Below, piece by piece: positions 1-64,000 of a DNA stretch of 64,000 bases. This DNA comes from Lachnospiraceae bacterium NE2001 (GTDB taxonomy: Bacteria > Bacillota > Clostridia > Lachnospirales > Lachnospiraceae). Position numbers and translations under genes: made by a program. The DNA lies in assembly GCA_900110635.1 (NCBI GenBank), contig FOEK01000004.1, forward strand, positions 1 through 64,000, in the 5' to 3' direction. The stretch's first letter is position 1. Each line of letters opens with the position of its first letter. The notes below the pieces were generated by a model. That model saw nothing but the letters and a program-made list of their open reading frames with translations. It did not search any database and was not told the origin of the DNA.

Positions 1-167
1 AAAGCAGCTTTACCATTTTCCTTATAAGCGTTAATCAAGCGGTTAAGGTGTCTCCTGGTTATTCCAAGAGAGAGTGCAGCTCGATTCTTATTTCCTCCTT
101 CGTCTACAAGTCGTTTTACTACTTCATACTTCTTTTGTTCATCCATATTTAAGTCAATTCTCCTCAT
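1..167 (-). CDS. ISNCY-like transposase, N-terminal part (runs off the window edge)
   Basis: Minus-strand reading frame, open to the left edge, encoding a helix-turn-helix segment of the kind that opens ISNCY/IS1202-type transposases: a motif GGNKNRAALSLGITRRHLNR followed by a basic stretch. An AGGAGG Shine-Dalgarno site at 173-178 lies 2 nt from a first ATG (170) and 5 nt from a second ATG (167); the second is the better start. Only about 55 residues are visible, so the catalytic domain, and whether the element is intact, cannot be judged. Family assignment rests on my memory of the conserved N-terminus and could instead be another HTH-led transposase. Confidence 0.6.
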   Translation of the reverse strand, partial: MRRIDLNMDEQKKYEVVKRLVDEGGNKNRAALSLGITRRHLNRLINAYKENGKAA

Positions 168-207
168 CATGTCCTCCTCTCAAGTGAGAGGATATTATAT
201 CACATTG

Positions 208-243
208 GGACATTTTCATTTGTGGTTTAATAGGACATTATCA
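208..243. repeat. Paired direct repeats at the IS end
   Basis: GGACATTTTCA (208-218) recurs as GGACATTATCA (233-243), 10 of 11 bases identical, 25 bp apart. They lie just upstream of the transposase start and before the MATE promoter, so they may be transposase-binding repeats of the IS terminus. The exact outer end of the element cannot be fixed without the other end. Confidence 0.4.
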
Positions 244-283
244 AAAATGACTTATAATCCTCCAAAATTAAACCTATAATATA

Positions 284-311
284 TTGAAATGATTTCTTTA
301 TTTGATATAAT
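284..311 (+). promoter_or_regulatory. Promoter of the MATE gene
   Basis: TTGAAA (284-289), 16-bp spacer, TATAAT (306-311). It lies 50 bp upstream of the chosen MATE start at 364. This placement argues against the in-frame ATG at 289, which would sit inside the promoter. Confidence 0.65.
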
Positions 312-363
312 AGACGCTATCTATTTAAAACATACACGAGAATTATACAACAATGGAGATAAA

Positions 364-1758
364 ATGTTAACAAAGGCAAGAAGAAAATATATAGGGGACA
401 AGGCCTTCTACAGGATGTTGCTTGGGGTAGCGCTGCCCATTATGGTGCAGAACGGTATGACCAACTTCGTCAGCTTTCTGGACAACATAATGGTAGGCCA
501 GCTGGGTACTGAGCAGATGTCAGGCGTCGCGATAGTAAACCAGCTTATTTTCATATTCTTTCTTTTTATCTTTGGCGGACTTTCAGGAGTGGGCATCTTT
601 ACGGCCCAGTACTATGGCAATCACGATGACGAAGGTATCAGACACACCTTTAGATATAAACTGTGGCTGGGATTTATCATCACAGTTGTTATCACATTTA
701 TACTTCTCAAGTTCGGCCCGGACATAATAAGCTTCTATCTGAATAAGTCTGACGACGGCGGCAATCTGGAGGCAACACTGAACTTCGGTCTGGAGTATCT
801 GGGTGTTATCCTCTTTATGCTTCCTATAGTTTATATCACACAGGTTTACTGCAGCACTCTCAGGGAATGCGGCGAGACAAAGGTTCCGATGATTGCCGGA
901 GTAACCGCAGTGCTTTCAAACCTTGTGCTGGACTACCTACTTATCTTCGGAAAGCTGGGGCTTCCAGCCATGGGCGTAAAGGGTGCCGCACTTGCAACCT
1001 GTATAGCCAGAGTTATTGAAATGATGATCGTCCTTGTATGGTGCTCAACACACAAGAGAACCCATACCTACCTGAGGGGAATCTACAAGACTATCAAGAT
1101 TCCTTCCAAGCTGGTAGGAAAATATTTTATAACTGGCATACCGCTCCTTCTCAACGAAGGACTGTGGTCTGTGGGAATAGCTATGCTGAACCAGGCATAC
1201 TCAGTTAGAGGATTAAATGTTGTCGCTGGTATGAACATAGCAACCACCATCAATAATCTGTTCAACATAGTATTTGTGGCAATGGGCGACGCGGTAGCAA
1301 TCATTATCGGCCAGCATCTTGGAGCTGGTGATATGAAAAAAGCAAAGGAAGATGATACTAAGATCATCGCCTTTGCTATAATGAGTTCTATGGCAATCGG
1401 TGCTATAATGTTCTGCCTGTCGGGCCTTTTCCCAAAAGCCTATACAGAAGTAAACCCAATAGCCCAGCTTGTTGCGACACATTTCATTATGGTTCAAGCT
1501 CTGGTTATGCCAAAGGATGCGTTCCTGCATACCTCGTACTTCACTATTAGAGCTGGAGGAAAGACAATCATCACCTTCCTCTTTGACAGCTTCTTCATAC
1601 TTGTTGTGAGTGTGCCGCTGGCAAATGTATTAGTTCACTTTACTACGCTTGGACCGGCCACGATCTTTGCACTGGTTCATGCAGCCGATCTGATAAAATG
1701 TGTCATAGGCTTTATCCTGGTCAAGAAGGGTGTATGGATGAAAAACATCGTCACATAA
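364..1758 (+). CDS. MATE family multidrug/toxin efflux transporter
   Basis: 464-residue integral membrane protein of the MATE superfamily (NorM/DinF-like), which exports cationic drugs or metabolites by sodium or proton antiport. The first hydrophobic repeat carries the typical pattern LPIMVQNGMTNFVSFLDN then MVGQLGTEQMSGVAIVNQL, and about 12 hydrophobic segments follow in two homologous halves. The start at 364 is chosen because GGAGAT lies just upstream and a consensus promoter lies between 284 and 311. It stands alone on the plus strand next to an IS end and converges with the SbcC-like gene. Substrate cannot be told from sequence. Confidence 0.9.
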   Translation: MLTKARRKYIGDKAFYRMLLGVALPIMVQNGMTNFVSFLDNIMVGQLGTEQMSGVAIVNQLIFIFFLFIFGGLSGVGIFTAQYYGNHDDEGIRHTFRYKLWLGFIITVVITFILLKFGPDIISFYLNKSDDGGNLEATLNFGLEYLGVILFMLPIVYITQVYCSTLRECGETKVPMIAGVTAVLSNLVLDYLLIFGKLGLPAMGVKGAALATCIARVIEMMIVLVWCSTHKRTHTYLRGIYKTIKIPSKLVGKYFITGIPLLLNEGLWSVGIAMLNQAYSVRGLNVVAGMNIATTINNLFNIVFVAMGDAVAIIIGQHLGAGDMKKAKEDDTKIIAFAIMSSMAIGAIMFCLSGLFPKAYTEVNPIAQLVATHFIMVQALVMPKDAFLHTSYFTIRAGGKTIITFLFDSFFILVVSVPLANVLVHFTTLGPATIFALVHAADLIKCVIGFILVKKGVWMKNIVT

Positions 1759-1785
1759 CATTTGACTAATATATCAAATACAAAT

Positions 1786-3873
1786 CTATGCAATCGAGGA
1801 GTGGCAGGTCATATAAATGACCTGGTACTCCTTACTTATTTCATCCAGAAACCTCTTTGCACCAGCCAGGTTGTTATCATCCAGATTGGAAAAGGAATCA
1901 TCCATTATGATAAATGGTTTCTCCTTTTCATACATTGCATCCAGGAGGGCCATACGAGCCGCAAGTCCAATCATATCTGAGTAACCAGTACACTGAGCTT
2001 CAACATCGTGATATGCCCCCTCTTCTCTACGTGATATAGAAAGGTTGGCATCTATCTCAAAGTCGCCCTTCTCCCCAGTAAGTATCTCATAATACTTTTC
2101 AAATGAAATCTTAAGAGGAGCTATATATGTAGAAACAAAGCTATCCTTTGCCTTTCCAAGATACTTATCTGTAAGCTTTGCTATCTCATACTTTGCTGAC
2201 AGCTCTTCCTGTCTTTCCTTAAGACTGACAAGCTGTTCCTTCTGATCATTCAGATTATCTATTCTCTCCAGTATATCCTGTTCTTCCTGATTAAGTCTGG
2301 TAATAATGGTTCTCGACTCATTCATCTCATTTGTGAGCTTGTCCAGCTGAGCAGTAAGCTCTGTATCATCTGACAAAAACTCCCTGTGAGATTCCTTGTA
2401 GTGTTCCCATTCCGCCTTCTTTGCAGTCAGTTCATCCTGGATTTCCTTGGTCTCCGACTCATAGATTGACTTGTTGTTCTTTGCCTCTATGAACTCTCTT
2501 GCCTTGGCCTTCATGTCATAAAGGAAGCTTTCTGCATCAACTCTGGAGTAAGAAGCACCGAAACGACTCATAAACTCCTTTAGACTGTTTTCGTAGGACT
2601 TGATCGAATCGTTGTTAGCTTTGATATTCTGTCTATATCTCTCTATCTGAGCCTTATCATTTACGCTGGTCTGAGATGCTCCAGTACCGCCTGTGTATAC
2701 CACCTTCTCAGAAAGAGCCTTATACATAGTGATGATACCCTCAATGATAAATACAGTTCCAGCGGCAACAGCAGGAACAAGGAATGCTTTCTTTAGTACA
2801 GCCACAAGCACAGCAAGAGCTATGCCAACTACCATAAAGATCACTCCAAGTACTATCCTCTGCTTCCGTTTCTCACGAAGCTCAGCCCTGGCCTCCTGCA
2901 CCTTGCTGTCGGTATCTGCGGCAGCAGCTTCATTTTCCTGCAATGTATCGATCAAGGTCTCAAGAGTCTCGTTCTTCTGTATCAGATTCTGAACCTCGTT
3001 ACAGATTCCAATATGCTCATCAAACTCAGATTCCTCTGGAACACCAGCTTCAAAGACCTTGCTTAGTCTGTCCAGTTTCGTATTATCAATCGTAGGAAGT
3101 GCATTAAAGCTCTTCTCCAGACCGTCTATCTCAGCCTTGAGTTTCCTCGCCTCACTCAACTCTCTATTCTTCTGATCAAGAACAGCGAACTTTTCTTCTT
3201 CGTTCTTAGTATTGGCTCTGACATCCCTGATACGCTTTTCCAGATCTTCTGTGGTAGCTATGCTGCGTTCCAGCTCGCCGATGGTATTCTTCAGCCTGCA
3301 AAGATCTCCCGTTACTCTCGTAGGAGATTTCTCATTCAGATAATCCTTCAGCTTCTTCTTTGACTTATCGTAATTCTCCAGATCACCCTTTTGAGAAAGA
3401 GAACCTACCTTCGCATTTATCACACTATTGGTTCCCTGGTACTGAACATCTGAATGACCGATAAATGCTGTACGCAGGAATGACTCTCGGTTCACACCGA
3501 AGAGTTCCTCACCTATGTTCTCGGAATAGTCATCTGTCTCCAGTTTCGTTGTAGTATCAAGAAGCTTGAAAGTTGCCTCGTTATCCTTCTTTGCAAAATT
3601 ACGCACTATGGTATAGCATTTGCCACCCACCTCAAAGGTAAGCTCGCCACCAAAATACCCACTATTCCAAGGAAGAAACTGTTTCCTCTCATTATCCTGA
3701 TAGTTCTTCTTGGAAGTTCCATCCAGGCCGTAAAACATAGCACGAATAAAAGCAGACAGCGTAGACTTGCCCCAGCCATTATTCTCACAGATTCTGTGAA
3801 CATCTGACTTAAAATCTATATCAACACCTGACAGTCTTCCAAAGTTTTCTATGTGACAGCTGATCAGTCTCAT
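1786..3873 (-). CDS. SbcC/YhaN-like AAA ATPase of a nuclease complex
   Basis: 695-residue SMC/Rad50-type ATPase. The N-terminus has the SbcC-like opening IENFGRLSGVDIDF and a Walker A motif NGWGKST near residue 35; long coiled coils fill the middle; a C-terminal Walker B (FIIMDDSFSNLDD) completes the ATP-binding head. Two hydrophobic segments near residues 335-385 interrupt the coiled coil, a feature I associate with YhaN-type rather than canonical SbcC proteins, suggesting membrane association. Its start overlaps the 3' end of the SbcD-like gene by 4 nt, so the two are translationally coupled and should form a DNA end-processing complex. Shorter than typical SbcC (about 1000 residues). Confidence 0.85.
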   Translation of the reverse strand: MRLISCHIENFGRLSGVDIDFKSDVHRICENNGWGKSTLSAFIRAMFYGLDGTSKKNYQDNERKQFLPWNSGYFGGELTFEVGGKCYTIVRNFAKKDNEATFKLLDTTTKLETDDYSENIGEELFGVNRESFLRTAFIGHSDVQYQGTNSVINAKVGSLSQKGDLENYDKSKKKLKDYLNEKSPTRVTGDLCRLKNTIGELERSIATTEDLEKRIRDVRANTKNEEEKFAVLDQKNRELSEARKLKAEIDGLEKSFNALPTIDNTKLDRLSKVFEAGVPEESEFDEHIGICNEVQNLIQKNETLETLIDTLQENEAAAADTDSKVQEARAELREKRKQRIVLGVIFMVVGIALAVLVAVLKKAFLVPAVAAGTVFIIEGIITMYKALSEKVVYTGGTGASQTSVNDKAQIERYRQNIKANNDSIKSYENSLKEFMSRFGASYSRVDAESFLYDMKAKAREFIEAKNNKSIYESETKEIQDELTAKKAEWEHYKESHREFLSDDTELTAQLDKLTNEMNESRTIITRLNQEEQDILERIDNLNDQKEQLVSLKERQEELSAKYEIAKLTDKYLGKAKDSFVSTYIAPLKISFEKYYEILTGEKGDFEIDANLSISRREEGAYHDVEAQCTGYSDMIGLAARMALLDAMYEKEKPFIIMDDSFSNLDDNNLAGAKRFLDEISKEYQVIYMTCHSSIA

Positions 3874-5009
3874 GCTAAAGCCTCCTCTCCTGCAAGTAAT
3901 AGTACTCCCGTTCTGATAATCTTGGCTGCATCATCCTGAGACAGATTACCCGCCTCCTGTTCAGCCTTTATGAGGCGTACAAACTCCCCCTTAAGGGTCT
4001 TATCGTTTACAAATGAATTATAATCGATAACCGGACTGGTCTTATCACGTACAGATATGTAATAGAAATCCCTCTCCAGCATCTTTTCTATATATGTTAT
4101 ATCAAAATCGGCATCCAGAGAGGCGCCACCAGTAAGCACCGCCTTAACCATATCCTTGTCCAGGACATTTGCCTCGGCAGCCATCTCACGAATCTTAGCG
4201 ATAGCCTCATCTGATGTAAGTATATCCGCCACATCTATACGAAGTTCCTGCATCACTCTCTCGGCAAATGGAATAAACTCCACATCCAGCTTTGGAGCAT
4301 TTCCCTCTTCCTTCGTAATAGTCAGCATATTGAAGCCTCGCGGACCGCACTCATCAAAGCCTCTTCCCTCAAGACAGCCCGGATATGAATAGATACCCCT
4401 GGCATCAAGCTTCTCAATCTTTGGCTCGTGAACATGACCCAGGGCCATATAATCTATGCCACGATTACGGTAATCACGAAGAGAGATAACCTCAGCTTTT
4501 TTGTCGGCCATATTCTCCACTTCCTGACCATGAAGGGTAACAATATTAAACTTTGTCTGATCAAGAACAAGGCTGTCAACCAGGTGGCTGTTATTCTCCT
4601 TTGTCAGCTCAGCACCAGTAATAACCACATCAAAACCATCCTCTGAGATAGTATAGCTGGTCCAATCATCACCAAAAAGCTTCAGATTCTCAGGCTGAGA
4701 ACCATTCTTCTTGATCATATCCTGTATGATTCCTGTAGCATCGTGATTTCCCCTAAGATAGTAAAATGTTATCTCTGGGTGGTTATTTATAGCAGCAAGA
4801 ACTGAGTTTCTCGAAGTAGCCAGAATAGAAGACTTGTCAAAGAGGTCGCCAGCTATAATGATAGCTGTCACATTCTCATTTGCGGCATAGTTCACCATAT
4901 TATTAAAAGTGACAAGGAGCTCGTTCCGCCTCTCCTTTGCCTGCTCATCGCTAAAATGTGCGTCCAGCTTTGACTCAAGATGTATATCTGCGGTGTGCAA
5001 AATCTTCAT
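3870..5009 (-). CDS. SbcD/YhaO-like metallophosphoesterase nuclease
   Basis: 379-residue calcineurin-like phosphoesterase. All metal-binding motifs are visible in order: DIH near the N-terminus (HTADIHLESKL), GDLFD, GNHD, TLHGQE and GHVHEP. These place it in the Mre11/SbcD/YhaO nuclease family, which opens or trims DNA ends together with a Rad50-like ATPase. The start ATG has an AAAGGA site upstream. It is the first gene of a two-gene unit, overlapping the ATPase by 4 nt. A small hairpin (GATGAG-ACAC-CTCATC, 5032-5047) lies in its leader. Confidence 0.9.
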   Translation of the reverse strand: MKILHTADIHLESKLDAHFSDEQAKERRNELLVTFNNMVNYAANENVTAIIIAGDLFDKSSILATSRNSVLAAINNHPEITFYYLRGNHDATGIIQDMIKKNGSQPENLKLFGDDWTSYTISEDGFDVVITGAELTKENNSHLVDSLVLDQTKFNIVTLHGQEVENMADKKAEVISLRDYRNRGIDYMALGHVHEPKIEKLDARGIYSYPGCLEGRGFDECGPRGFNMLTITKEEGNAPKLDVEFIPFAERVMQELRIDVADILTSDEAIAKIREMAAEANVLDKDMVKAVLTGGASLDADFDITYIEKMLERDFYYISVRDKTSPVIDYNSFVNDKTLKGEFVRLIKAEQEAGNLSQDDAAKIIRTGVLLLAGEEALA

Positions 5010-5311
5010 AACAATTCATCCTTTCTTTTTTGATGAGACACCTCATCCTTTAGCCCCCTCTAGGGGAAGGCTAGTACATATTCTAACATCGATCAAACTG
5101 ACCTTCAAGCAACCGTCAGTTGTTTGTACGTCAATCAGCTGATTATATTATGCCATATTAGCTGGGTAATAAATCGGACTCAATACACGAAAATGGGCGG
5201 TCCCAAGGACCGCCCAGGCCTAGCTTATTCCGAAGCTAACCACTTATTCATGAGTCTGACATATATGTAAAGGGCAATTGCGAGAGTGTGCAACTCCCCC
5301 AGTCAGTAACT
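5010..5311. other. Intergenic stretch between sbcD-like and EAL genes
   Basis: No gene. It holds a leader hairpin of the sbcD-like gene (5032-5047), an imperfect GC-rich hairpin around the CCCCCTCTAGGGG core (5052-5072), and the terminator of the EAL gene (5189-5215). A sequence resembling the CCCCCTCTA core recurs inverted near 60608-60628. Confidence 0.6.
5189..5215 (-). terminator. Rho-independent terminator of the EAL gene
   Basis: A 9-bp perfect stem GGGCGGTCC/GGACCGCCC (5195-5203 and 5207-5215) with a 3-nt loop. On the minus strand it is followed by ATTTTCG. It lies about 100 nt beyond the EAL stop codon. Confidence 0.7.
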
Positions 5312-7204
5312 TCATGAAGCGTTTTTTGTTTCAATAAATCTTATAAAATCGCTTTTTGAGAGAGGCTTTGAATAGTAATAGCCCTGGATATAATCTATAC
5401 CAAGCTTCTTTATACCTTCAACCTGCTCCTCTGTTTCAACTCCCTCTGCAACTATCTTTAGTCCCAGATCTTTGATCATTCCAACTGTTGCTCTCATGAC
5501 TATCTCAGCTCTCTTATTGGTGAAATAATCCTGAACCATGCTCCTGTCAAACTTAACTATATTAACCGGCATATCAACTATGTAGTTAAGATTTGATTCA
5601 CCTGTACCAAAGTCATCCAGTGAGAAGCCACAACCCATATTCATCAGTTGTTTCATGTTCTCCAGCAGAATATTTCTCTGATTAAGAGTAGAGCTTTCGG
5701 TTATCTCGAGGTTAATCTCCTTAGGACGCACCTCCTCTAACCTCATTATCTCATGATAGGTGCTGGAAAGCATAGGGTTTTCACACTGGGAAACTGAAAG
5801 GTTTACCTCAACGTAGTCAATACCCTTCATCTTAAGATTATTCTCCTTGATACATCTGCAGGTCTTGCTAAATACTCTCTCACCAATTTCCCCGATAAGT
5901 CCGGACTCCTCAGCCACCGGTATAAACCTCCCAGGCATTATGAGCTTGCCGTCATTTCCTCTGATTCTCGCAAGTGCTTCAGCAGATACAAACTTTCCCG
6001 TTTCCACAGAATAGATAGGCTGATAGAACACCTCAACCCTGTCAGTCCGAAGTGCATCCTTGATTTCGAGTACCATTGCCCTGTACTCCTTGATGTCCTG
6101 ACCAGCAGTCTCATCAAGAGTTCTCATATCCTCGCCCTTATCAAACTTGTAACGATTTCTTTCATATACTTTGATGAATTCCTCTGCCGAGGAAACTATA
6201 TGGCCATCTGGGATATAGAGAAACTTTGTATTCAGGATAGAATTCTCGCCCCACTTACTCTTGAAACGCTGTCTGATAACATCAAGATTAACAGCACTTT
6301 CGATCTCGTTCATCTCACGCTGGCCCATGTCATAAACAAGTGCGAAGTCATTATCATTTAACCTGAACAGCTTGGCAAAACCAAAGGAATTAAGGAACTC
6401 AGCCATCTCAACGATAATCTTCTTCTGTTCCTCATCACTCTTCTTGATCTCGCTCTCATTGCATACGATAACGCAGGAGAACTTCTTCAGATTCTCAAAC
6501 TCCTGACGAAGATACATAGCAAAAGTTTCAAATGAGAAGCAGCCTGCTGTCCTATCGAGATATACCTCAGGATTCTCCAGCTCCGAATACAGAATAAAGA
6601 GACCAAGTGAAGAACCAAAGCCTACAAGCAGCGCATACGGTGCAAAGAACTGAACTATTGCTGCTGCTATCTCGAGTGCCATCCAGGATCTTATAGCCTT
6701 ACGTCTATGCATATTCATCAGACTAGCATATACAAATGTCGTAACAAGTGTAGATACAATGTAGAGAAGCGCAAAGATGTAGGTTATTACAACCGAAGTA
6801 CCATAGGTATAAACTGTTCTGCCTTCGTGATAATAGGAAATCGGAGTAACCATTATAAGTGCCGCACCTACAAAACCTAATATGAGAACTGCCATCTTAA
6901 ATGTGACATTTTCTCTCATATGTACCACGGTATTATAGGTATAAGCAAATGCGAAATAAGCCGATGTCACAAGAGAAACAAGATAAAGCTTGCAAACGCC
7001 CTCTACTAAGAGGGCTGGCAAGATGTGCCTGTATCCAATTGCGATGATGGAGGAAATATCAAGAACAACACAAGTTGTATAGACTATTAGACACTGTCTA
7101 AATATCTTTTCACTTTTCAGTCCTACACTCTCATGTCTGGAAATAAAGAATATTAGGATAAGATCAAATACTAATCCACATAATTGAACTTCAATATTTA
7201 ACAT
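5312..7204 (-). CDS. Membrane-bound EAL-domain c-di-GMP phosphodiesterase
   Basis: 630 residues. The first ~220 hold about seven hydrophobic segments, a membrane sensor module. A middle stretch (~220-370) sits where a GGDEF domain would be but lacks the GGDEF signature, so it is a degenerate cyclase domain at best. The C-terminal ~385-630 is an EAL domain with the catalytic landmarks present: EALARI, DDFGTG, KFDRS and VAEGVET followed by a QGYYYSKPL end. It should hydrolyse c-di-GMP at the inner membrane in response to an unknown signal. A GGGAGGTGG Shine-Dalgarno site precedes the start. It is divergent from the translesion polymerase. Confidence 0.9.
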   Translation of the reverse strand: MLNIEVQLCGLVFDLILIFFISRHESVGLKSEKIFRQCLIVYTTCVVLDISSIIAIGYRHILPALLVEGVCKLYLVSLVTSAYFAFAYTYNTVVHMRENVTFKMAVLILGFVGAALIMVTPISYYHEGRTVYTYGTSVVITYIFALLYIVSTLVTTFVYASLMNMHRRKAIRSWMALEIAAAIVQFFAPYALLVGFGSSLGLFILYSELENPEVYLDRTAGCFSFETFAMYLRQEFENLKKFSCVIVCNESEIKKSDEEQKKIIVEMAEFLNSFGFAKLFRLNDNDFALVYDMGQREMNEIESAVNLDVIRQRFKSKWGENSILNTKFLYIPDGHIVSSAEEFIKVYERNRYKFDKGEDMRTLDETAGQDIKEYRAMVLEIKDALRTDRVEVFYQPIYSVETGKFVSAEALARIRGNDGKLIMPGRFIPVAEESGLIGEIGERVFSKTCRCIKENNLKMKGIDYVEVNLSVSQCENPMLSSTYHEIMRLEEVRPKEINLEITESSTLNQRNILLENMKQLMNMGCGFSLDDFGTGESNLNYIVDMPVNIVKFDRSMVQDYFTNKRAEIVMRATVGMIKDLGLKIVAEGVETEEQVEGIKKLGIDYIQGYYYSKPLSKSDFIRFIETKNAS

Positions 7205-7316
7205 CTCACTCCACCTCCCTTCTCACACTGCTCACAAAGGGATCGTCGACTAGGCAATCAGCCAGGAAAATGTTATACTTAAGTGCAAAGTAACCTAGCT
7301 TAATTACCTATTTAAT

Positions 7317-7333
7317 TGTAACATAGAGTTACA
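7317..7333. promoter_or_regulatory. Palindrome TGTAAC-N5-GTTACA in the divergent region
   Basis: Perfect 6-bp arms TGTAAC (7317-7322) and GTTACA (7328-7333). Additional TAAC/TTAC half-sites lie nearby (around 7290 and 7306). It lies 113 bp upstream of the EAL gene start and is a candidate operator for that gene or the polymerase. The binding protein is unknown. Confidence 0.35.
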
Positions 7334-7383
7334 TTACTTGCACCAGTAAATATTTCACTTGAGCTAGAAATACTTTCGGATTT

Positions 7384-7416
7384 TTTGTGCATATTGCACA
7401 AGTTTCTTTGTGCAAT
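7384..7416. promoter_or_regulatory. Triple TTGTGCA/TGCACAA half-site cluster upstream of the polymerase
   Basis: Three alternating half-sites: TTGTGCA (7385-7391), ATTGCACAA (7393-7401) and TTGTGCAAT (7408-7416). The first two form a palindrome with a 3-nt centre; the last two form one with 9-bp arms and a 6-nt centre. No classical Firmicutes SOS box (CGAAC-N4-GTTCG) is seen here, so this cluster is the best operator candidate for the polymerase gene. Confidence 0.45.
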
Positions 7417-7480
7417 AGTTATGTTCGAAGTGGCTATTCAAAGCCAAAAAGACGTTAATTCTGTATTTCGAGTCTATTTT

Positions 7481-8878
7481 ATGGAAGAAAAAAGAGAAAA
7501 AAATAAAATACGACAATATATTGCCATCGACCTTAAGTCCTTCTATGCCTCAGTGGAATGCTTCGAACGGGGACTGGATCCACTTACCACAAATCTGGTG
7601 GTGGCCGACGAATCCAGAACCGACAAGACCATCTGTCTTGCAGTCTCTCCGTCCCTCAAGGCCTACGGAATTCCGGGCAGAGCCAGGCTCTTTGAAGCAA
7701 AGAAGATTCTAAATGACTACGAGAAGCGTACCGGAAAGCACGTGGACTTTATTATAGCTCCGCCCAGAATGGCACGTTATATAAAGTTTTCAACCGATAT
7801 CTATAACATTTATCTAAGATACATATCCTCCGAAGATATACATGTTTACAGTATCGACGAGGTCTTTATGGATGTGACCAGCTATCTTTCCATCTATAAT
7901 AAGACCGCCCACGAGCTGGCCATAACCATCATACGGACAGTTCTGGAGGAGACTGGTATCACCGCAACTGTTGGAATAGGCACAAATATGTACCTGGCGA
8001 AGATTGCCATGGATATAGTTGCAAAGCATATGCCAGCAGACAAGGACGGCGTTCGAATTGCTGAATTGGATGAAATGTCATACCGCCGGCTTCTTTGGGG
8101 ACATAAACCACTCACTGATTTCTGGCGAATCGGCCGCGGAACCGCAAGGCGTCTCGCCAACATGAAGATATACACCATGGGGCAGCTGGCCAGGGAAAGC
8201 CTATACAACGAGGACTATATCTACAAGATATTTGGTATCGACGCAGAGATTCTGATCGATCACGCCTGGGGGATTGAACCCACACTCATAGAGGATATAA
8301 AAAGCTATAAGCCTAGCACCAATTCCCTGTCCTCTGGCCAGGTACTGCAGGAACCCTATCCTACAGACAAGGCGCGTATCATCGTAGCTGAGATGACGGA
8401 TCTGCTGGTACTGGATATGGTGTCAAAAAAGGTGCTGTCGGATTCATTTACCCTGGTGATCGGATACGACAGAGAATCCGTTGATAAAGGCACTTACGAA
8501 GGCGATGTAGTAATTGATTACTACGGAAGAATGGTGCCTGTGCCCTCTCACGGAACCGCAAACTTTGGCGAGCATACCAGTTCCACTCAGAAGATAATGG
8601 CTGGAATGCTGGAACTGTTTGACAAGATAGTCACTCCCGATATTACTGTCCGGCGCATAACTATATCCGCCAACAACCTGAAGAAAGAATCCGAAACCTA
8701 CCAGCAAATGAACCTGTTCACGGACTACGGCCAGGAGGAGCAGGAGAAAAAACTCCAGCAGGCACTGCTGGAAATCCAGGGAAAATTCGGCAAAAATGCA
8801 GTACTAAAAGGCACCAACTACCTGGAAGGCGCAACCACACGGGAACGCAACTCCCAGATAGGTGGCCATAAATCTTAG
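7481..8878 (+). CDS. Y-family DNA polymerase (UvrX/DinB-like, translesion)
   Basis: 465 residues from the chosen start. Palm motifs are present: IAIDLKSFYASVE with the first catalytic Asp, and VYSIDEVFMDV with the SIDE catalytic pair; a helix-hairpin-helix follows (DFWRIGRGTARRLANM). The conserved opening begins shortly after the ATG at 7481; two earlier in-frame ATGs (7385, 7421) would add residues without homology, and the earliest lies inside the palindromic cluster. No good Shine-Dalgarno site precedes 7481, so the start is uncertain. The downstream YolD-like gene is the usual partner of UvrX-type polymerases. Expected role: error-prone bypass of DNA lesions. Confidence 0.88.
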   Translation: MEEKREKNKIRQYIAIDLKSFYASVECFERGLDPLTTNLVVADESRTDKTICLAVSPSLKAYGIPGRARLFEAKKILNDYEKRTGKHVDFIIAPPRMARYIKFSTDIYNIYLRYISSEDIHVYSIDEVFMDVTSYLSIYNKTAHELAITIIRTVLEETGITATVGIGTNMYLAKIAMDIVAKHMPADKDGVRIAELDEMSYRRLLWGHKPLTDFWRIGRGTARRLANMKIYTMGQLARESLYNEDYIYKIFGIDAEILIDHAWGIEPTLIEDIKSYKPSTNSLSSGQVLQEPYPTDKARIIVAEMTDLLVLDMVSKKVLSDSFTLVIGYDRESVDKGTYEGDVVIDYYGRMVPVPSHGTANFGEHTSSTQKIMAGMLELFDKIVTPDITVRRITISANNLKKESETYQQMNLFTDYGQEEQEKKLQQALLEIQGKFGKNAVLKGTNYLEGATTRERNSQIGGHKS

Positions 8879-8942
8879 ATAAAAGTACTGCAAGCTGAAG
8901 CAGGCAGCGTTAAACTAGAAGGTCACACTTACGGAGATCAAT

Positions 8943-9143
8943 ATGAACGTAGATTATAGTAAAGAATACAAGGATATAATAGATAAGGAGCGTCCGCAGC
9001 ATCACGGTGACGAGTTTGAGGCTCGTCATCCTCATATGACGCGTGAAGCCAGAGCAAAAATATTCGCCCCATTCGCAGCCCTGAAGGGCTACGAAGAGGC
9101 GATTGATGACGTAAGTAATTCAGTTAATAATACTAAGCCGTAA
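8943..9143 (+). CDS. YolD-like small protein
   Basis: 66 residues. The motif HPHMTREARAKIFAPFAALK followed by GYEEAI matches the conserved core of YolD-like proteins that accompany UvrX-type polymerases in Firmicutes. ATG start is preceded by GGAGATCAAT. It lies 64 nt after the polymerase stop on the same strand and is probably co-transcribed; its biochemical role is not established. Confidence 0.75.
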   Translation: MNVDYSKEYKDIIDKERPQHHGDEFEARHPHMTREARAKIFAPFAALKGYEEAIDDVSNSVNNTKP

Positions 9144-9162
9144 AGTCTGATCAGTCTTAGCT

Positions 9163-10005
9163 TTAGCTATTTGCAATTCCAAATGCAATAAGGATAATAT
9201 ATCCAACGATCAAAAGGATATTCAGAACAAGTCCGATAATACCGCAAATCCATCCAGCCTTAGCCTTGCCAGAATCATTTCCAGCATTTATTGCCTGCTT
9301 ACTAAGAACCATTCCTATCGGTGCAAGGATAATTCCCAGACAACAGAAAATAAGTGAACATATAGAGCAGATAAGACCTGCTGTAGCCTTGCCGTCCTCT
9401 GGCTGAGTATTTGGCATAGTTGCCTGATAGTTGCTTCCGCCATAAGGGCTGCTTCCGTAAGAATTTCCACCATAGTTGTTAGCCGGGCCACTATAACTAT
9501 TTGTTGGACCGCCATAATTATTTGAACTTGCAGGCTGACCGTATGGATTCTGAGCACCTGCTGCTGGCTGACCATATGGATTCTGTGCGCCTGTTGTTGG
9601 CTGGCCATATGGATCTGCTGCACTTGGTGCTGGCTGGCCGTATGGATCCTGAACGCCCTGTGTTGGTTGACTATATGGATCTGCTGCACTTGGTGCTGGC
9701 TGGCCATATGGGTCTGCTGCACTTGGTGCTGGCTGGCCATATGGATCTGCTGCACTTGGTGCTGGCTGGCCATATGGATCTGCTGCACTTGGCGCCGGCT
9801 GGCCATATGGATCTGCTGCACTTGGTGCTGGCTGGCCATATGGATCTGCTGGGCTTGGTGCTGGCTGGCCATATGGGTCTGCTGGGCTTGGTGCCACAGG
9901 CTCACTAACTACTGGTTCACTAACTACTGGTTCACTTCCAGCCGGATCTCCTGCGTATGGATTAAAGCTAGGATCTCCTGAATATGGATTCATATTATCG
10001 TCCAT
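9163..10005 (-). CDS. DUF4190-domain membrane protein with a proline-rich repeat region
   Basis: 280 residues in two parts. Residues ~25-175 are low complexity, built from an 11-residue unit like PSAADPYGQPA repeated about ten times, then Gly/Asn/Tyr-rich sequence. Residues ~200-280 form a DUF4190-like domain with two hydrophobic segments (TAGLICSICSLIFCCLGIIL and AGWICGIIGLVLNILLIVG). The N-terminal region should be an extended, disordered tail facing cytoplasm. A GGAGGT site precedes the start. It follows the aquaporin gene by 17 nt. Function unknown. Several long frames on both strands across the repeat are artefacts of its periodicity. Confidence 0.8.
   Translation of the reverse strand: MDDNMNPYSGDPSFNPYAGDPAGSEPVVSEPVVSEPVAPSPADPYGQPAPSPADPYGQPAPSAADPYGQPAPSAADPYGQPAPSAADPYGQPAPSAADPYGQPAPSAADPYSQPTQGVQDPYGQPAPSAADPYGQPTTGAQNPYGQPAAGAQNPYGQPASSNNYGGPTNSYSGPANNYGGNSYGSSPYGGSNYQATMPNTQPEDGKATAGLICSICSLIFCCLGIILAPIGMVLSKQAINAGNDSGKAKAGWICGIIGLVLNILLIVGYIILIAFGIANS
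9597..9893. repeat. 33-bp tandem repeat inside the DUF4190 gene
   Basis: A 33-bp unit centred on GGATCTGCTGCACTTGGTGC recurs about nine times with few changes, encoding the 11-residue Pro/Tyr/Gln unit. High DNA identity between units suggests recent expansion and likely length variation between strains. Confidence 0.85.
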
Positions 10006-10022
10006 TATTTACCTCCGAATAA

Positions 10023-10736
10023 TTACTCCTTTGATTCCTTTGCGGATTCAAGATATTTATAAACAAATGCTGCCAGGGCACCACCGATAAGAGGTGCGAT
10101 AATAAATACCCAGACAACCTTTATAGGTCCAGCATTTCCACCTATTGCTGCTATGATAGCAGGGCCAAGGCTTCTTGCAGGATTAACGCTTGTACCTGTA
10201 AGGCCAATGCCTATGATATGTATTCCCACAAGTGTAAGGCCGATGATAAGTCCGCCAAATGAACCGTGGGACTGATTCTTTGATGTAACACCAAGGATCA
10301 GGATAACGAAAAGGAATGTGAGTACTATTTCAACAAGAACGCCAGCTGCTACGCTGTCATTTACACCAGCAAGACCATTTGTACCAAGTCCGCCAGTCTT
10401 GTCCTCTACTCCGCCCAATGCGAAGATACCAGCCAGAAGGCCAGATCCAGCAAGTGCACCAAGGCACTGAGCAACAACGTATCCGCAGAAGTCTGATGCA
10501 GTCATACCGCCACTGATGAAAACTCCCAGTGAAACAGCAGGATTAACGTGACCACCTGAAATATTGCCTACGCCATAAGCAAGTGCAATAATAGCAAGTC
10601 CAAAAGCAAATGCTGTCAGAATATATCCACAGCCATTTGCTGCATCACATCCCACAAGCATCGCGGTTCCACAGCCGATAAATACAAGTGTAAATGTACC
10701 AATAAACTCAGCAATATACTTCTTCATACTACCCAT
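10023..10736 (-). CDS. aqpZ: Aquaporin, AqpZ-like water channel
   Basis: 237-residue MIP family channel with six hydrophobic segments and both NPA motifs (SGGHVNPAVS and TSVNPARSLGPA). Residues expected at the aromatic/arginine filter of water-selective AqpZ appear to be kept: a Phe in helix 2 (AFGLAI), a His in helix 5 (GIHIIG), Thr in TGTSVNP and the Arg after the second NPA. This favours water over glycerol transport. AAGGAGG precedes the ATG at good distance. It lies downstream of the atp operon and DUF2752 gene and 17 nt upstream of the DUF4190 gene. Confidence 0.85.
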   Translation of the reverse strand: MGSMKKYIAEFIGTFTLVFIGCGTAMLVGCDAANGCGYILTAFAFGLAIIALAYGVGNISGGHVNPAVSLGVFISGGMTASDFCGYVVAQCLGALAGSGLLAGIFALGGVEDKTGGLGTNGLAGVNDSVAAGVLVEIVLTFLFVILILGVTSKNQSHGSFGGLIIGLTLVGIHIIGIGLTGTSVNPARSLGPAIIAAIGGNAGPIKVVWVFIIAPLIGGALAAFVYKYLESAKESKE

Positions 10737-10787
10737 AATAACCTCCTTCTCATATAAAAACTCTTATAGTTGCTATATCTAAATGTG

Positions 10788-11225
10788 CTATATTGGCAGT
10801 ATGTTCCGAAGAATACCATACAACACAAAAAGACCAATCCAGATAAACACCAGGGTCTGATTAACCTTATTAACAGGTTTTTTCGCCTCGTTAAGATATA
10901 AAAAGTAGATTATTTCCCCTACAACAAAGGGAAATGTTATAAACATAAATCTATTATACCGAAAAGCCCTGACAAAATCCAGTTTTGATACTGAAATCAG
11001 CATCCTTGTGGTTCCACATGCCGGGCAGTCAAAACCAGTTACTTCATGGATATAACATTTGATACCCAAGTCAGTAAATCTGACGACAAAATAATAGACA
11101 ACTCCAACGAGAAACAGGATCACCACATCACGGATAGTTCTTCTTCTCACAGCTTTGGGTGACAGATCCACGCCATAGCGTTTTTCTAACTCTTCTCTTG
11201 TTTCAGAACCAGTTAAATGTGACAT
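10788..11225 (-). CDS. DUF2752 membrane protein
   Basis: 145 residues with the DUF2752 hallmark: a short luminal motif TGFDCPACGTTRM followed by a region AFRYNRFMF and hydrophobic helices. Three hydrophobic segments are visible. The paired Cys in CPACG are invariant in the family; function is not known. It starts 6 nt after the atpC stop codon and so is probably read through from the ATP synthase operon. Confidence 0.8.
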   Translation of the reverse strand: MSHLTGSETREELEKRYGVDLSPKAVRRRTIRDVVILFLVGVVYYFVVRFTDLGIKCYIHEVTGFDCPACGTTRMLISVSKLDFVRAFRYNRFMFITFPFVVGEIIYFLYLNEAKKPVNKVNQTLVFIWIGLFVLYGILRNILPI

Positions 11226-11231
11226 TTCACC

Positions 11232-11645
11232 TTATCCCAAATGATCGCCATCTTTAATTCTTATACGAGAGATGGCACGTTTCAGACTTGCCTCGGCAAG
11301 AGTATATTCTCTGACACTGTTCTTCTGAAGCATAGCCTCACGGGCTGCCGCCTCCTTCTGCCTTACTCTCTCCATGTCTATCTCATCAGGCCACTCAGCA
11401 GAATCAACGAGGATAAGAACCTCTCCATCCTCTACACGCATCATGCCATCTGACACAGAAGCCTCCAGCCACTCGCCATTCTCATCCATAAACCTCAGAA
11501 TTCCTGGGATGATGGCAACCACAAGATTCTGGTGATTGGCAAGAACGCCGTACTCACCATCGATGGTTGGAACTACCAGGGACTGCATGACTCCTGAATA
11601 GAAGGTATTGTCTGCTTCTATAATTTTTGCATTGAATTCTTTCAC
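11232..11645 (-). CDS. atpC: ATP synthase epsilon subunit
   Basis: 137-residue epsilon subunit of the F1 central stalk, coupling rotor torque and regulating ATPase activity. An N-terminal beta-sandwich (FNAKIIEADNTFYSGVMQSL, DGEYGVLANHQNLV) and a C-terminal helical hairpin with R/A-rich helices (KRAISRIRIKDGD) are visible. I place the start at the GTG of position 11645 because a GAGGTG site lies 8 nt upstream; the ATG at 11660 would overlap that site. It is the last gene of the operon. Confidence 0.92.
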   Translation of the reverse strand: MKEFNAKIIEADNTFYSGVMQSLVVPTIDGEYGVLANHQNLVVAIIPGILRFMDENGEWLEASVSDGMMRVEDGEVLILVDSAEWPDEIDMERVRQKEAAAREAMLQKNSVREYTLAEASLKRAISRIRIKDGDHLG

Positions 11646-11690
11646 TAGATAACACCTCATCAGTCAGCTTCGCTGACAGCTTAATGCCTA

Positions 11691-13106
<1,416 letters not shown>

Positions 13107-13119
13107 TTAACCTTCATTT

Positions 13120-14019
13120 CTATTCTTCTTTTTTACGTTTCTTTCGCTGTGCCTTCGCACCGGCAGCCACCTCAGTTATCTCCTGAGTGATCGCAGCCTG
13201 ACGAACTCTGTTATACTGAATCTGCAGATCAGCCAGAAGCTCCTCAGCGTTCTTATTAGCAGAATCCATAGCAGTCATACGGGCATTCTGCTCAGCAGAA
13301 AAACTGTCTACAAGTGCACCGTATATACAACCAGCAACATAACCCGGGATTACACGGTTAATGACTTCATTAACATTTGGATAGAAGTCATAATGCACAT
13401 CCTTCTCGTTCTTCTCTTCCTGCTTAGTCCAGAATTCTCTTCTATCAAATGGCAGCAGGCGCATCATTTTAACAATGGTAGAAAACTCGCTCTCCATATC
13501 ACTATAGATAACACGGATCTCATCTATCTCTTTGTTGTCATACTGTTCCAGCAGTATGGAGCTTATCTCACGAGCCCTTGAAAAAGAAGGATTCTGTGCA
13601 GTGTAGAGAAAAGACTTCTCCATCTCATAATGCCTTCTCTGAAAATATCTTCGACCATACTCACCAACAACGTAAAGCTTGGTCTTCTTATGCTTCGCCA
13701 TCTCTTCCTCGGCAAGCTTTATAACATTTTGATTATATGCACCTGCCAGACCCTTATCTGCTGTAATTATCAGATATGCATAGGTCTCCGCACGGCGTCT
13801 GCCTGTCTTTGGATAGAAATAACGGCTTGTGATATCTATCTCAGTCTGGAAGATACGGCGGATCTCATGCTCCTGAAGCTCAAAGTACGGTCTGGTTCGG
13901 TCCAGTTCCTCCTTCGCCTTACGCATCTTCGTAGAAGAGATCAGGTACATGGCATTTGTAATCTTCTGCGTATTCTGCACACTGCCTATTCTATTTTTAA
14001 TCTCTTTTGTATTTGCCAT
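13120..14019 (-). CDS. atpG: ATP synthase gamma subunit
   Basis: 299-residue rotor subunit of F1. The N-terminal helix (KEIKNRIGSVQNTQKITNAM) and C-terminal helix (ARMTAMDSANKNAEELL) that form the coiled-coil axle are intact, with an alpha/beta domain between (LIITADKGLAGAYNQNV). The ribosome site is weak (AAAGTGAT next to the ATG). A 110-bp hairpin element separates it from atpA, unlike the short gaps elsewhere in the operon. Confidence 0.95.
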   Translation of the reverse strand: MANTKEIKNRIGSVQNTQKITNAMYLISSTKMRKAKEELDRTRPYFELQEHEIRRIFQTEIDITSRYFYPKTGRRRAETYAYLIITADKGLAGAYNQNVIKLAEEEMAKHKKTKLYVVGEYGRRYFQRRHYEMEKSFLYTAQNPSFSRAREISSILLEQYDNKEIDEIRVIYSDMESEFSTIVKMMRLLPFDRREFWTKQEEKNEKDVHYDFYPNVNEVINRVIPGYVAGCIYGALVDSFSAEQNARMTAMDSANKNAEELLADLQIQYNRVRQAAITQEITEVAAGAKAQRKKRKKEE

Positions 14020-14034
14020 ATCACTTTATTATCA

Positions 14035-14144
14035 AATGTGCAACGGGGACTGACTTCCTTCGCTCACGCTCAGGCGCTAAAAACTTGTCTGCCACTGGCA
14101 GACAACGCGCCCATTGCACATAGGTCTGTCCCTTTTTGCACATT
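14035..14144 (-). repeat. 110-bp hairpin element, copy 1 (between atpA and atpG)
   Basis: Bounded by AATGTGC (14035-14041) and GCACATT (14138-14144). Inside is a stem TGTCTGCC/GGCAGACA (14086-14104). Nearly identical, in inverted orientation, to the element at 55309-55418. Its outer end supplies two bases of the atpA stop codon. Confidence 0.9.
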
Positions 14145-15900
14145 ACTTTTGTTCGTCGTAGATGTCGCGGAACTTAGCAGCCGTGTCGATTATTTCCTGC
14201 TTGTCGTCGTCGGAAAGCTGTCCTGTGGAATCGATCTGCTTGCACAGAACATCCTCTTCCTCGTGGAAATAATCCAGAAGCTTCGTCCTGAAATCACCTA
14301 TATTGTCTATTGGAAGTCCTACCATAACCTTTGCTGAAGCCGCAACAAGCATAATAACCTGTTCGTGAAGCTTGAACGGGTTATTCTGTGGCTGTCTCAG
14401 CAGGTACATAAGTCCCTGGCCATAAGCCAGCTGTCTCTTTGTCGCATCATCCAGATCACTGGAGAACTGAGTGAAGATTTCCATCTCACGGTACTGAGCC
14501 AGATCCAGACGGAGTGTACCAGACGCCTTCTTCATAGCCTTAGTCTGAGCCGCTCCACCAACACGGGATACGGAAAGACCAACGTTAACGGCAGGTCTCT
14601 GTCCTGAGAAGAACAGGTCACTCTCAAGGAATATCTGTCCATCTGTGATGGAAATGATATTGGTAGGAATATAAGCTGATACGTCACCAGCCTGTGTCTC
14701 TACGATAGGAAGAGCTGTGATACTACCACCACCCAGCTCATCCGAAAGACGTGCAGATCTCTCCAGCAGTCTTGAATGCAGATAGAATACATCTCCTGGA
14801 TAAGCCTCACGTCCTGGAGACCTTTCAAGAAGAAGCGAAAGTGCTCTATATGCAATCGCATGCTTTGACAGATCATCATAAACTATAAGAACATCTTTAC
14901 CCTTCCACATAAAGTATTCAGCCAGTGATGTTCCAGAATATGGAGCAATATACTGAATAGGTGCAGGGGTAGCTGCATTTGCAGCAACAACTATGGTATA
15001 GTCCATAGCACCCTTCTTCTTAAGGGTACCAACAAGCTGTGCCACACTACTTGCCTTCTGACCGATGGCAACATATATACAGATTACTTCATTATCTTTT
15101 TGATTTAAAATGGTATCGAGAGCGATAGCTGTCTTACCAGTCTGTCTATCTCCGATGATCAGCTCACGCTGTCCCTTACCAATTGGAAACATGGAGTCTA
15201 TAGACAGAATACCTGTATTCATAGGGCTGTCTACTGACTGTCTCTCTACAATACCTGGTGCAGCCGTCTCCACTGGTCTATAATCGTCAGCGTCGATAGG
15301 ACCTTCGCCGTCAATAGGATTACCCAGCGGATCCACAACTCTTCCGAGAAATGCATCGCCAACTGGTATACCTGCTGTCTTACCAGTTCTCATAACACGG
15401 CTTCCCTCGGTAACATCTGTATCATCACCGAAAAGAATAACACCTATATCATCAGGTCTAAGCTCCTGAACCATACCTCTGACGCCGGACTCGAAGATAA
15501 CGATCTCGCCATACATTGCGGACTTCAGACCGTCAACGAAAACGATACCATCTCCAACAGTCTCAACATGACCTTCCTCCTCAGCAATAATCTGAGGCTC
15601 CCAGTCGGAGATACTGCTCTTCATAAGCGTTATAAGCTCAGGACCAGAACTAACCTTCTCTTCCTTGAGGCCACGAAGCATTTCCTCTAACTGATGAAAA
15701 CGTCCTTCATTAGTCCAGTCATATACTTCCTCACCAACTGCCAGCTTAAAACCGGACACAAGGTTTTTATCTTCAACCCACTCAAATGGAATATCTTCGC
15801 CATAATTCTTCTCTATGAAATCGGCGAAACGCTTCTTCTGAGCGGCATCAGGTTCTGTAGGAGCATAAAGCCGGGCCTTGATTTTCTTCTCCTCTGCCAC
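14143..15900 (-). CDS. atpA: ATP synthase alpha subunit with a fused delta C-terminal domain
   Basis: 585 residues, about 80 longer than a usual alpha subunit. From residue ~86 it is canonical alpha: GTVxxVGDGI-type opening ([14 protein letters not shown]), P-loop [25 protein letters not shown]. The extra N-terminal ~80 residues resemble the C-terminal half of the delta/OSCP subunit: [14 protein letters not shown], then [20 protein letters not shown] and RFHQLEEML, the pattern delta uses to bind the b stalk. The operon has no atpH, so this fusion may replace delta. GTG start directly abuts the atpF stop; AAGGAG lies 10-11 nt upstream. The delta N-terminal domain, which normally grips the alpha N-terminus, is not seen. 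Confidence 0.93.
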
Positions 15901-16383
15901 TTAATTACCGCTCCTTTCAGCATTATCAAGAAACATATCATATGCTTCACTGGTATTTCCGCTGAGAACAACCTTACGTGTTGCGTCCTCAACCATTTCA
16001 GTAATATCCTTCTTAGCCGAATCGATAATAGCCTTTCTCTGGTTCTCGGCATCTCTCTTGGCGTCTTCAATTATCTTAGATGCAGCATTTCTAGCGTCAG
16101 CTTCAGCATTTGATCTCATAACACCAAGATCAAAGGAAGCCTTCTTTCTCTGCTGTGCTATCTCATTGTCCACGTCCTTCAGCTTCTTAACATACTCAGC
16201 ATTCTTTTCCTCTGCCTCCGCAAGAGTCTTCTTAGCCTTCTCGTCCATCTCTTTATAATGGTCCTCTCTAGCCTGCATGAAGCTCAGCACTGGCTTATAG
16301 AGAATCAGATATAGACCAACGAAGAGAATAACTACATTAAGAAGATGAAGAAATATCTGTGTAAAATCTATTCCTAATGGCAT
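15901..16383 (-). CDS. atpF: ATP synthase b subunit
   Basis: 160-residue peripheral stalk subunit: one N-terminal membrane helix (TQIFLHLLNVVILFVGLYLI) followed by a long charged coiled coil, ending in an alanine/valine-rich delta-contact region (MVEDATRKVVL). Length is normal, so delta sequence is not fused here. Its stop codon touches the GTG start of atpA. Confidence 0.95.
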   Translation of the reverse strand: MPLGIDFTQIFLHLLNVVILFVGLYLILYKPVLSFMQAREDHYKEMDEKAKKTLAEAEEKNAEYVKKLKDVDNEIAQQRKKASFDLGVMRSNAEADARNAASKIIEDAKRDAENQRKAIIDSAKKDITEMVEDATRKVVLSGNTSEAYDMFLDNAERSGN

Positions 16384-16428
16384 AATATATACCTCTTTCT
16401 TTAAATACTTTTAAGAATCCTCACTAAG

Positions 16429-16788
16429 TTACAAGACGAATATGACTAGTATGGATACGATCAGTGCGTAGATAACAACTGTCTCTATAAATACGATACC
16501 AAGGATCATAGTAGTTCTGATCTTACCCTCTGCCTCAGGCTGACGAGCAATACCCTCAGCTGACTTAGCAACTGTAAGACCCATACCGATAGCACCAGCT
16601 GCAGCTGCAGCACCAATAGCGATAGCAGCAGCTAAAGCCTTTGATCCAGTAGCATTATCCTCAGACTCAGCAGTTACCTCTGTGTCGCCATCAGCTGCAT
16701 ATGCAGCCTTTGGAGCAGCAAAGATGCTAAATGTAAATACTGCTGCTAAGAGTCCTAAAAGTAACATTGTTTTCTTCATTATTTTCAT
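16429..16788 (-). CDS. atpE: ATP synthase c subunit with an N-terminal signal-like extension
   Basis: 119 residues versus the usual 70-90. The c-ring hairpin is the last ~75 residues: helix 1 rich in Ala/Gly, the polar loop ARQPEAEGKI, and helix 2 with the ion-carrying Glu in FIETVVIYAL. The first ~32 residues look like a signal peptide (basic start, LLLGLLAAVFTFSIF core, AYA cleavage-like site), followed by an acidic linker. Compared with sodium-type rings, Glu and the following Thr and the Tyr are kept, but the helix-1 Gln is a Met (GAIGMG), so the coupling ion is not settled. GAGG lies 8 nt before the ATG. Confidence 0.93.
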   Translation of the reverse strand: MKIMKKTMLLLGLLAAVFTFSIFAAPKAAYAADGDTEVTAESEDNATGSKALAAAIAIGAAAAAGAIGMGLTVAKSAEGIARQPEAEGKIRTTMILGIVFIETVVIYALIVSILVIFVL

Positions 16789-16838
16789 CTTTATTACCTC
16801 TGTTTTATATAATATTTATAATCTAAAATCTAAACCTT

Positions 16839-17687
16839 CTATGCTTCAGCAACTTGCTTTACTTTCTTCTCTTTCTTTTCTTTCTTCTCTTTATGATGCA
16901 CTTCGGATACTTCACCATAGAATATGGATGTCAGCATAGTAAGTACGTATGCCTGTACAATAGCATGGATCAAAGTAAAGAGAATTCCTACAATAACTGG
17001 AAGCACGAAACTCAGTGTAATGAAATAATAAACCAGTTCTGTAACAAGCATTCCGGAAAGCAGTGCTCCAAAAAGTCGGAAGCTCATTGATATAGGAAGT
17101 GAAAACTCTTTAAGTGTGAGAAGCACTCCCTTGAATTTATTTCCTGCAATACCACCAGACAGAATAAACAGATATGAAAGAACGCCCATACATATAGCGC
17201 CATTAATATCTGCCAGTGGAGCTGGTAATGATATAGAATGCCCTTCAGTAGTAACAGCCTGGAAACCAAACAGCTCGAACATAGTACCTACAAAGATATA
17301 AGAGCCAGCGCCAAAGATATATGCGCCAAGGGCTTTATTTCTATGAGGGCTATTGGTCTTTGCAAGGCCGTGGAATACTCCAACCCATTCTTCAATCAGC
17401 AGCTGGAACTTGCCAGGTACCATCTTGAACTTTGGAACAAAGAATATTCTGATTATCAGAGCAAATACCAAAAGAATGGCTGTAACGATGTATGCTGACA
17501 AAAGAGAAGGATTAACTGCAAGACCAAAGAGGTTTATCTTATTGTCTCCATGAAGAACGGCATCCTTCATGGCCTCCTGTATGGTCTCGTGCTTCTCGCC
17601 AACACCATTCATGACCACTCCAATGATGAGCATTACCAGAACAAGAGCAGAAACTATTATTGTTCCATTTCTCTTTTTCTTACTCAA
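16839..17687 (-). CDS. atpB: ATP synthase a subunit
   Basis: 282-residue membrane stator of Fo. The essential Arg lies in helix 4 (PISMSFRLFGALLSGMLV) and the C-terminal helix (LIHAIVQAYVLTMLTSIF) has the usual Gln/Tyr pattern. The C-terminus ends in a long Lys/Glu stretch (HHKEKKEKKEKKVKQ). The start is set at a TTG (17687) because AGGAG lies 8 nt upstream; the upstream in-frame ATG at 17723 would place that site inside the coding region. First gene of the operon; no atpI precedes it. Confidence 0.93.
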   Translation of the reverse strand: MSKKKRNGTIIVSALVLVMLIIGVVMNGVGEKHETIQEAMKDAVLHGDNKINLFGLAVNPSLLSAYIVTAILLVFALIIRIFFVPKFKMVPGKFQLLIEEWVGVFHGLAKTNSPHRNKALGAYIFGAGSYIFVGTMFELFGFQAVTTEGHSISLPAPLADINGAICMGVLSYLFILSGGIAGNKFKGVLLTLKEFSLPISMSFRLFGALLSGMLVTELVYYFITLSFVLPVIVGILFTLIHAIVQAYVLTMLTSIFYGEVSEVHHKEKKEKKEKKVKQVAEA

Positions 17688-17728
17688 GATAACATCTCCT
17701 TTCCCCTGTTTTAAAAAAATCAAACTCC

Positions 17729-17757
17729 ATTATATAACTATTCTGTCTTTGATACAA
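17729..17757 (-). promoter_or_regulatory. Promoter of the ATP synthase operon
   Basis: On the minus strand TTGTAT (17757-17752), 17-bp spacer, TATAAT (17734-17729). It lies between the rhomboid terminator and atpB, 42 bp upstream of the TTG start. Confidence 0.7.
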
Positions 17758-17758
17758 G

Positions 17759-17787
17759 AAAAAAGAAAGTGCCCTAAGGACACTTTC
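17759..17787 (-). terminator. Terminator of the rhomboid gene
   Basis: 10-bp stem (17765-17774 with 17778-17787, one G-U pair) with a 3-nt loop, followed on the minus strand by CTTTTTTC-type sequence from 17764 down. It separates the rhomboid gene from the atp promoter. Confidence 0.8.
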
Positions 17788-17795
17788 CTTGATAA

Positions 17796-18374
17796 TTACT
17801 GTTTTTCCTGATGTGCGTTTATAAGTGCACCTATCACTGCTCCACAGAGTCCGCCGATTATATGTGTCAGCTGTGACACGTTATCATGGGCTGTGACCAT
17901 AGTCCAGAGCTCGCTTCCCAGATAAATGATCATGACAAGGATCATTGTTATCGGTATCTCGCCTCGTCTCAGGTCTGAAGCTGACACAAGGATTATCATC
18001 ATAAAGACTATGCCGCTGGCTCCCAGAAGGGCTGTGCTGAAGAAGATAATATTTACCAGGCCGGATACAACTGCAACTATGCAGAAGGCTTCTATTAAGA
18101 TGGCGTGGCCATACTTTTCCTCGAGGACTGGGCCCAGCAGCAGGAACAGAGTCATATTGCCTGCAAAATGTGACAGGGAGGCGTGACCCAGAACGTGACC
18201 GAAGAGTCTTACGAACCAGAAGAAGCTGAGCTTGCTTCTATACACCTCAAAGCAGAGGGCTGTGCTCTTTCCGCCAGTTATCCAGCCTACAACCAGTACG
18301 ATAAATGATATGAGTGCAAATGTCAGTGTTACAGGGGCGTTATATGTGAACGCCAGTTTTTTCTCCCTTGCCAT
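17796..18374 (-). CDS. Rhomboid family intramembrane serine protease
   Basis: 192 residues with six hydrophobic segments. Landmarks of the family are present: GHASLSHFAGNMTLF in the second helix, the catalytic Ser in GASG, and the catalytic His in LTHIIGGLCGAVIG. It cleaves membrane-spanning substrates within the bilayer; substrates cannot be guessed. It is followed by its own terminator and preceded by the palindromic island that separates it from lon. Confidence 0.9.
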   Translation of the reverse strand: MAREKKLAFTYNAPVTLTFALISFIVLVVGWITGGKSTALCFEVYRSKLSFFWFVRLFGHVLGHASLSHFAGNMTLFLLLGPVLEEKYGHAILIEAFCIVAVVSGLVNIIFFSTALLGASGIVFMMIILVSASDLRRGEIPITMILVMIIYLGSELWTMVTAHDNVSQLTHIIGGLCGAVIGALINAHQEKQ

Positions 18375-18419
18375 ACTTCTTTCCTTCTTTTCTTCTTATC
18401 TATATATTTTTGACTCGGC

Positions 18420-18935
18420 AAGCTCTGCTACGAGTTTGCAGTACTTGCATTCTCGACTCAGCTCGCGCACAGTGTGGGCACCCCTAGCGGCCGCTTCGCT
18501 CGCTAAGCTCTCAGGAGCCTCCTACGTCGACTCCTGAATCGCTAAGCGCCGAGGCCCACAATGGTCTCGAATGCAAGTATGCAAAACTCTTTGTAGCAGG
18601 CTTGCCAGCGAGCAGACAGGCCAACACAAAGTACGATATGTACTTGTTCGACCATTGCAGGTCTCGGTGCTTAGCGATTCAGACACCGACAAAGGAGGTG
18701 GCTGAGAGCTTAGCAAACGGAGCGAAGCGGAGTGGCCGCTAGGGTTACCTGCATTGAGCGTGATCAGCTCTCGATTCGAAGAATCGAGGGTCTGCCGAAG
18801 GCAGAAGCGTTCTGCGAAGCAGAACCAATACTTGCAAAGCAAGTATTGAATATCACGAAGTGATATTGCTCAAGCGATGTCGAACCAGTACATACTCGTA
18901 CTTTGTGGCCTGATTTGCTCGCAAATACATGCATT
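18420..18935. repeat. Palindromic island with nested long-range and local hairpins
   Basis: About 515 bp without a credible gene. Long-range inverted pairs: 18482-18522 with 18694-18744 (GCGG/AAGCTCTCAG blocks), 18534-18553 with 18663-18682 (19 of 20 bases), 18559-18566 with 18650-18657, and 18618-18635 region with 18898-18911. Between 18768 and 18867 lie five local hairpins in tandem, four closed by C-GAA-G and one by C-AAA-G (for example CTGCC-GAA-GGCAG, TTCTGC-GAA-GCAGAA, AATATCAC-GAA-GTGATATT). A frame of about 106 codons across it is a by-product of the symmetry. Confidence 0.85.
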
Positions 18936-21201
18936 AGAATACCTGAGATAATACTTCTTTGATGGACTTGACAGGAACAATGTTCAGCTCTTTCTTTACT
19001 TCGTCAGCCACATCTTCCAGGTCCTCTACGTTCTTTTCAGGAATGAAGACAGTCTTTACGCCTGCGCGTACTGCCGCCATCAGTTTCTCCGGAAGACCGC
19101 CGATAGGCATAACATTTCCACGTAGTGATATCTCTCCAGTCATAGCAATCTTTGGATTGACTGCACGATTTGTGTACAGCGAGGTTAACGCTGTAACTAT
19201 GGTGATACCAGCTGACGGACCATCCTTTGGAACCGCGCCTTCTGGTACGTGAATGTGCAGATCGTAGTTCTTCATATTGCGAGTCTCTACCGGGTACATA
19301 TCCTTCACCAGACTGATGGCTATCTCAACGGACTCCTTCATAACGTCGCCCAGCTGTCCGGTGATAGTCACCTTGCCGGAGCCGTGAACGGTCTTGGTTT
19401 CGATGAAGAGTATCTCGCCACCAGCCATGGTCCATGCAAGTCCAGTAACAACGCCTGGCACTGACTTCTTATCTATAATATCGTGGTTGATGCCGCGATG
19501 ACCTATGAACTCTCTAAGGTTGGCAGGCTTTACTGAAAGCTTCTCATTATTTCCTTTAACAAGCTGAACAGCGCCATATCTCATTATGGTTTCAATCTGC
19601 TTCTTGAGACCGCGTACTCCGGACTCCATAGTGTAGTCGGATATGATCTTACGGACTGCAGCGTCGGTCACTGTCATATTCTTACGCTTGATACCTGTTG
19701 CCTTCATAGCCTTTGGAATGAGGTGTTTCTTGGCTATCTGGAACTTCTCAGTAGCGGTATAGCCTGGGAACTCGATGATCTCCATACGGTTCAGAAGTGG
19801 TTCAGGTATTGTATCTGTAGAATTGGCTGTACATACGAAGAGAACGTTGGACAGATCGTATGGTACGTTCATATAGTGGTCTGTAAAACTGAAGTTCTGC
19901 TCTGGATCCAACACTTCCAGCAGTGCTGATGATGGGTCACCGCCATAGTCACGAACCAACTTATCAACCTCATCCAGAACCATAACAGGATTGGAAGCAC
20001 CACTACGCTTCATTCCTTCCATAATACGGCCTGGCATAGCTCCAATGTAGGTTCTTCTATGGCCACGGATCTCTGCTTCGTCTCTGACACCACCCAGCGA
20101 TATACGAACGTACTTTCTACCAAGTGCATCAGCGATGCTCTGACCGATGCTTGTCTTTCCAGTACCAGGAGCACCTACAAACAGTAAAATGGAGCCAGAC
20201 TGTTTTTTGTTCAGAGCCATAACAGCCAACTGCTGTATGATACGCTCCTTAACCTTCTTCAGACCATAGTGGTCTCTGTCCAGAACCTTCTCAGCTTTTT
20301 CCAGATCTATAGGAACAAACTCTTCATTTTTCCAGGATAAACTTGTTACAAAATCAAGATAATCGTAGAGCATTCCGTACTCGTGGCCATCCTGCCCTTC
20401 CTGTTTCATACGGTTCAGAACCTTACGGGCCTCCTTCTCAGCGGTCTCGTTCATTCCCGACTCGGCTATCTCCTTCTCGAAGCGGCGAACATCAGATATA
20501 TTTTCCGGATGCATATCATCCAGCTCGCGCTGAAGTATCTCTATCTGCTTCTTTATCGCATCTTCACGGTAGAGGCTTTCATTTCGCGCCTGCTGTTCCA
20601 GCTCGGCCCCCTCAGCCACATCTGCCAGCTCCATAAAGCCGTAGGACAGATGCTCGATCAGACCGAAGCGTTCCTTCTCGCTGTCCAGTTCAACGATCTC
20701 GTACTTTTCCTCCCAGGTTACGCTATAGTAGCCTGTCATTGAACAAGCGAGCTCGTTTATATTTTTCCATTGTAATATAAAGCCTCTTGCCCAGAGGCCC
20801 CACTGATAGTTCTGCACAAACTTAAGGAACTTGGACTTCAGCTTCTCGAAGCGCTCCTTCTTCTCATCCTCGTCCATATCATCAATCTCAGGTCTTGACT
20901 CAACCTCAGCGTCGATGGTTCCGTCCTTGTCTCTGGTCATATCCAGGATATTAATTCGCTCCAGGGTTCTGACCTTAACATTTCCCTCTGAATCTATGGA
21001 CTCGATACGGGCTGAAACGCCGATTGGATAGACGTCCTCAAGTGTGGTTGTAGCTATGTCGATATCGTCTCTCAGCATAGCAAAAGCCATAATATCACCA
21101 ACGTCAAATTCCTCAAGATCCCAGCCTTCAATTACCTCTTTCTTAAAGTAAAATGTTACCTCTGGTAATAATATTGTGTCGTATATAGGTATAGTAAGCA
21201 T
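18934..21201 (-). CDS. lon: ATP-dependent Lon protease
   Basis: 755 residues. Order: N-terminal substrate domain, coiled coil, AAA+ module with GAPGTGKTSIG and LDEVDKL, then the Lon protease domain with catalytic Ser in KDGPSAGITIV and Lys in PEKLMAAVRAG. Degrades misfolded and regulatory proteins in the cytosol. The start at 21201 has AAAGGAGA upstream; the ATG at 21234 overlaps the -10 element and is rejected. The N-terminal domain looks more divergent than the rest. Transcribed from a promoter back-to-back with that of the HD-GYP gene. Confidence 0.95.
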   Translation of the reverse strand: MLTIPIYDTILLPEVTFYFKKEVIEGWDLEEFDVGDIMAFAMLRDDIDIATTTLEDVYPIGVSARIESIDSEGNVKVRTLERINILDMTRDKDGTIDAEVESRPEIDDMDEDEKKERFEKLKSKFLKFVQNYQWGLWARGFILQWKNINELACSMTGYYSVTWEEKYEIVELDSEKERFGLIEHLSYGFMELADVAEGAELEQQARNESLYREDAIKKQIEILQRELDDMHPENISDVRRFEKEIAESGMNETAEKEARKVLNRMKQEGQDGHEYGMLYDYLDFVTSLSWKNEEFVPIDLEKAEKVLDRDHYGLKKVKERIIQQLAVMALNKKQSGSILLFVGAPGTGKTSIGQSIADALGRKYVRISLGGVRDEAEIRGHRRTYIGAMPGRIMEGMKRSGASNPVMVLDEVDKLVRDYGGDPSSALLEVLDPEQNFSFTDHYMNVPYDLSNVLFVCTANSTDTIPEPLLNRMEIIEFPGYTATEKFQIAKKHLIPKAMKATGIKRKNMTVTDAAVRKIISDYTMESGVRGLKKQIETIMRYGAVQLVKGNNEKLSVKPANLREFIGHRGINHDIIDKKSVPGVVTGLAWTMAGGEILFIETKTVHGSGKVTITGQLGDVMKESVEIAISLVKDMYPVETRNMKNYDLHIHVPEGAVPKDGPSAGITIVTALTSLYTNRAVNPKIAMTGEISLRGNVMPIGGLPEKLMAAVRAGVKTVFIPEKNVEDLEDVADEVKKELNIVPVKSIKEVLSQVF

Positions 21202-21229
21202 TACTTGTCTCCTTTTAAGTATTGATAGT

Positions 21230-21258
21230 ATCATAACGACTATTTTTTATATTTGCAA
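21230..21258 (-). promoter_or_regulatory. Promoter of lon
   Basis: Minus strand TTGCAA (21258-21253), 17-bp spacer, TATGAT (21235-21230). The -35 is one arm of an inverted repeat TTGCAAG...CTTGCAA (21253-21278). Confidence 0.65.
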
Positions 21259-21272
21259 GTATATCATAATTC

Positions 21273-21301
21273 TTGCAACAAATCACATTTTGCTGTATTA
21301 T
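21273..21301 (+). promoter_or_regulatory. Promoter of the HD-GYP gene
   Basis: TTGCAA (21273-21278), 17-bp spacer, TATTAT (21296-21301). The -35 is the other arm of the inverted repeat shared with the lon promoter, giving two mirror promoters whose -35 elements are 14 bp apart. Confidence 0.65.
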
Positions 21302-21354
21302 TATATGTTGTGAGAGAGTGTTTATGAATTATCTACTAGTGAGGCAGTATCAAC

Positions 21355-22644
21355 TTGAAGATAGAGTTAAATGAAATATTATATGCTGTGTCGCAGGGAC
21401 TTGATGCAGTGGAGATAGAGCTTCGTGATGAAGCTTCTAATCACTGCAATGGCAGGTACCTTACCGAAGGTCACTGCAAACGATTAGCAGCACTATCTAT
21501 TATGGTTGGCAAGGCGATGGGACTTGGTGCAGACGAGCTTATTGACCTGGCTGCTTTTTCTATTCTTCATGATAACGCTCTTACACAGGTCAATCAGGAA
21601 GAGATTGAATACAGAAAATACAACAACAATCAAGGCTACAACGAGAGAGATTTCAATATAAGACGTTGCATACTCGGCGAGAGCAATACACGCTTTATGC
21701 CTTTCAGAACTAACAATCGCGACGTTATCCTTCTTCATCACGAGAATGCCGATGGTTCAGGTCCTCAGGGAAGAACCTACGACAGAACTCCTATCAAAGC
21801 CCAGATCATCCATCTGGCTGATACCCTGGATTACAACTTTGATCTTAAGACTCCGACAAGGGAAACCTACGGAGCCATCATATATTTTGTTAAATCCAAC
21901 GCTGGAACCATATTCTCGCGCGAGGTTAGTGACGACTTCTGTAAGTTCTTCAAGATGAAGCACCTCAGCAATCTGTCACTTACAAATGTTGATTCTTTCC
22001 TCAGAAAGGCCACAAAACATTTCAACGATGAATACTCTCAGCAGGAGGTATTCAACCTTGCAACTCTGATCGCACAGATCATTGACTTCAAGTCGCATTA
22101 CACCTGCAAGCATTCATCCGGAGTTGCAGTTAACTGTAAGAAGATGGCTGAGAACTTTGACTTCCCGCCAGAGAAGATCACAAAGTACTATCTGGCTGGA
22201 GCACTGCACGATGTTGGCAAGCTGATGATATCAAACAGCCTTCTGCAAAAACCAGAAAGATTGAACGAAGACGAGTTCAACAGAATGAAGAAGCATGCCT
22301 TCTATACACATCAGATTCTGGAGAACATCAAGAATAAAAATATGAACGATATCATGAAGTGGGCTTCAAACCATCATGAGAAGATAAATGGTACCGGTTA
22401 TCCTCTGGGACTATCCGGCGACCAGCTCTCTATGGAAGAGAGACTTATGACCTGCTGTGATATCTACCAGGCCCTCACTGAGGAGCGTGCCTATAAGAAG
22501 GGCTTCCCTCATGAAGAGGCTATCCGAATCATGCGTGATATGGCTATGAACGGAGAGATTGACTACAACATCGTCAACAGTATGGACGGTGTGTTCTCAG
22601 ATGAAAACTGGAGCAGAAGCATACCTACTTCTATCCTGTCGTAA
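21355..22644 (+). CDS. Tandem HD-GYP-type phosphodiesterase
   Basis: 429 residues with two HD domains. The first (residues ~40-165) keeps HD at 72-73 and HHENADGSG at 128-136 but has PQG where GYP is expected. The second (~235-410) has HD at 285-286 and a good HHEKINGTGYP at 340-350. HD-GYP enzymes hydrolyse c-di-GMP (or related cyclic dinucleotides) to the linear or monomer form. No sensor or membrane region is present, so it is cytosolic. Start is TTG, with GAGG 10 nt upstream and a promoter at 21273-21301. Confidence 0.88.
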   Translation: MKIELNEILYAVSQGLDAVEIELRDEASNHCNGRYLTEGHCKRLAALSIMVGKAMGLGADELIDLAAFSILHDNALTQVNQEEIEYRKYNNNQGYNERDFNIRRCILGESNTRFMPFRTNNRDVILLHHENADGSGPQGRTYDRTPIKAQIIHLADTLDYNFDLKTPTRETYGAIIYFVKSNAGTIFSREVSDDFCKFFKMKHLSNLSLTNVDSFLRKATKHFNDEYSQQEVFNLATLIAQIIDFKSHYTCKHSSGVAVNCKKMAENFDFPPEKITKYYLAGALHDVGKLMISNSLLQKPERLNEDEFNRMKKHAFYTHQILENIKNKNMNDIMKWASNHHEKINGTGYPLGLSGDQLSMEERLMTCCDIYQALTEERAYKKGFPHEEAIRIMRDMAMNGEIDYNIVNSMDGVFSDENWSRSIPTSILS

Positions 22645-22703
22645 GGCTTATATATCATTTAATTACTATATTTGCCACTTAATTTATATATGACGGCAGA
22701 TAT

Positions 22704-22739
22704 ATTGTGAAAGTTCACAATCTCTTCACATATTATACT
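22704..22739 (+). promoter_or_regulatory. 18-bp palindrome and possible promoter of a short transcript
   Basis: Perfect palindrome ATTGTGAA-AG-TTCACAAT (22704-22721), followed by TATACT (22734-22739). About 80 bp further on is a strong terminator with no reading frame in between. This may be the control region of a small RNA, or an operator left in the 3' region of the HD-GYP gene. Confidence 0.35.
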
Positions 22740-22820
22740 AATTGTCTTCATAATGTATTGGTATATTGTAATTGTTCCAAACGAAGGATTCTATACCTTC
22801 CCCCACATTTTTTCATACTA

Positions 22821-22848
22821 AGGAGCCGTCGCCAAGCGGCTCCTTTTT
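22821..22848 (+). terminator. Rho-independent terminator
   Basis: Stem AGGAGCCG (22821-22828) with CGGCTCCT (22837-22844), 8-nt loop, then TTTTT. It lies 177 nt after the HD-GYP stop, which leaves room for a separate short transcript. Confidence 0.85.
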
Positions 22849-22867
22849 ATGTATAAAAAGTATAACT

Positions 22868-23116
22868 GTTCAGCAGGTAACACAAAATATACAGGTACTC
22901 CGTGAATGCTTGCATTCAAAGGAGTGCCTGTATATTTTTTGTTAACCTTGCGGAGCAAGGTTGTGCAATATACATCGATAAAGTGTCTGCGAAGCAGACG
23001 ATAGAGCGCGTAGCGCGGACTTTATCGATTGTATGTTGTACACCTGCTGAACTGTTAAAAGAGTACTTGCTTATTTTGTATTAACCTTGCGGAGCAAGGT
23101 TGTACACCTGCTGAAC
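22868..23116. repeat. Multi-branched palindromic island
   Basis: An outer stem GTTCAGCAGGT (22868-22878) with ACCTGCTGAAC (23042-23052) encloses three arms: a 20-bp stem at 22882-22901/22921-22942 with an inner TGAATGC hairpin; AACCTTGC-GGA-GCAAGGTT (22944-22962); and a stem ATCGATAAAGT/ACTTTATCGAT (22974-22984, 23019-23029) carrying GTCTGC-GAA-GCAGAC and GCGC-GTA-GCGC. A second partial copy (the GGA hairpin plus CACCTGCTGAAC) follows at 23081-23116 and reaches the stop codon of the next gene. Confidence 0.85.
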
Positions 23117-25833
23117 TATTTATAATAGGTATAGAATTCGTTACTATGTTCGTTAACTTTTAGCTGGAAGAGGTACCGCTGCTGCCTTACCTCGGTGTCA
23201 GCAATCGGATCGTAGAATCTTATGAAATCGTCATTGTAGCTCACAACCAGCACAAATCGATCCTCGTATCTTGCAGCAAACGGGAAGCCGTCGCTTAGAT
23301 ATCCGATGGCTGTGTCCATCTTTACTCCTGACAGATTGACACCTCTCGCTTCCTTTCCGTATTGAAGGAAGCTGCCCTCCCAGGAATTAAGGGATCTCAC
23401 CTCGTCATAATCGGCATCTATTCCCGCTGCCAGAAGGCACATATAGTTGCAGGCCGCCAGGGTATCCTCAGGCTGATCGACTGCTTTATAATCAAATGTT
23501 CCAGCTACAGTAAGATATGGTTTCATCTGTTTCTCGCGATAGAGTGTAGATCCGTAGGAATCCACCACATATCCGCCATCCTCGTAAACCTGCTGAACAG
23601 CCTTGCCAACGCTGGTTGATACACCAGTTATTCCCGAAGGAGCATATATATAGATACCATTTTCATCTGAAGCAATCTCTCTTCCATCTATGGTCACGTC
23701 TGAGGATCCGCCGATAATCTTGGTAAAGAACTCTTCGTTGCTGAGGCTGACATAAACATACTCAGGCAGTTTCAGGCAGACTTCCTCGTTCTCAGCTTCA
23801 TTTTCCACTATCTTCACCTTGATTCCGCTCTGATCCTCATCAGGCTTATATGACAGATAGTCATCATCTGCTTCTTCGACTGCGCCGGTCTCTTCATTTC
23901 TGCGAATGCGGCTCAGATATATGGTATTATCATCGAAAAGGATACCCGAAACAAGCAGGCCCTCCTTCTCGTAATTCTTCACAACTACTCCATTTGAATG
24001 GACAATATACAGCTTATCAAAGAGGAATACCGGAGTTCCATCCACATCCCGGGATGCATCCTCGGGTTCAGACACGCCATACATTATATCTTCACCAACG
24101 AAGCCCAGCAGAGCCATTACGTGACCCGGCTCCTTCTTCTCGATATCCTTCCCTGTTTTAAAATCAAGGATATGAACAGCGGTAACATTTATGGTATCAC
24201 CAGTATTCGGATAAGCCACAACCGTTCCGTCCTCGGAGACCATGATCTGGCTGGTTGGGATTCCTGAAACCAGAGTTTCCATTTGACCTGAAAAAATATC
24301 TGCATCCAGCAGCTGATTTCCTAGAAGCAGGTAGAAATGTCTCTCGCTCCTTTTGTAGTAGCAGAAACGACCAACCGAAAGCCTCATGGCATCGAGACTG
24401 AGACTGGAGCTGATAAATGATATCTCTCTGAGGCTGGCCCCTTCGATATCGTACTCATAAAGTGCCACGCCGTTCTGTCCTTCGCGAGGGCCTTCATTTA
24501 TCCTTCCAAATACAGCAAAATCAAGAAGTCCGTCCTCTAGGCTGAGAAGTCTTATCTCATAACCCTCCTGAGGATTTCTCTCTTTTTCCGCCTCCTCGGT
24601 GGATGAACCATAGGCATTTGAATAGGTTCTTGTCTCGTTGTTATATATCCATACACTATTATCAGCAACAAATGATACAACCTTGGAATTCTCGCTGGCA
24701 ACAAACTGCGGAGTTCTGTCTGCAGTAATTCCCAGGCTGATGCTATTAGTCACGGCATCGAAGCCCTCTTCATTAAAGTCCTGATTCACAAATCTTCTAT
24801 AATCATTTACATCTATAGAGGCCTCGCCGTTGTTATACTCAAGAGTCAGGTACTCAGAAACCGCATAGGTCTTAACAACATTGTTATCCTCCGAGATAGC
24901 CTTGTACTTAAGCTCGATAACCGCTCCATCCGTAGAAACCTCTCGAACCTTTGGCACAGGCTCACTGATCCTCTCGATCTTCATACCGCTGTATGTAACG
25001 TCCTCGTAGGAAGAATTCAGCGTTACATAGCCAGGGTTACCATCAGAGGTAATATCTGCTACTGAAGATGCACTGTACACGGAGCTCATGGCATCCGCAC
25101 TACTAAATACTGAAGCTATATCAGCCACGCGGACTCCTGCCATAGCATCTGTGCTGGTGGCGATCGTCTCTTCACTGCTGGTCTCCTCAGTTTCATTTTT
25201 CAGACTTGCCACAGTTCCTGATACGTTAAATGTAGTAACTGCGTCGGTTGTGCTGGCCACCTGATTTGAAGCTTTGTTCCCCGCATAGGCTGCGTCACTG
25301 AAGCTGATGGCATAGGCGATAAAGTCTGACAGCTTCTCCGCTGAAAGTCTTACAACTCTGGAATAAAATCGTACTGCTTCCTTATCCTTCTTTGCGCTGA
25401 TAACAAAGCTGTACTCCACACCCTCAGTCATATCCATTCTGAGAGAAACAGAGTACTTGTTCAGATCACCGACTCTCTCTATAAATCTGAAATCTCCATC
25501 CTCAACCAGGTTGCTTCCATCAAAAGAACGGAGCTCATATCTTATATCAGCTCCTGTATCAATTGAATCCGGCAGCATCACTGTAACTGCCTTTGAGGAA
25601 TCCACCGGAAATATAGAATCCCTGTAAAGACTTGTGTTGAGTGTAGAGGTATACCCCTGCATGCTATTGATCTTCATCCCATCGTAGACAATATAAGCCT
25701 TGCCCATGGTCGGATTATAGCCCTCAACCGGTCTCTCACCGTGATCCTTATTATGTATGTAGTTAAAGGATAGAGCCGCCCCTATAAATATAATTATAAA
25801 TAGGAGCAGCCCAAATATCGTACGTTTTATCAT
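23116..25833 (-). CDS. Large membrane-anchored extracellular protein of unknown function
   Basis: 905 residues: one N-terminal membrane anchor (residues ~5-25), then a long exterior part. A Ser/Thr/Ala-rich linker lies around residues 195-270. The middle (~270-690) is beta-rich and repetitive in feel, with phrases typical of propeller-like proteins (VVAYPNTGDTINVTAVHILD). The last ~110 residues resemble a C39-like peptidase fold: a Cys in LAACNYMCLLAAG, a GFPFAARYEDRFVLVVSY strand pair and a DP dipeptide in RFYDPIAD; a clear catalytic His is not obvious. It follows pfk by 24 nt on the same strand. Family not recognised; the C39 link is an inference. Confidence 0.7.
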   Translation of the reverse strand: MIKRTIFGLLLFIIIFIGAALSFNYIHNKDHGERPVEGYNPTMGKAYIVYDGMKINSMQGYTSTLNTSLYRDSIFPVDSSKAVTVMLPDSIDTGADIRYELRSFDGSNLVEDGDFRFIERVGDLNKYSVSLRMDMTEGVEYSFVISAKKDKEAVRFYSRVVRLSAEKLSDFIAYAISFSDAAYAGNKASNQVASTTDAVTTFNVSGTVASLKNETEETSSEETIATSTDAMAGVRVADIASVFSSADAMSSVYSASSVADITSDGNPGYVTLNSSYEDVTYSGMKIERISEPVPKVREVSTDGAVIELKYKAISEDNNVVKTYAVSEYLTLEYNNGEASIDVNDYRRFVNQDFNEEGFDAVTNSISLGITADRTPQFVASENSKVVSFVADNSVWIYNNETRTYSNAYGSSTEEAEKERNPQEGYEIRLLSLEDGLLDFAVFGRINEGPREGQNGVALYEYDIEGASLREISFISSSLSLDAMRLSVGRFCYYKRSERHFYLLLGNQLLDADIFSGQMETLVSGIPTSQIMVSEDGTVVAYPNTGDTINVTAVHILDFKTGKDIEKKEPGHVMALLGFVGEDIMYGVSEPEDASRDVDGTPVFLFDKLYIVHSNGVVVKNYEKEGLLVSGILFDDNTIYLSRIRRNEETGAVEEADDDYLSYKPDEDQSGIKVKIVENEAENEEVCLKLPEYVYVSLSNEEFFTKIIGGSSDVTIDGREIASDENGIYIYAPSGITGVSTSVGKAVQQVYEDGGYVVDSYGSTLYREKQMKPYLTVAGTFDYKAVDQPEDTLAACNYMCLLAAGIDADYDEVRSLNSWEGSFLQYGKEARGVNLSGVKMDTAIGYLSDGFPFAARYEDRFVLVVSYNDDFIRFYDPIADTEVRQQRYLFQLKVNEHSNEFYTYYK

Positions 25834-25857
25834 TTAATATAAATCCTTGGTTACTTA

Positions 25858-26934
25858 TTAATCTCCGAAGGATATGCCAAGTGTCTTTGCTTCCTGAATA
25901 AGCTGATTATCTGGTTCAACATACTTAAGCTTACCAGCTGACTCCTCCATAGGAATTGCTGTAACCTCATTATTCTTGAATACAACCAGCTTACCAAAAT
26001 CCTTTGCCTTGAAGAGCTCTGCTGCCTTAGCACCGAAACGGCTGGAAAGAACTCTGTCGTATGCATCTGGATTTCCACCTCTCTGGGTATGTCCAGGAAC
26101 TGCTACTCTTACCTCAGATGCAGGATACTTCTGCTGAATATCGTGTGCAACCTCATAGGCAATTGAAGGATACTGCTTCTCAGCAAGCTTTGCCTTTTTT
26201 TCCTTCTTAGGAAGCTTTGCGATCTCCTTAGAGATAGCACCCTCGGCAACAACGATGATAGCAAACTTCTTGCCCATCTTCTTTCTCTTCTCTATGGTCT
26301 TGTAAACCTTCTTCATATCATAAGGTATCTCTGGCAACAAAATGACATCAGCACCACCAGCAACACCGGCATAAAGTGTGATCCATCCAACCTTATGACC
26401 CATGGTCTCGATAACAAATACTCTGTTGTGAGACTCAGCTGTTGTGTAGATGCAGTCGATTGCATATGTTGCAACGTCGATAGCACTCTGGAAGCCAAAT
26501 GTTACGTCGGTTCCCCAGATGTCGTTATCGATAGTCTTAGGAAGGCCGATAACATTTAATCCTTCCTGATACAGCCTGTTAGCTGTCTTCTGTGAGCCGT
26601 TTCCACCCAGAACAAAGAGACCGTCAAGTTCAAGCTTCTTATAGGTCTTGATCATTGCTGGAACCTTCTCTATTCCATCATCAGTTGGAGTATCAAGGTA
26701 CTTAAATGGAACTCTGGATGTACCAAGTACGGTACCACCCTTTGCAAGAAGTCCAGAGAACTCCATTGGCTCCATCTTTCTATAGTTGCCATAGATAAGG
26801 CCCTTGTAGCCTTCAAGGAAACCATAGATCTCCACATCGCCAAAAAGATTCTCAAGGCCCTTTACAACGCCTCGCATTGTCGGGTTGAGTGCCTGACAAT
26901 CACCACCACTAGTTAAAATACCTATCTTCTTCAT
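25858..26934 (-). CDS. 6-phosphofructokinase family protein
   Basis: 358 residues of the PfkA family, phosphorylating fructose 6-phosphate in glycolysis. Recognised by LTSGGDCQALNPTMRG, the GGNGSQKTA nucleotide loop, the PKTIDNDIWGTD fructose-6-phosphate loop, and ETMGHKVGWI. E. coli-type enzymes have GGDGS at the loop; here Asp is Asn, and a mixed-substrate subgroup also differs there, so donor (ATP or pyrophosphate) is uncertain. AAGGAGG precedes the ATG. It lies 53 nt after recR on the same strand. Confidence 0.88.
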   Translation of the reverse strand: MKKIGILTSGGDCQALNPTMRGVVKGLENLFGDVEIYGFLEGYKGLIYGNYRKMEPMEFSGLLAKGGTVLGTSRVPFKYLDTPTDDGIEKVPAMIKTYKKLELDGLFVLGGNGSQKTANRLYQEGLNVIGLPKTIDNDIWGTDVTFGFQSAIDVATYAIDCIYTTAESHNRVFVIETMGHKVGWITLYAGVAGGADVILLPEIPYDMKKVYKTIEKRKKMGKKFAIIVVAEGAISKEIAKLPKKEKKAKLAEKQYPSIAYEVAHDIQQKYPASEVRVAVPGHTQRGGNPDAYDRVLSSRFGAKAAELFKAKDFGKLVVFKNNEVTAIPMEESAGKLKYVEPDNQLIQEAKTLGISFGD

Positions 26935-26987
26935 TTATAAACCCCTCCTTTTATGTCTCGATGCATAAAGTTTCTAGTTGCATAAGC

Positions 26988-27584
26988 CTACATCTCGATG
27001 CGGCCTTCAAGGGCACGCATAAGTGTTACTTCATCAGTTACTTCAAGGTCTCCGCCCACCGGAACTCCGCTGGCAATTCGGGATACCTTGATCCCCGCAG
27101 GTTTGACCAGCTTTGATATGTACATAGCCGTCGCCTCCCCCTCCACACTGGAGTTGGTAGCGATGATCAGCTCATCCACATCGTTTCTCAGTCGAACCAT
27201 AAGCTCCTTCAGCTTTATCTCCTGAGGTCCAATACCCTGGCTGGGATTGATCACTCCGTGCAGCACATGGTACACGCCCTCGTACTTACCAGTTCTCTCA
27301 TATGCCGCCATATCTCTGGAGGATTCCACCACCATAATGGTCTTATGATCACGCCCCGCTGCAGCACAGACCGGGCAGAGCTCCTTATCCGTTATGGTAT
27401 AGCACTCCTTGCAATACTTGATGTTATGCTTAGCATTTACTATGGCATCAGAAAGAGCCATAGCTCTGTCCTCTGGCATGCCTATTATGTAAAATGCTAT
27501 TCTCTGGGCACTTCTCGAGCCGATACCTGGCAGATGACTCAGTTCCTCAATCAGCCGGTTAACCTCACCGCCGTATATATCCAT
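26988..27584 (-). CDS. recR: Recombination mediator RecR
   Basis: 198 residues. Helix-hairpin-helix (LSHLPGIGSRSAQRIAFYI), a four-Cys zinc finger (CKECYTITDKELCPVC) and a Toprim domain (IMVVESSRDMAAYERTG) are in the standard order. It loads RecA at gaps with RecO. The ATG at 27584 has AGGAGG upstream and gives the family's length; the longer frame upstream runs into ybaB. Part of dnaX-ybaB-recR. Confidence 0.96.
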   Translation of the reverse strand: MDIYGGEVNRLIEELSHLPGIGSRSAQRIAFYIIGMPEDRAMALSDAIVNAKHNIKYCKECYTITDKELCPVCAAAGRDHKTIMVVESSRDMAAYERTGKYEGVYHVLHGVINPSQGIGPQEIKLKELMVRLRNDVDELIIATNSSVEGEATAMYISKLVKPAGIKVSRIASGVPVGGDLEVTDEVTLMRALEGRIEM

Positions 27585-27606
27585 CAGAATAAACCTCCTG
27601 GCTTCA

Positions 27607-27966
27607 TTAGAAGAGACCGCCCAGGCCTCCGCCCATTCCCATACCGCCAGTGATCTTACCAAGCTGTTCTCTCTCATCATCAGACTGCATTCTGATAGCT
27701 TCATTTACAGCTGCTATGATAATATCCTGAAGCATCTCAAGATCGTCTGGATCTACAGCCTCTGGATCGATCGTAAGCTCAGTGATCTCCTTCTGACCAT
27801 TGATCTTAACCTTTACAACTCCACCACCTGCTGAAGCTTCATACTCCTTGGTCTCAAGCTCTGCCTGAGTCTCCTCCATCTGCTTCTGCATTTTCTGAGC
27901 CTGCTTCATCAGGTTGTTCATATTTCCTGGCATCATTCCTCCAGGATATCCACCTCTTTTTGCCAT
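27607..27966 (-). CDS. YbaB/EbfC family nucleoid-associated protein
   Basis: 119 residues from the ATG at 27966. Gly/Met-rich N-terminus, then the typical helix [20 protein letters not shown] and strand core [19 protein letters not shown]. Binds DNA as a dimer; found between dnaX and recR in most Firmicutes, as here. GAGG lies upstream of the start, within the dnaX stop region. Confidence 0.93.
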
Positions 27967-27970
27967 AATT

Positions 27971-29749
27971 TTATTCCTCACTTTCTAAAACATCAACAAG
28001 TAATCCCTTTTCCAAAAACAGATTAAAGGAATCCTGGTTTCTTTTATCCTCAGTAGATGACTCATCATCATCCTTGGCTATCACTTTTACATCCTTCCCA
28101 ATAAGCTGGGATATATCCTTACTCAGCTGAGCCAGCATATCAGGATCCTTTGCGTAGAACCTGAGATGACCCTTTTCCTTCGATGTCTTTCTTACCTTTA
28201 TAACAAGCTCAGCTCTTCCATCCTGTCCATATTCGCTGGATGGTACAACCTTGAAATAATTGAGAAGATCCTGCTTTATCGGGCTTAGCTTGCCCACTAT
28301 CTCGTCCCACCGGTCGCAGAAGATATCATTTAACTCCTTAGCTGTAGCTGGCGGATATTCTGAGTTAAGCTTCTCACGAAAGGCCTGTCTCTTCTCCTCC
28401 ACGTCATCAACCTTGACGCGCTTCATGCTATTTGTCTCCATAGCTATGGCCTTGATCTGCTCGTACTTTTCAGATACCTTCTTATCCAGCTCATACTTCA
28501 GCTTTGCATCAACTAAAGCATCTATGTTAGTGGCATCAACATCTGAAAGCCTGCCTCCCAAAGCAGCTCCTGCAGTTCCTGGTGCGCCAACAGCTCCATT
28601 TGCCACCATCTTCTCCAGCTTGTCGAGCCTCCTTGCAAGGCTCTCATAATCACCTCTTGCCTCTGGATACATTAGCTTAATAAGCGTCGTCTCCAGTGTG
28701 ACTCTCTTAACAGTGGATTTTCTGATATCAGCTGAAAGATACTGCAGTGTTGTCAAATACTCGGCCAGCGTCTCAACCGTGTACTGCTTTCCCAGCTCCA
28801 ACAGCCTGTCAGCATTTTCTGTAGTAAGATCCAGTTCCTCTCTCAGCCCTGGAGAAAGCTTCAGGAACAGCATATTTCTCACAAACCAGGTAAGATCATC
28901 TGTAAACTTGGTCAGATCCTTACCGCTCCAGATGCTTTCATTTATTATCTCCAGCACCTCATCGGCCTTCTGTCCAGTCATTGCTTCAAAAAGCCTGATA
29001 TATATGTCCACAGAAACCGCGCCTACGGTACTCAGTACCATATCACGATTAAGTGTCTGTCCCACATTGGCGGACAGGCATTCGTCCAGAATCGACAACG
29101 CATCTCTGAGGGAGCCATCAGCAAGTCTTGCTATATAGAGCAGTGCATCCCGCTCTGCAGTCTCACCCTCTCGTCCAACTATATCCTCAAGTCTGTCGGC
29201 TATGGTCTCTATAGGAATCCTATGGAAATCGAAAACCTGACATCTGGATTTTATAGTGATCGGCAGCTTCTCGTCATCTGTGGTAGCCAGTATAAATATA
29301 ACATACTCAGGCGGCTCCTCCATAGTTTTCAGGAGTGCGTTAAATGCACCATTGGAGAGCTGATGTGCCTCGTCGATGATATACACCAGATATTTCCCGT
29401 TAGCAGGAGCATACTGAACAGTCTCGTTGATTTGTCTCATATAATCAACGCCACTGTGAGTTGCTGCATCGATCTCGATAACATTTAAAGAACTACCATC
29501 AGCTATGGCCTTACAGCTGTCGCACACTCCGCAGGGACCTGCCTCCGTGGGGTGCTCACAATTCATGGTCTTCGCCATCAGCTTTGCAATGGTAGTTTTT
29601 CCTGTTCCTCTTGTACCTCGCAGCAGATACGCATGTCCGACTCTGTTATGAGCTATCTGATTCTTTAATGTGGTAACAACGTGTTCCTGTCCCTTTACCT
29701 CTTCGAAGCTGTCAGGACGGAACTTTCTATATAAAGCTAGATATGACAT
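27971..29749 (-). CDS. dnaX: DNA polymerase III gamma/tau subunit
   Basis: 592 residues. AAA+ clamp-loader ATPase with Walker [12 protein letters not shown], a zinc-binding Cys group (CEHP...CGVCDSC), DEAH-type Walker B (IIDEAHQLS) and the SRC sensor motif ([10 protein letters not shown]). The C-terminal ~240 residues form the tau-like tail. It loads the sliding clamp and bridges polymerases. First gene of the dnaX-ybaB-recR unit, with a promoter at 29821-29849. Confidence 0.96.
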
Positions 29750-29820
29750 AATCTATGTGTTTCCTATATATGTAAAAGTTTGTTCTGTGTTTATCTTATA
29801 TGTATTGAACGCACGTTTCT

Positions 29821-29849
29821 ATTATACAAGATACACACACATTTCACAA
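29821..29849 (-). promoter_or_regulatory. Promoter of dnaX
   Basis: Minus strand TTGTGA (29849-29844), 17-bp spacer, TATAAT (29826-29821), 72 bp upstream of the dnaX start. No signal recognition particle RNA gene was recognised in this gap. Confidence 0.65.
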
Positions 29850-29949
29850 GTTAATCTAGCGTTTCTACATATTGAGTGTTATAATAATTTCCGGTTTTTT
29901 ACGATAGAAATATGACAACAACACCATAATATGAAAGTGAGATAGATAA

Positions 29950-30705
29950 ATGGCTAACCTTTCATCTGAGCAGGAGGAGCTCCTGAAGGAGATCAAAGCA
30001 ACCTTCAGCGGCGAAGCTGCGAAAACTGAAGAAAGTAAAGACGAGACTGATTCTGATGTGACCGGTTCTGACGAGACTTACGATTACATTTCAGAGGGAG
30101 ACACCACTGATGTGCTGATGAAAAAGAAGACCGCCAGGAGCGGTTCTGGTAAATCCGGCGAAGGCACCGATTTCAGCGATCTGGAAGACGAAACTGACAC
30201 TCCGGTCAAGGCGACTCCAAGCAAATCCATGCCAAAGTACGGTCCCGGTTTTAAATATGTTCCGATCATTTCCATAGTAACAGTAGCTGCTATCGTTCTT
30301 GGACATATCGGACCTATCGCAAACGGAGTTCCTTCAAACAAGATAATGAGATACATCTATATTGGAATCGGTGTGCTGATTCTTGTATGGGGCTTCAGCC
30401 TTCTGCTAAATGCAGTCTCTGAATGTGCTATTCTTCTGAATGCACAGATGGGCAAGCTTATCACCACCGGTGTGTACAGCAAGACCAGGAACCCTATGTA
30501 CACAGGAGTGACATTTATCTGCACCGCAGCACTGTTTATATCTGGAAATGTCTTTATGTATTTCCTGCCAATTCTCTACTGGGGATTTCTTTCCTACCTG
30601 ATGGCTCAGACCGAGGAGAAGCTTCTGGAGAGTACCTTCGGACAGGACTATCTGGATTATAAAAATGAGACTTATAGATTTATGCCTATAAAGAAGAGGT
30701 CATAG
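29950..30705 (+). CDS. Isoprenylcysteine methyltransferase-like membrane protein
   Basis: 251 residues. The first ~95 are acidic, Ser/Thr-rich and probably disordered. Four to five hydrophobic segments follow, and the C-terminal half carries the ICMT/PEMT-like signature TGVYSKTRNPMYTGV and a trailing EEKLLESTFGQDYLDYK motif that binds S-adenosylmethionine in the family. Such bacterial proteins methylate unknown membrane substrates. The acidic N-terminal tail is unusual. Stands alone, divergent from dnaX. Confidence 0.8.
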   Translation: MANLSSEQEELLKEIKATFSGEAAKTEESKDETDSDVTGSDETYDYISEGDTTDVLMKKKTARSGSGKSGEGTDFSDLEDETDTPVKATPSKSMPKYGPGFKYVPIISIVTVAAIVLGHIGPIANGVPSNKIMRYIYIGIGVLILVWGFSLLLNAVSECAILLNAQMGKLITTGVYSKTRNPMYTGVTFICTAALFISGNVFMYFLPILYWGFLSYLMAQTEEKLLESTFGQDYLDYKNETYRFMPIKKRS

Positions 30706-30874
30706 TTTGCAGTCATTTTATTGACTATGGTTAGCTTTTCGACTATGGTCAACTATTCAACCGCAAATTATACTAACAATGAACTGTAAATTCATCTTTA
30801 TCTGAACTAACGGTTCATTATCGCACTATGAGTAGTATTTAAAAAGTACGATTGTATAATTTTGAGGTTGTGAA

Positions 30875-31093
30875 ATGATTAATTATGAACCTTTCTGGAA
30901 CACAATAAAAAAATCTGGTGTATCCACATATTCTCTCATAAACAGGCATCATATCTCTAGCGCAACTATACAGAAGCTGCGCCATAACAAGCCTATCAAC
31001 ACTACTACTATCAACGATCTGTGCAGGATTCTCAATTGCTCCATTCAGGATATTGCCACATATATTCCTAGCGAAGAAGATCAACCGTTGTAG
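30875..31093 (+). CDS. Small XRE-type helix-turn-helix regulator
   Basis: 72 residues, essentially a single Cro/CI-like helix-turn-helix: STYSLINRHHISSATIQKLR is the HTH core and NDLCRILNCSIQDIATYIP the closing helices. GAGG sits 7 nt before the ATG. A direct repeat GACTATGGT (30723 and 30741 regions) upstream may be an operator. It converges with the ABC permease, 7 nt apart. Confidence 0.82.
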   Translation: MINYEPFWNTIKKSGVSTYSLINRHHISSATIQKLRHNKPINTTTINDLCRILNCSIQDIATYIPSEEDQPL

Positions 31094-31100
31094 TTTCGTT

Positions 31101-32414
31101 TTATGCTGCAATGGCGTCCAGCGGTTTTACTCGGGCAGCCCAGTGCGCTGGAAATGCTCCTGCAAGCATTGACACTATAATCGAGAGAACTAGAGACAGG
31201 GCTATCAGCCATAGAGGTGTTGCCATGAGCCAGGTCCCTTCTTCCATCTGCATCATTTCAACCAGTTTCTTATTTATCACAAGGTCGATCAGGAATGACA
31301 GGCCGATTCCCAAGGCTCCGCCGACTCCTCCAAGAAGGGCCGATTCGAAAAGGAACATCAGACTGATGTCATCACTGTCTGCGCCTATCATCTTGAGTAA
31401 TCCTATCTCGCGTATGCGGTCGTAAACTGCAGTCATCATTGTATTGATGATACCAATGATTGCCACAATTCCTGCTATAAGACCAATCGCTCCCAATATC
31501 ATTTGAACCATATTTATAGTTCTGTTCACAGATTCCAGAGTCTCCAGGTTGTTCTCCACATGAAAGCCCATATTCTCGATCACCTTGGACACGCGCTCCA
31601 CGTCAGCCTTGTCCTCCACATAGACATAGGCGCTATTGTAGGCCCAGCCACTATAAGGATTCCCGTCCTTATCCACCGGCTGACCGCTTAGCTTTCCCTC
31701 TGGGTACTGTCTCTTCAGGTAGAGCTTGAGGGTATCAATATCTGTGTAGATATTGTAATCATACTCATTACCAGTCTCTCCCACAACCGTAAGCTTTACC
31801 GAGGTCTCATCCTTATCATCGTCTGTTACATCATCTTTATCAGCATCTGTTGATGTGGCATATCCGCTATCTATTTTCTCTGGAAGGAAATCAATCTTTT
31901 TGCCTATAAATGACATTTCAGCCTTTGAGGATTCCGAGAAAGGCATCCAGGTTTTGTCGTTATACAACGCTCTTCTAAAACCGGTTCCCATCAAAAGCTC
32001 CGGTCTTGCTCCATTTCTAGTTGGCAGGCTTCCCTCCTTCGCGCCAAGCACCTCGAGATATTCTGTCGGCACGCCAAGTATCGAGTCATACCCATAGAAA
32101 TTGCCCATCTTCTCACGTCCATTGGCCTGAAGCACCGGATACACTGCCGATACCTTGTCCAGCTTCTCCAGCTTCGTAACGACTGCATCTGTGATAAGCA
32201 TATCCTTCCTCGTTGTGTCGAGAGAGCTCACAATGATCATGCGCGTGTCCCATGACATTTCAATCTCATCCACCAGGGCAGCCTTCGCTCCCATTCCTGC
32301 TGTGAGCATAGTAACTATGGACATTATGCCGATCATAATGCCGAGCACCGTCAGAATGGTACGGAGTTTTCTCTGTTTTAAGTTAGCAAGACTCAGTCTG
32401 ATAATATATCCCAT
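31101..32414 (-). CDS. FtsX/MacB-type ABC transporter permease
   Basis: 437 residues: N-terminal cytoplasmic start (SLANLKQRKLRTILTVLGIM) leading into the first membrane helix, a large extracellular domain (~50-300), then three C-terminal helices with the FtsX-like DRIREIGLLKMIGADSDDI linker. Last of four genes in one direction (ATPase, large permease, exported accessory, this permease). Likely moves or senses lipophilic or peptide molecules at the membrane by mechanotransmission; substrate unknown. Confidence 0.88.
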   Translation of the reverse strand: MGYIIRLSLANLKQRKLRTILTVLGIMIGIMSIVTMLTAGMGAKAALVDEIEMSWDTRMIIVSSLDTTRKDMLITDAVVTKLEKLDKVSAVYPVLQANGREKMGNFYGYDSILGVPTEYLEVLGAKEGSLPTRNGARPELLMGTGFRRALYNDKTWMPFSESSKAEMSFIGKKIDFLPEKIDSGYATSTDADKDDVTDDDKDETSVKLTVVGETGNEYDYNIYTDIDTLKLYLKRQYPEGKLSGQPVDKDGNPYSGWAYNSAYVYVEDKADVERVSKVIENMGFHVENNLETLESVNRTINMVQMILGAIGLIAGIVAIIGIINTMMTAVYDRIREIGLLKMIGADSDDISLMFLFESALLGGVGGALGIGLSFLIDLVINKKLVEMMQMEEGTWLMATPLWLIALSLVLSIIVSMLAGAFPAHWAARVKPLDAIAA

Positions 32415-32430
32415 ACTTACCTCTTATCGG

Positions 32431-33387
32431 TTAGTCAAAATCCCGTTCCAGGCGACGACGTTTCAATGCTCTTTTTACTGCAAAGATAATGATGAGGAGC
32501 ACCACTGCTCCGATAACAATAAACAGCTTATCGTTATTTGTTAAATGTCTCGATGTGTCCTCTTTGATACTGATGATGTCGGAGTAATCCTGCTCCAGTA
32601 CATCGATATGTCCGGTGGCATCCCCCAGCATCACTTCTTCTGTGTACTGATTTCCGTCAGAATCCTCGTAGGTGATAATTATACGATTCTTGTAGGTGCT
32701 GGTTGTGGATACATTTGTGGCCTTCGTTATGATATCAATATTTGCCTTCTTGCCAGCTGCCACATTTCCCACAAAACAATTTGCCTCGGCGATATTATCC
32801 CCGGCAGTCTTGGCCGACACCTTATAAACCTCAGCCCCGCCAACATTGTTGAAGGTGGATATCACTTCGAGATTATCCCCAAGACGTATCTCCTCCTCGG
32901 CGATATAAGTATCAGAAATCACCACCTCAGACTTAAGCTTGATCGGAATATAGATAGTATCCTTTGCTTCATATTTACCGTTCCAATCCTCATATTTAGT
33001 CTCTATGATCAGCTTGTAGGACTTCTCACTTAGTTTCGATATGCTACTAAGGTCAACAGTAAGTTCTGTCTCATTTTCGCCAGGGATTTCATTTACATAG
33101 AAGGTCCCCGTTCCATCAGGAATGAACTCACCATTCTCTGAGCTCACTGTGCAGAGTAGATTCATCACCTTATTCTTGGAAGTATTCTTCAGTTTAAATG
33201 TGATGCCAAATGAATCTCCAGGGTATATATTTCCGGATGGATCACTAGCCGTTATCTCATACTCCGACAGCATAACCCGGGGAGTCAGAGCCTCTGATCT
33301 CGTCGATGGCAAAACTACCCCCAGCACAAGAACCGCTGCCGTCATCAAACTAATTACTATTCTCTTTATCATCTTTTGTTTTTTCAT
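32431..33387 (-). CDS. Exported NEW3/COG1361-like accessory protein of the ABC system
   Basis: 318 residues from the ATG at 33387 (AAGGAA upstream). A signal peptide (RIVISLMTAAVLVLGVVLPS), two or three Ig-like beta domains (YPGDSFGITFKLKNTSKNKV; LGDNLEVISTFNNVGGAEV), and one C-terminal membrane helix with a basic tail (VIGAVVLLIIIFAVKRALKR). It lies between the two permeases and is probably their extracytoplasmic partner. Confidence 0.75.
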   Translation of the reverse strand: MKKQKMIKRIVISLMTAAVLVLGVVLPSTRSEALTPRVMLSEYEITASDPSGNIYPGDSFGITFKLKNTSKNKVMNLLCTVSSENGEFIPDGTGTFYVNEIPGENETELTVDLSSISKLSEKSYKLIIETKYEDWNGKYEAKDTIYIPIKLKSEVVISDTYIAEEEIRLGDNLEVISTFNNVGGAEVYKVSAKTAGDNIAEANCFVGNVAAGKKANIDIITKATNVSTTSTYKNRIIITYEDSDGNQYTEEVMLGDATGHIDVLEQDYSDIISIKEDTSRHLTNNDKLFIVIGAVVLLIIIFAVKRALKRRRLERDFD

Positions 33388-33416
33388 ATTCCATTCCTTA
33401 CAAAGAGTCTTTTGCA

Positions 33417-35984
33417 TTATTCGCCGGAACGAGTTAGTTCAGTTGCAATGTCCATCCTCATATCGCGGATCACCACATAGTTGGTTCCGCAGAGAACAAG
33501 AAGCTCAAGAAGTGCTGCTATTATGATCGGGATCCAGGCTATATAATAATCTGCATAAACAATGTATCTTATGAGTTCTTCGTGCATAAAATAACCGACC
33601 ATCAAGCCTCCGATCATTCCAAGTATTGAAGAAATGATCCATACTATTCCGCCTTCCAGAAGAACAGCCTTTAGGAGGGAGTTCTTAGTCATACCAAGGG
33701 CGCGGAGCTGAGCGAATTCATTTCGTCTGAGTTGCAGATTACTGATACTGGTATTCATGGTGTTAAATGCACTCACCAGTACTATGATCAAAATCACGCC
33801 GCCCATTATTCCTAAAATTTTCATAAAATACGTAATATCCTGGATTTCCAGGAAGAAATGTGATATCTCCGCATCTCCATACAAATATTCATCGCCTGCC
33901 TCTGAATTACGATAATATGGTTCAAATACAGCATCCTGAAAACTACTCTTCACAATATCAGGGCTGAAAGGATTACTGATATGAAACTGGAATCCAGTGT
34001 AATCATTTTCTGTCTGTCCTGTTATTTCAAAATATCTATCAAGTGGAACTATTATAGTTGGTGCTACATTGTTCCTATTAGGATCACTTTCAAGAATGCC
34101 TTCAACTACATAGGTTTTGGTCTTTCCTTCTTCAACCAGTTTGTCTCTTGCAGATTCTATGATCCAGCTGGACTTAGAAAAATTATCAGTTATCTTTGCA
34201 TAGTCATCGTCATTCTCGTGGATAGAATCATACTCCTTAGCCTTCTTCATTTCCTCCTGAACAAGCTTATCCAGTTCCACGGGATCGACTATAGTAATCT
34301 CATCTCCCACCTTTAAGGTAGTCATCGTAAAGTTCTTCTTATCCGCCAGTATATAGAGATAATCTGCATTATCCTGATCCTGATTATACGCCTGACTAAC
34401 AGGCTGATACGACTGATTAATAAGAAGAATTCCATTTTCAGAAAGCTCCGTTGTTCCATCGATCAATCTATCTTTGTATCTTGCATAATCCTCAGCGTCA
34501 TAGCCATATATATCAAAGCTGCTATCGATAAGATTACTTCCAAAGAAGACAACTTCGCCTTTGATATCGGTACGATCATCTCGATTTACATTTAATTCAT
34601 CATAATCCACCAAACCCTTTCCAGAATCACGGTAGGATTTCAGATTATCTCGAAAGTCATTATTAGCATCGTCCCATTTTTCCTTTCCATACCTATCCTC
34701 AAACGTGAGGAAAGGCCTATAAAAATTGTAGTAAGCATAATCTGCCATAACAAGATAATTCTCATCTAAGTGATCACGTAGCCAACTATTCTCTGAAGTA
34801 TATATGGTATCGTGATAAACATACTTCAGATCCTCAACTCCACTGGCAGACTTAATCTTCTCAAGAGATTCAGGAGAATTAAGCTGTGACTTCAGTTCAT
34901 CCATAGAGTCAGTAGACATTGTATACGCCTGAATATACTGCTGGTAGTAGCCATATTCCTTGTTTGTACTCTCTATGCTCCTAATAAACAGCACCATAAC
35001 GCTTCCAATAACCACAACCGTACCAAGGCCAAATGCCATAGCACCTGTCGTCTTTAAGAAGCGACCAGTGTTCCTTCTGATGTTCTTATAAGCATAGTCG
35101 CCCTCGACACCGAAGATTTTACCCCAGATACCGCTGCGTCTGCGTCTCAGCTTGCGGTTTCTGATCCTATAGCTTCCCTTAACAGCCTCAACCGGACTAA
35201 CAGAGAGAACCTTTTTAACTCCGTCGCCAATGGCGAAATAGAGATCAAAGTTAAATGCTATTAAAATAAGGAAAACTGGTATGAAATGAAATCCCACCGG
35301 AAAGTCCAATGAGACTGCCACTGGCACACTTATGATAAATCCCAGAAGCACCCCACCTGCAATTCCTATACTTTCCAGAACGAAGGATTCCCTGAAAACG
35401 ATTGATTTTATCTGCCTCTTAGTTGCTCCAATGCATCTAAGATTTCCATAATCTTTAATTCTTTCAAGTGCAGATATCTGGATACTGTTACGTATGATAC
35501 CGATTCCAACTATGGCAAAGATATATGCTATAAAAAGTCCGCCTGCTATAATAAGGAATCCCAGGCCTTCGCCATCCATACAATAGGTCCAGAGGACCTT
35601 AACATTTAACTTAGTATCAACATTATAGGTTTCCTGAATATAGGAGTTATACTTCCTGACAAAAAGCACATTATTAACATTTATATGAAGAGCATTTGCA
35701 TACTCTTTCTCAGCATCGTAATCGTACTCCTTTCCAATATATGCGGATCTTACGAAGTCCTCATTTACTATCTTCTCAAGAGAATCCTTATCATCCGAGA
35801 GGATCACTATCTCGTAATCCCCTTCTTTTCTCGCCTCTTCCCGTGCCCAATCAATTCCGTCACAGGCTGAGTTCATAAATGCAAAAAGCACAGCGGCCAC
35901 GATCATACAACCAAGCACTGTAAGCAGCGAACGCCTGCGGTTCTGCTTCAAATATTTATTTCCAAGCTCTCTATAATCTTCCAT
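33417..35984 (-). CDS. Large FtsX/MacB-type ABC permease
   Basis: About 855 residues. An N-terminal helix (RRSLLTVLGCMIVAAVLFAF), a small exterior loop, three helices with an ERIKDYGNLRCIGATKRQIK linker, a second N-type helix (TGAMAFGLGTVVVIGSVM), a large exterior domain (~370-700) and three C-terminal helices with a RRNEFAQLRALGMTK linker: a duplicated FtsX architecture, eight helices in all. The start at 35984 is chosen by similarity to the usual opening; its ribosome site is poorly spaced. The ATPase gene ends 19 nt upstream. Confidence 0.87.
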   Translation of the reverse strand: MEDYRELGNKYLKQNRRRSLLTVLGCMIVAAVLFAFMNSACDGIDWAREEARKEGDYEIVILSDDKDSLEKIVNEDFVRSAYIGKEYDYDAEKEYANALHINVNNVLFVRKYNSYIQETYNVDTKLNVKVLWTYCMDGEGLGFLIIAGGLFIAYIFAIVGIGIIRNSIQISALERIKDYGNLRCIGATKRQIKSIVFRESFVLESIGIAGGVLLGFIISVPVAVSLDFPVGFHFIPVFLILIAFNFDLYFAIGDGVKKVLSVSPVEAVKGSYRIRNRKLRRRRSGIWGKIFGVEGDYAYKNIRRNTGRFLKTTGAMAFGLGTVVVIGSVMVLFIRSIESTNKEYGYYQQYIQAYTMSTDSMDELKSQLNSPESLEKIKSASGVEDLKYVYHDTIYTSENSWLRDHLDENYLVMADYAYYNFYRPFLTFEDRYGKEKWDDANNDFRDNLKSYRDSGKGLVDYDELNVNRDDRTDIKGEVVFFGSNLIDSSFDIYGYDAEDYARYKDRLIDGTTELSENGILLINQSYQPVSQAYNQDQDNADYLYILADKKNFTMTTLKVGDEITIVDPVELDKLVQEEMKKAKEYDSIHENDDDYAKITDNFSKSSWIIESARDKLVEEGKTKTYVVEGILESDPNRNNVAPTIIVPLDRYFEITGQTENDYTGFQFHISNPFSPDIVKSSFQDAVFEPYYRNSEAGDEYLYGDAEISHFFLEIQDITYFMKILGIMGGVILIIVLVSAFNTMNTSISNLQLRRNEFAQLRALGMTKNSLLKAVLLEGGIVWIISSILGMIGGLMVGYFMHEELIRYIVYADYYIAWIPIIIAALLELLVLCGTNYVVIRDMRMDIATELTRSGE

Positions 35985-36003
35985 TCCTTCACTTTCTTTC
36001 TCG

Positions 36004-36666
36004 TTACTCAATCTCACCATCTTTGATCTTGATAATGCGGTCAGCCTGACGGGCCAGGTCCATGTTGTGTGTTATGATCACAAGGGTCTGCCCGATGGTT
36101 TGCACTGACTTCATCAGGAGGTCCATAACCTCCTCGCCATTCTTTGAGTCCAATGCTCCTGTTGGTTCATCTGCCAGAACCAGCGTCGGGTTATTGGCCA
36201 GAGCTCTCGCAATAGCAGTTCTCTGCTGCTGGCCGCCCGACAGCTGATTCGGCAAATGCTTTCTTCTATCAGAAAGTCCAAGGAGTTCTATAATATGGTC
36301 GATATATTCTTTATCAGGTTTCCTGTGATCCAGGAGGACAGGCATTTTAATATTTTCCTCAACTGTAAGAACAGGGATGAGGTGATATGCCTGAAATATG
36401 AAGCCCACCTTCCTGCGGCGGAAGATACTGAGCTCATCGTCGTTATACTTGGTAATCTCCTTACCATCCACGTAGACGCTTCCGTCCGACGGACTGTCAA
36501 CTCCACCCATAACATTCAGAAGCGTAGACTTACCACTACCGGATGCACCAACAACCGAAACCACGCTTCCCTTCTCTATCTCAAGATTTATGTTGTGAAG
36601 AGCTAGAACCTGATTCTCCTTCTCGCCGTAAATCTTCGTTACATTTTTCATTTCAACTATATTCAT
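36004..36666 (-). CDS. LolD/MacB-type ABC transporter ATPase
   Basis: 220 residues. Walker A GASGSGKSTLLN, signature LSGGQQQRTAIARAL, Walker B LVLADEPTGALD and the switch His (VIITHNMD) are all present. It powers the two permeases encoded downstream. First gene of the four-gene unit; GAAGGA precedes the ATG. A long inverted repeat lies immediately upstream. Confidence 0.95.
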   Translation of the reverse strand: MNIVEMKNVTKIYGEKENQVLALHNINLEIEKGSVVSVVGASGSGKSTLLNVMGGVDSPSDGSVYVDGKEITKYNDDELSIFRRRKVGFIFQAYHLIPVLTVEENIKMPVLLDHRKPDKEYIDHIIELLGLSDRRKHLPNQLSGGQQQRTAIARALANNPTLVLADEPTGALDSKNGEEVMDLLMKSVQTIGQTLVIITHNMDLARQADRIIKIKDGEIE

Positions 36667-36680
36667 CCTTCACTCCTTTT

Positions 36681-36769
36681 GAAAGACAGGGGACGGTTCT
36701 CTGTCTTGCTTTTCTCTATAACCTTCGTTCTTTCATTACTCCAAGACAGAGAACCGTCCCCTGTCTTTC
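36681..36769. repeat. 28-bp perfect inverted repeat of the GGGGACGGTTCTC family
   Basis: Arms 36681-36708 and 36742-36769 are exact reverse complements, each containing GACAGGGGACGGTTCTCTGTC split over the strand, with 33 nt between. Each arm is itself partly symmetrical (AAGACAG...CTGTCTT). It sits 15 bp upstream of the ABC ATPase start. Confidence 0.9.
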
Positions 36770-36811
36770 TTAGTCACATAGTACTACTGGCGTCTTACAG
36801 TGCCGTGACAA

Positions 36812-36853
36812 ACAAAAAGGGCGTATCTTACAATTCAGTAAGATACGCCCTTT
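36812..36853 (-). terminator. Strong terminator after the DUF234 ATPase gene
   Basis: Perfect 16-bp stem (36816-36831 with 36838-36853), 6-nt loop; on the minus strand it runs into TTTTTG. It lies 20 nt past the stop of the ATPase gene. Confidence 0.88.
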
Positions 36854-36872
36854 AGCTCTACTTGTATAAATA

Positions 36873-38294
36873 TTATATAAATAAATCCGATCCAGAAATA
36901 AAGTTTTGAACAATGCCTGAATATTTATTTTGCTTAACTCCATTTGCACTTATCAGAGTGATATGGATGGCCTTAGATGTTTCAGATTCCATTTGAAAAA
37001 CAGTCAAACGTTTATTTATTTTTTCATATTCCTCTTTTTCCATTGAATACTCATCATTCGTATATTTCATCTCACAAAGATTAATCACTCCATCTTTTCT
37101 ATCAATAATAAGATCTATTTGAACCTTATCATCCGACTTGCTGCTTCTCCAGGCAAATTCATTTGTTTCAATTCCTCTAATACCTAATAATTCTTTTATC
37201 TGAGCGATATGATTTACACAGACAATTTCAAAGGAATTTCCTCTCCAGGTGTTATATCCTGGAGAATTAATATATTCATTCCAGGAATCAAACTTCTTAT
37301 GCTCAAGAAATTCTATTGCAAATAAAGTAAATGGATCTATCAACTGATATAATGAGTCATTTTCATTTTTAGTAAAATTAGTGAATTTACGTATGAAACC
37401 ACATTCTTCTAATTCCAGAAGATCTTTTGTTAAAACGGAGCCTCCTCCGATTTCCGCCTCTTTTGAAATATCTGAACGTGTGAGCCCTTCTTTGTGTTTT
37501 GACAATTTTTTTAATATTGCCAGATGCTTTTCAGGTTTATCAAACAAAGAATAGAATAAATTGTAATATTCATTATAAAGATCACCATAATGTTTAAAAC
37601 ATAATTCATTAACATTTTGTGCTAAACTCAACCGCGAATCCAAAAGATTCATATAATATGGTATTCCACCAAAAATCATATAACTCTCAATGATCTGACT
37701 CTCTGTTAATACAACATCATTTAATTCAAATAGTTCTTTACACTCTTTCAAAGTAAAAGGATAAAGATGTATACGTTTTGTAACCCTGTTGTGAAATCCC
37801 TTCTTACTAGTAAGAAGATTCTTTATAATCCACGATGTAGCAGAACCACAAACGATCAGCAGCAAATCTTCTTGTGCAGAAGCCCAACTATTCCAGAAAA
37901 AATCCAATGCACTTTTAAAATCAGATCTTGGTGTATCCATCCAGGGTAGTTCATCTAAAAAGACTACCCTTTTATTGTTTATTGGTTCTCTATAAACCTT
38001 ATCGCTTTCAAGAAGATCACGAAGACGTGAAAAGGCTTCAAACCAATCTTTCGGTACAGTTTTTTCTTCACATCCATATATTTTTAGACTCTCATTAAAT
38101 GCACGCAACTGTCCTTTTGTCTTTTCATCAGTTAATCCAGTTGAATAGAATGAAAACTGTTTGTTAAAATACTCTTTTACAAGATATGTTTTTCCAACTC
38201 TTCGTCTACCATAAACAACAACAAATTCCGGTCTTTTAGATTTTACACATCGCATCAGACTATCTTTTTCATTTTTTCTTCCAATTATTCTCAT
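36873..38294 (-). CDS. AAA+ ATPase with DUF234 nuclease-like C-terminus
   Basis: 473 residues. N-terminal STAND/archaeal-type ATPase: Walker A in GRRRVGKTYLV, Walker B KRVVFLDELPWMD, sensor LLIVCGSATSW. A winged-helix segment lies in the middle (GLTRSDISKEAEIGGGSVLT). The C-terminus is DUF234-like with a restriction-fold pattern (QIDLIIDRKDGVINLCEMKY). Members are common in anaerobes and often mobile; role unknown, possibly defence or DNA-related. Higher A+T than neighbours suggests acquisition. Confidence 0.85.
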   Translation of the reverse strand: MRIIGRKNEKDSLMRCVKSKRPEFVVVYGRRRVGKTYLVKEYFNKQFSFYSTGLTDEKTKGQLRAFNESLKIYGCEEKTVPKDWFEAFSRLRDLLESDKVYREPINNKRVVFLDELPWMDTPRSDFKSALDFFWNSWASAQEDLLLIVCGSATSWIIKNLLTSKKGFHNRVTKRIHLYPFTLKECKELFELNDVVLTESQIIESYMIFGGIPYYMNLLDSRLSLAQNVNELCFKHYGDLYNEYYNLFYSLFDKPEKHLAILKKLSKHKEGLTRSDISKEAEIGGGSVLTKDLLELEECGFIRKFTNFTKNENDSLYQLIDPFTLFAIEFLEHKKFDSWNEYINSPGYNTWRGNSFEIVCVNHIAQIKELLGIRGIETNEFAWRSSKSDDKVQIDLIIDRKDGVINLCEMKYTNDEYSMEKEEYEKINKRLTVFQMESETSKAIHITLISANGVKQNKYSGIVQNFISGSDLFI

Positions 38295-38315
38295 ATCAAA
38301 CTCCTCAAAATATGC

Positions 38316-38390
38316 TATAAAACGCCAAAATAGTAGAGAAAAACATAACTCTGGCGATTTATAGCAGTTTTTATTATTATAAATCGCCAG
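38316..38390. promoter_or_regulatory. Inverted repeat plus third half-site upstream of the DUF234 ATPase
   Basis: CTGGCGATTTATA (38351-38363) and TATAAATCGCCAG (38378-38390) are exact reverse complements; TATAAAACGCCA (38316-38327) is a near-match third half. Together they span the expected promoter of the ATPase gene and may be an operator. Confidence 0.4.
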
Positions 38391-38476
38391 AATTATATTT
38401 TCAATGTTTTTTTATTCGTTTTACTGGCATACGCCCCTTAACTATACTTGTCTGAAACTATGGTGAAAATACATAA

Positions 38477-38839
38477 CTACAATCTATACTTCTCATATAT
38501 TACAGGATAGTATTCTTTAATTAGCCTATTCCATTTTAGTTTTATTGCACCGATGGTAAAATACCAGGTCAAAACCCAGACTATCCCAATAAACACAAAG
38601 ATACTTACAATTAATGGAAATGCTTCTGGAAGACCTATGCTTTTAACAACAACTGGGATTCCATATCCCAGAAATAAAGCAGCAACAAGGATCATTGCAA
38701 TCCAAAAGCCTTTTTTCTTGCTATGCTCATCCTTTTTGTAGGATTCATATATCTCAGCAATCTGGCCTTCACTGTATCTCCGTTCCTCTATTCCTCGAGC
38801 GACCTCTGAACTTAAAGTCAAAATATGAATTACTGCCAT
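38477..38839 (-). CDS. Small membrane protein of unknown function
   Basis: 120 residues: a cytoplasmic N-terminal ~45 with charged helix (YSEGQIAEIYESYKKDEHSK), two hydrophobic segments (WIAMILVAALFLGYGIPVVV and FPLIVSIFVFIGIVWVLTWY), and a basic/aromatic C-terminus. No family recognised. Stands alone between the ATPase and kptA regions; a plausible GGGGGAA site lies before the ATG. Confidence 0.65.
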   Translation of the reverse strand: MAVIHILTLSSEVARGIEERRYSEGQIAEIYESYKKDEHSKKKGFWIAMILVAALFLGYGIPVVVKSIGLPEAFPLIVSIFVFIGIVWVLTWYFTIGAIKLKWNRLIKEYYPVIYEKYRL

Positions 38840-39073
38840 TTATTCCCCCTTTTCCTCATCCAATTTTTTTTATTTAATAGCCACGCAAACCCTTTGGCCA
38901 TTCTCCTACCATCTGGATAAGGACATTATTTGAAGTTATATTTCCCAAAATGTATTTTTCCATGTATGAAATTATACTTCGTAGGTCAGTAATATTACAA
39001 CCACAGGTTGATTGCATATACAGAAAATGTAGAGTATATATATTATAAAAAGATTTTTGACGAGGTAACTCAA

Positions 39074-39622
39074 ATGGACGAAAAAGCGTTAAAAAGAATG
39101 GGTAAATACGTTTCATTTCTTCTCAGGCACCACCCAGAAGAAGCAGGAGTGATTCTTGACGAACACGGATGGACTGACGTAAAAGACCTGATAGAGAAAG
39201 TCTCTCCACTCTATCCTCTCACCGAGGAACTGCTTCACACACTTGCTTTCGGAAAAGACAAGCAGCGATACGAGTTCAGTGAGGATGGAACAAGGGTAAG
39301 AGCCGTGCATGGACATTCCGTCGAAGTGGATCTGGGATACGAAGAGATGATGCCTCCTGAAATACTCTACCACGGCACTGCAGAAAAATCCCGCGCCTCC
39401 ATAGAGGAGAAGGGACTTCTTAAGATGTCGAGACAGTACGTACATCTTTCTGAAAGGATCGACCAGGCCAAGGAAGTTGGAAGACGCCACGGAAAGCTGG
39501 TACTCTACAAAGTGAATGCCAAAGAGATGTATGAGAACGGGATCAAGTTTTACAGATCCACAAGCGGAGTATGGCTCACCGACCAGGTACCGGCCAAGTA
39601 TCTTGAAGAAATAAAGAATTAG
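39074..39622 (+). CDS. kptA: RNA 2'-phosphotransferase, KptA/Tpt1 family
   Basis: 182 residues. Family marks: SFLLRHHPEEAGVILDEHGW in the N-terminal winged helix, then YHGTAEKSRASIEEKGL and QYVHLS in the ADP-ribosyltransferase-like domain. In yeast Tpt1 removes the tRNA splicing 2'-phosphate using NAD+; bacteria lack that pathway, so the natural substrate here is unknown. Start at 39074 is set by GAGG 8 nt upstream; the longer frame from 39008 has no support. Confidence 0.9.
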   Translation: MDEKALKRMGKYVSFLLRHHPEEAGVILDEHGWTDVKDLIEKVSPLYPLTEELLHTLAFGKDKQRYEFSEDGTRVRAVHGHSVEVDLGYEEMMPPEILYHGTAEKSRASIEEKGLLKMSRQYVHLSERIDQAKEVGRRHGKLVLYKVNAKEMYENGIKFYRSTSGVWLTDQVPAKYLEEIKN

Positions 39623-39642
39623 AAAGCATTATAATAATATAC

Positions 39643-39676
39643 AAAAAGAGTCGCTTTCCACAATGAAAAACGACTC
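39643..39676 (-). terminator. Terminator of the GH120 gene
   Basis: Stem GAGTCG/CGACTC extended by T-rich/A-rich pairing (39648-39658 with 39665-39676); minus-strand tail TTTTTG (39647-39643). It may also slow read-through from kptA. Confidence 0.65.
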
Positions 39677-39700
39677 CTTAAATCTCAATCAATCAGTTAT

Positions 39701-39723
39701 AAGACAGAGAACCGTCCCCTGTC
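39701..39723. repeat. Single copy of the GGGGACGGTTCTC family
   Basis: Contains GAGAACCGTCCCCTGTC, the same orientation as the second arm at 36742-36769. It abuts the GH120 stop codon at 39726. Confidence 0.8.
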
Positions 39724-39725
39724 AT

Positions 39726-41714
39726 TTAGGCCCAAGGGCCTGGTTTTACGTTGTCGGTACGCTTTGCTCCGTCGATGTCGGTATCGAAGACGATATCGCT
39801 GCCGTCTGGATTCTCGAAGCGCTGCTCTGGCTCGAAGGCCATACCAAGTGTATCGGTGTTGATCATTGCCAGGCCTTCTGGCAGGAAGTCACGTACGTTT
39901 GTAGAGAGCTTCCACTCACCGTCCTCTTCCTTCATATCAACGTAGATTTCGTGCTCTGTATCCTCGGTGTAGTCCTGCTCGATGTCGCAAGGCTTAGCAC
40001 CGTTGAAATATACATTTCCGCCTGTCCATACAGGAAGTGGAATGTAGTATCTGTCGCTTGGCTCACTGCCCATACCGCAGTAGCCCTCAAACTCAGCCTT
40101 CCACTGTGCCTCAGTCATATAACCTGAGTAAGGAGCAGTACCAACTGTAAAGTTGCCGTCCTCCCACTCATTATTCGAGAAGTCACCCAGCATTCCGTCG
40201 TAAGCCTTACGGAGAGGCTTCTGGACGAAGATATTGTTATAGAATCTCATATCGCCGTGAAGGATGGACATAAAGCCCACAACCTCAGTTCTGTGCGGCA
40301 CGTGATATGGGGTATAACGGGTGGACTTCATGGTCTTCGCACCGTTATCAACTCCACGTCCAACAGTTGTCAGCGCACCAGCCAGAAGGTTGTGAACAAC
40401 AGCAACGCCCTGGGTAGGAAGCTTCAGCGAACGCTCTGAAAGAAGCAGATTGTTGTCCACCAGTGTTGGGCCGTGACTTACCTCGATGAAGATATCCTCG
40501 CCAAGTCCAAGATTCTGCATATTCTCCTTACAGATCAGGTAATCATAAGGGATGTTATTGTCGTGGAACACATTCTGCGTAACACGGGTACCCTGTGCCT
40601 GCCAGTCAAGCCAAAGACCTCTGGTACAATGGTGGAAATGATTATTCCTGATTATCACATCGATGGCAGCATGCATCTTGATACCGCCAATCTCGGCGCC
40701 CGCAAGATTCTGCTTGTTATTAATATGATGAATATGGTTGTTCTCAATGATAGAGAATACACCGCCCAGGTGACCAACGATACCTGTCTGTCCGCAGTCG
40801 TGGATGTTACAGTTTCTGATGATGTGGGAACCAATGGTCTCCTTGCTCCAGCCGTCAAGCTGCGCCTGACAGATACAGTCTCTCTCGGTCTGAGTGCCGT
40901 CCTTGTATTTCCATTTCAGCCACTTATTATCATTGTCTGGCTGCAAATACTTGCCCAAGGAGATACCGCTGCACTTCGACTCATACACATCGCAGTTCTC
41001 GATGATCCAGCCCTTTGACCAGTGAGGGCCGATCATTCCCTCCTGATATGCGGTTGGCGGAGCCCACTGAGTCGCAGCCTTGCATACAGTAAATCCGTCA
41101 AATGTTATATATCCAACCCCTTCCTTCGAAGGATAGAAGCAGTTCTCGCGAACTGATATTTCAACGTTAGCATTTCTAGGATCAACGTCTTGGAAGTTTG
41201 CATAGATGACCGTGGAGTCGCCCTCCTGCTCGGTATACCAGACATATACTGTAAAATCCTTGTCCCAGGATCTGTAATTTACCTTCGGATCACGAACCTC
41301 GTCCAGACTCAGCACCTCATACATAGACTTTTCATTCAGGAATACATCACCTGTATGAGCAGTGATAAATGCCACGAACCAGTCGCCTGCCACAAGAGTA
41401 TTAAATGGGTTATAGTCACCAAAGAAGGAGTTATCCACCTTGGTCTTCCACACATGTGGCTCAACCTCTTCCCAGTCATTCATTGGCTCAGCACCGGTGA
41501 TAACAGCACCCAGAGGCTTCTCTGATCTATAGACGATACGAGAATCTTCATCGCCTGCATTCTTTGGATCCACGTATTCACGGTATACGCCCTCTGCTAC
41601 GATTACCTCATCGCCAGCCACAGCAATATCAGCAGCCTCCTGGATGGTCTTAAATGGAGACTCCTTGGAGCCATTTCCAGTTGCTTCTACTTTACAATCA
41701 ACGTAATAAGTCAT
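39726..41714 (-). CDS. GH120-type beta-xylosidase (right-handed parallel beta-helix)
   Basis: 662 residues without signal peptide, so cytosolic. Reads as a beta-helix protein closely resembling the GH120 xylosidases (Thermoanaerobacterium XylC type): GDEVIVAEGVYREYV opening, NSFFGDYNPFNT, GSHIIRNCNIHDCGQTGIVG, then GLWLDWQAQGTRV near residue 375 and FIEVSHGPTLVDNN after it. In XylC the Asp of the LDW motif is the nucleophile and the Glu of EVSHG the acid/base; both are kept. It should release xylose from short xylo-oligosaccharides taken up by the cell. No transporter or other glycosidase is adjacent. Confidence 0.85.
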   Translation of the reverse strand: MTYYVDCKVEATGNGSKESPFKTIQEAADIAVAGDEVIVAEGVYREYVDPKNAGDEDSRIVYRSEKPLGAVITGAEPMNDWEEVEPHVWKTKVDNSFFGDYNPFNTLVAGDWFVAFITAHTGDVFLNEKSMYEVLSLDEVRDPKVNYRSWDKDFTVYVWYTEQEGDSTVIYANFQDVDPRNANVEISVRENCFYPSKEGVGYITFDGFTVCKAATQWAPPTAYQEGMIGPHWSKGWIIENCDVYESKCSGISLGKYLQPDNDNKWLKWKYKDGTQTERDCICQAQLDGWSKETIGSHIIRNCNIHDCGQTGIVGHLGGVFSIIENNHIHHINNKQNLAGAEIGGIKMHAAIDVIIRNNHFHHCTRGLWLDWQAQGTRVTQNVFHDNNIPYDYLICKENMQNLGLGEDIFIEVSHGPTLVDNNLLLSERSLKLPTQGVAVVHNLLAGALTTVGRGVDNGAKTMKSTRYTPYHVPHRTEVVGFMSILHGDMRFYNNIFVQKPLRKAYDGMLGDFSNNEWEDGNFTVGTAPYSGYMTEAQWKAEFEGYCGMGSEPSDRYYIPLPVWTGGNVYFNGAKPCDIEQDYTEDTEHEIYVDMKEEDGEWKLSTNVRDFLPEGLAMINTDTLGMAFEPEQRFENPDGSDIVFDTDIDGAKRTDNVKPGPWA

Positions 41715-41887
41715 TTTCTTCCCCCTCTACTACATTATAATTTAGGATCTTTCATATCATTTCAATAACGATACTTAACATTTTAAAATAGTTCAAGCCC
41801 TACAGATACCACCGTAACATATATCGAATAAGATAGCCACCAAAAAAATGCTTTTTCTTTCCGATTTTTTGCTATAAAATAAAATCT

Positions 41888-42637
41888 ATGAAAGAATATA
41901 AAACACGGGACTATGTCCTGAAGGAACTGGAACTGAATAGAGACAGTTTTATCACAGGTGCAGCTCTGGCCGAGAATCTTGGTGTTTCGCGAAACGCTAT
42001 CTGGAAGGCAATAAATGATCTACGAGAGGCTGGCTACGATATCGAGGCCGTGAATAATAAAGGATACCGGCTGGCGGATAATACTGATGTTATTTCCATC
42101 GCTGGAATTGAAGCCAGTATTTCTTCCTGTAGCAGCATGTCTAAAGTTAGTAGCCAAAGACTACTAAGTCGTATTATAATCTACAACGAATTATCTTCAA
42201 CGAACATTGTTGCTAAGAAGAATCTAATAACAGAAGAATTGGACAAACGAATCATTATCGCCAGAACTCAGACTTCCGGCAAGGGGCATGGCAGTAGCAG
42301 ATTCGACTCACCTGAAGGAGGAATCTATCTTAGCATCATAGTAACCCCTGATGAGCTAAGAAAGCCGCCGCTAAAAACTGTTGCAATAGGAAAGCTGGTT
42401 GGCGAGGTCATCAGCGAGATGACAGGCAAGAAAATTACGTATGATAAAGAAACCAACCGGATATATATCGGGAAAAGAAAAGTATCAGGCATCCTAACTG
42501 AATACTTCGCAGACCTGGAGACCAAAGAAGTGAGTGGGTATGTAATCGGCATCGGTATCAAATACCCTGGCCTGTCAAAGAACAAAACTATTGCTCTACT
42601 TCTCAGCAAATTATACGTACATCTAATTAATATCTAG
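41888..42637 (+). CDS. BirA-like regulator with degenerate biotin ligase domain
   Basis: 249 residues. N-terminal winged helix of BirA (GAALAENLGVSRNAIWKAIN, LREAGYDIEAVNNKGYRL) is well kept. The ligase part starts normally (NELSSTN) but the biotin loop, GRGRRG in E. coli, reads GKGHGSS and KWPND has become a poor match (TYDKETN); the later RKVSGILTE is kept. The protein ends soon after GIGI and lacks the ~50-residue C-terminal domain. It is probably a DNA-binding protein without normal ligase activity. No Shine-Dalgarno site; TATAAA lies at 41873-41878, about 10 nt before the ATG, so the mRNA may be leaderless. Confidence 0.75.
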   Translation: MKEYKTRDYVLKELELNRDSFITGAALAENLGVSRNAIWKAINDLREAGYDIEAVNNKGYRLADNTDVISIAGIEASISSCSSMSKVSSQRLLSRIIIYNELSSTNIVAKKNLITEELDKRIIIARTQTSGKGHGSSRFDSPEGGIYLSIIVTPDELRKPPLKTVAIGKLVGEVISEMTGKKITYDKETNRIYIGKRKVSGILTEYFADLETKEVSGYVIGIGIKYPGLSKNKTIALLLSKLYVHLINI

Positions 42638-42650
42638 CACAAAACCAAAC

Positions 42651-42670
42651 GAGGATGATTATCCTCTTTT
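42651..42670 (+). terminator. Terminator after the BirA-like gene
   Basis: Stem GAGGAT (42651-42656) with ATCCTC (42661-42666), 4-nt loop, TTTT, immediately followed by the IS left end. A fuller copy of the same hairpin lies beyond the right end of the IS. Confidence 0.7.
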
Positions 42671-44144
42671 CAGACTGTAGACAAAGCCGGTTGCGGATCT
42701 TTCGTTCCGCAGCCGTTTTTTCTTTTTATACTGATACATTCATAAATAACACGAAACAAACTATTTGGATATGGATCTATTATCCCCATTCTATATAGCA
42801 TTTTTGCTAGTTTTTTTAGATTTAGACACGCATAAGTAAGCCCGACCTTCATTTCCATTCGAGCTTTACCATACATCTGAGTATATCTGAAACCGTGATT
42901 TTCTTTGGCAGTACCAAACAACCTTTCGATGGTTTCTTTTCGGTGTTTGTAAAGATCCTTCATCCCAGTTGTATACCGGATATCTTCACAGGCCTCCATG
43001 TATTCTTCCCATATATGTCGAGCAACTACCTTTACGTGATCTTTACTTTCTGTACATAGACTTAAATATGCACATGAGGCACAGACACATTTATTACTCT
43101 TGTATTCTTTATAGCCTTTCTATTTGATGTGGTATATTTAAGCACCTGATTGTTAGGGCATATATAACAATCATAGAATTCATCATATACGTATTCGTAC
43201 TTCTTAAAAAAGCCTTCTTTTGTCATAGGGCTTTTATAAGGAAACAGTGGTTTTATTCCATCATCTATTAAAAGTTTTGCTATAGCTGGAGTCTTATAGC
43301 CCGCATCCATTATTAAAGTTTCAGTGTCCTGATTTTTTATCTTATCGTATAATCCTTTAAATGTTCTACTGTCGTGCAAGTTTCCGGCATTTACAGTATA
43401 ACTTAAGACCCATCCATTTTTGTCACAAGCTGTTTCTATAGAATACGCAAATACTTGTTTATGTTCCCCTTTATGAAACCATCCACTTTCAGGATCTGTT
43501 GTACTTTCTTTTATTTCTTTAACACCGGAACCACTACCAGGTATATCGTCGTCATCATCCTTATCTTTTAATTCTTTCTTGCCGTGACTAACTCTATCCT
43601 GATTTATTTCTTTTTTGAGAAGGTCTTCATAGAATAGAGCTTCCTCTTTCGCAATGCGTTTTCTCATCTTTTTGTTATTGGCTCTGGCTTTTACATGAGT
43701 AGCATCAACGAACACCTCAGAAGAATCAACAAGTTTCCATTTATAACAATCCTCAAGTATCTTTGCAAATATCTGTTCAAACAAATCGGTATCTTTAAAC
43801 CTTCTAGTGTAGTTTTTTCCAAATGTAGAAAAGTGAGGGACCGGATCATACATTTCCAAACCTAAGAACCATCTGTATGCTACATTGACCTCGATTTCTT
43901 TTATAGTCTGACGCATGCTTCTTATTCCGAAGAGATACTGAATAAAAGGAATTTTTATAAGAACAACCGGATCAATACTTGGACGACCATTGTCTGAACA
44001 ATATTTTTCTTCTACCAGATCATAAATAAAAGACCAATCTATTGCTTTATCAATAAGGCGCAATAAATGGTCTTGAGGTACAAGGTCATCCATACAGAAC
44101 ATCTGTATCTGTTCTCTTTTTTTATCGGTATTCTGAGTCATCAT
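42670..44144 (-). pseudogene. IS1182-family transposase, frameshifted
   Basis: The N-terminal 360 codons (44144 to 43062) contain the DDE domain start: RPSIDPVVLIKIPFIQYLFG, FVDATHVKARAN, LIMDAGYKTPAI. The frame then shifts near 43115-43120, around AAAGGCTATAAAG. Reading on in the other frame restores the expected Cys-rich segment (SNKCVCASCAYLSLC) and the C-terminal part with the final Glu region (YKHRKETIERLFGTAKENHG), which ends at 42670. One lost base explains it. AAGGAGG precedes the ATG. The product is probably inactive unless recoding occurs. Confidence 0.85.
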
Positions 44145-44277
44145 AGGCGGAAATCCTCCTTTAAATGATACAATAATTATACCATAAAAGAGGCTGTAAA
44201 GCCAGTATTTATAAGGGTTTGTGGACTTCGAACAAAGAAAAATCAGGGGCGATGCCCCTGACTTTGTCTACAGTCTG
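42671..44277 (-). mobile_element. IS1182-family insertion sequence, 1607 bp
   Basis: Perfect 16-bp terminal inverted repeats: CAGACTGTAGACAAAG (42671-42686) and its complement (44262-44277). It carries one transposase gene, broken by a frameshift. No short target duplication is seen, but a 20-bp direct repeat beginning AAACGAGGAT flanks it (42647-42666 and 44278-44297), each copy being a transcription terminator hairpin. A hairpin CAGGGGC-GAT-GCCCCTG sits just inside the right end. Confidence 0.9.
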
Positions 44278-44305
44278 AAACGAGGATGATTATCCTCGTT
44301 TTTTT
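44278..44305 (+). terminator. Second copy of the terminator hairpin, right of the IS
   Basis: Hairpin AACGAGGAT-GATT-ATCCTCGTT followed by TTTTT. Its first 20 bases repeat the sequence left of the IS exactly. It probably belonged to the BirA-like gene before insertion. Confidence 0.75.
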
Positions 44306-44379
44306 ATTACCTTTTGGGTAATGATTTTTCTTTACTTTCCATCAATTGTATCATAGAATATCATTACCTAAATGGTAAT
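44306..44379 (+). promoter_or_regulatory. Promoter flanked by two ATTACC-N5-GGTAAT operators
   Basis: Operators at 44306-44322 and 44363-44379 have identical 6-bp arms and 5-nt centres, 57 bp apart centre to centre. Between them lies TTTACT (44331-44336), 17-bp spacer, TAGAAT (44354-44359). The downstream operator covers the start of transcription. This suits autorepression by the HTH protein encoded next. Confidence 0.65.
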
Positions 44380-44443
44380 GGTTTTTAGAATATATTTTCA
44401 AAATCTATACGTTAAACTAAGATTACGGAGGGTCTAAATCACT

Positions 44444-45571
44444 ATGAGTAATACACTAAAATATAATGATATAACAACATTTCATCCTGGATACTATGTT
44501 GCAGAAATAATCGATAATATGCACATATCACAGGCTGAGTTTGCAATGAGAATGGGAACCACAGCAAAGACCCTCAGCCAGCTTATAAATGGTCAAGCAA
44601 ATATCTCAAATGATCTAGCCAAGAAAATATCTCTAATGACAGGAACTAGTATAGATTTATGGCTAGAACTCCAAAGCTCATACAACAAAAAACTAATAGA
44701 GATAGAGCAAGCAAAGGATATTGATGAACAAAAGGATTTGGTTAAGGAGATTGATTATAAATATTTCATAGAAAATGCTGATCTCCCTGCAACTAAATGT
44801 GCAGAGGAAAAAATAACAAATCTTTGCAAGTATTTAAAGATTTCTGACCTTAGAATTCTTAACAAATCTGATTTCTTGTTGAATCTAGGTAACACTTCAA
44901 ATAATAACGATATCCTATTCATTAAGAACATCATTTGCTCTAAGATGTGGATTCAGACTGCAATAAATAAAGCTGATTCCATCAAAACGAAGCCCTATGA
45001 CTCCAGGAGCGTAAAAGCATATCTTCCCAAGTTAAGAAGATTATCTGTTACCAGTCCTAAGGAGTTCATTCCAATAATAAAAAAAGCTTTTGCCTCATTT
45101 GGCATTGCTCTAGTTATTCTTCCACATTTAAAGAACTCTGAAATAGATGGTTTTGTAAAATGGATTGATGATGACAAGGTAGTCCTAGCAATGAGCAATA
45201 AGCATATGGATGCAAACTATTTTTGGTATTCACTTTTTTATGAAATAAAATACGTGCTACTTCAAAAAGTTAAAACTGTCTTCATAAAAAGCGACAATAA
45301 AAGTATAACTGAACTAGATGTGAAACTTGCAAAGCAACTAGATGAGTTTGCAAAGAATAATCTAATCAAGCCTACTGACTATAAAGCCTTTTCCTCGACC
45401 CAAAAAAACTCCGACGTTGATATCATTGCATTTGCAGATAGAATAGGTGTACATCCAGGAATTGTAGCAGGCAGAATGAAACAGGATAATCTTATAACTA
45501 AAGAAAGATATACCAAGTTGAATGAAAACTATATGATAGTTTATGAAATGATGACCAATAATAATAACTAA
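44444..45571 (+). CDS. HigA-like HTH protein fused to an inactive ImmA/IrrE-like domain
   Basis: 375 residues. Residues ~10-80 are a HigA-type XRE domain (HPGYYVAEIIDNMHISQAEF, TLSQLINGQANISNDLAKKI). The rest (~190-370) resembles ImmA/IrrE metalloprotease domains, but the zinc motif HExxH is replaced by YEIKY (266-270), so it should not bind zinc. A GGAGGG site precedes the ATG by 11 nt. No HigB toxin is directly beside it; the next genes are a separate RelE-type pair. It may act as a sensing repressor. Confidence 0.8.
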   Translation: MSNTLKYNDITTFHPGYYVAEIIDNMHISQAEFAMRMGTTAKTLSQLINGQANISNDLAKKISLMTGTSIDLWLELQSSYNKKLIEIEQAKDIDEQKDLVKEIDYKYFIENADLPATKCAEEKITNLCKYLKISDLRILNKSDFLLNLGNTSNNNDILFIKNIICSKMWIQTAINKADSIKTKPYDSRSVKAYLPKLRRLSVTSPKEFIPIIKKAFASFGIALVILPHLKNSEIDGFVKWIDDDKVVLAMSNKHMDANYFWYSLFYEIKYVLLQKVKTVFIKSDNKSITELDVKLAKQLDEFAKNNLIKPTDYKAFSSTQKNSDVDIIAFADRIGVHPGIVAGRMKQDNLITKERYTKLNENYMIVYEMMTNNNN

Positions 45572-45635
45572 TATCCAATATCAATTAGTTAAATGAAGAT
45601 GCACAAAAAAATAAAAAAACAGAAGAACATAAATG

Positions 45636-45683
45636 TTGAAACAAAATAAAATGGGAGTTATAATATTCCCAGAAAGGAATATT
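45636..45683 (+). promoter_or_regulatory. Promoter and operator of the toxin-antitoxin pair
   Basis: TTGAAA (45636-45641), 17-bp spacer, TATAAT (45659-45664). The palindrome AATATTCC-N6-GGAATATT (45662-45669, 45676-45683) overlaps the -10 and the toxin ribosome site, as expected for autoregulation by the antitoxin. Confidence 0.7.
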
Positions 45684-45684
45684 T

Positions 45685-46032
45685 GTGAAAGTAGAATTTT
45701 ACAAAAAAGAAGATGGCACTAAGCCTGCTGGACTCTTTATCAAATCTATATCTGATCTTAAACTAAAAGCTAAAATGATTAGATCTGTAAAACTACTCGA
45801 AAAATTTGGTACAGAGCTTAGAGAACCTGACTCAAAACCTTTAACTGATGGAATATTTGAGTTAAGAGCTAAACAAGGAAGCAATATAGCAAGGTGCTTG
45901 TATTTCTTTGTAGTTGGAGATAAAGCTATTGTGACAAATGGATTTGTTAAAAAGACCGAAGAAACTCCGCCTGAAGTAATTGAACTTGCAAAGAAATATA
46001 GAGAGGATTATAAAAGGAGATTTCAATTATGA
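45685..46032 (+). CDS. RelE/ParE-superfamily toxin (Gp49/HigB-like)
   Basis: 115 residues, GTG start with AAAGGAAT upstream. The pattern PAGLFIKSISDLKLKAKMIR, LTDGIFELRAKQGSNIARCL and FVKKTEETPPEVIELAKKY matches phage Gp49-like/HigB toxins, which usually cleave mRNA on the ribosome. It overlaps the antitoxin by 4 nt. Toxin-first order is the HigBA arrangement. Confidence 0.87.
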   Translation: MKVEFYKKEDGTKPAGLFIKSISDLKLKAKMIRSVKLLEKFGTELREPDSKPLTDGIFELRAKQGSNIARCLYFFVVGDKAIVTNGFVKKTEETPPEVIELAKKYREDYKRRFQL

Positions 46033-46301
46033 GTGATATAGATATTTTATTAGAAGAAGAAATGAAAAACCCTGAATTTTGTAAGGCTTGGGAAGATACC
46101 GCATTAGAATATCAGATAAAAGAACTTATGATTGAGGCCAGAATTTCAGCGGGACTCACCCAAAAAGAATTATCTGAAAAATCAGGAATAAGACAATCAA
46201 ATATCAGCCGGATAGAAAAAGGTGTATGTATTCCAACATTAAAAACATTAGAAACAATAGCAAAATCACTTGGAAAACATATAAAGATTTCTATGGTGTA
46301 A
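46029..46301 (+). CDS. XRE-family antitoxin
   Basis: 90 residues with a C-terminal helix-turn-helix: ISAGLTQKELSEKSGIRQSN, then ISRIEKGVCIPTLKTLETIA. The N-terminal helix (LLEEEMKNPEFCKAWEDTAL) is the usual toxin-binding part in this antitoxin group. Overlaps the toxin gene by 4 nt and converges with the symporter gene with a single base between stop codons. Confidence 0.9.
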   Translation: MSDIDILLEEEMKNPEFCKAWEDTALEYQIKELMIEARISAGLTQKELSEKSGIRQSNISRIEKGVCIPTLKTLETIAKSLGKHIKISMV

Positions 46302-46302
46302 A

Positions 46303-47679
46303 TTATTTTTTTGATGTTGTCCATCTCACCGAAAGAAGTGATGTCACGAGTGATAGCGCCATACCAGTAAGTGTCAGGTTCTCTATAAACAGCTGTGGAA
46401 TCGGAAGCTGAGCAAGGACACCACTGAAGTAGGTACCGGTTATTCCAAACAGGCCTCCAATAATTACAGCACTGATCCAGATTCCAATTCGAACGCCATT
46501 CTTTTTGTGACTGAGGATTGCAACTAAGAGAGGAAATATAACTCCTGGAGTATAGACTGAGTAGGCACTAGAAAGAAGTGACATGATATCTCCTCTTCCG
46601 CTTATTGCAAGTACAGTTGAAAGAACTCCAAGAACAGCCACTGTTATCCTTATAGCATTCACATCCTCTCTTTTCAGGATGTCCTTAACGAATATCGAAG
46701 ATGCGTTGATCATACAAGTATCTGTTGATGACAGGATAGCTGAAAGCAAACCAAAGATCAGTGGGATACTTATATACTTTGGAAGAATACCAGCAAGATA
46801 CATAAGTGCTTTTGAATCACCCAGTTCGTCTGGTGTAACATTTAGCTTAATCCATATACCGATAAATGTTATAAAAAGTGAAAAGATAAACAGGCCAATT
46901 CCCGCTATGAGGGCTGAACGCTTTGCAACACTCTCTTCGCTTGAAATGAAGTTTCGAGATATAATATCTGGTCCTAGGAAGTATACTCCTCCTATAACAA
47001 AGAACTGGGTAAGAAGATTTTTCGTCGTATAATTTTCGTTGAGAAGCTCGACACTGGTAATCGCTTCCGCGGTATTACCCCCACGAACAAAGTAAAGATA
47101 AATACAACATAGAACTATGCTTATTGCTATGACGATGAATTGCAGCTTGTCCGTCTTCACAACTGAGGACTGACCTCCAATAATCGTATAAATGATCACT
47201 GCCGCAGAAACAATAATGAATAGCCATTTGTCACTTCGTCCAGTGGCAAATGTTATAAGCGAGTTCATTGCCACAAGCTGACCAGCAATAACACCGATCC
47301 AGGAGATAACAATAATAAGCGCAATTATCATCTCGGCTGAACGTCCAACTGTAATTCTGGCCAGATCAGGAAGCGTGTCTGCCTCAGTGGCTCTAACTTT
47401 TTCTGATATGATAAATGACTGAAGTATGAGTCCTATTGCTCCAAATGCCAGCCACCATATCCCTGGAAATCCTATCTGGAAAACCGTATCCGTGATGCCT
47501 ATTGTTGTGGATGCGCCAACCACTGTTGCAAGAAGTGTCATAGTAACTGCAATGGTCCCCTGTGTTCTTCCCGCAACAGCATAATCCGTAAAGGTCTTTA
47601 TTCCTCTCATATCTAAAATGCTTATTACCAGGAAGATAAGTAAATATACTCCAAGTGCAATTAAAAATACGTAATTCAT
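46303..47679 (-). CDS. Sodium:solute symporter family protein (first)
   Basis: 458 residues with about 12-13 hydrophobic segments of the SSS family: DYAVAGRTQGTIAVTMTLLATVVGASTTIG at the start (two parts of the usual G-rich helix 1 region) and GLLSAILSSTDTCMINASSI in helix 8, where Ser residues help bind sodium. Start at 47679 is preceded by GAGGT; the upstream ATG at 47694 overlaps that site. Substrate not predictable. Compared with the second symporter at 55417 it is shorter and only distantly similar. Confidence 0.88.
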   Translation of the reverse strand: MNYVFLIALGVYLLIFLVISILDMRGIKTFTDYAVAGRTQGTIAVTMTLLATVVGASTTIGITDTVFQIGFPGIWWLAFGAIGLILQSFIISEKVRATEADTLPDLARITVGRSAEMIIALIIVISWIGVIAGQLVAMNSLITFATGRSDKWLFIIVSAAVIIYTIIGGQSSVVKTDKLQFIVIAISIVLCCIYLYFVRGGNTAEAITSVELLNENYTTKNLLTQFFVIGGVYFLGPDIISRNFISSEESVAKRSALIAGIGLFIFSLFITFIGIWIKLNVTPDELGDSKALMYLAGILPKYISIPLIFGLLSAILSSTDTCMINASSIFVKDILKREDVNAIRITVAVLGVLSTVLAISGRGDIMSLLSSAYSVYTPGVIFPLLVAILSHKKNGVRIGIWISAVIIGGLFGITGTYFSGVLAQLPIPQLFIENLTLTGMALSLVTSLLSVRWTTSKK

Positions 47680-47764
47680 TGTCAGACCTCGCAAAAAAAT
47701 ATGACAGCCTATTTCTGCAAATACGCAGAACAGACCGTCACATAATCTATCACTATATTATCAT

Positions 47765-47798
47765 ATTGTCAACCATATTTTTGCTTTAGGTTGACAAT
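47765..47798. promoter_or_regulatory. Inverted repeat over the symporter promoter
   Basis: ATTGTCAACC (47765-47774) and GGTTGACAAT (47789-47798) are exact complements. On the minus strand TTGACA (from the first arm) could serve as a -35 for the symporter gene. The second arm touches the stop codon of the methyltransferase gene. Confidence 0.4.
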
Positions 47799-48475
47799 TA
47801 CTTCACTGTCCAGAAGCCAGCCTGCATATAGGAGGTCCATAACAGGTTAACCGATTTAAAGCCAGCGTTTTTTAGCATTTCAAGATGCTGTTCTATGGTG
47901 ATTGGGAACATTTCTACTCCTCGCCTTGCCTGATGATTCTTTACTCCTTCTGGAGACCATCCATGTTCCAGTAGAAACTGGCCCCAACGATTTAAAGCCA
48001 TAGCGTCACTTTCCTCAGTAGACATCCTGATATTCTCAAAGGTCATAAAGATGCCGCCCTCTTTAAGGGCATTGTAGCACTTCTTTACAGCCAGCTCTCT
48101 CGTAGGTATATCATAATAATGGTGACTCTGGATAGCTGTCACTATATCAAACTCATTTTCATACGAAAGCTGATCAGAAGCAGCAACATTAAAGCTTACA
48201 TTCTTCCCACTAAGCTTTTCCTTTGCAACCTCTAGCATTCCCTCAGACGGATCACAGAGCATAAATGAAACATTTGGAATAACGTCTAACGCTCTTAATG
48301 CAAGCGTTCCTGTGCCACAGCCTGTGTCAAGCCATCTAATCGGCTCCTCTTTCTCCATAGCCAGAACCCTCACCACATCAATAACCTGCGCGTGGAACTC
48401 TGTATAATATGGCAATACGCTTGTTATATTTTCATCATAAATGCTCGAATTGTATGATGAAGCGTTATCTTTCAT
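47798..48475 (-). CDS. Class I SAM-dependent methyltransferase
   Basis: 225 residues. Motif I WLDTGCGTGTLALRAL, an acidic end of strand 2 (FMLCDPSEGML) and FDIVTAIQSHHYYD in motif IV are those of small-molecule methyltransferases. Substrate unknown. It lies 81 nt after the flavin reductase on the same strand, with a small hairpin (48532-48552) between. Confidence 0.85.
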   Translation of the reverse strand: MKDNASSYNSSIYDENITSVLPYYTEFHAQVIDVVRVLAMEKEEPIRWLDTGCGTGTLALRALDVIPNVSFMLCDPSEGMLEVAKEKLSGKNVSFNVAASDQLSYENEFDIVTAIQSHHYYDIPTRELAVKKCYNALKEGGIFMTFENIRMSTEESDAMALNRWGQFLLEHGWSPEGVKNHQARRGVEMFPITIEQHLEMLKNAGFKSVNLLWTSYMQAGFWTVK

Positions 48476-48556
48476 GTTGTTCTCTCCTCAGTCTTTCACA
48501 CAATTTTTTTTCATAAGAGAGTATTAATCCTGAATTATTCATTGAATAATTCATGA

Positions 48557-49171
48557 TTAATTCTTTTTTGATTTCTTTTTAGATTTCTTTTTCTTGGAAG
48601 ATTTTCCAGATGATTTCTTCACTGAATAGCCAAACTTACCCAGCTTCTTTCCGAGAGCAAAATACTCGCCGTGGGAATAGGCCATAAGATTCGTAGCAGT
48701 CAGGTCAAACCTGCCCTTTTCATCCATATATTTATCATCAACTGTAACGCCAACAACCTCAGCAATAAACATATGGTGAGTTCCCAGTTTTTCTATCTTT
48801 TTCACCTTGCAGTAGATGTTTACTGGACTCTCATCTATAGCCGGAGTATCCATAAACTCTGACCTGAACTCTGTCAATTTCATTTCTTTAAACTTATCAT
48901 AATCACGCCCTGAGCGTACTCCACACCAGTCGCAGGCACGGGTCAGTTCTGTTGTAACAAGGTTCACAACGAACTCTCCTGTCTCTTTGATGATGTCATA
49001 CGAATAACGCTCTGGTCTCACAGAGATTGAAAGCATGGCAGGATCTGAGCATATGGTCCCCGCCCACGCAAGCGTTATAATATTTGCTTTCTCTCCCGGT
49101 CTCTGACAGCTGACCATAACCGCCGGCACCGGATAGAGCATATTTCCAGGTTTCCAACTCTCCTTACCCAT
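48557..49171 (-). CDS. Flavin reductase-like FMN-binding protein with lysine-rich tail
   Basis: 204 residues. The FMN-binding split-barrel signature of flavin reductase-like proteins is clear: YPVPAVMVSCQRPGEKANII, TICSDPAMLSISVRPERYSY, KETGEFVVNLVTTEL. The last ~20 residues are almost only Lys and Ser (SSGKSSKKKKSKKKSKK), unusual in this family. Start at 49171 begins the conserved part; an AAGGAG site lies 13 nt upstream, so translation start is not certain. The histidine kinase ends 28 nt upstream. Confidence 0.8.
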   Translation of the reverse strand: MGKESWKPGNMLYPVPAVMVSCQRPGEKANIITLAWAGTICSDPAMLSISVRPERYSYDIIKETGEFVVNLVTTELTRACDWCGVRSGRDYDKFKEMKLTEFRSEFMDTPAIDESPVNIYCKVKKIEKLGTHHMFIAEVVGVTVDDKYMDEKGRFDLTATNLMAYSHGEYFALGKKLGKFGYSVKKSSGKSSKKKKSKKKSKKN

Positions 49172-49199
49172 ACTTCCATCTATCTCCTTTTTTTCTAAC

Positions 49200-50369
49200 T
49201 TAGAATTGCAGCTTGAAGGTACTGCCTTCACCCAGCGTGCTTTCCACAGTGATGCGTCCGCCCATTCCTTCAACAATGGACTTCGAAAGCGATAGGCCGA
49301 TACCAACGCTGTTAGGATTCACTTCATTGGATGCACGGTAGAAGCGTTCGAAGATATGAGTCATGGTTTCCTCGCTCATTCCGATTCCATTATCGCTGAT
49401 ACAGATTCGGGTGAAGATAGCATTTTTCTCCACCTTAATCTCGATTCTGCCACTTTCTTTTTTATCTGTTGATTTCCGAAGCTCCTGATTCTCTGAAGCT
49501 TGTGACAAAGATTCTTCATTCTTTGCTGAATAGTCCGAAGCGTTCTTCACGATGTTGATCACCGCCTCCGTCAGCCACTGCCCATCTGCCTTCACGGTTA
49601 TATCCTCAGGACAGTCAATCATAAGGGACTGTCCCCGGGTATCCAGCAGATACTTTACGCCGCCCGCCACCTCGGATAGCATAGCTGCAACATTTACATC
49701 ACCTATATCAAATGTAATCGCGCCCGCTTCGATCCGAGCAAGCTTCAGCATGGACAGCACCATCCACTCCATGCGGTTCACCTGATTAGAGGCCTCGCCG
49801 AGAATCATTTTACGCTCATCCTCACTGCTTACCTTATCATTTACAATAAGGTCCAAGAACACATCCATAGAAGCAAGCGGAGTCTTTAATTGATGGGATA
49901 TATCCGACATCACATCCTGAAGGTACTCCTTCTCGCTCTTCTCCTTGCGGCGGCTTTCCTGAAACATATGGATCAGCTTCTCGAAATTATCATAGAATAT
50001 TCCGACACTTCCCTCCTGAAGCTCGGTGGCCTTATATTCTCTGATCTTCTGCATAGATTCCGACGCCTCAAGCTCCTCGTCCGAAAGAACCTTGCCGGAA
50101 TTATTCTTGCTGTCCTCCAGCATAGACACCATTATATCCGACGCTCCATCCAGCGATCTGTATGCCTTATCGATATACAGTTTTGTGAGGAGGAAGATAA
50201 TGACAACCATCACTATTTCTGTTACACCAATAAGTATCAAAACAGGAAGATAGCTTCTGGAAAGACTCATTCCCAGATACAGCAGCAAAGCAAAGCTTGT
50301 GACCAGGATTATCCCAGTCACAAGAAAGAACAGCTTTATAAAGTTTTTACGTTCATAGTTGCTCTTCAT
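49200..50369 (-). CDS. Sensor histidine kinase
   Basis: 389 residues. Two N-terminal membrane helices close together (FIKLFFLVTGIILVTSFALL and LPVLILIGVTEIVMVVIIFL), almost no exterior loop, a linker helix, the H box SDISHQLKTPLAS, and a catalytic domain with N box (AVINIVKNASDYS), G1 (ISDNGIGMS) and G2 (GIGLSLSKSIV). A small exterior loop suggests it senses a membrane state or a partner protein. Its start is 18 nt after the response regulator stop. Confidence 0.93.
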   Translation of the reverse strand: MKSNYERKNFIKLFFLVTGIILVTSFALLLYLGMSLSRSYLPVLILIGVTEIVMVVIIFLLTKLYIDKAYRSLDGASDIMVSMLEDSKNNSGKVLSDEELEASESMQKIREYKATELQEGSVGIFYDNFEKLIHMFQESRRKEKSEKEYLQDVMSDISHQLKTPLASMDVFLDLIVNDKVSSEDERKMILGEASNQVNRMEWMVLSMLKLARIEAGAITFDIGDVNVAAMLSEVAGGVKYLLDTRGQSLMIDCPEDITVKADGQWLTEAVINIVKNASDYSAKNEESLSQASENQELRKSTDKKESGRIEIKVEKNAIFTRICISDNGIGMSEETMTHIFERFYRASNEVNPNSVGIGLSLSKSIVEGMGGRITVESTLGEGSTFKLQF

Positions 50370-50387
50370 AAAATCTATGCTCTCTAT

Positions 50388-51146
50388 CTACTCGAGTTCA
50401 GTGTCAAAGCGGTAGCCAATGCCCTTGACCGTTTTAATATACTGGGCATCCTCCCCCAGCTTATCTCTGAGTCGTTTTATATAAACCGATAACGTATTGT
50501 CATCAAAATAAGTATTCTCAGTATCGTAGATCCTCTCAAGCAGCTGATTCCTGGTAATGACTATCCCCTTATTTCGAACAAACTCACGAAGCAGCCTTAA
50601 TTCCGCAGGGGTACAATCCACAACCAAACCATCCTTATATAGCCTGAAGCTGTCGATGTCAAAGGTATGGCCGCCAAATGCAACTACATCGGTCGAGGTA
50701 TCAGAGACATTTTGCTTTAACGCTTTCTCCTGTCGTCTTATCACAGCGGCAATTCTTGAAAGGAGCTCCTTCACTCGATATGGCTTCGTCACATAATCAT
50801 CCGCTCCCAGGTCCAGGCCGCGAACTATGTTCGACTCATCCCCTACCGCCGTGCAGAAGATCACCGGGGTATCTATTTCCTTCTCTCTCATTTCCTCCAG
50901 GAAAGAAAAACCATCCCCATCCGGCAACATCACATCCAGCAAAATAAGATCAATGTGCGAGTGGGGGCTACCCCCACTCGCACAGAGGTTCTGTCCCCTT
51001 TGCACATTTTCAGGATTGGACATTAAAAGGCTGCGGGCTTCCGACAGTGTCTTTGCGTGAATCACTTCGTAGCCCTCAGCCTTCAGTGTATATGTAGTTC
51101 CCATTGCGAGAGCGAAGTCGTCCTCAACAAGTAGTATCTTCTTCAT
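50388..51146 (-). CDS. OmpR/PhoB-type response regulator with an element inserted in its receiver domain
   Basis: 252 residues, about 20 longer than usual. Receiver: acidic pair (LVEDD), phospho-acceptor Asp at residue 71 in LILLDVMLPDGDGF, Lys in YVTKPYR; then a winged-helix DNA-binding domain (LTPAELRLLREF-like region, YIKRLRDKLGEDAQYIKTVKGIGYRF). The phospho-acceptor is normally near residue 52; the shift of 19 equals the 57-bp palindromic element (50952-51008) read in frame as residues 47-65. GAGGT precedes the ATG at 51146. Confidence 0.92.
   Translation of the reverse strand: MKKILLVEDDFALAMGTTYTLKAEGYEVIHAKTLSEARSLLMSNPENVQRGQNLCASGGSPHSHIDLILLDVMLPDGDGFSFLEEMREKEIDTPVIFCTAVGDESNIVRGLDLGADDYVTKPYRVKELLSRIAAVIRRQEKALKQNVSDTSTDVVAFGGHTFDIDSFRLYKDGLVVDCTPAELRLLREFVRNKGIVITRNQLLERIYDTENTYFDDNTLSVYIKRLRDKLGEDAQYIKTVKGIGYRFDTELE
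50952..51008 (-). repeat. 57-bp palindromic element inserted in frame in a response regulator gene
   Basis: Ends AATGTGC (50952-50958) and GCACATT (51002-51008). Contains a perfect 13-bp stem (50955-50967 with 50971-50983). Read on the minus strand, its first ~30 bases match those of the 110-bp elements (AATGTGCAAA, GGGACAGA, CCT, TGTGC in order). Length divisible by three, so the reading frame is kept. Confidence 0.85.
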
Positions 51147-51180
51147 TTCAGTCACCTCGCCCAACATTATACCACATATT

Positions 51181-51244
51181 ATTATTTAATTGTTTCTTAG
51201 TCTCAAATTATTTAATTGTTTATTAGCCCCAAATTATTTAAATG
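51181..51244. repeat. 26-bp tandem repeat
   Basis: ATTATTTAATTG recurs at 51181, 51207 and (as ATTATTTAAATG) 51233, an exact 26-bp period. The last unit contains the stop codon of the double-glycine peptide gene. Confidence 0.8.
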
Positions 51245-51500
51245 CTTCTATCTCGAAGGTATCCTTACAACCCGGACACTTCATCTTCCCCTCATCTATC
51301 AAAGCCTTTGCAAGACGCATAAATGGCGCACTATTTCCCAGAAGAATAAACGCACTTTTACAATTGGGGCATCGTTTCCCCTTAAGAGCAGCAAGCGTTT
51401 CTTCATATTTATCAATTTTTTCTTGCAATGCTCCACCACTAACAGCATCCAAATCAGCTAGATTAAGCTCAGCAGCATCAAGCTTTTTCTCATCTGACAT
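51234..51500 (-). CDS. Double-glycine leader peptide with a zinc-ribbon-like core
   Basis: 88 residues. Residues 7-23 form a leader resembling those of peptides exported by C39-peptidase ABC transporters: LNLADLDAVSGG ending in Gly22-Gly23. The remaining 65 residues contain CPNC (44-47) and CPGC (75-78), a pair of knuckles spaced like a zinc ribbon. GGGGTGAT precedes the ATG. It follows the 1150-residue gene by 38 nt and precedes the response regulator gene, all on one strand. No peptidase-transporter or modifying enzyme is in the window. Alternatively it is a cytosolic zinc-ribbon protein whose GG is coincidental. Confidence 0.65.
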   Translation of the reverse strand: MSDEKKLDAAELNLADLDAVSGGALQEKIDKYEETLAALKGKRCPNCKSAFILLGNSAPFMRLAKALIDEGKMKCPGCKDTFEIEAFK

Positions 51501-51538
51501 AGCATCACCCCTTTCTCTTGAAATAACATACCATCATT

Positions 51539-54500
51539 TTAAACAGGGCCTCTTCCCTTCCCTTTTTCTTTACCTATATCATTACCATTTTTATGAGCTG
51601 GGCCTTTCTTCGGAGCTTCCCGGATGACATTATCTTTATTCTCTGCTATTTCTCTTTTGACAGTATCTGCCAATTCCTTCATCTTATCCACATTCTGTGC
51701 CTTCTTGGCAACCTCCTCCGGTGAAATATATTTTTTCGGATTTTTCTTGGATATCAGGGTTTTCTCAAACTCACCCGAGGCCAGCTTTTCCTGCACTATC
51801 TCCTGGAGATTTATGGTTTTGTCCTTGTTACCGCCAACTCGGTACATCTGACCATACATGGCATAAGCTGAATCCTCAATATAATTTTGTTTATATTTAT
51901 AATCGCCCTGCTGCAAGCGGAATAGCGCGCGATCTGCCTTTGCAAGGAACTCTTCATTTGTAATCTTTGGAGGGGCAACATCAAAATAACGATTATTCCG
52001 AAGAACACCATTCATTATCTTCAGTTTTCTCTTATCGTCACCATTAAGCGCTTTCTTATCAGGCTCCTTGGTCGTGTCCTTGGTATGGTCACTCATTTTA
52101 TAGACCTCATAAGCTTCAGCACAATCCTTTAGCCTGTTTACAGCCTCCTTATAATCTTTAAGTTTATCGTTATCCTCATTTAATATATTAACATTTTGAT
52201 TCTTCTTAAGATCTCTTGCCGCTTCCATAACGTCATCTATGGCCATATAAAAGTCCATAAATTGTTCAGAATCATTGAAAAATCCTCTCGCCTCTCCTGC
52301 TGTCTGCTTAAGCGCCTGAAGGTAGTCGATCACCTCATTCACCGGAATATCTTCTCCGTAGTTGGTTCTGATAGTCGGCTCTTCCTTCTTTGATGACTTC
52401 TTTGAAGAATTCTTTACAGTTTTCTTTTCAGGCTTAGCCTCAGTCTTCTTTTCTGTCTTCTTCCCAGCCATTTTGTCAAGTTTTACCTTCGGAAAAACAA
52501 CCTGGTCTTTTTCCCTGTCATATGTAGGTACATTATTGAATACACCAGCTTTCCCTTTTTTACCTGGCGTATAGGTAACATTCTTATATAATGTACCATT
52601 CATGTAAAGACTATCTATTTTCTTTTCACGTTCGTACGTGCCGGAGCAGCTTTCTATAATTGATCCATTGGCTTTGTCTGCGGCATCATTCATCACATAA
52701 TACCGTGCACCAAATTGGTTATCCCTGAAATACTGTGTCAGAGATTTACCATTACCCTTTTCATGCCATTCCTTAAACATATCACGAGCCGGGCCCTGCT
52801 TAATTGCAGCATTCACGAACCTCGAAAGATGCATATCCGGATCCTCATACTTATTCACAAGAGCGTTGTGCTCTGTGTTCAGGACGATCATCTCAGCGCC
52901 GATATCACTGATTGGTCCCACAATATCCTGAAATGCATCATATCTCTGTTTTTTATTCCTAAGGTTTGGATAATCCTTTTTCAGTTTTTCATCCATAAGA
53001 TCAGGGAATGTACATATCTCCTGCCATGCATCATGGATTATGTTTCCCAGCAGATTGATCTGGAAGTATTCCTCTGATTTATCAAAGTTCTCATCATTAA
53101 AATCTATCTTTTCTGCCAGTTCATCAATCAGATTAACAGTCTCCTTGATTGATGTATACATAGTGTCAACCAGCCACTTTGCGTGTTCATTATTTTTGTC
53201 AACTGATTTTCTTGCTCCATCTGTCTTGATTGTATGATCCAAAATCTCATCAAATTCTTCCAGCTTCTCCTTACGAAACTTATTCGGGTTAAATACATCC
53301 TCAACAGAATATACGCGTTTTCCATTCTTCTTCATTGAGAGAAGATGAAGTGCAGCTATCGAATATCCGCCTGTTCTGTCAAATGATATAGGTAAGGTAC
53401 TATATTTAGGATCAGTTCTAATTTGTTCAGCTGTATATTTATCTCCAAGAAAGCTTTGTCTAAGCTCTCTGTTTAATGAGAATGAGTATTTTTCGACCTT
53501 TTTTGAATAATCATCACCCGGTTTGAAGGCCTCCGCCTCTTCCTTCTTAACAGCATCATAGGCAGCCTTATCCATAGGCTTAATCTTGCCTATAGCCTCC
53601 ATATCTATGACATTGCCAAACTCTTCATTTAATTCGCTGAGAAGGCCATAAAACTCACCCGGTTTCATCCCCTCAGATACTTCCTCGTAGAAGGTCTTAT
53701 CTTCAACATGCTTCTGCTGTAATAATTCCGCCAAATTCTTCAATGTAGGAACGCACTTTGAAGCATCCGACTTCATCTCAATAAAACCCATAACTATATC
53801 TGTAGCATTTTTTAATCTTGGGTCCATCATATTGATTTTCTTATGAACATTCACAAAAGCTTGATTAATCTTGTCAGCTATAGGCTCCCATTTAATCTTT
53901 GAAAATGCTATCTCATCAACAGTCTTGGTATCCTTCTTTGGCGCAGCCTTTTTCTCTGCAGCTAATTCTTCAATAATAAAATCACTACCATCATCCTTCA
54001 TTTTAGGGAAATTAATGATTTTATCATTTACGTCATCATACTCAACATTTTTTAATAAGCTACCGTCCTGAATACGTCTGTCTACCACATCCCCAATTCT
54101 GACGTTGGTGATAAAGTCACCTGCCATATCACCCATTAAGAAAGTGGCCGTTAATTGATTATTATCGAATTTTCTGGCTATTTTGTTTTCAGCCATATAC
54201 TGTGACAGCTTCTTTCCGCTTTTTTTCCAGTCACGCATTACTTTTTCAGCATATTTGATATGTATTGCGTAAGGAATATAACTCAAGGGTTTTACGTCAT
54301 CTATCCCTGCCCTATTATGGCAATCGAAGGCTTTATTTATAGTTTGAAAAGTTTTAGATACAGGGGGCACCAGATTATCAATATGATTACGTCTGGCCTC
54401 TTCTGTGTTAAGTTCAGGCCTATCTGCCAGCACCACTTCATTCATCATTTTCTCAAAGCGATTTATCTCCTGCCATGCATCAAAAGCAATACCCGAAAGA

Positions 54501-54991
54501 CCCGCCACCCTGGCAAACTCCTCCGAATACATAAAGTTATCCTTTGTCATATCTATCTTTTCAGCCGCCTCATCAATCATGTCTTTAAGGCGCTTCATAC
54601 CTTTATACAGATTCTCAACGATCCATTTTCCATCCGCAGACTCGGCCAGGGATTTATCCTTGTCTTTTGCAGTATTGCGCGACTTCTGTACTATTTCATC
54701 AAATCTTTCCTGTTTTTCCTTCTGGAACTGATTCGGATCAAGCAACTGATCAATGGTGTACTTCGGCTTCCCATCCACCTCCTCATTTAACATGGATAGT
54801 ATGGCTAATGTTATTCCGCCCTCTCTATCTACAGTGATTGATCCACTATTTTGCATAAGCTCAACGTGGTTATGCTTTGTTCCGTAAAAACAATTATTAT
54901 GAGTTGGTGAATAAGTATACTTATCAAAACGTTTTTGAACCTCAGGCCCCATTATTTCTTTAACATCATTTATTTCTTCAACCTCTTTCAT
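51539..54991 (-). CDS. 1150-residue cytosolic protein of unknown function, internally duplicated
   Basis: No signal peptide, membrane helix or known catalytic motif seen. Two homologous blocks: residues ~15-345 and ~505-855. Matching landmarks include GGITLAILSMLNEEVDGKPK with GGYSIAALHLLSMKKNGKRV, LLDPNQFQKEKQERFDEIV with VFNPNKFRKEKLEEFDEIL, and DAWQEI in both. A Lys/Ser/Glu-rich linker follows (~855-885), then a helical C-terminal part ending in a Gly/Lys-rich tail (GNDIGKEKGKGRGPV). AAGGAG precedes the ATG. Weak resemblance to the other giant protein at 60898 suggests a family. Function unknown. Confidence 0.75.
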   Translation of the reverse strand: MKEVEEINDVKEIMGPEVQKRFDKYTYSPTHNNCFYGTKHNHVELMQNSGSITVDREGGITLAILSMLNEEVDGKPKYTIDQLLDPNQFQKEKQERFDEIVQKSRNTAKDKDKSLAESADGKWIVENLYKGMKRLKDMIDEAAEKIDMTKDNFMYSEEFARVAGLSGIAFDAWQEINRFEKMMNEVVLADRPELNTEEARRNHIDNLVPPVSKTFQTINKAFDCHNRAGIDDVKPLSYIPYAIHIKYAEKVMRDWKKSGKKLSQYMAENKIARKFDNNQLTATFLMGDMAGDFITNVRIGDVVDRRIQDGSLLKNVEYDDVNDKIINFPKMKDDGSDFIIEELAAEKKAAPKKDTKTVDEIAFSKIKWEPIADKINQAFVNVHKKINMMDPRLKNATDIVMGFIEMKSDASKCVPTLKNLAELLQQKHVEDKTFYEEVSEGMKPGEFYGLLSELNEEFGNVIDMEAIGKIKPMDKAAYDAVKKEEAEAFKPGDDYSKKVEKYSFSLNRELRQSFLGDKYTAEQIRTDPKYSTLPISFDRTGGYSIAALHLLSMKKNGKRVYSVEDVFNPNKFRKEKLEEFDEILDHTIKTDGARKSVDKNNEHAKWLVDTMYTSIKETVNLIDELAEKIDFNDENFDKSEEYFQINLLGNIIHDAWQEICTFPDLMDEKLKKDYPNLRNKKQRYDAFQDIVGPISDIGAEMIVLNTEHNALVNKYEDPDMHLSRFVNAAIKQGPARDMFKEWHEKGNGKSLTQYFRDNQFGARYYVMNDAADKANGSIIESCSGTYEREKKIDSLYMNGTLYKNVTYTPGKKGKAGVFNNVPTYDREKDQVVFPKVKLDKMAGKKTEKKTEAKPEKKTVKNSSKKSSKKEEPTIRTNYGEDIPVNEVIDYLQALKQTAGEARGFFNDSEQFMDFYMAIDDVMEAARDLKKNQNVNILNEDNDKLKDYKEAVNRLKDCAEAYEVYKMSDHTKDTTKEPDKKALNGDDKRKLKIMNGVLRNNRYFDVAPPKITNEEFLAKADRALFRLQQGDYKYKQNYIEDSAYAMYGQMYRVGGNKDKTINLQEIVQEKLASGEFEKTLISKKNPKKYISPEEVAKKAQNVDKMKELADTVKREIAENKDNVIREAPKKGPAHKNGNDIGKEKGKGRGPV

Positions 54992-55308
54992 AGCAATGCT
55001 CTCCTTCTCTGATTATTTGTTTTTAATTCTTCCATAACCCTATATTTAAGACTATTTTTTTCACGCTCAACCTCTCTTTCGCTGGCATGGCCAAATGGGA
55101 TGAAGCTCCTAATACTCCAAAACTAAACACTTATTCAGCTTACTACATAATATATAATATATAATATCAAACAAAAGGTAACAAAAGCGCAACAAAGGTA
55201 ACGATTTCTTCGAGCATCGAAGAAATCGGTGCCATCCTAGCAAGCCGCAGTGCCACGCAGGCACAAAAAAATCACCCTCTGAATAGCTTCAGAGAGTGAT
55301 AATCTTAA
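54992..55308. other. Intergenic stretch upstream of the 1150-residue gene
   Basis: No gene. Holds the leader of the 1150-residue gene, an A+T-rich stretch, a perfect 11-bp hairpin CGATTTCTTCG/CGAAGAAATCG (55202-55212, 55218-55228), a short hairpin GTGCC-N5-GGCAC (about 55251-55265) and the terminator of the second symporter. Confidence 0.7.
55265..55300 (-). terminator. Terminator of the second symporter gene
   Basis: Stem ATCAC-CTCTGAA with TTCAGAG-GTGAT (55271-55282 and 55287-55300, one mismatch), tail TTTTTTT on the minus strand. It lies beyond the 110-bp element, which is therefore within the 3' untranslated region. Confidence 0.8.
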
Positions 55309-55418
55309 AATGTGCAAAAAGGGACAGACCTATGTGCAATGGGCGCGTTGTCTGCCAGTGGCAGACAAGTTTTTAGCGCCTGAGCGTGAGCGAAGGAAGT
55401 CAGTCCCCATTGCACGTT
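55309..55418 (+). repeat. 110-bp hairpin element, copy 2 (at the symporter stop codon)
   Basis: Bounded by AATGTGC (55309-55315) and GCACGTT (55412-55418). Compared with the copy at 14035-14144 (inverted) I see only two differing bases, both near the end. Internal stem TGTCTGCC/GGCAGACA; a larger stem pairs GTGCAATGGG with CCCATTGCAC. Its end supplies part of the symporter stop codon. Confidence 0.9.
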
Positions 55419-56991
55419 AGTTGGATTCACCCAGGTTCTGGGTTTCTTTAACTGTTACTGTCTTATCGTAGCAAGAGAACATTTCACCAACCTTTTCCTG
55501 ATCAGGCTTTGGTGTGATGGCGCTGACGATTGGAACAACGATGAGTCCAGCGATCATCATAGCGGCACCGGCGTTAATTGGTGAAGCGATGATTGGCTTG
55601 CCCATCTTGCCAGCGATGATGTTAGCAAGTGTAAAACCAACACCCACGATGTAGCTGGCCCAAACTGCTGCCTTTGATATCTTCTTGCTGTAGAGTCCAT
55701 ACATAAATGGAGCAAGGAATGCACCTGCAAGAGCTCCCCACGAGATACCCATCAGCTGAGCGATGAATGTTGGTGGGTTAAATGCAAGCACTACTGAAAG
55801 GATAATGAAGCACATTACGAGAACCTGCATCAGACGAAGCTGTGTCTTCTCCTTCATTTCCTTCTTCATCAGAGGCTTGATCAGGTCAAGTGTAAGTGTT
55901 GAGCTGGATGTAAGAACCAGTGATGAAAGAGTTGACATAGAAGCTGAGAATACAAGCACAACTACGATACCGATAAGAAGGTCTGGCAGTGTTGAAAGCA
56001 TAGTTGGAACTATGTTATCGTATGCAACCTTCTCAGTTCCATCCTCAAGCACCTCGACAATGCCTTCATATCCTCCGAAGAGACGTCCGAAACCACCGAG
56101 GAAGTAGCAGCCACCTGCGATAATAATTGCGAAGAAAGTTGAAACAACTGTACCAGTCTTTACAGCCTTCTCATCCTTGATAGCATAGAACTTCTGAACC
56201 ATCTGTGGAAGTCCCCAGGTACCAAGTGATGTAAGAACAACTACACCGAGAAGTGCCAGTGGATCTGGACCAAAGAAGCTGGCGAAGAGACCCTTTGAAC
56301 CCTGAAGTGCAGCTGTTGTAACTGATGGATCTGTCTCGATAAGAGAAAGTTCCTTAACTGCATTTATAAAACCACCCTGACCATTCAGAACTGCAGCGAT
56401 TACAGCGCAGATACCGATCAGCATGATGATACCCTGTATGAAGTCGTTGAGGGCTGTTGCCATATATCCACCGATAACAACATACGCACCTGTAAGAAGT
56501 GCCATAATGATAACGCAGATACGATAGTCAACTGAGAATGCCATACCAAAAAGTCTTGAAAGACCGTTATATACACCAGCGGTGTAAGGAACAAGGAAGA
56601 TAAATGCTATCATTGAACCTACAACTCGAAGCGCCTTGGAACCATATCTCTTGCCGAAATACTCAGGCATTGTCTTCGCATCCAGCTGCTGTGTCATAAG
56701 ACGTGTACGCCGTCCAAGGATCAGCCAGGCAAGAAGGCTTCCGATAAATGCATTTCCAAGTCCGATCCAGGTTGAAGCAAGACCAAACTTCCAACCAAAC
56801 TGACCAGCGTAACCGATGAACACAACTGACGAGAAGTAGGATGTACCAAAGGCAAATGCCGAAATCCAAGGACCCACAGTACGTCCACCTAGAACGTAGT
56901 CATTTACGTTCTTTGCCTTGTTGCGGGAATAAATACCGATTCCCATCATTACAGCAAAGAAAACAACCAGTAAGATAACTTTGATAGCCAT
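55417..56991 (-). CDS. Sodium:solute symporter family protein (second)
   Basis: 524 residues, about 13 hydrophobic segments. SSS family marks: DYVLGGRTVGPWISAFAFGT, FGTSYFSSVVFIGYAGQFG, and helix 8 SASMSTLSSLVLTSSSTLTL with the sodium-site Ser pair. Closer in appearance to the proline/pantothenate branch than the first symporter, but substrate is not settled. Preceded by a strong ribosome site (AAAGGAGATAG). Flanked by terminators on both sides, so monocistronic. Confidence 0.9.
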   Translation of the reverse strand: MAIKVILLVVFFAVMMGIGIYSRNKAKNVNDYVLGGRTVGPWISAFAFGTSYFSSVVFIGYAGQFGWKFGLASTWIGLGNAFIGSLLAWLILGRRTRLMTQQLDAKTMPEYFGKRYGSKALRVVGSMIAFIFLVPYTAGVYNGLSRLFGMAFSVDYRICVIIMALLTGAYVVIGGYMATALNDFIQGIIMLIGICAVIAAVLNGQGGFINAVKELSLIETDPSVTTAALQGSKGLFASFFGPDPLALLGVVVLTSLGTWGLPQMVQKFYAIKDEKAVKTGTVVSTFFAIIIAGGCYFLGGFGRLFGGYEGIVEVLEDGTEKVAYDNIVPTMLSTLPDLLIGIVVVLVFSASMSTLSSLVLTSSSTLTLDLIKPLMKKEMKEKTQLRLMQVLVMCFIILSVVLAFNPPTFIAQLMGISWGALAGAFLAPFMYGLYSKKISKAAVWASYIVGVGFTLANIIAGKMGKPIIASPINAGAAMMIAGLIVVPIVSAITPKPDQEKVGEMFSCYDKTVTVKETQNLGESN

Positions 56992-57041
56992 TATTCTATC
57001 TCCTTTGAAGTATATAATATTGGAATAAAGTAAAGTGAAAT

Positions 57042-57084
57042 AAAAAACACTTCAACGCGCTAACGATTTAACGCGCTAAAGTGT
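57042..57084 (-). terminator. Terminator after the SpoIIE-type gene
   Basis: Stem ACACTT...AAGTGT (57047-57084) extended by CGCG pairing with two wobble pairs; tail TTTTTT on the minus strand. A direct repeat AACGCGCTAA lies inside both arms. Confidence 0.75.
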
Positions 57085-57131
57085 ATTATACGCCACCACT
57101 CCAAAATGTCAATACCAAATGTTGTCACGGG

Positions 57132-57189
57132 ACGACAAGACAGGGGGACGGTTCTCCTGTCTTGGAGAACCGTCCCCCTGTCTTGTCGT
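57132..57189. repeat. 25-bp perfect hairpin of the GGGGACGGTTCTC family
   Basis: Arms 57132-57156 and 57165-57189 are exact reverse complements with an 8-nt loop; each has the GGGGGACGGTTCTC core. It directly adjoins the stop codon of the SpoIIE-type gene. A further single, diverged copy lies at 59286-59300, just upstream of the same gene's start. Confidence 0.9.
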
Positions 57190-59264
57190 TATTTCAGGGC
57201 GACCATGGTGATGTCGTCGGATTGTTCTGCTCCGTTCACGAAGGTATCCACGTCAGCTTTGATGCTGGCCAGCAGTTCTTTGGGGTTTTCCTCCGAGTGT
57301 GCGGTGATGCACTCCAGGAGTCTCGCCTCGCCGTAGAACTCCTTGTCAGCATTTCGCGCCTCAGTTACTCCGTCTGTATAGAGATACAGCATATCTCCAG
57401 GATTAAAATCTATCTTATCGTCCTTATACGTGGTACCAGGTATAAAGCCCAGCATCAGACTGCGGTTATATTTCTTGTAGTCCATATACTCTGCTGACTG
57501 GCCTGCCCTCTTTAGAACCGGCGGGTTATGACCAGCATTTGCAAACTCCAGCGTATGCTTTGCTGGGTCATAGATTCCAAGCCAGGTTGTTACAAACATA
57601 CCCTTCTCATTATTTTCGCCAAGCTGAGCATTTGCCTTCTCCAGCGCTTCGGCCGGGCTCTTGCCGCTGAGGATAAGATCCTTCAGTATAGTCTTGGATG
57701 TCATCATAAACAGCGCTGCAGGAACGCCCTTGCCCGACACGTCGGCCACAACCATTCCAAGTCTTCCATCATCCAGCTTATATATATCAAAGAAATCTCC
57801 GCCCACCTCTTCAGCCGTATCCATGGTAGCCCATATGCTGTAGGCACCACCTTCAGGCTGAAATAGTTCAGGATTTGGCAGAGCCGCATATTGAATATCC
57901 CGTGCAAACTCCTTCTCCTGGCGTGTCTTCTCTTCAATCTTGTTCATTGTGTCCTTAAGGGCAGAAACAGTGGCATTTATACCATTTGACAGCTTCTCAA
58001 ACTCCACATTTCCACCAACATCCACAACCTCATCCAGATTGCCACGACGTATGGATGCAAGGGACTTGTTGATGTTTCGAATGCGGTTGACCACTCGATT
58101 CTGGATCAGATAGGTTACGGCATAATAAAGTATGAGATACAGGACCACAAGGCCGCAAAGAAGAACTGTGATTATCTGGTTTCTCGTAGCATAAACCTCA
58201 GCAAGAGGAAGGAAGGCGCCCACAACGTATTCACCTGCCACCCTTTTTGATAATACACCTGAAATACCATTATACTTAGCCATAAATGGGTTAACCTCTT
58301 CAGGATCATCAACCTCGTAAGAGTTTACCACGAACCCAGTCTCATCAAAGTTCTTGCCCACCAAATCGGTATTTCCGCAGCGGACTACCATATTATCCTT
58401 ACATACGATAACAAAGCCATGGTCTCCTACAATCAGCCCCTCATCCTCGATAACATTTTCAGAATTCTGAATAAGACCAGCAGTTGCATTTACCTTCTCC
58501 TCCAGGAGATTGATATATCCCATACTGTTGTCATATGTCAGCAGAACATACAAGAAGAAAAATGTAACAACAAAGAATAAGGAATTGATCATTAAGAGCC
58601 ACTTCTGGAAGGTCTTTTTGATCGACTTGCTGACCTTATTCTCCGTATAATCCTTCATAGTCAGCTTCTCGATAATATAGTAAATAAGATGAGTTGCGAA
58701 AAGCGTGAGGAAAACCTCGCATAGAATATTTGCACCAAGAATACTGGAAACAATAGTAACTCCTGCTGAAAAGCCATCATTTATTCCAATGTTGCCTGGA
58801 TACAGAATGATCAGAGCAAACACAACAGAGACTGTATTCGACAGAACCCCTCCCAGTCCGGCAAATGCCACACATATATAATTTGCAGACTTGGTGCCAT
58901 CATCAATCCTGCTTCTGATCAATCTATTCACGCCCCATACTACAAAGGGGATCATAAGTCTTGGTATTACTGAAAGAGCTGGATTTCTAAACAAATAATC
59001 TATTGAATCAGCAGGCTGAAGAGCCGCAGAAAACATAGAAGAAAGGCCGAAAAATAAAGCCACGATAAAGCCTTCCGGAAGTCCCATGAGAAGAGTCACC
59101 AGAATAACCGGAATGTGCAGACAGGTAATGGATGTATCATTGTATGTAAGATAGCCGAACCCCCAAAAATAGGACAGTATGTAGAACAGCGCCAGCAGTC
59201 CTAAAACTATCCATGTCTTTTTTTCTTTAAATCTATCTTTAACGTTCTTTCTACCTTGTGTCAT
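57189..59264 (-). CDS. Membrane-bound SpoIIE/RsbU-type PP2C phosphatase
   Basis: 691 residues from the chosen start. Six or more N-terminal membrane helices (~15-215), a further helix, an exterior sensor loop (~240-360), a helix leading to a HAMP-like linker (RIRNINKSLASIRRGNLDEV), then a SpoIIE phosphatase domain: EEVGGDFFDIYKLDDG, MVVADVSGKGVPAALFM, LYLYTDGVTEARN and SDDITMVALK, which carry the metal-binding Asp residues. Such enzymes dephosphorylate anti-anti-sigma factors. Start at 59264 has GAGG 7 nt upstream; the ATG at 59303 lies in a repeat copy. Confidence 0.9.
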   Translation of the reverse strand: MTQGRKNVKDRFKEKKTWIVLGLLALFYILSYFWGFGYLTYNDTSITCLHIPVILVTLLMGLPEGFIVALFFGLSSMFSAALQPADSIDYLFRNPALSVIPRLMIPFVVWGVNRLIRSRIDDGTKSANYICVAFAGLGGVLSNTVSVVFALIILYPGNIGINDGFSAGVTIVSSILGANILCEVFLTLFATHLIYYIIEKLTMKDYTENKVSKSIKKTFQKWLLMINSLFFVVTFFFLYVLLTYDNSMGYINLLEEKVNATAGLIQNSENVIEDEGLIVGDHGFVIVCKDNMVVRCGNTDLVGKNFDETGFVVNSYEVDDPEEVNPFMAKYNGISGVLSKRVAGEYVVGAFLPLAEVYATRNQIITVLLCGLVVLYLILYYAVTYLIQNRVVNRIRNINKSLASIRRGNLDEVVDVGGNVEFEKLSNGINATVSALKDTMNKIEEKTRQEKEFARDIQYAALPNPELFQPEGGAYSIWATMDTAEEVGGDFFDIYKLDDGRLGMVVADVSGKGVPAALFMMTSKTILKDLILSGKSPAEALEKANAQLGENNEKGMFVTTWLGIYDPAKHTLEFANAGHNPPVLKRAGQSAEYMDYKKYNRSLMLGFIPGTTYKDDKIDFNPGDMLYLYTDGVTEARNADKEFYGEARLLECITAHSEENPKELLASIKADVDTFVNGAEQSDDITMVALK

Positions 59265-59312
59265 TGTTTTCCTCATAAATCCCCAACTGGGGACGGTTCT
59301 CAATTGGTAATT

Positions 59313-59912
59313 CTAGATAACTCCTGCTAGTCTTAGTGGAACTGCGATAAGGAACAGGATCACAATAAAGAGCGGGATGCCCTTCACGTATACTCTGATA
59401 TCTGCGGTGCTCATGGTCATGTGGAAGAACATGGATATCATCAGGTACCAGATGATTATCTTCAGCCAGATGTAGCCCACAGGAAGAATTGACAGCCAAA
59501 AGCCGCATCCGACAACCACCGCCCCGCCTACAAACATTGGTGCTGATGATACGAATATATTCTGAAGTGCTACAAGCAGGATGTTCCCACGGTTCTTAAA
59601 ATTCACGTGTCCCAAAGAACCATCTTCAACCTTAAAGAGCGCGACTTCGGTAATCTCTGCCCCAGTTATAACTGCAAAGAAGGCGTGGGCCAGCTCGTGG
59701 ATCATAACTCCAGGAAACATCACATAATTAACTATAGCCTGAGATACCACTGGAGCAAGAGCATAGCTGATTATCTGGGCAAATGCTTCTCCCACCAGAT
59801 GTATAAAGTAGCCGACCGCAATAACGAGAAACGGCACTAATACCGCTACTAAAGCACAGTAAAGTAGCGGTATGTCATGTATCATATTATAATATTCTAT
59901 TATTTTCGACAT
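59313..59912 (-). CDS. M50-like membrane metalloprotease
   Basis: 199 residues with about five hydrophobic segments. The zinc motif HELAH (MIHELAHAFF) in a membrane helix indicates a site-2-protease-like or related metalloprotease; the second metal ligand motif is not obvious. It lies 48 nt upstream of the SpoIIE-type gene and 47 nt downstream of a membrane protein gene, all on one strand. Confidence 0.75.
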   Translation of the reverse strand: MSKIIEYYNMIHDIPLLYCALVAVLVPFLVIAVGYFIHLVGEAFAQIISYALAPVVSQAIVNYVMFPGVMIHELAHAFFAVITGAEITEVALFKVEDGSLGHVNFKNRGNILLVALQNIFVSSAPMFVGGAVVVGCGFWLSILPVGYIWLKIIIWYLMISMFFHMTMSTADIRVYVKGIPLFIVILFLIAVPLRLAGVI

Positions 59913-59959
59913 TTAATTCTCCAGAAAGTTGTCAGTAGTTACGTTCCCGTGACAACATT

Positions 59960-60556
59960 TTAGGTAAATACTTTGGTTGCTACCGAGAAGGCGATAAGTA
60001 CCGAGATGAGCCACGTGATCCGTACAACGAAGAACTTGGCTACATACTCTGCGAAGGTCGGGGCCGTTATCGCAGCGGTACCGGTGTCGGCAATATTTAA
60101 AAGGATTGTATTGGTTACACCAGACGGAAGTCCACAGTTCATCAAAATATTGAGGTCATCGCTCATATTTGGATCAACCTTATAGGCTTCAGCCTTAAGC
60201 TGCTCAAGGAGTCCCTCGTCGGTCACCTCCTGTCCAGTGGCAAGCTTATAATCGTACTTTACCTTCGTCTCAATATCGCCATCAACTATCTCGGCCAATT
60301 TCTGCTCTATTATACCATAATGACCGAGCTTGTTTACTAAAAATGTATTTATTTTCGGCGTTGCGAATACTACGAATACTATAGCAAGTATTCCCATCAG
60401 CATCCTGACACCAAGCCGCATCATATTCCTGATCGCAACTGCAAGAACAATCACCACAATCAAGCCTACACAGATATAAAACTTGGCATCCAACGCATTC
60501 ATATTGAACTTATCCAGAATTGTATCAAGACTAATTCTATCTAAAAGACCGTTCAT
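59960..60556 (-). CDS. Membrane protein, possibly CvpA-like
   Basis: 198 residues. Two N-terminal hydrophobic segments (FYICVGLIVVIVLAVAI and RMLMGILAIVFVVFATP), an exterior part of ~80 residues, then a C-terminal helix pair. The layout resembles CvpA proteins but I see no decisive motif. First of three membrane-associated genes transcribed towards the SpoIIE-type phosphatase; AAGGAG precedes the ATG. Confidence 0.6.
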   Translation of the reverse strand: MNGLLDRISLDTILDKFNMNALDAKFYICVGLIVVIVLAVAIRNMMRLGVRMLMGILAIVFVVFATPKINTFLVNKLGHYGIIEQKLAEIVDGDIETKVKYDYKLATGQEVTDEGLLEQLKAEAYKVDPNMSDDLNILMNCGLPSGVTNTILLNIADTGTAAITAPTFAEYVAKFFVVRITWLISVLIAFSVATKVFT

Positions 60557-60847
60557 GGTATACTCCTTTCTATGTTTTAAACATATGCATCTCCTTATTC
60601 TTTATTTCCCATTAGAGGGAGGGGGGCTGTCTGTCATACGACCTCTCATCAAAACATTGGGGTGTTACTTGATGAAATATATGTTAGAGACAGACTCTTG
60701 TGTAATTTCTTTATTGTTACCTTGATTTTACTCCTTAAGGCATAACAAATGCGCAACAAACAAAAGAAACTATTAAAAATATTTTCACAAAAAAAACTGA
60801 TGAAATTATAAATATATAACAAATGGAATCTAAAAACTTCTATCATA
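60557..60847. other. Intergenic stretch before the second giant gene
   Basis: No gene seen. It contains a purine-rich run (60612-60628) that resembles, inverted, the CCCCCTCTA region near 5052-5065, and a long A+T-rich part. Confidence 0.5.
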
Positions 60848-60889
60848 CAAAAAATGCGACAGTTGAACCTGGTTCAACTGTCGCATTTT
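60848..60889 (-). terminator. Terminator of the second giant gene
   Basis: Perfect stem 60851-60868 with 60872-60889, 3-nt loop, A-run before and TTTT after, so it can work in both directions. It lies 9 nt beyond the stop codon. Confidence 0.9.
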
Positions 60890-60897
60890 GTATATTT

Positions 60898-63800
60898 TTA
60901 GATATTTGGACGCATGCTGTTACGTCGCTGTTCTTGTTTGAAGTTTTTCTCTTCGGTATGCTGTAATGCAACAAACTTCTGCTTGATGTGGCGCACACCC
61001 GGTGATACCTTCGGCTTCTTGTAGTCAGGATTGTTCTTATTGGCTGCCACTTCATCCAGATATTTCTGGTCCAGACTGCAGGCTGTGAGGATTGTCTTGT
61101 CGTCAACCAGCTTCAGGATATTTTCTGCTGTATATTCAGCCTGTCCTGCGCTCTTTCGATCCTTATCCTTACCTGCGTGCTCGCCTGATGCGCTGTAGAG
61201 TGAGTTGATCACAAGGTTTGATATATGTTCAAAGCTCTCGCTATTTCTCAGACGTCTTGCAAATACCTCTTCACTCACACCCTTCGGGAGATTTCCCTTA
61301 AAGCGCTCATAGCTTTCTGCCGCTATAGCTTTACATAGCATATCCTTCAGCTGCTTGTCATACTCATTGCACTTTGCATTTGCATCTGTACCGCCAGATT
61401 TCTTCGTACTGATAAACTTGGCAACCAAACCATTTGAATCAGTCATCTCCTCATAGAGCTCCTGCCTTCTATCACTAAATGAGGTACGAGTCTCGGTGGT
61501 CTTCTTTCCTGCCATATAATCATCAAATAATCTGTCTTGAGAGGTATCCTTCTCATTTGCTACCGAATAACTAACTGAACCAGCTGTGACATATTTGACT
61601 TCCTTATAATTCTCAGGAAGTGGTCTGTTCGCTATATCACTTTCGATTAATGCAGCCTTGTATAACGACTTCCACTCCTCAGCTGAAAGCTCACTTTCAT
61701 CAAGGATATCCGCACTCCTCTGCTGTAGCATATTTTTCTTGAAGTTTTCTAAACTATCAAGAGGATTCAAGCTGGCGTTGGTTCTAACGCGCTCATTTAT
61801 CATATCATTATCGCGTTTAAAGACGCTTGGATTAGTTTCATCAAAGAACTTCGGAACCTTTGATATAGGATTGTTAAAGCTCTCTCTCGAATAAAGCAGG
61901 GCTTCTGTACGAGAGGTAAAATAATGCTCAGTAATCCTATGATTCTTATAATCCAGTGCAAGTTCAGATAGTCTGTCGTCTATTATCTCTTTGTATTCAT
62001 CAGCCAGCTTGGTAAACTTCATCAGGTAATCACCATTGATTCCATTTACCAGCTTCTTCATACGCTTCTGAAGTCCGCTGATTTCTTTATTAAGCTCTGT
62101 ATCCCTCTCCTTGGCAGCACTGTACAGCAGATTATGCTCAGTATTAAAGTCCTTCTTCCACTGCAGGTATTCCTGTGCCTTAGGGGACTCCTTAACATAT
62201 TTATTGCCCAGGGTCTTATTTATCTTAAGGGCTTCCTTCTCCAGCTCCTTATATTCAGGCTTCTTTGAATCCTCAGGATGAGCCATAAGGTAGTCAAACA
62301 TGGAGTCCTCGATTGCCTTATGTGCCAGGTCGCAATTCAGATACTTTATATCATCAGCTATTGCGCCAGCCTTCTTCACACTCTTTATTATATCTTTATA
62401 AAGATTTGGCTTCGCCAGAGTATCTTTATATGAAGGCTTTGGAATCTCCTTGCCGTTCTCATCCGTAAGGATCATTGGAAGATGACGCTTCTCGATCGGT
62501 CCTCCTTCAAGGAAGGCTGTTTTTAGTCCCTCTACAAAGGCAGCCTCTGTTTTAGGAGGCAGACCACTAGTAACAACGACCTCATTCATACAGCTCTCAT
62601 AGGATTGTTCCAGATCTACCATATTGGCTATCTGATTGGTAAGAAGCATCTCATATCTCTGAAGATCTATTACCTTCTCTCTGTCAGGCTCAAGCAGAGC
62701 ATATCCATTTATACATCTTCCAACAAAGTAGGTTGGGTCATCAATTCCAATATCCTTAAGTATAGAACCCTGATTGTTAAATGAAGCTCCCTTCTCCATA
62801 AGTGCTCTAAAGGAGTTCAGGAAATCCTTCTTTCCTTCATGCTTGTTACTAGCATTAAAGCCCTTCTCCTTAATGGCCTTCTGCACATAGTTGATCATAT
62901 GCTGGCCAGGATTCTCCATATACTGTTCTGGAGTGATGCCCAGCTTCTCACACAGGCAGGCAACCTGATAGAGCCCATCTACACGACTGTTAGTTGTTAC
63001 TCTTACACTGAACTCAGGAGGAACAGAAGGATTACGCATAGTATCCACATTTCCAGGAGCAAGCTTCGAATCTGGGAACAGATTTTCAGCCATATCGTAG
63101 ATTTCTTTCATCTTCTGATGTTCAGTTTTATATTTATTATTTGCCTCACGAATCTTCTCAATATCGCCAGTCTTTACTGCATTAGAAAGCTCCACCTTTG
63201 CATCAATAAGCTTCTGATGTGCATATATCTTTCCAACATTTTCGATAGGAGAATCCTTATCAACGTAGCCAGCCTCTTTCATCTTATTTATGATATAAGC
63301 CACCTTCACTGTCGTGTCCTCTGAGACTGTAACAGGAGAGTTCTTCAGGTCATTTAGAAGTTCTGGCTTCTTAGGTACTGTATATATAAGATCAGTACCC
63401 GCTAGACGTTTCTTCTGGAAGCCTTCTGTCATAAATTTTTCAAACTGACCATTGGCAAATTTACCCATGCTCTCGCCGCCAAGATTCTCCAGAATACCTC
63501 CAGCCCTCTCAGGATCATTTGAAGCCAATATAAATTCTCCAGCGTCTTTCTTAATCTCTGCCAGACTCATATTGACTTCATCAAGAAGCTCTATGTCCTC
63601 AGGCTTTGTGACACCCTTCTTTATCTTATCAATATCTTTTCCTGCAGGATAATCAACTATATCCTTCAATTCCATCTCAAGAGGAGTTTTGATATTCTCT
63701 ATATCCTTAGCCAGACCACCACCCGCTTCAAGCATATAAGGATTTGTAGCCAGTTCATCCAAAATAGCTCCTACAAATGCTTCTGTCTTCTCCTGATCAT

Positions 63801-64000
63801 AAGCGAACATAAGTCTGTTATCAAAGTTTTCATTGTACTGTTTTTCAGGCCAGCCCTTCTTCTTTGCTATCTCGTTATATCTATCATAAACGTTATGCTT
63901 GCTAGTATTATCAAAACCATTAACGAGAATCTTCCTCATCTCATTAAGGCGGTACTCAGCATCCACACGAAGAGCACGGGCCTCCATACTCTTTTCCGGA
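60898..64000 (-). CDS. Giant cytosolic protein of unknown function (probably continues beyond the window)
   Basis: At least 1029 residues from the ATG at 63987; the frame stays open to the edge and no good ribosome site is seen there, so the true start may lie outside. Mainly helical, charged, without signal peptide or membrane helix. Some phrases echo the 1150-residue protein: MNEVV followed by P and TEA in both, and NTEHN in both. No catalytic motif recognised. Ends in a basic tail (KQEQRRNSMRPNI) just before a strong terminator. Confidence 0.72.
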   Translation of the reverse strand, partial: PEKSMEARALRVDAEYRLNEMRKILVNGFDNTSKHNVYDRYNEIAKKKGWPEKQYNENFDNRLMFAYDQEKTEAFVGAILDELATNPYMLEAGGGLAKDIENIKTPLEMELKDIVDYPAGKDIDKIKKGVTKPEDIELLDEVNMSLAEIKKDAGEFILASNDPERAGGILENLGGESMGKFANGQFEKFMTEGFQKKRLAGTDLIYTVPKKPELLNDLKNSPVTVSEDTTVKVAYIINKMKEAGYVDKDSPIENVGKIYAHQKLIDAKVELSNAVKTGDIEKIREANNKYKTEHQKMKEIYDMAENLFPDSKLAPGNVDTMRNPSVPPEFSVRVTTNSRVDGLYQVACLCEKLGITPEQYMENPGQHMINYVQKAIKEKGFNASNKHEGKKDFLNSFRALMEKGASFNNQGSILKDIGIDDPTYFVGRCINGYALLEPDREKVIDLQRYEMLLTNQIANMVDLEQSYESCMNEVVVTSGLPPKTEAAFVEGLKTAFLEGGPIEKRHLPMILTDENGKEIPKPSYKDTLAKPNLYKDIIKSVKKAGAIADDIKYLNCDLAHKAIEDSMFDYLMAHPEDSKKPEYKELEKEALKINKTLGNKYVKESPKAQEYLQWKKDFNTEHNLLYSAAKERDTELNKEISGLQKRMKKLVNGINGDYLMKFTKLADEYKEIIDDRLSELALDYKNHRITEHYFTSRTEALLYSRESFNNPISKVPKFFDETNPSVFKRDNDMINERVRTNASLNPLDSLENFKKNMLQQRSADILDESELSAEEWKSLYKAALIESDIANRPLPENYKEVKYVTAGSVSYSVANEKDTSQDRLFDDYMAGKKTTETRTSFSDRRQELYEEMTDSNGLVAKFISTKKSGGTDANAKCNEYDKQLKDMLCKAIAAESYERFKGNLPKGVSEEVFARRLRNSESFEHISNLVINSLYSASGEHAGKDKDRKSAGQAEYTAENILKLVDDKTILTACSLDQKYLDEVAANKNNPDYKKPKVSPGVRHIKQKFVALQHTEEKNFKQEQRRNSMRPNI

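Follow-up and report, generated by a model that had tools for sequence, protein, structure and literature searches.

The window (the whole 64,000-nucleotide stretch of NE2001 DNA that was analysed) contains an OmpR-type response regulator gene and a sensor histidine kinase ORF that is likely its partner (Table 1). The first-pass annotation had placed a 57-bp palindromic element with AATGTGC/GCACATT ends inside the regulator gene, and both the place and the sequence of this element were borne out. Read on the coding strand, from AATGTGC to GCACATT, the 57 nt make up 19 codons and leave the gene frame free of stop codons. The perfect stem measures 14 bp, not 13 bp as had been claimed. Folded as a single strand with DNA parameters, the element reached -20 kcal/mol, compared with -7.3 (sd 2.07) for shuffled sequences, and none of the 200 shuffles folded as well (z -6.14). 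Its exact borders are those suggested by the family consensus.

Table 1. Position of the regulator gene, the repeat elements and the candidate mover gene. Positions refer to the window unless prefixed with L109.
Feature	Position	Strand	Remarks
OmpR-type response regulator gene	51146..50388	-	252 aa; Response_reg PF00072 + Trans_reg_C PF00486; receiver and winged-helix output
Sensor histidine kinase ORF	49200..50369	-	directly downstream of the regulator; HisKA, HATPase_c
REP-type insert, in frame	50952..51008	-	57 bp; N-VQRGQNLCASGGSPHSH-I, residues 47-65
Hairpin half (B) of regulator element	50954..50984	.	perfect 14-bp inverted repeat
Hairpin arms of regulator element	50954-50967 / 50971-50984		3-nt loop between arms
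Long-loop REP member	14037..14142	-	106 bp; gap between 585-aa and 299-aa ORFs, directly after upstream stop codon; R1 53.1 bits, E 6.1e-14
Long-loop REP member	55311..55416	+	106 bp; against 3' end of 524-aa ORF, at stop codon; R1 53.7 bits, E 3.9e-14
RAYT gene, candidate mover	L109:1459-2205		Y1_Tnp; only uncut one of six Y1 matches
Hairpin half of element	L109:1336-1364		94 bases upstream of RAYT
Full element	L109:2208-2258		starts two bases past RAYT stop codon

The phospho-acceptor of the regulator is Asp71, numbered from the ATG, and subtraction of 19 residues gives 52. Without the insert, the two sides join as ...NPE/DLILLDV, which is the family consensus. The numbering and this join agree with the proposal that 19 residues were added before the phospho-acceptor strand, shifting the Asp from about 52 to 71. 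The receiver fold was kept in an AlphaFold2 model built from 32 aligned proteins (mean pLDDT 81.4, pTM 0.58), with alpha2 at residues 34-42 and beta3 at residues 67-71, ending in Asp71; pLDDT fell below 50 at residues 49-62. A surface loop had been considered from the outset, and the model puts the insert in a low-confidence, probably floppy loop between alpha2 and beta3, ahead of the active-site strand. Among orthologous regulators of congeneric genomes (E <= 1e-60) the element was present in 1 of 15, namely that of the nearest relative, Lachnospiraceae bacterium AC2031 (G005), so the 19 residues are not common to all orthologues. The expectation that orthologues would differ in presence and absence thus held for the 14 without the element, but the nearest relative has a different REP of its own and not an empty site.

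The repeat family and its candidate transposase

Family membership was assessed with a covariance model, R1, of 17 rows (16 distinct) from which the regulator copies of both NE2001 and AC2031 had been excluded. R1 matched the NE2001 regulator copy at 50954-51006(-) with 52.2 bits (E 1.1e-13) and the AC2031 regulator copy with 54.3 bits. At E <= 0.01 at least 147 matches were obtained in the NE2001 genome (150 of 1254 candidates scored). With the insert plus 5 flanking bases as query, a blastn search of the same genome in which 40 of 56 candidates were scored gave at least 61 matches (E <= 10), one of them the insert itself; the best four of the others showed 83-85% identity almost end to end. 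The family core is TGTGC(AA)nGGGGACAGACCT / GTGCAATGGGG..., and the core pattern had 118 exact matches in the genome while the reversed control had none. A chance palindrome is excluded by the shuffle folds, the R1 match and this core count. Judged by sequence, the family is a high-copy REP-type (REPIN/BIME-like) palindrome with more than 100 copies in the gut bacterium NE2001.

The modelled and commonest form, A-B, consists of a unit TGTGCAAAAGGGGACAGACCTA and, after it, a hairpin TGTGCAATGGGGACnGTCCCCATTGCACA. Units of about 21-22 nt occur in tandem and inverted, and elements measure 51-57 bp. Some copies have additional tandem units (L048) or the symmetric arrangement A-B-A' (L059, L045). 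The tetranucleotides GTAG/CTAC and CGTC/GACG, which as the classical tag stand at the foot of the palindrome, were counted at any position within 95 full copies and occurred in 6 and 38 of them; the same copies had on average 4.74 of six frames open, compared with 3.88 in shuffles. Many copies abut stop codons or sit shortly ahead of start codons. Two longer elements of the window, described in the first-pass annotation as 110-bp relatives of the insert in untranslated regions, measure 106 nt and align with the same model, at scores next to the 52.2 bits of the insert (Table 1). These long-loop members have 62 bases in the hairpin loop compared with 7 in R1, about 55 extra, and are otherwise the same element. 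The ORFs flanking the first are presumably atpA (585 aa) and atpG (299 aa), and the 524-aa ORF beside the second we take to be of the sodium-symporter type.

Six Y1 transposase matches were found in the NE2001 genome, five of them truncated by contig ends. The product of the uncut gene matched PF01797 with E 1.2e-11 and 45.3 bits, above the cut-off of 23, and NF047646 (REP_Tyr_transpos) with E 5.4e-14 but 52.3 bits, below the curated cut-off of 80; it is likely a divergent REP-associated tyrosine transposase (RAYT). Copies of the family flank this gene on both sides (Table 1). We searched 41 genomes of the genus with R1 at E <= 1e-6 (144 candidates scored each). At least 132 matches were obtained in NE2001 and at least 85 in AC2031, one weak match each in G022 and G033, and none in the other 37. 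The RAYT is 96% identical in AC2031, with no more than 55% identity elsewhere in the genus sample; a close RAYT is thus confined to the two of the 41 genomes that have the family in numbers. Weaker relatives of the repeat were found among 299 genomes of the taxonomic family in three other genera, with at least 11, at least 1 and at least 3 matches (19 candidates scored per listed genome).

AC2031 also has a second RAYT-like gene (G005:C1:1993637-1994404), 45% identical to the first, and no counterpart of it was found in the NE2001 genome at E 1e-20. IS200/IS605-like transposase fragments of two types lie at contig ends in L107, L108, L110, L111 and L112, and one type directly adjoins REP elements at a TTTGAT-like site (L108, L112).

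Other repeats were seen in the window. A second palindromic family with the core GGGGACGGTTC (AAGACAGGGGACGGTTCTCTGTCTT type) lies at 36681-36769 and 39701-39726, with further GGGGACGGTTC cores at 57144-57154, 57167-57177 and 59289-59299. The pattern GGGGACRGWWC gave 204 matches, and among the places listed all but three were GGGGACGGTTC; the reversed control gave 70, a number probably inflated, since the reversed pattern also fits the GGGGACGGTTC repeat. Elsewhere in the genome, near position 1490 (-) of L016, a copy of this second family lies within a 290-aa open stretch (...ELSTPK-QGQRQGTVLCP-DESTEE...) that looks to us like a metallo-beta-lactamase-fold hydrolase. At 9496-9912 of the window, about 10 or more 33-bp direct repeats form an array that is perhaps a repeat-containing coding region.

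In-frame copies in NE2001 and at the same sites in AC2031

Each of 129 distinct element clusters in NE2001 (131 minus 2 doubles) was scanned for long through-running ORFs, with ORFs and homology as the guide to coding status. Conserved genes with an internal in-frame REP numbered five, those for the regulator, DusB, CvfB, TsaD and PriA, with about 18-21 residues added in each. By this count, made by eye from ORFs and with gene-end overlaps left uncounted, 5 of the 129 clusters are internal to conserved genes and the family lies mostly outside genes. The idea that one repeat family spreads into both non-coding and coding DNA was in this way supported, and the search for other in-frame copies added four genes to the regulator. 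The inserted peptides are KCAMGTVPIAHRSVPNCT in DusB, 18 residues in CvfB, DVQKGTDLSAIGTDPVAHAVP in TsaD and NVQGGQSPLHIGASPTAH in PriA. Pfam confirmed the families of these four proteins, and for TsaD, PriA and DusB the top PDB homologues have a gap or align poorly where the insert lies. When seven congeneric genomes were aligned, all four inserts fell in length-variable loops. The loops at these sites are short in G007, G002, G023, G028 and G029. G033, which has a single weak R1 match, has lengthened non-REP loops at all five sites, and an nhmmer search of the five G033 loci at maximum sensitivity (E <= 10) brought up no decayed REPs. The long loops without REP in G033 point to loop growth independent of a recognisable REP; either the five sites are intrinsically permissive, or G033 REPs have decayed past recognition.

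Where a copy stood ahead of a plausible start codon, it was taken, by eye, as leader. An RNase J gene with an apparent N-terminal REP extension (L195/L245) was rejected for this reason, the element preceding a good ATG; L208 and further ORFs, either antisense or short, were also excluded from the in-frame count. At L052, L155, L175 and L192, and at L326 of AC2031, the element overlaps the C-terminal end of a long ORF and seems to give it a new tail and stop codon; these cases were left out of the count, so copies at coding ends are undercounted, and further copies may lie among the candidates beyond those scored.

We compared these sites with 59 distinct clusters of AC2031 (62 minus 3 doubles), drawn from 50 loci together with those of the five genes and of the RAYT and not taking in all 85 R1 matches. 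AC2031 has a REP at the matching loop in four of the five genes (regulator, CvfB, PriA and TsaD, the last with the hairpin half only). At its DusB site there are 13 residues and no R1 match was seen; TGTG...ATGGGGA...CACAT...AGGTCT is legible by eye, and the stretch may be a decayed REP copy. No other internal coding copies were recognised among the 59 clusters. The copies at the four shared sites are unlike. The regulator insert encodes VQEGQTSVQGGPSPLH in AC2031 as against the NE2001 residues of Table 1, the borders differ between the species in all four genes, AC2031 is without some residues beside the element, and the PriA copies lie at about the same place in opposite orientations.

The two genomes also differ in their prevailing subtype. 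The CCTnnGTG junction is AT in 64 of 95 full copies of NE2001 and in none of 55 of AC2031, which has mostly TG (25) and CG (17). Among 32 element pairs at matching places, some of them placed by a single flank (e.g. o43/g2, o70/g1), 14 are old-type (TG, CG or AG in NE2001), 9 are AT-type and 9 are neither. Element identity, gaps ignored, was 0.90-1.00 for old-type (n=14) and 0.73-0.90 for AT-type pairs (n=9), and flank identity was likewise higher at old-type pairs (p = 0.011, the 9 other pairs left out), a comparison that is partly circular because the class is read from the element itself. One AT-type pair (0.91) and one old-type pair (0.77) go against the flank trend. TG and CG made up 12 of the 27 NE2001 junctions at matched sites and none of about 100 at unmatched ones (one AT junction, L017/L048, being counted twice), where unmatched means without a partner among the AC2031 clusters examined. 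Opposite orientations were also found in the intergenic pairs o7/g24 and o55/g5 and, on one flank each, in o65/g15, o24/g39 and o43/g2. The pair o81/g45 and, by eye, o28/g27 have borders and orientation in common and differ in subtype.

Loci L109, L167, L178, L200 and L201 and their AC2031 partners, which carry the RAYT and old-type REPs, are about 0.88-0.96 identical in DNA; for comparison, identity is 0.78-0.85 beside 8 of the 9 AT-type pairs. This pattern suggests introgression, uneven conservation or contamination. The estimated contamination of the NE2001 assembly is 3.23%, so foreign contigs, and not introgression, could account for the old-type segments of high identity.

Proposed origin and turnover of the coding copies

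We propose, with a probability of roughly 0.85, that the regulator insert is a REP copy that was spread by its cognate RAYT and kept as a tolerated loop, and that coding and intergenic copies of the family turn over. The palindrome would spread by single-stranded transposition with the cognate RAYT (TnpA_REP). Expansion of the family would predate the split of NE2001 and AC2031, and a few permissive coding loops would have been entered, among them the alpha2-beta3 loop of the response regulator. This insert would have been retained as a stop-free stretch, a multiple of three in length, in a flexible loop at an already length-variable site, and the same would apply to DusB, CvfB, TsaD and PriA, while selection presumably purged most other coding insertions. 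After the split many shared sites, coding ones included, would take on the current REP type of each lineage by replacement or rewriting, and such turnover toward the current type would leave sister species with different REPs at the same coding loops. Family membership, copy number, the RAYT gene with its flanking copies, the in-frame and loop positions and the shared sites with unlike sequences are observed; movement of the element by this RAYT, near-neutrality of the insert, and the occurrence and manner of turnover are what we infer. Renewed insertion into the same permissive loops, conversion among copies, and drift after a symmetric A-B-A' element had lost opposite arms would each agree with the data. 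Gene conversion among REPs was reportedly proposed by Higgins et al. in 1988.

Coding sites held in common favour old shared sites, and unlike borders favour new insertions. Only tentatively do we consider the coding REPs to have been rewritten in place after an ancestral insertion, whether by conversion or by the RAYT repeatedly carrying sequence from one palindrome to another, a reading we put at below even odds. Independent insertion into the same permissive loops in each lineage, the loops being hot spots with no ancestral insertion, is possible to a similar degree. The unlike borders in the regulator, CvfB, PriA and TsaD, the residues missing beside the AC2031 elements, the opposite PriA orientations and the long non-REP loops of G033 at all five places argue for it. 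Against it, all four recognised internal coding copies among the 59 AC2031 clusters lie in the five genes of NE2001, an overlap that chance would hardly produce in a genome of some thousands of genes, and the intergenic pairs o81/g45 and, by eye, o28/g27 have common borders and orientation despite unlike subtypes.

That the insert has been co-opted, its loop or mRNA hairpin tuning phosphorylation, dimerisation, translation speed or message stability of the regulator, we regard as unlikely. The hairpin is very stable (DNA parameters), the loop stands directly ahead of the phospho-acceptor strand and a REP occupies it in both species; yet the encoded residues differ between the species, the model gives the loop very low, disorder-like confidence, the same family lies in four unrelated genes, and the insert is absent from 14 of 15 congeneric orthologues. 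Ordinary drift in loop length with a coincidental palindrome can practically be discarded. The alpha2-beta3 loop does vary, with 30 to 50 residues from the ALAMG motif to beta3 across the family (53 of 56 loci readable, some loci being one record twice). However, the other 23 longest loops listed contain palindromes of at most 6 bp as against the perfect 14 bp of the regulator insert, none of the shuffles folded as well, and the 52-bit match to R1, a model independent of this copy, was counted as already refuting drift. A palindromic element of the Rickettsia RPE-1 type without RAYT kinship is very improbable, even though the outcome, palindromic repeats in frame in unrelated genes, is the same (PMC10969869). 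The NE2001 elements flank a RAYT-like gene, the family in numbers keeps company with a close RAYT in the same two genomes, and the units, which like those of BIME/REPIN are tandem and inverted, measure about 21-22 nt and not the roughly 150 bp given in descriptions of RPE-1.

The likeness to Rickettsia palindromic elements drawn in the first-pass annotation holds in that both occur in coding and non-coding DNA and give in-frame peptides tolerated in unrelated genes (PMC10969869). RPE-1 differs in length from the 51-57-bp element of NE2001, which has a RAYT gene, and the consulted portion of that source names no transposase for it. The RAYT-associated REP is the nearer known kind because the genome has an element-flanked tyrosine transposase gene; RPE-4 and RPE-6 of Rickettsia have themselves been classed as CGTC REPs (PMC3733652). 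With RAYT-associated REP, REPIN and BIME families the NE2001 repeat shares short palindromic units in tandem and inverted, more than 100 copies that lie nearly all outside genes and often near their ends, a Y1 tyrosine transposase gene with copies on both sides, and co-occurrence with a close RAYT. Unlike them it has no demonstrated GTAG/CGTC tag, its RAYT scores below the NCBIfam cut-off and its host is a member of the Lachnospiraceae; REPINs are two inverted REP units that form one long hairpin and move as a unit, and the symmetric A-B-A' copies may be of this kind, yet the A-B form is commonest. RAYTs of three REPtrons are described as cutting single-stranded REP DNA in vitro (PMC8266576). 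MITEs of the IS200/IS605 type share a related Y1 transposase fold and hairpin ends, but the IS200/IS605-like fragments in NE2001 begin with other sequence.

REPs wholly within ORFs and in frame, of the GTAG and CGTC types, have been reported in several species (Di Nocera et al. 2013, PMC3733652). According to that report, more than half are dimers or groups encoding 20-30 residues, many lie in replication and repair genes, and recB of X. campestris and X. oryzae has different REPs at about one site. In-frame REPs in genes are thus already published; what appears to be new here is the proposed lineage-specific turnover of REPs at fixed coding sites. Compared with the cases of Di Nocera et al., four of the five coding sites are filled in both NE2001 and AC2031 with unlike copies, one of them inverted, and the genes are those for a response regulator, DusB, CvfB, TsaD and PriA. 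We found no precedent in the open-licence literature for this gene set, for a Lachnospiraceae family without a demonstrated tag or for REP versions that are peculiar to each lineage at four coding sites common to both.

Proteins can gain loops from in-frame mobile repeats, and one repeat family, a sister species and a RAYT gene together make a small closed system in which loop gain may be dated and tested. With species pairs such as NE2001 and AC2031, an insertion shared by both could be told apart from repeated insertion and from conversion. Should coding REPs indeed be rewritten in place, the turnover of repeats would be a mutational force on essential proteins, and a selfish non-coding repeat would continually edit them, orientation flips included, while the position of the loop stays fixed.
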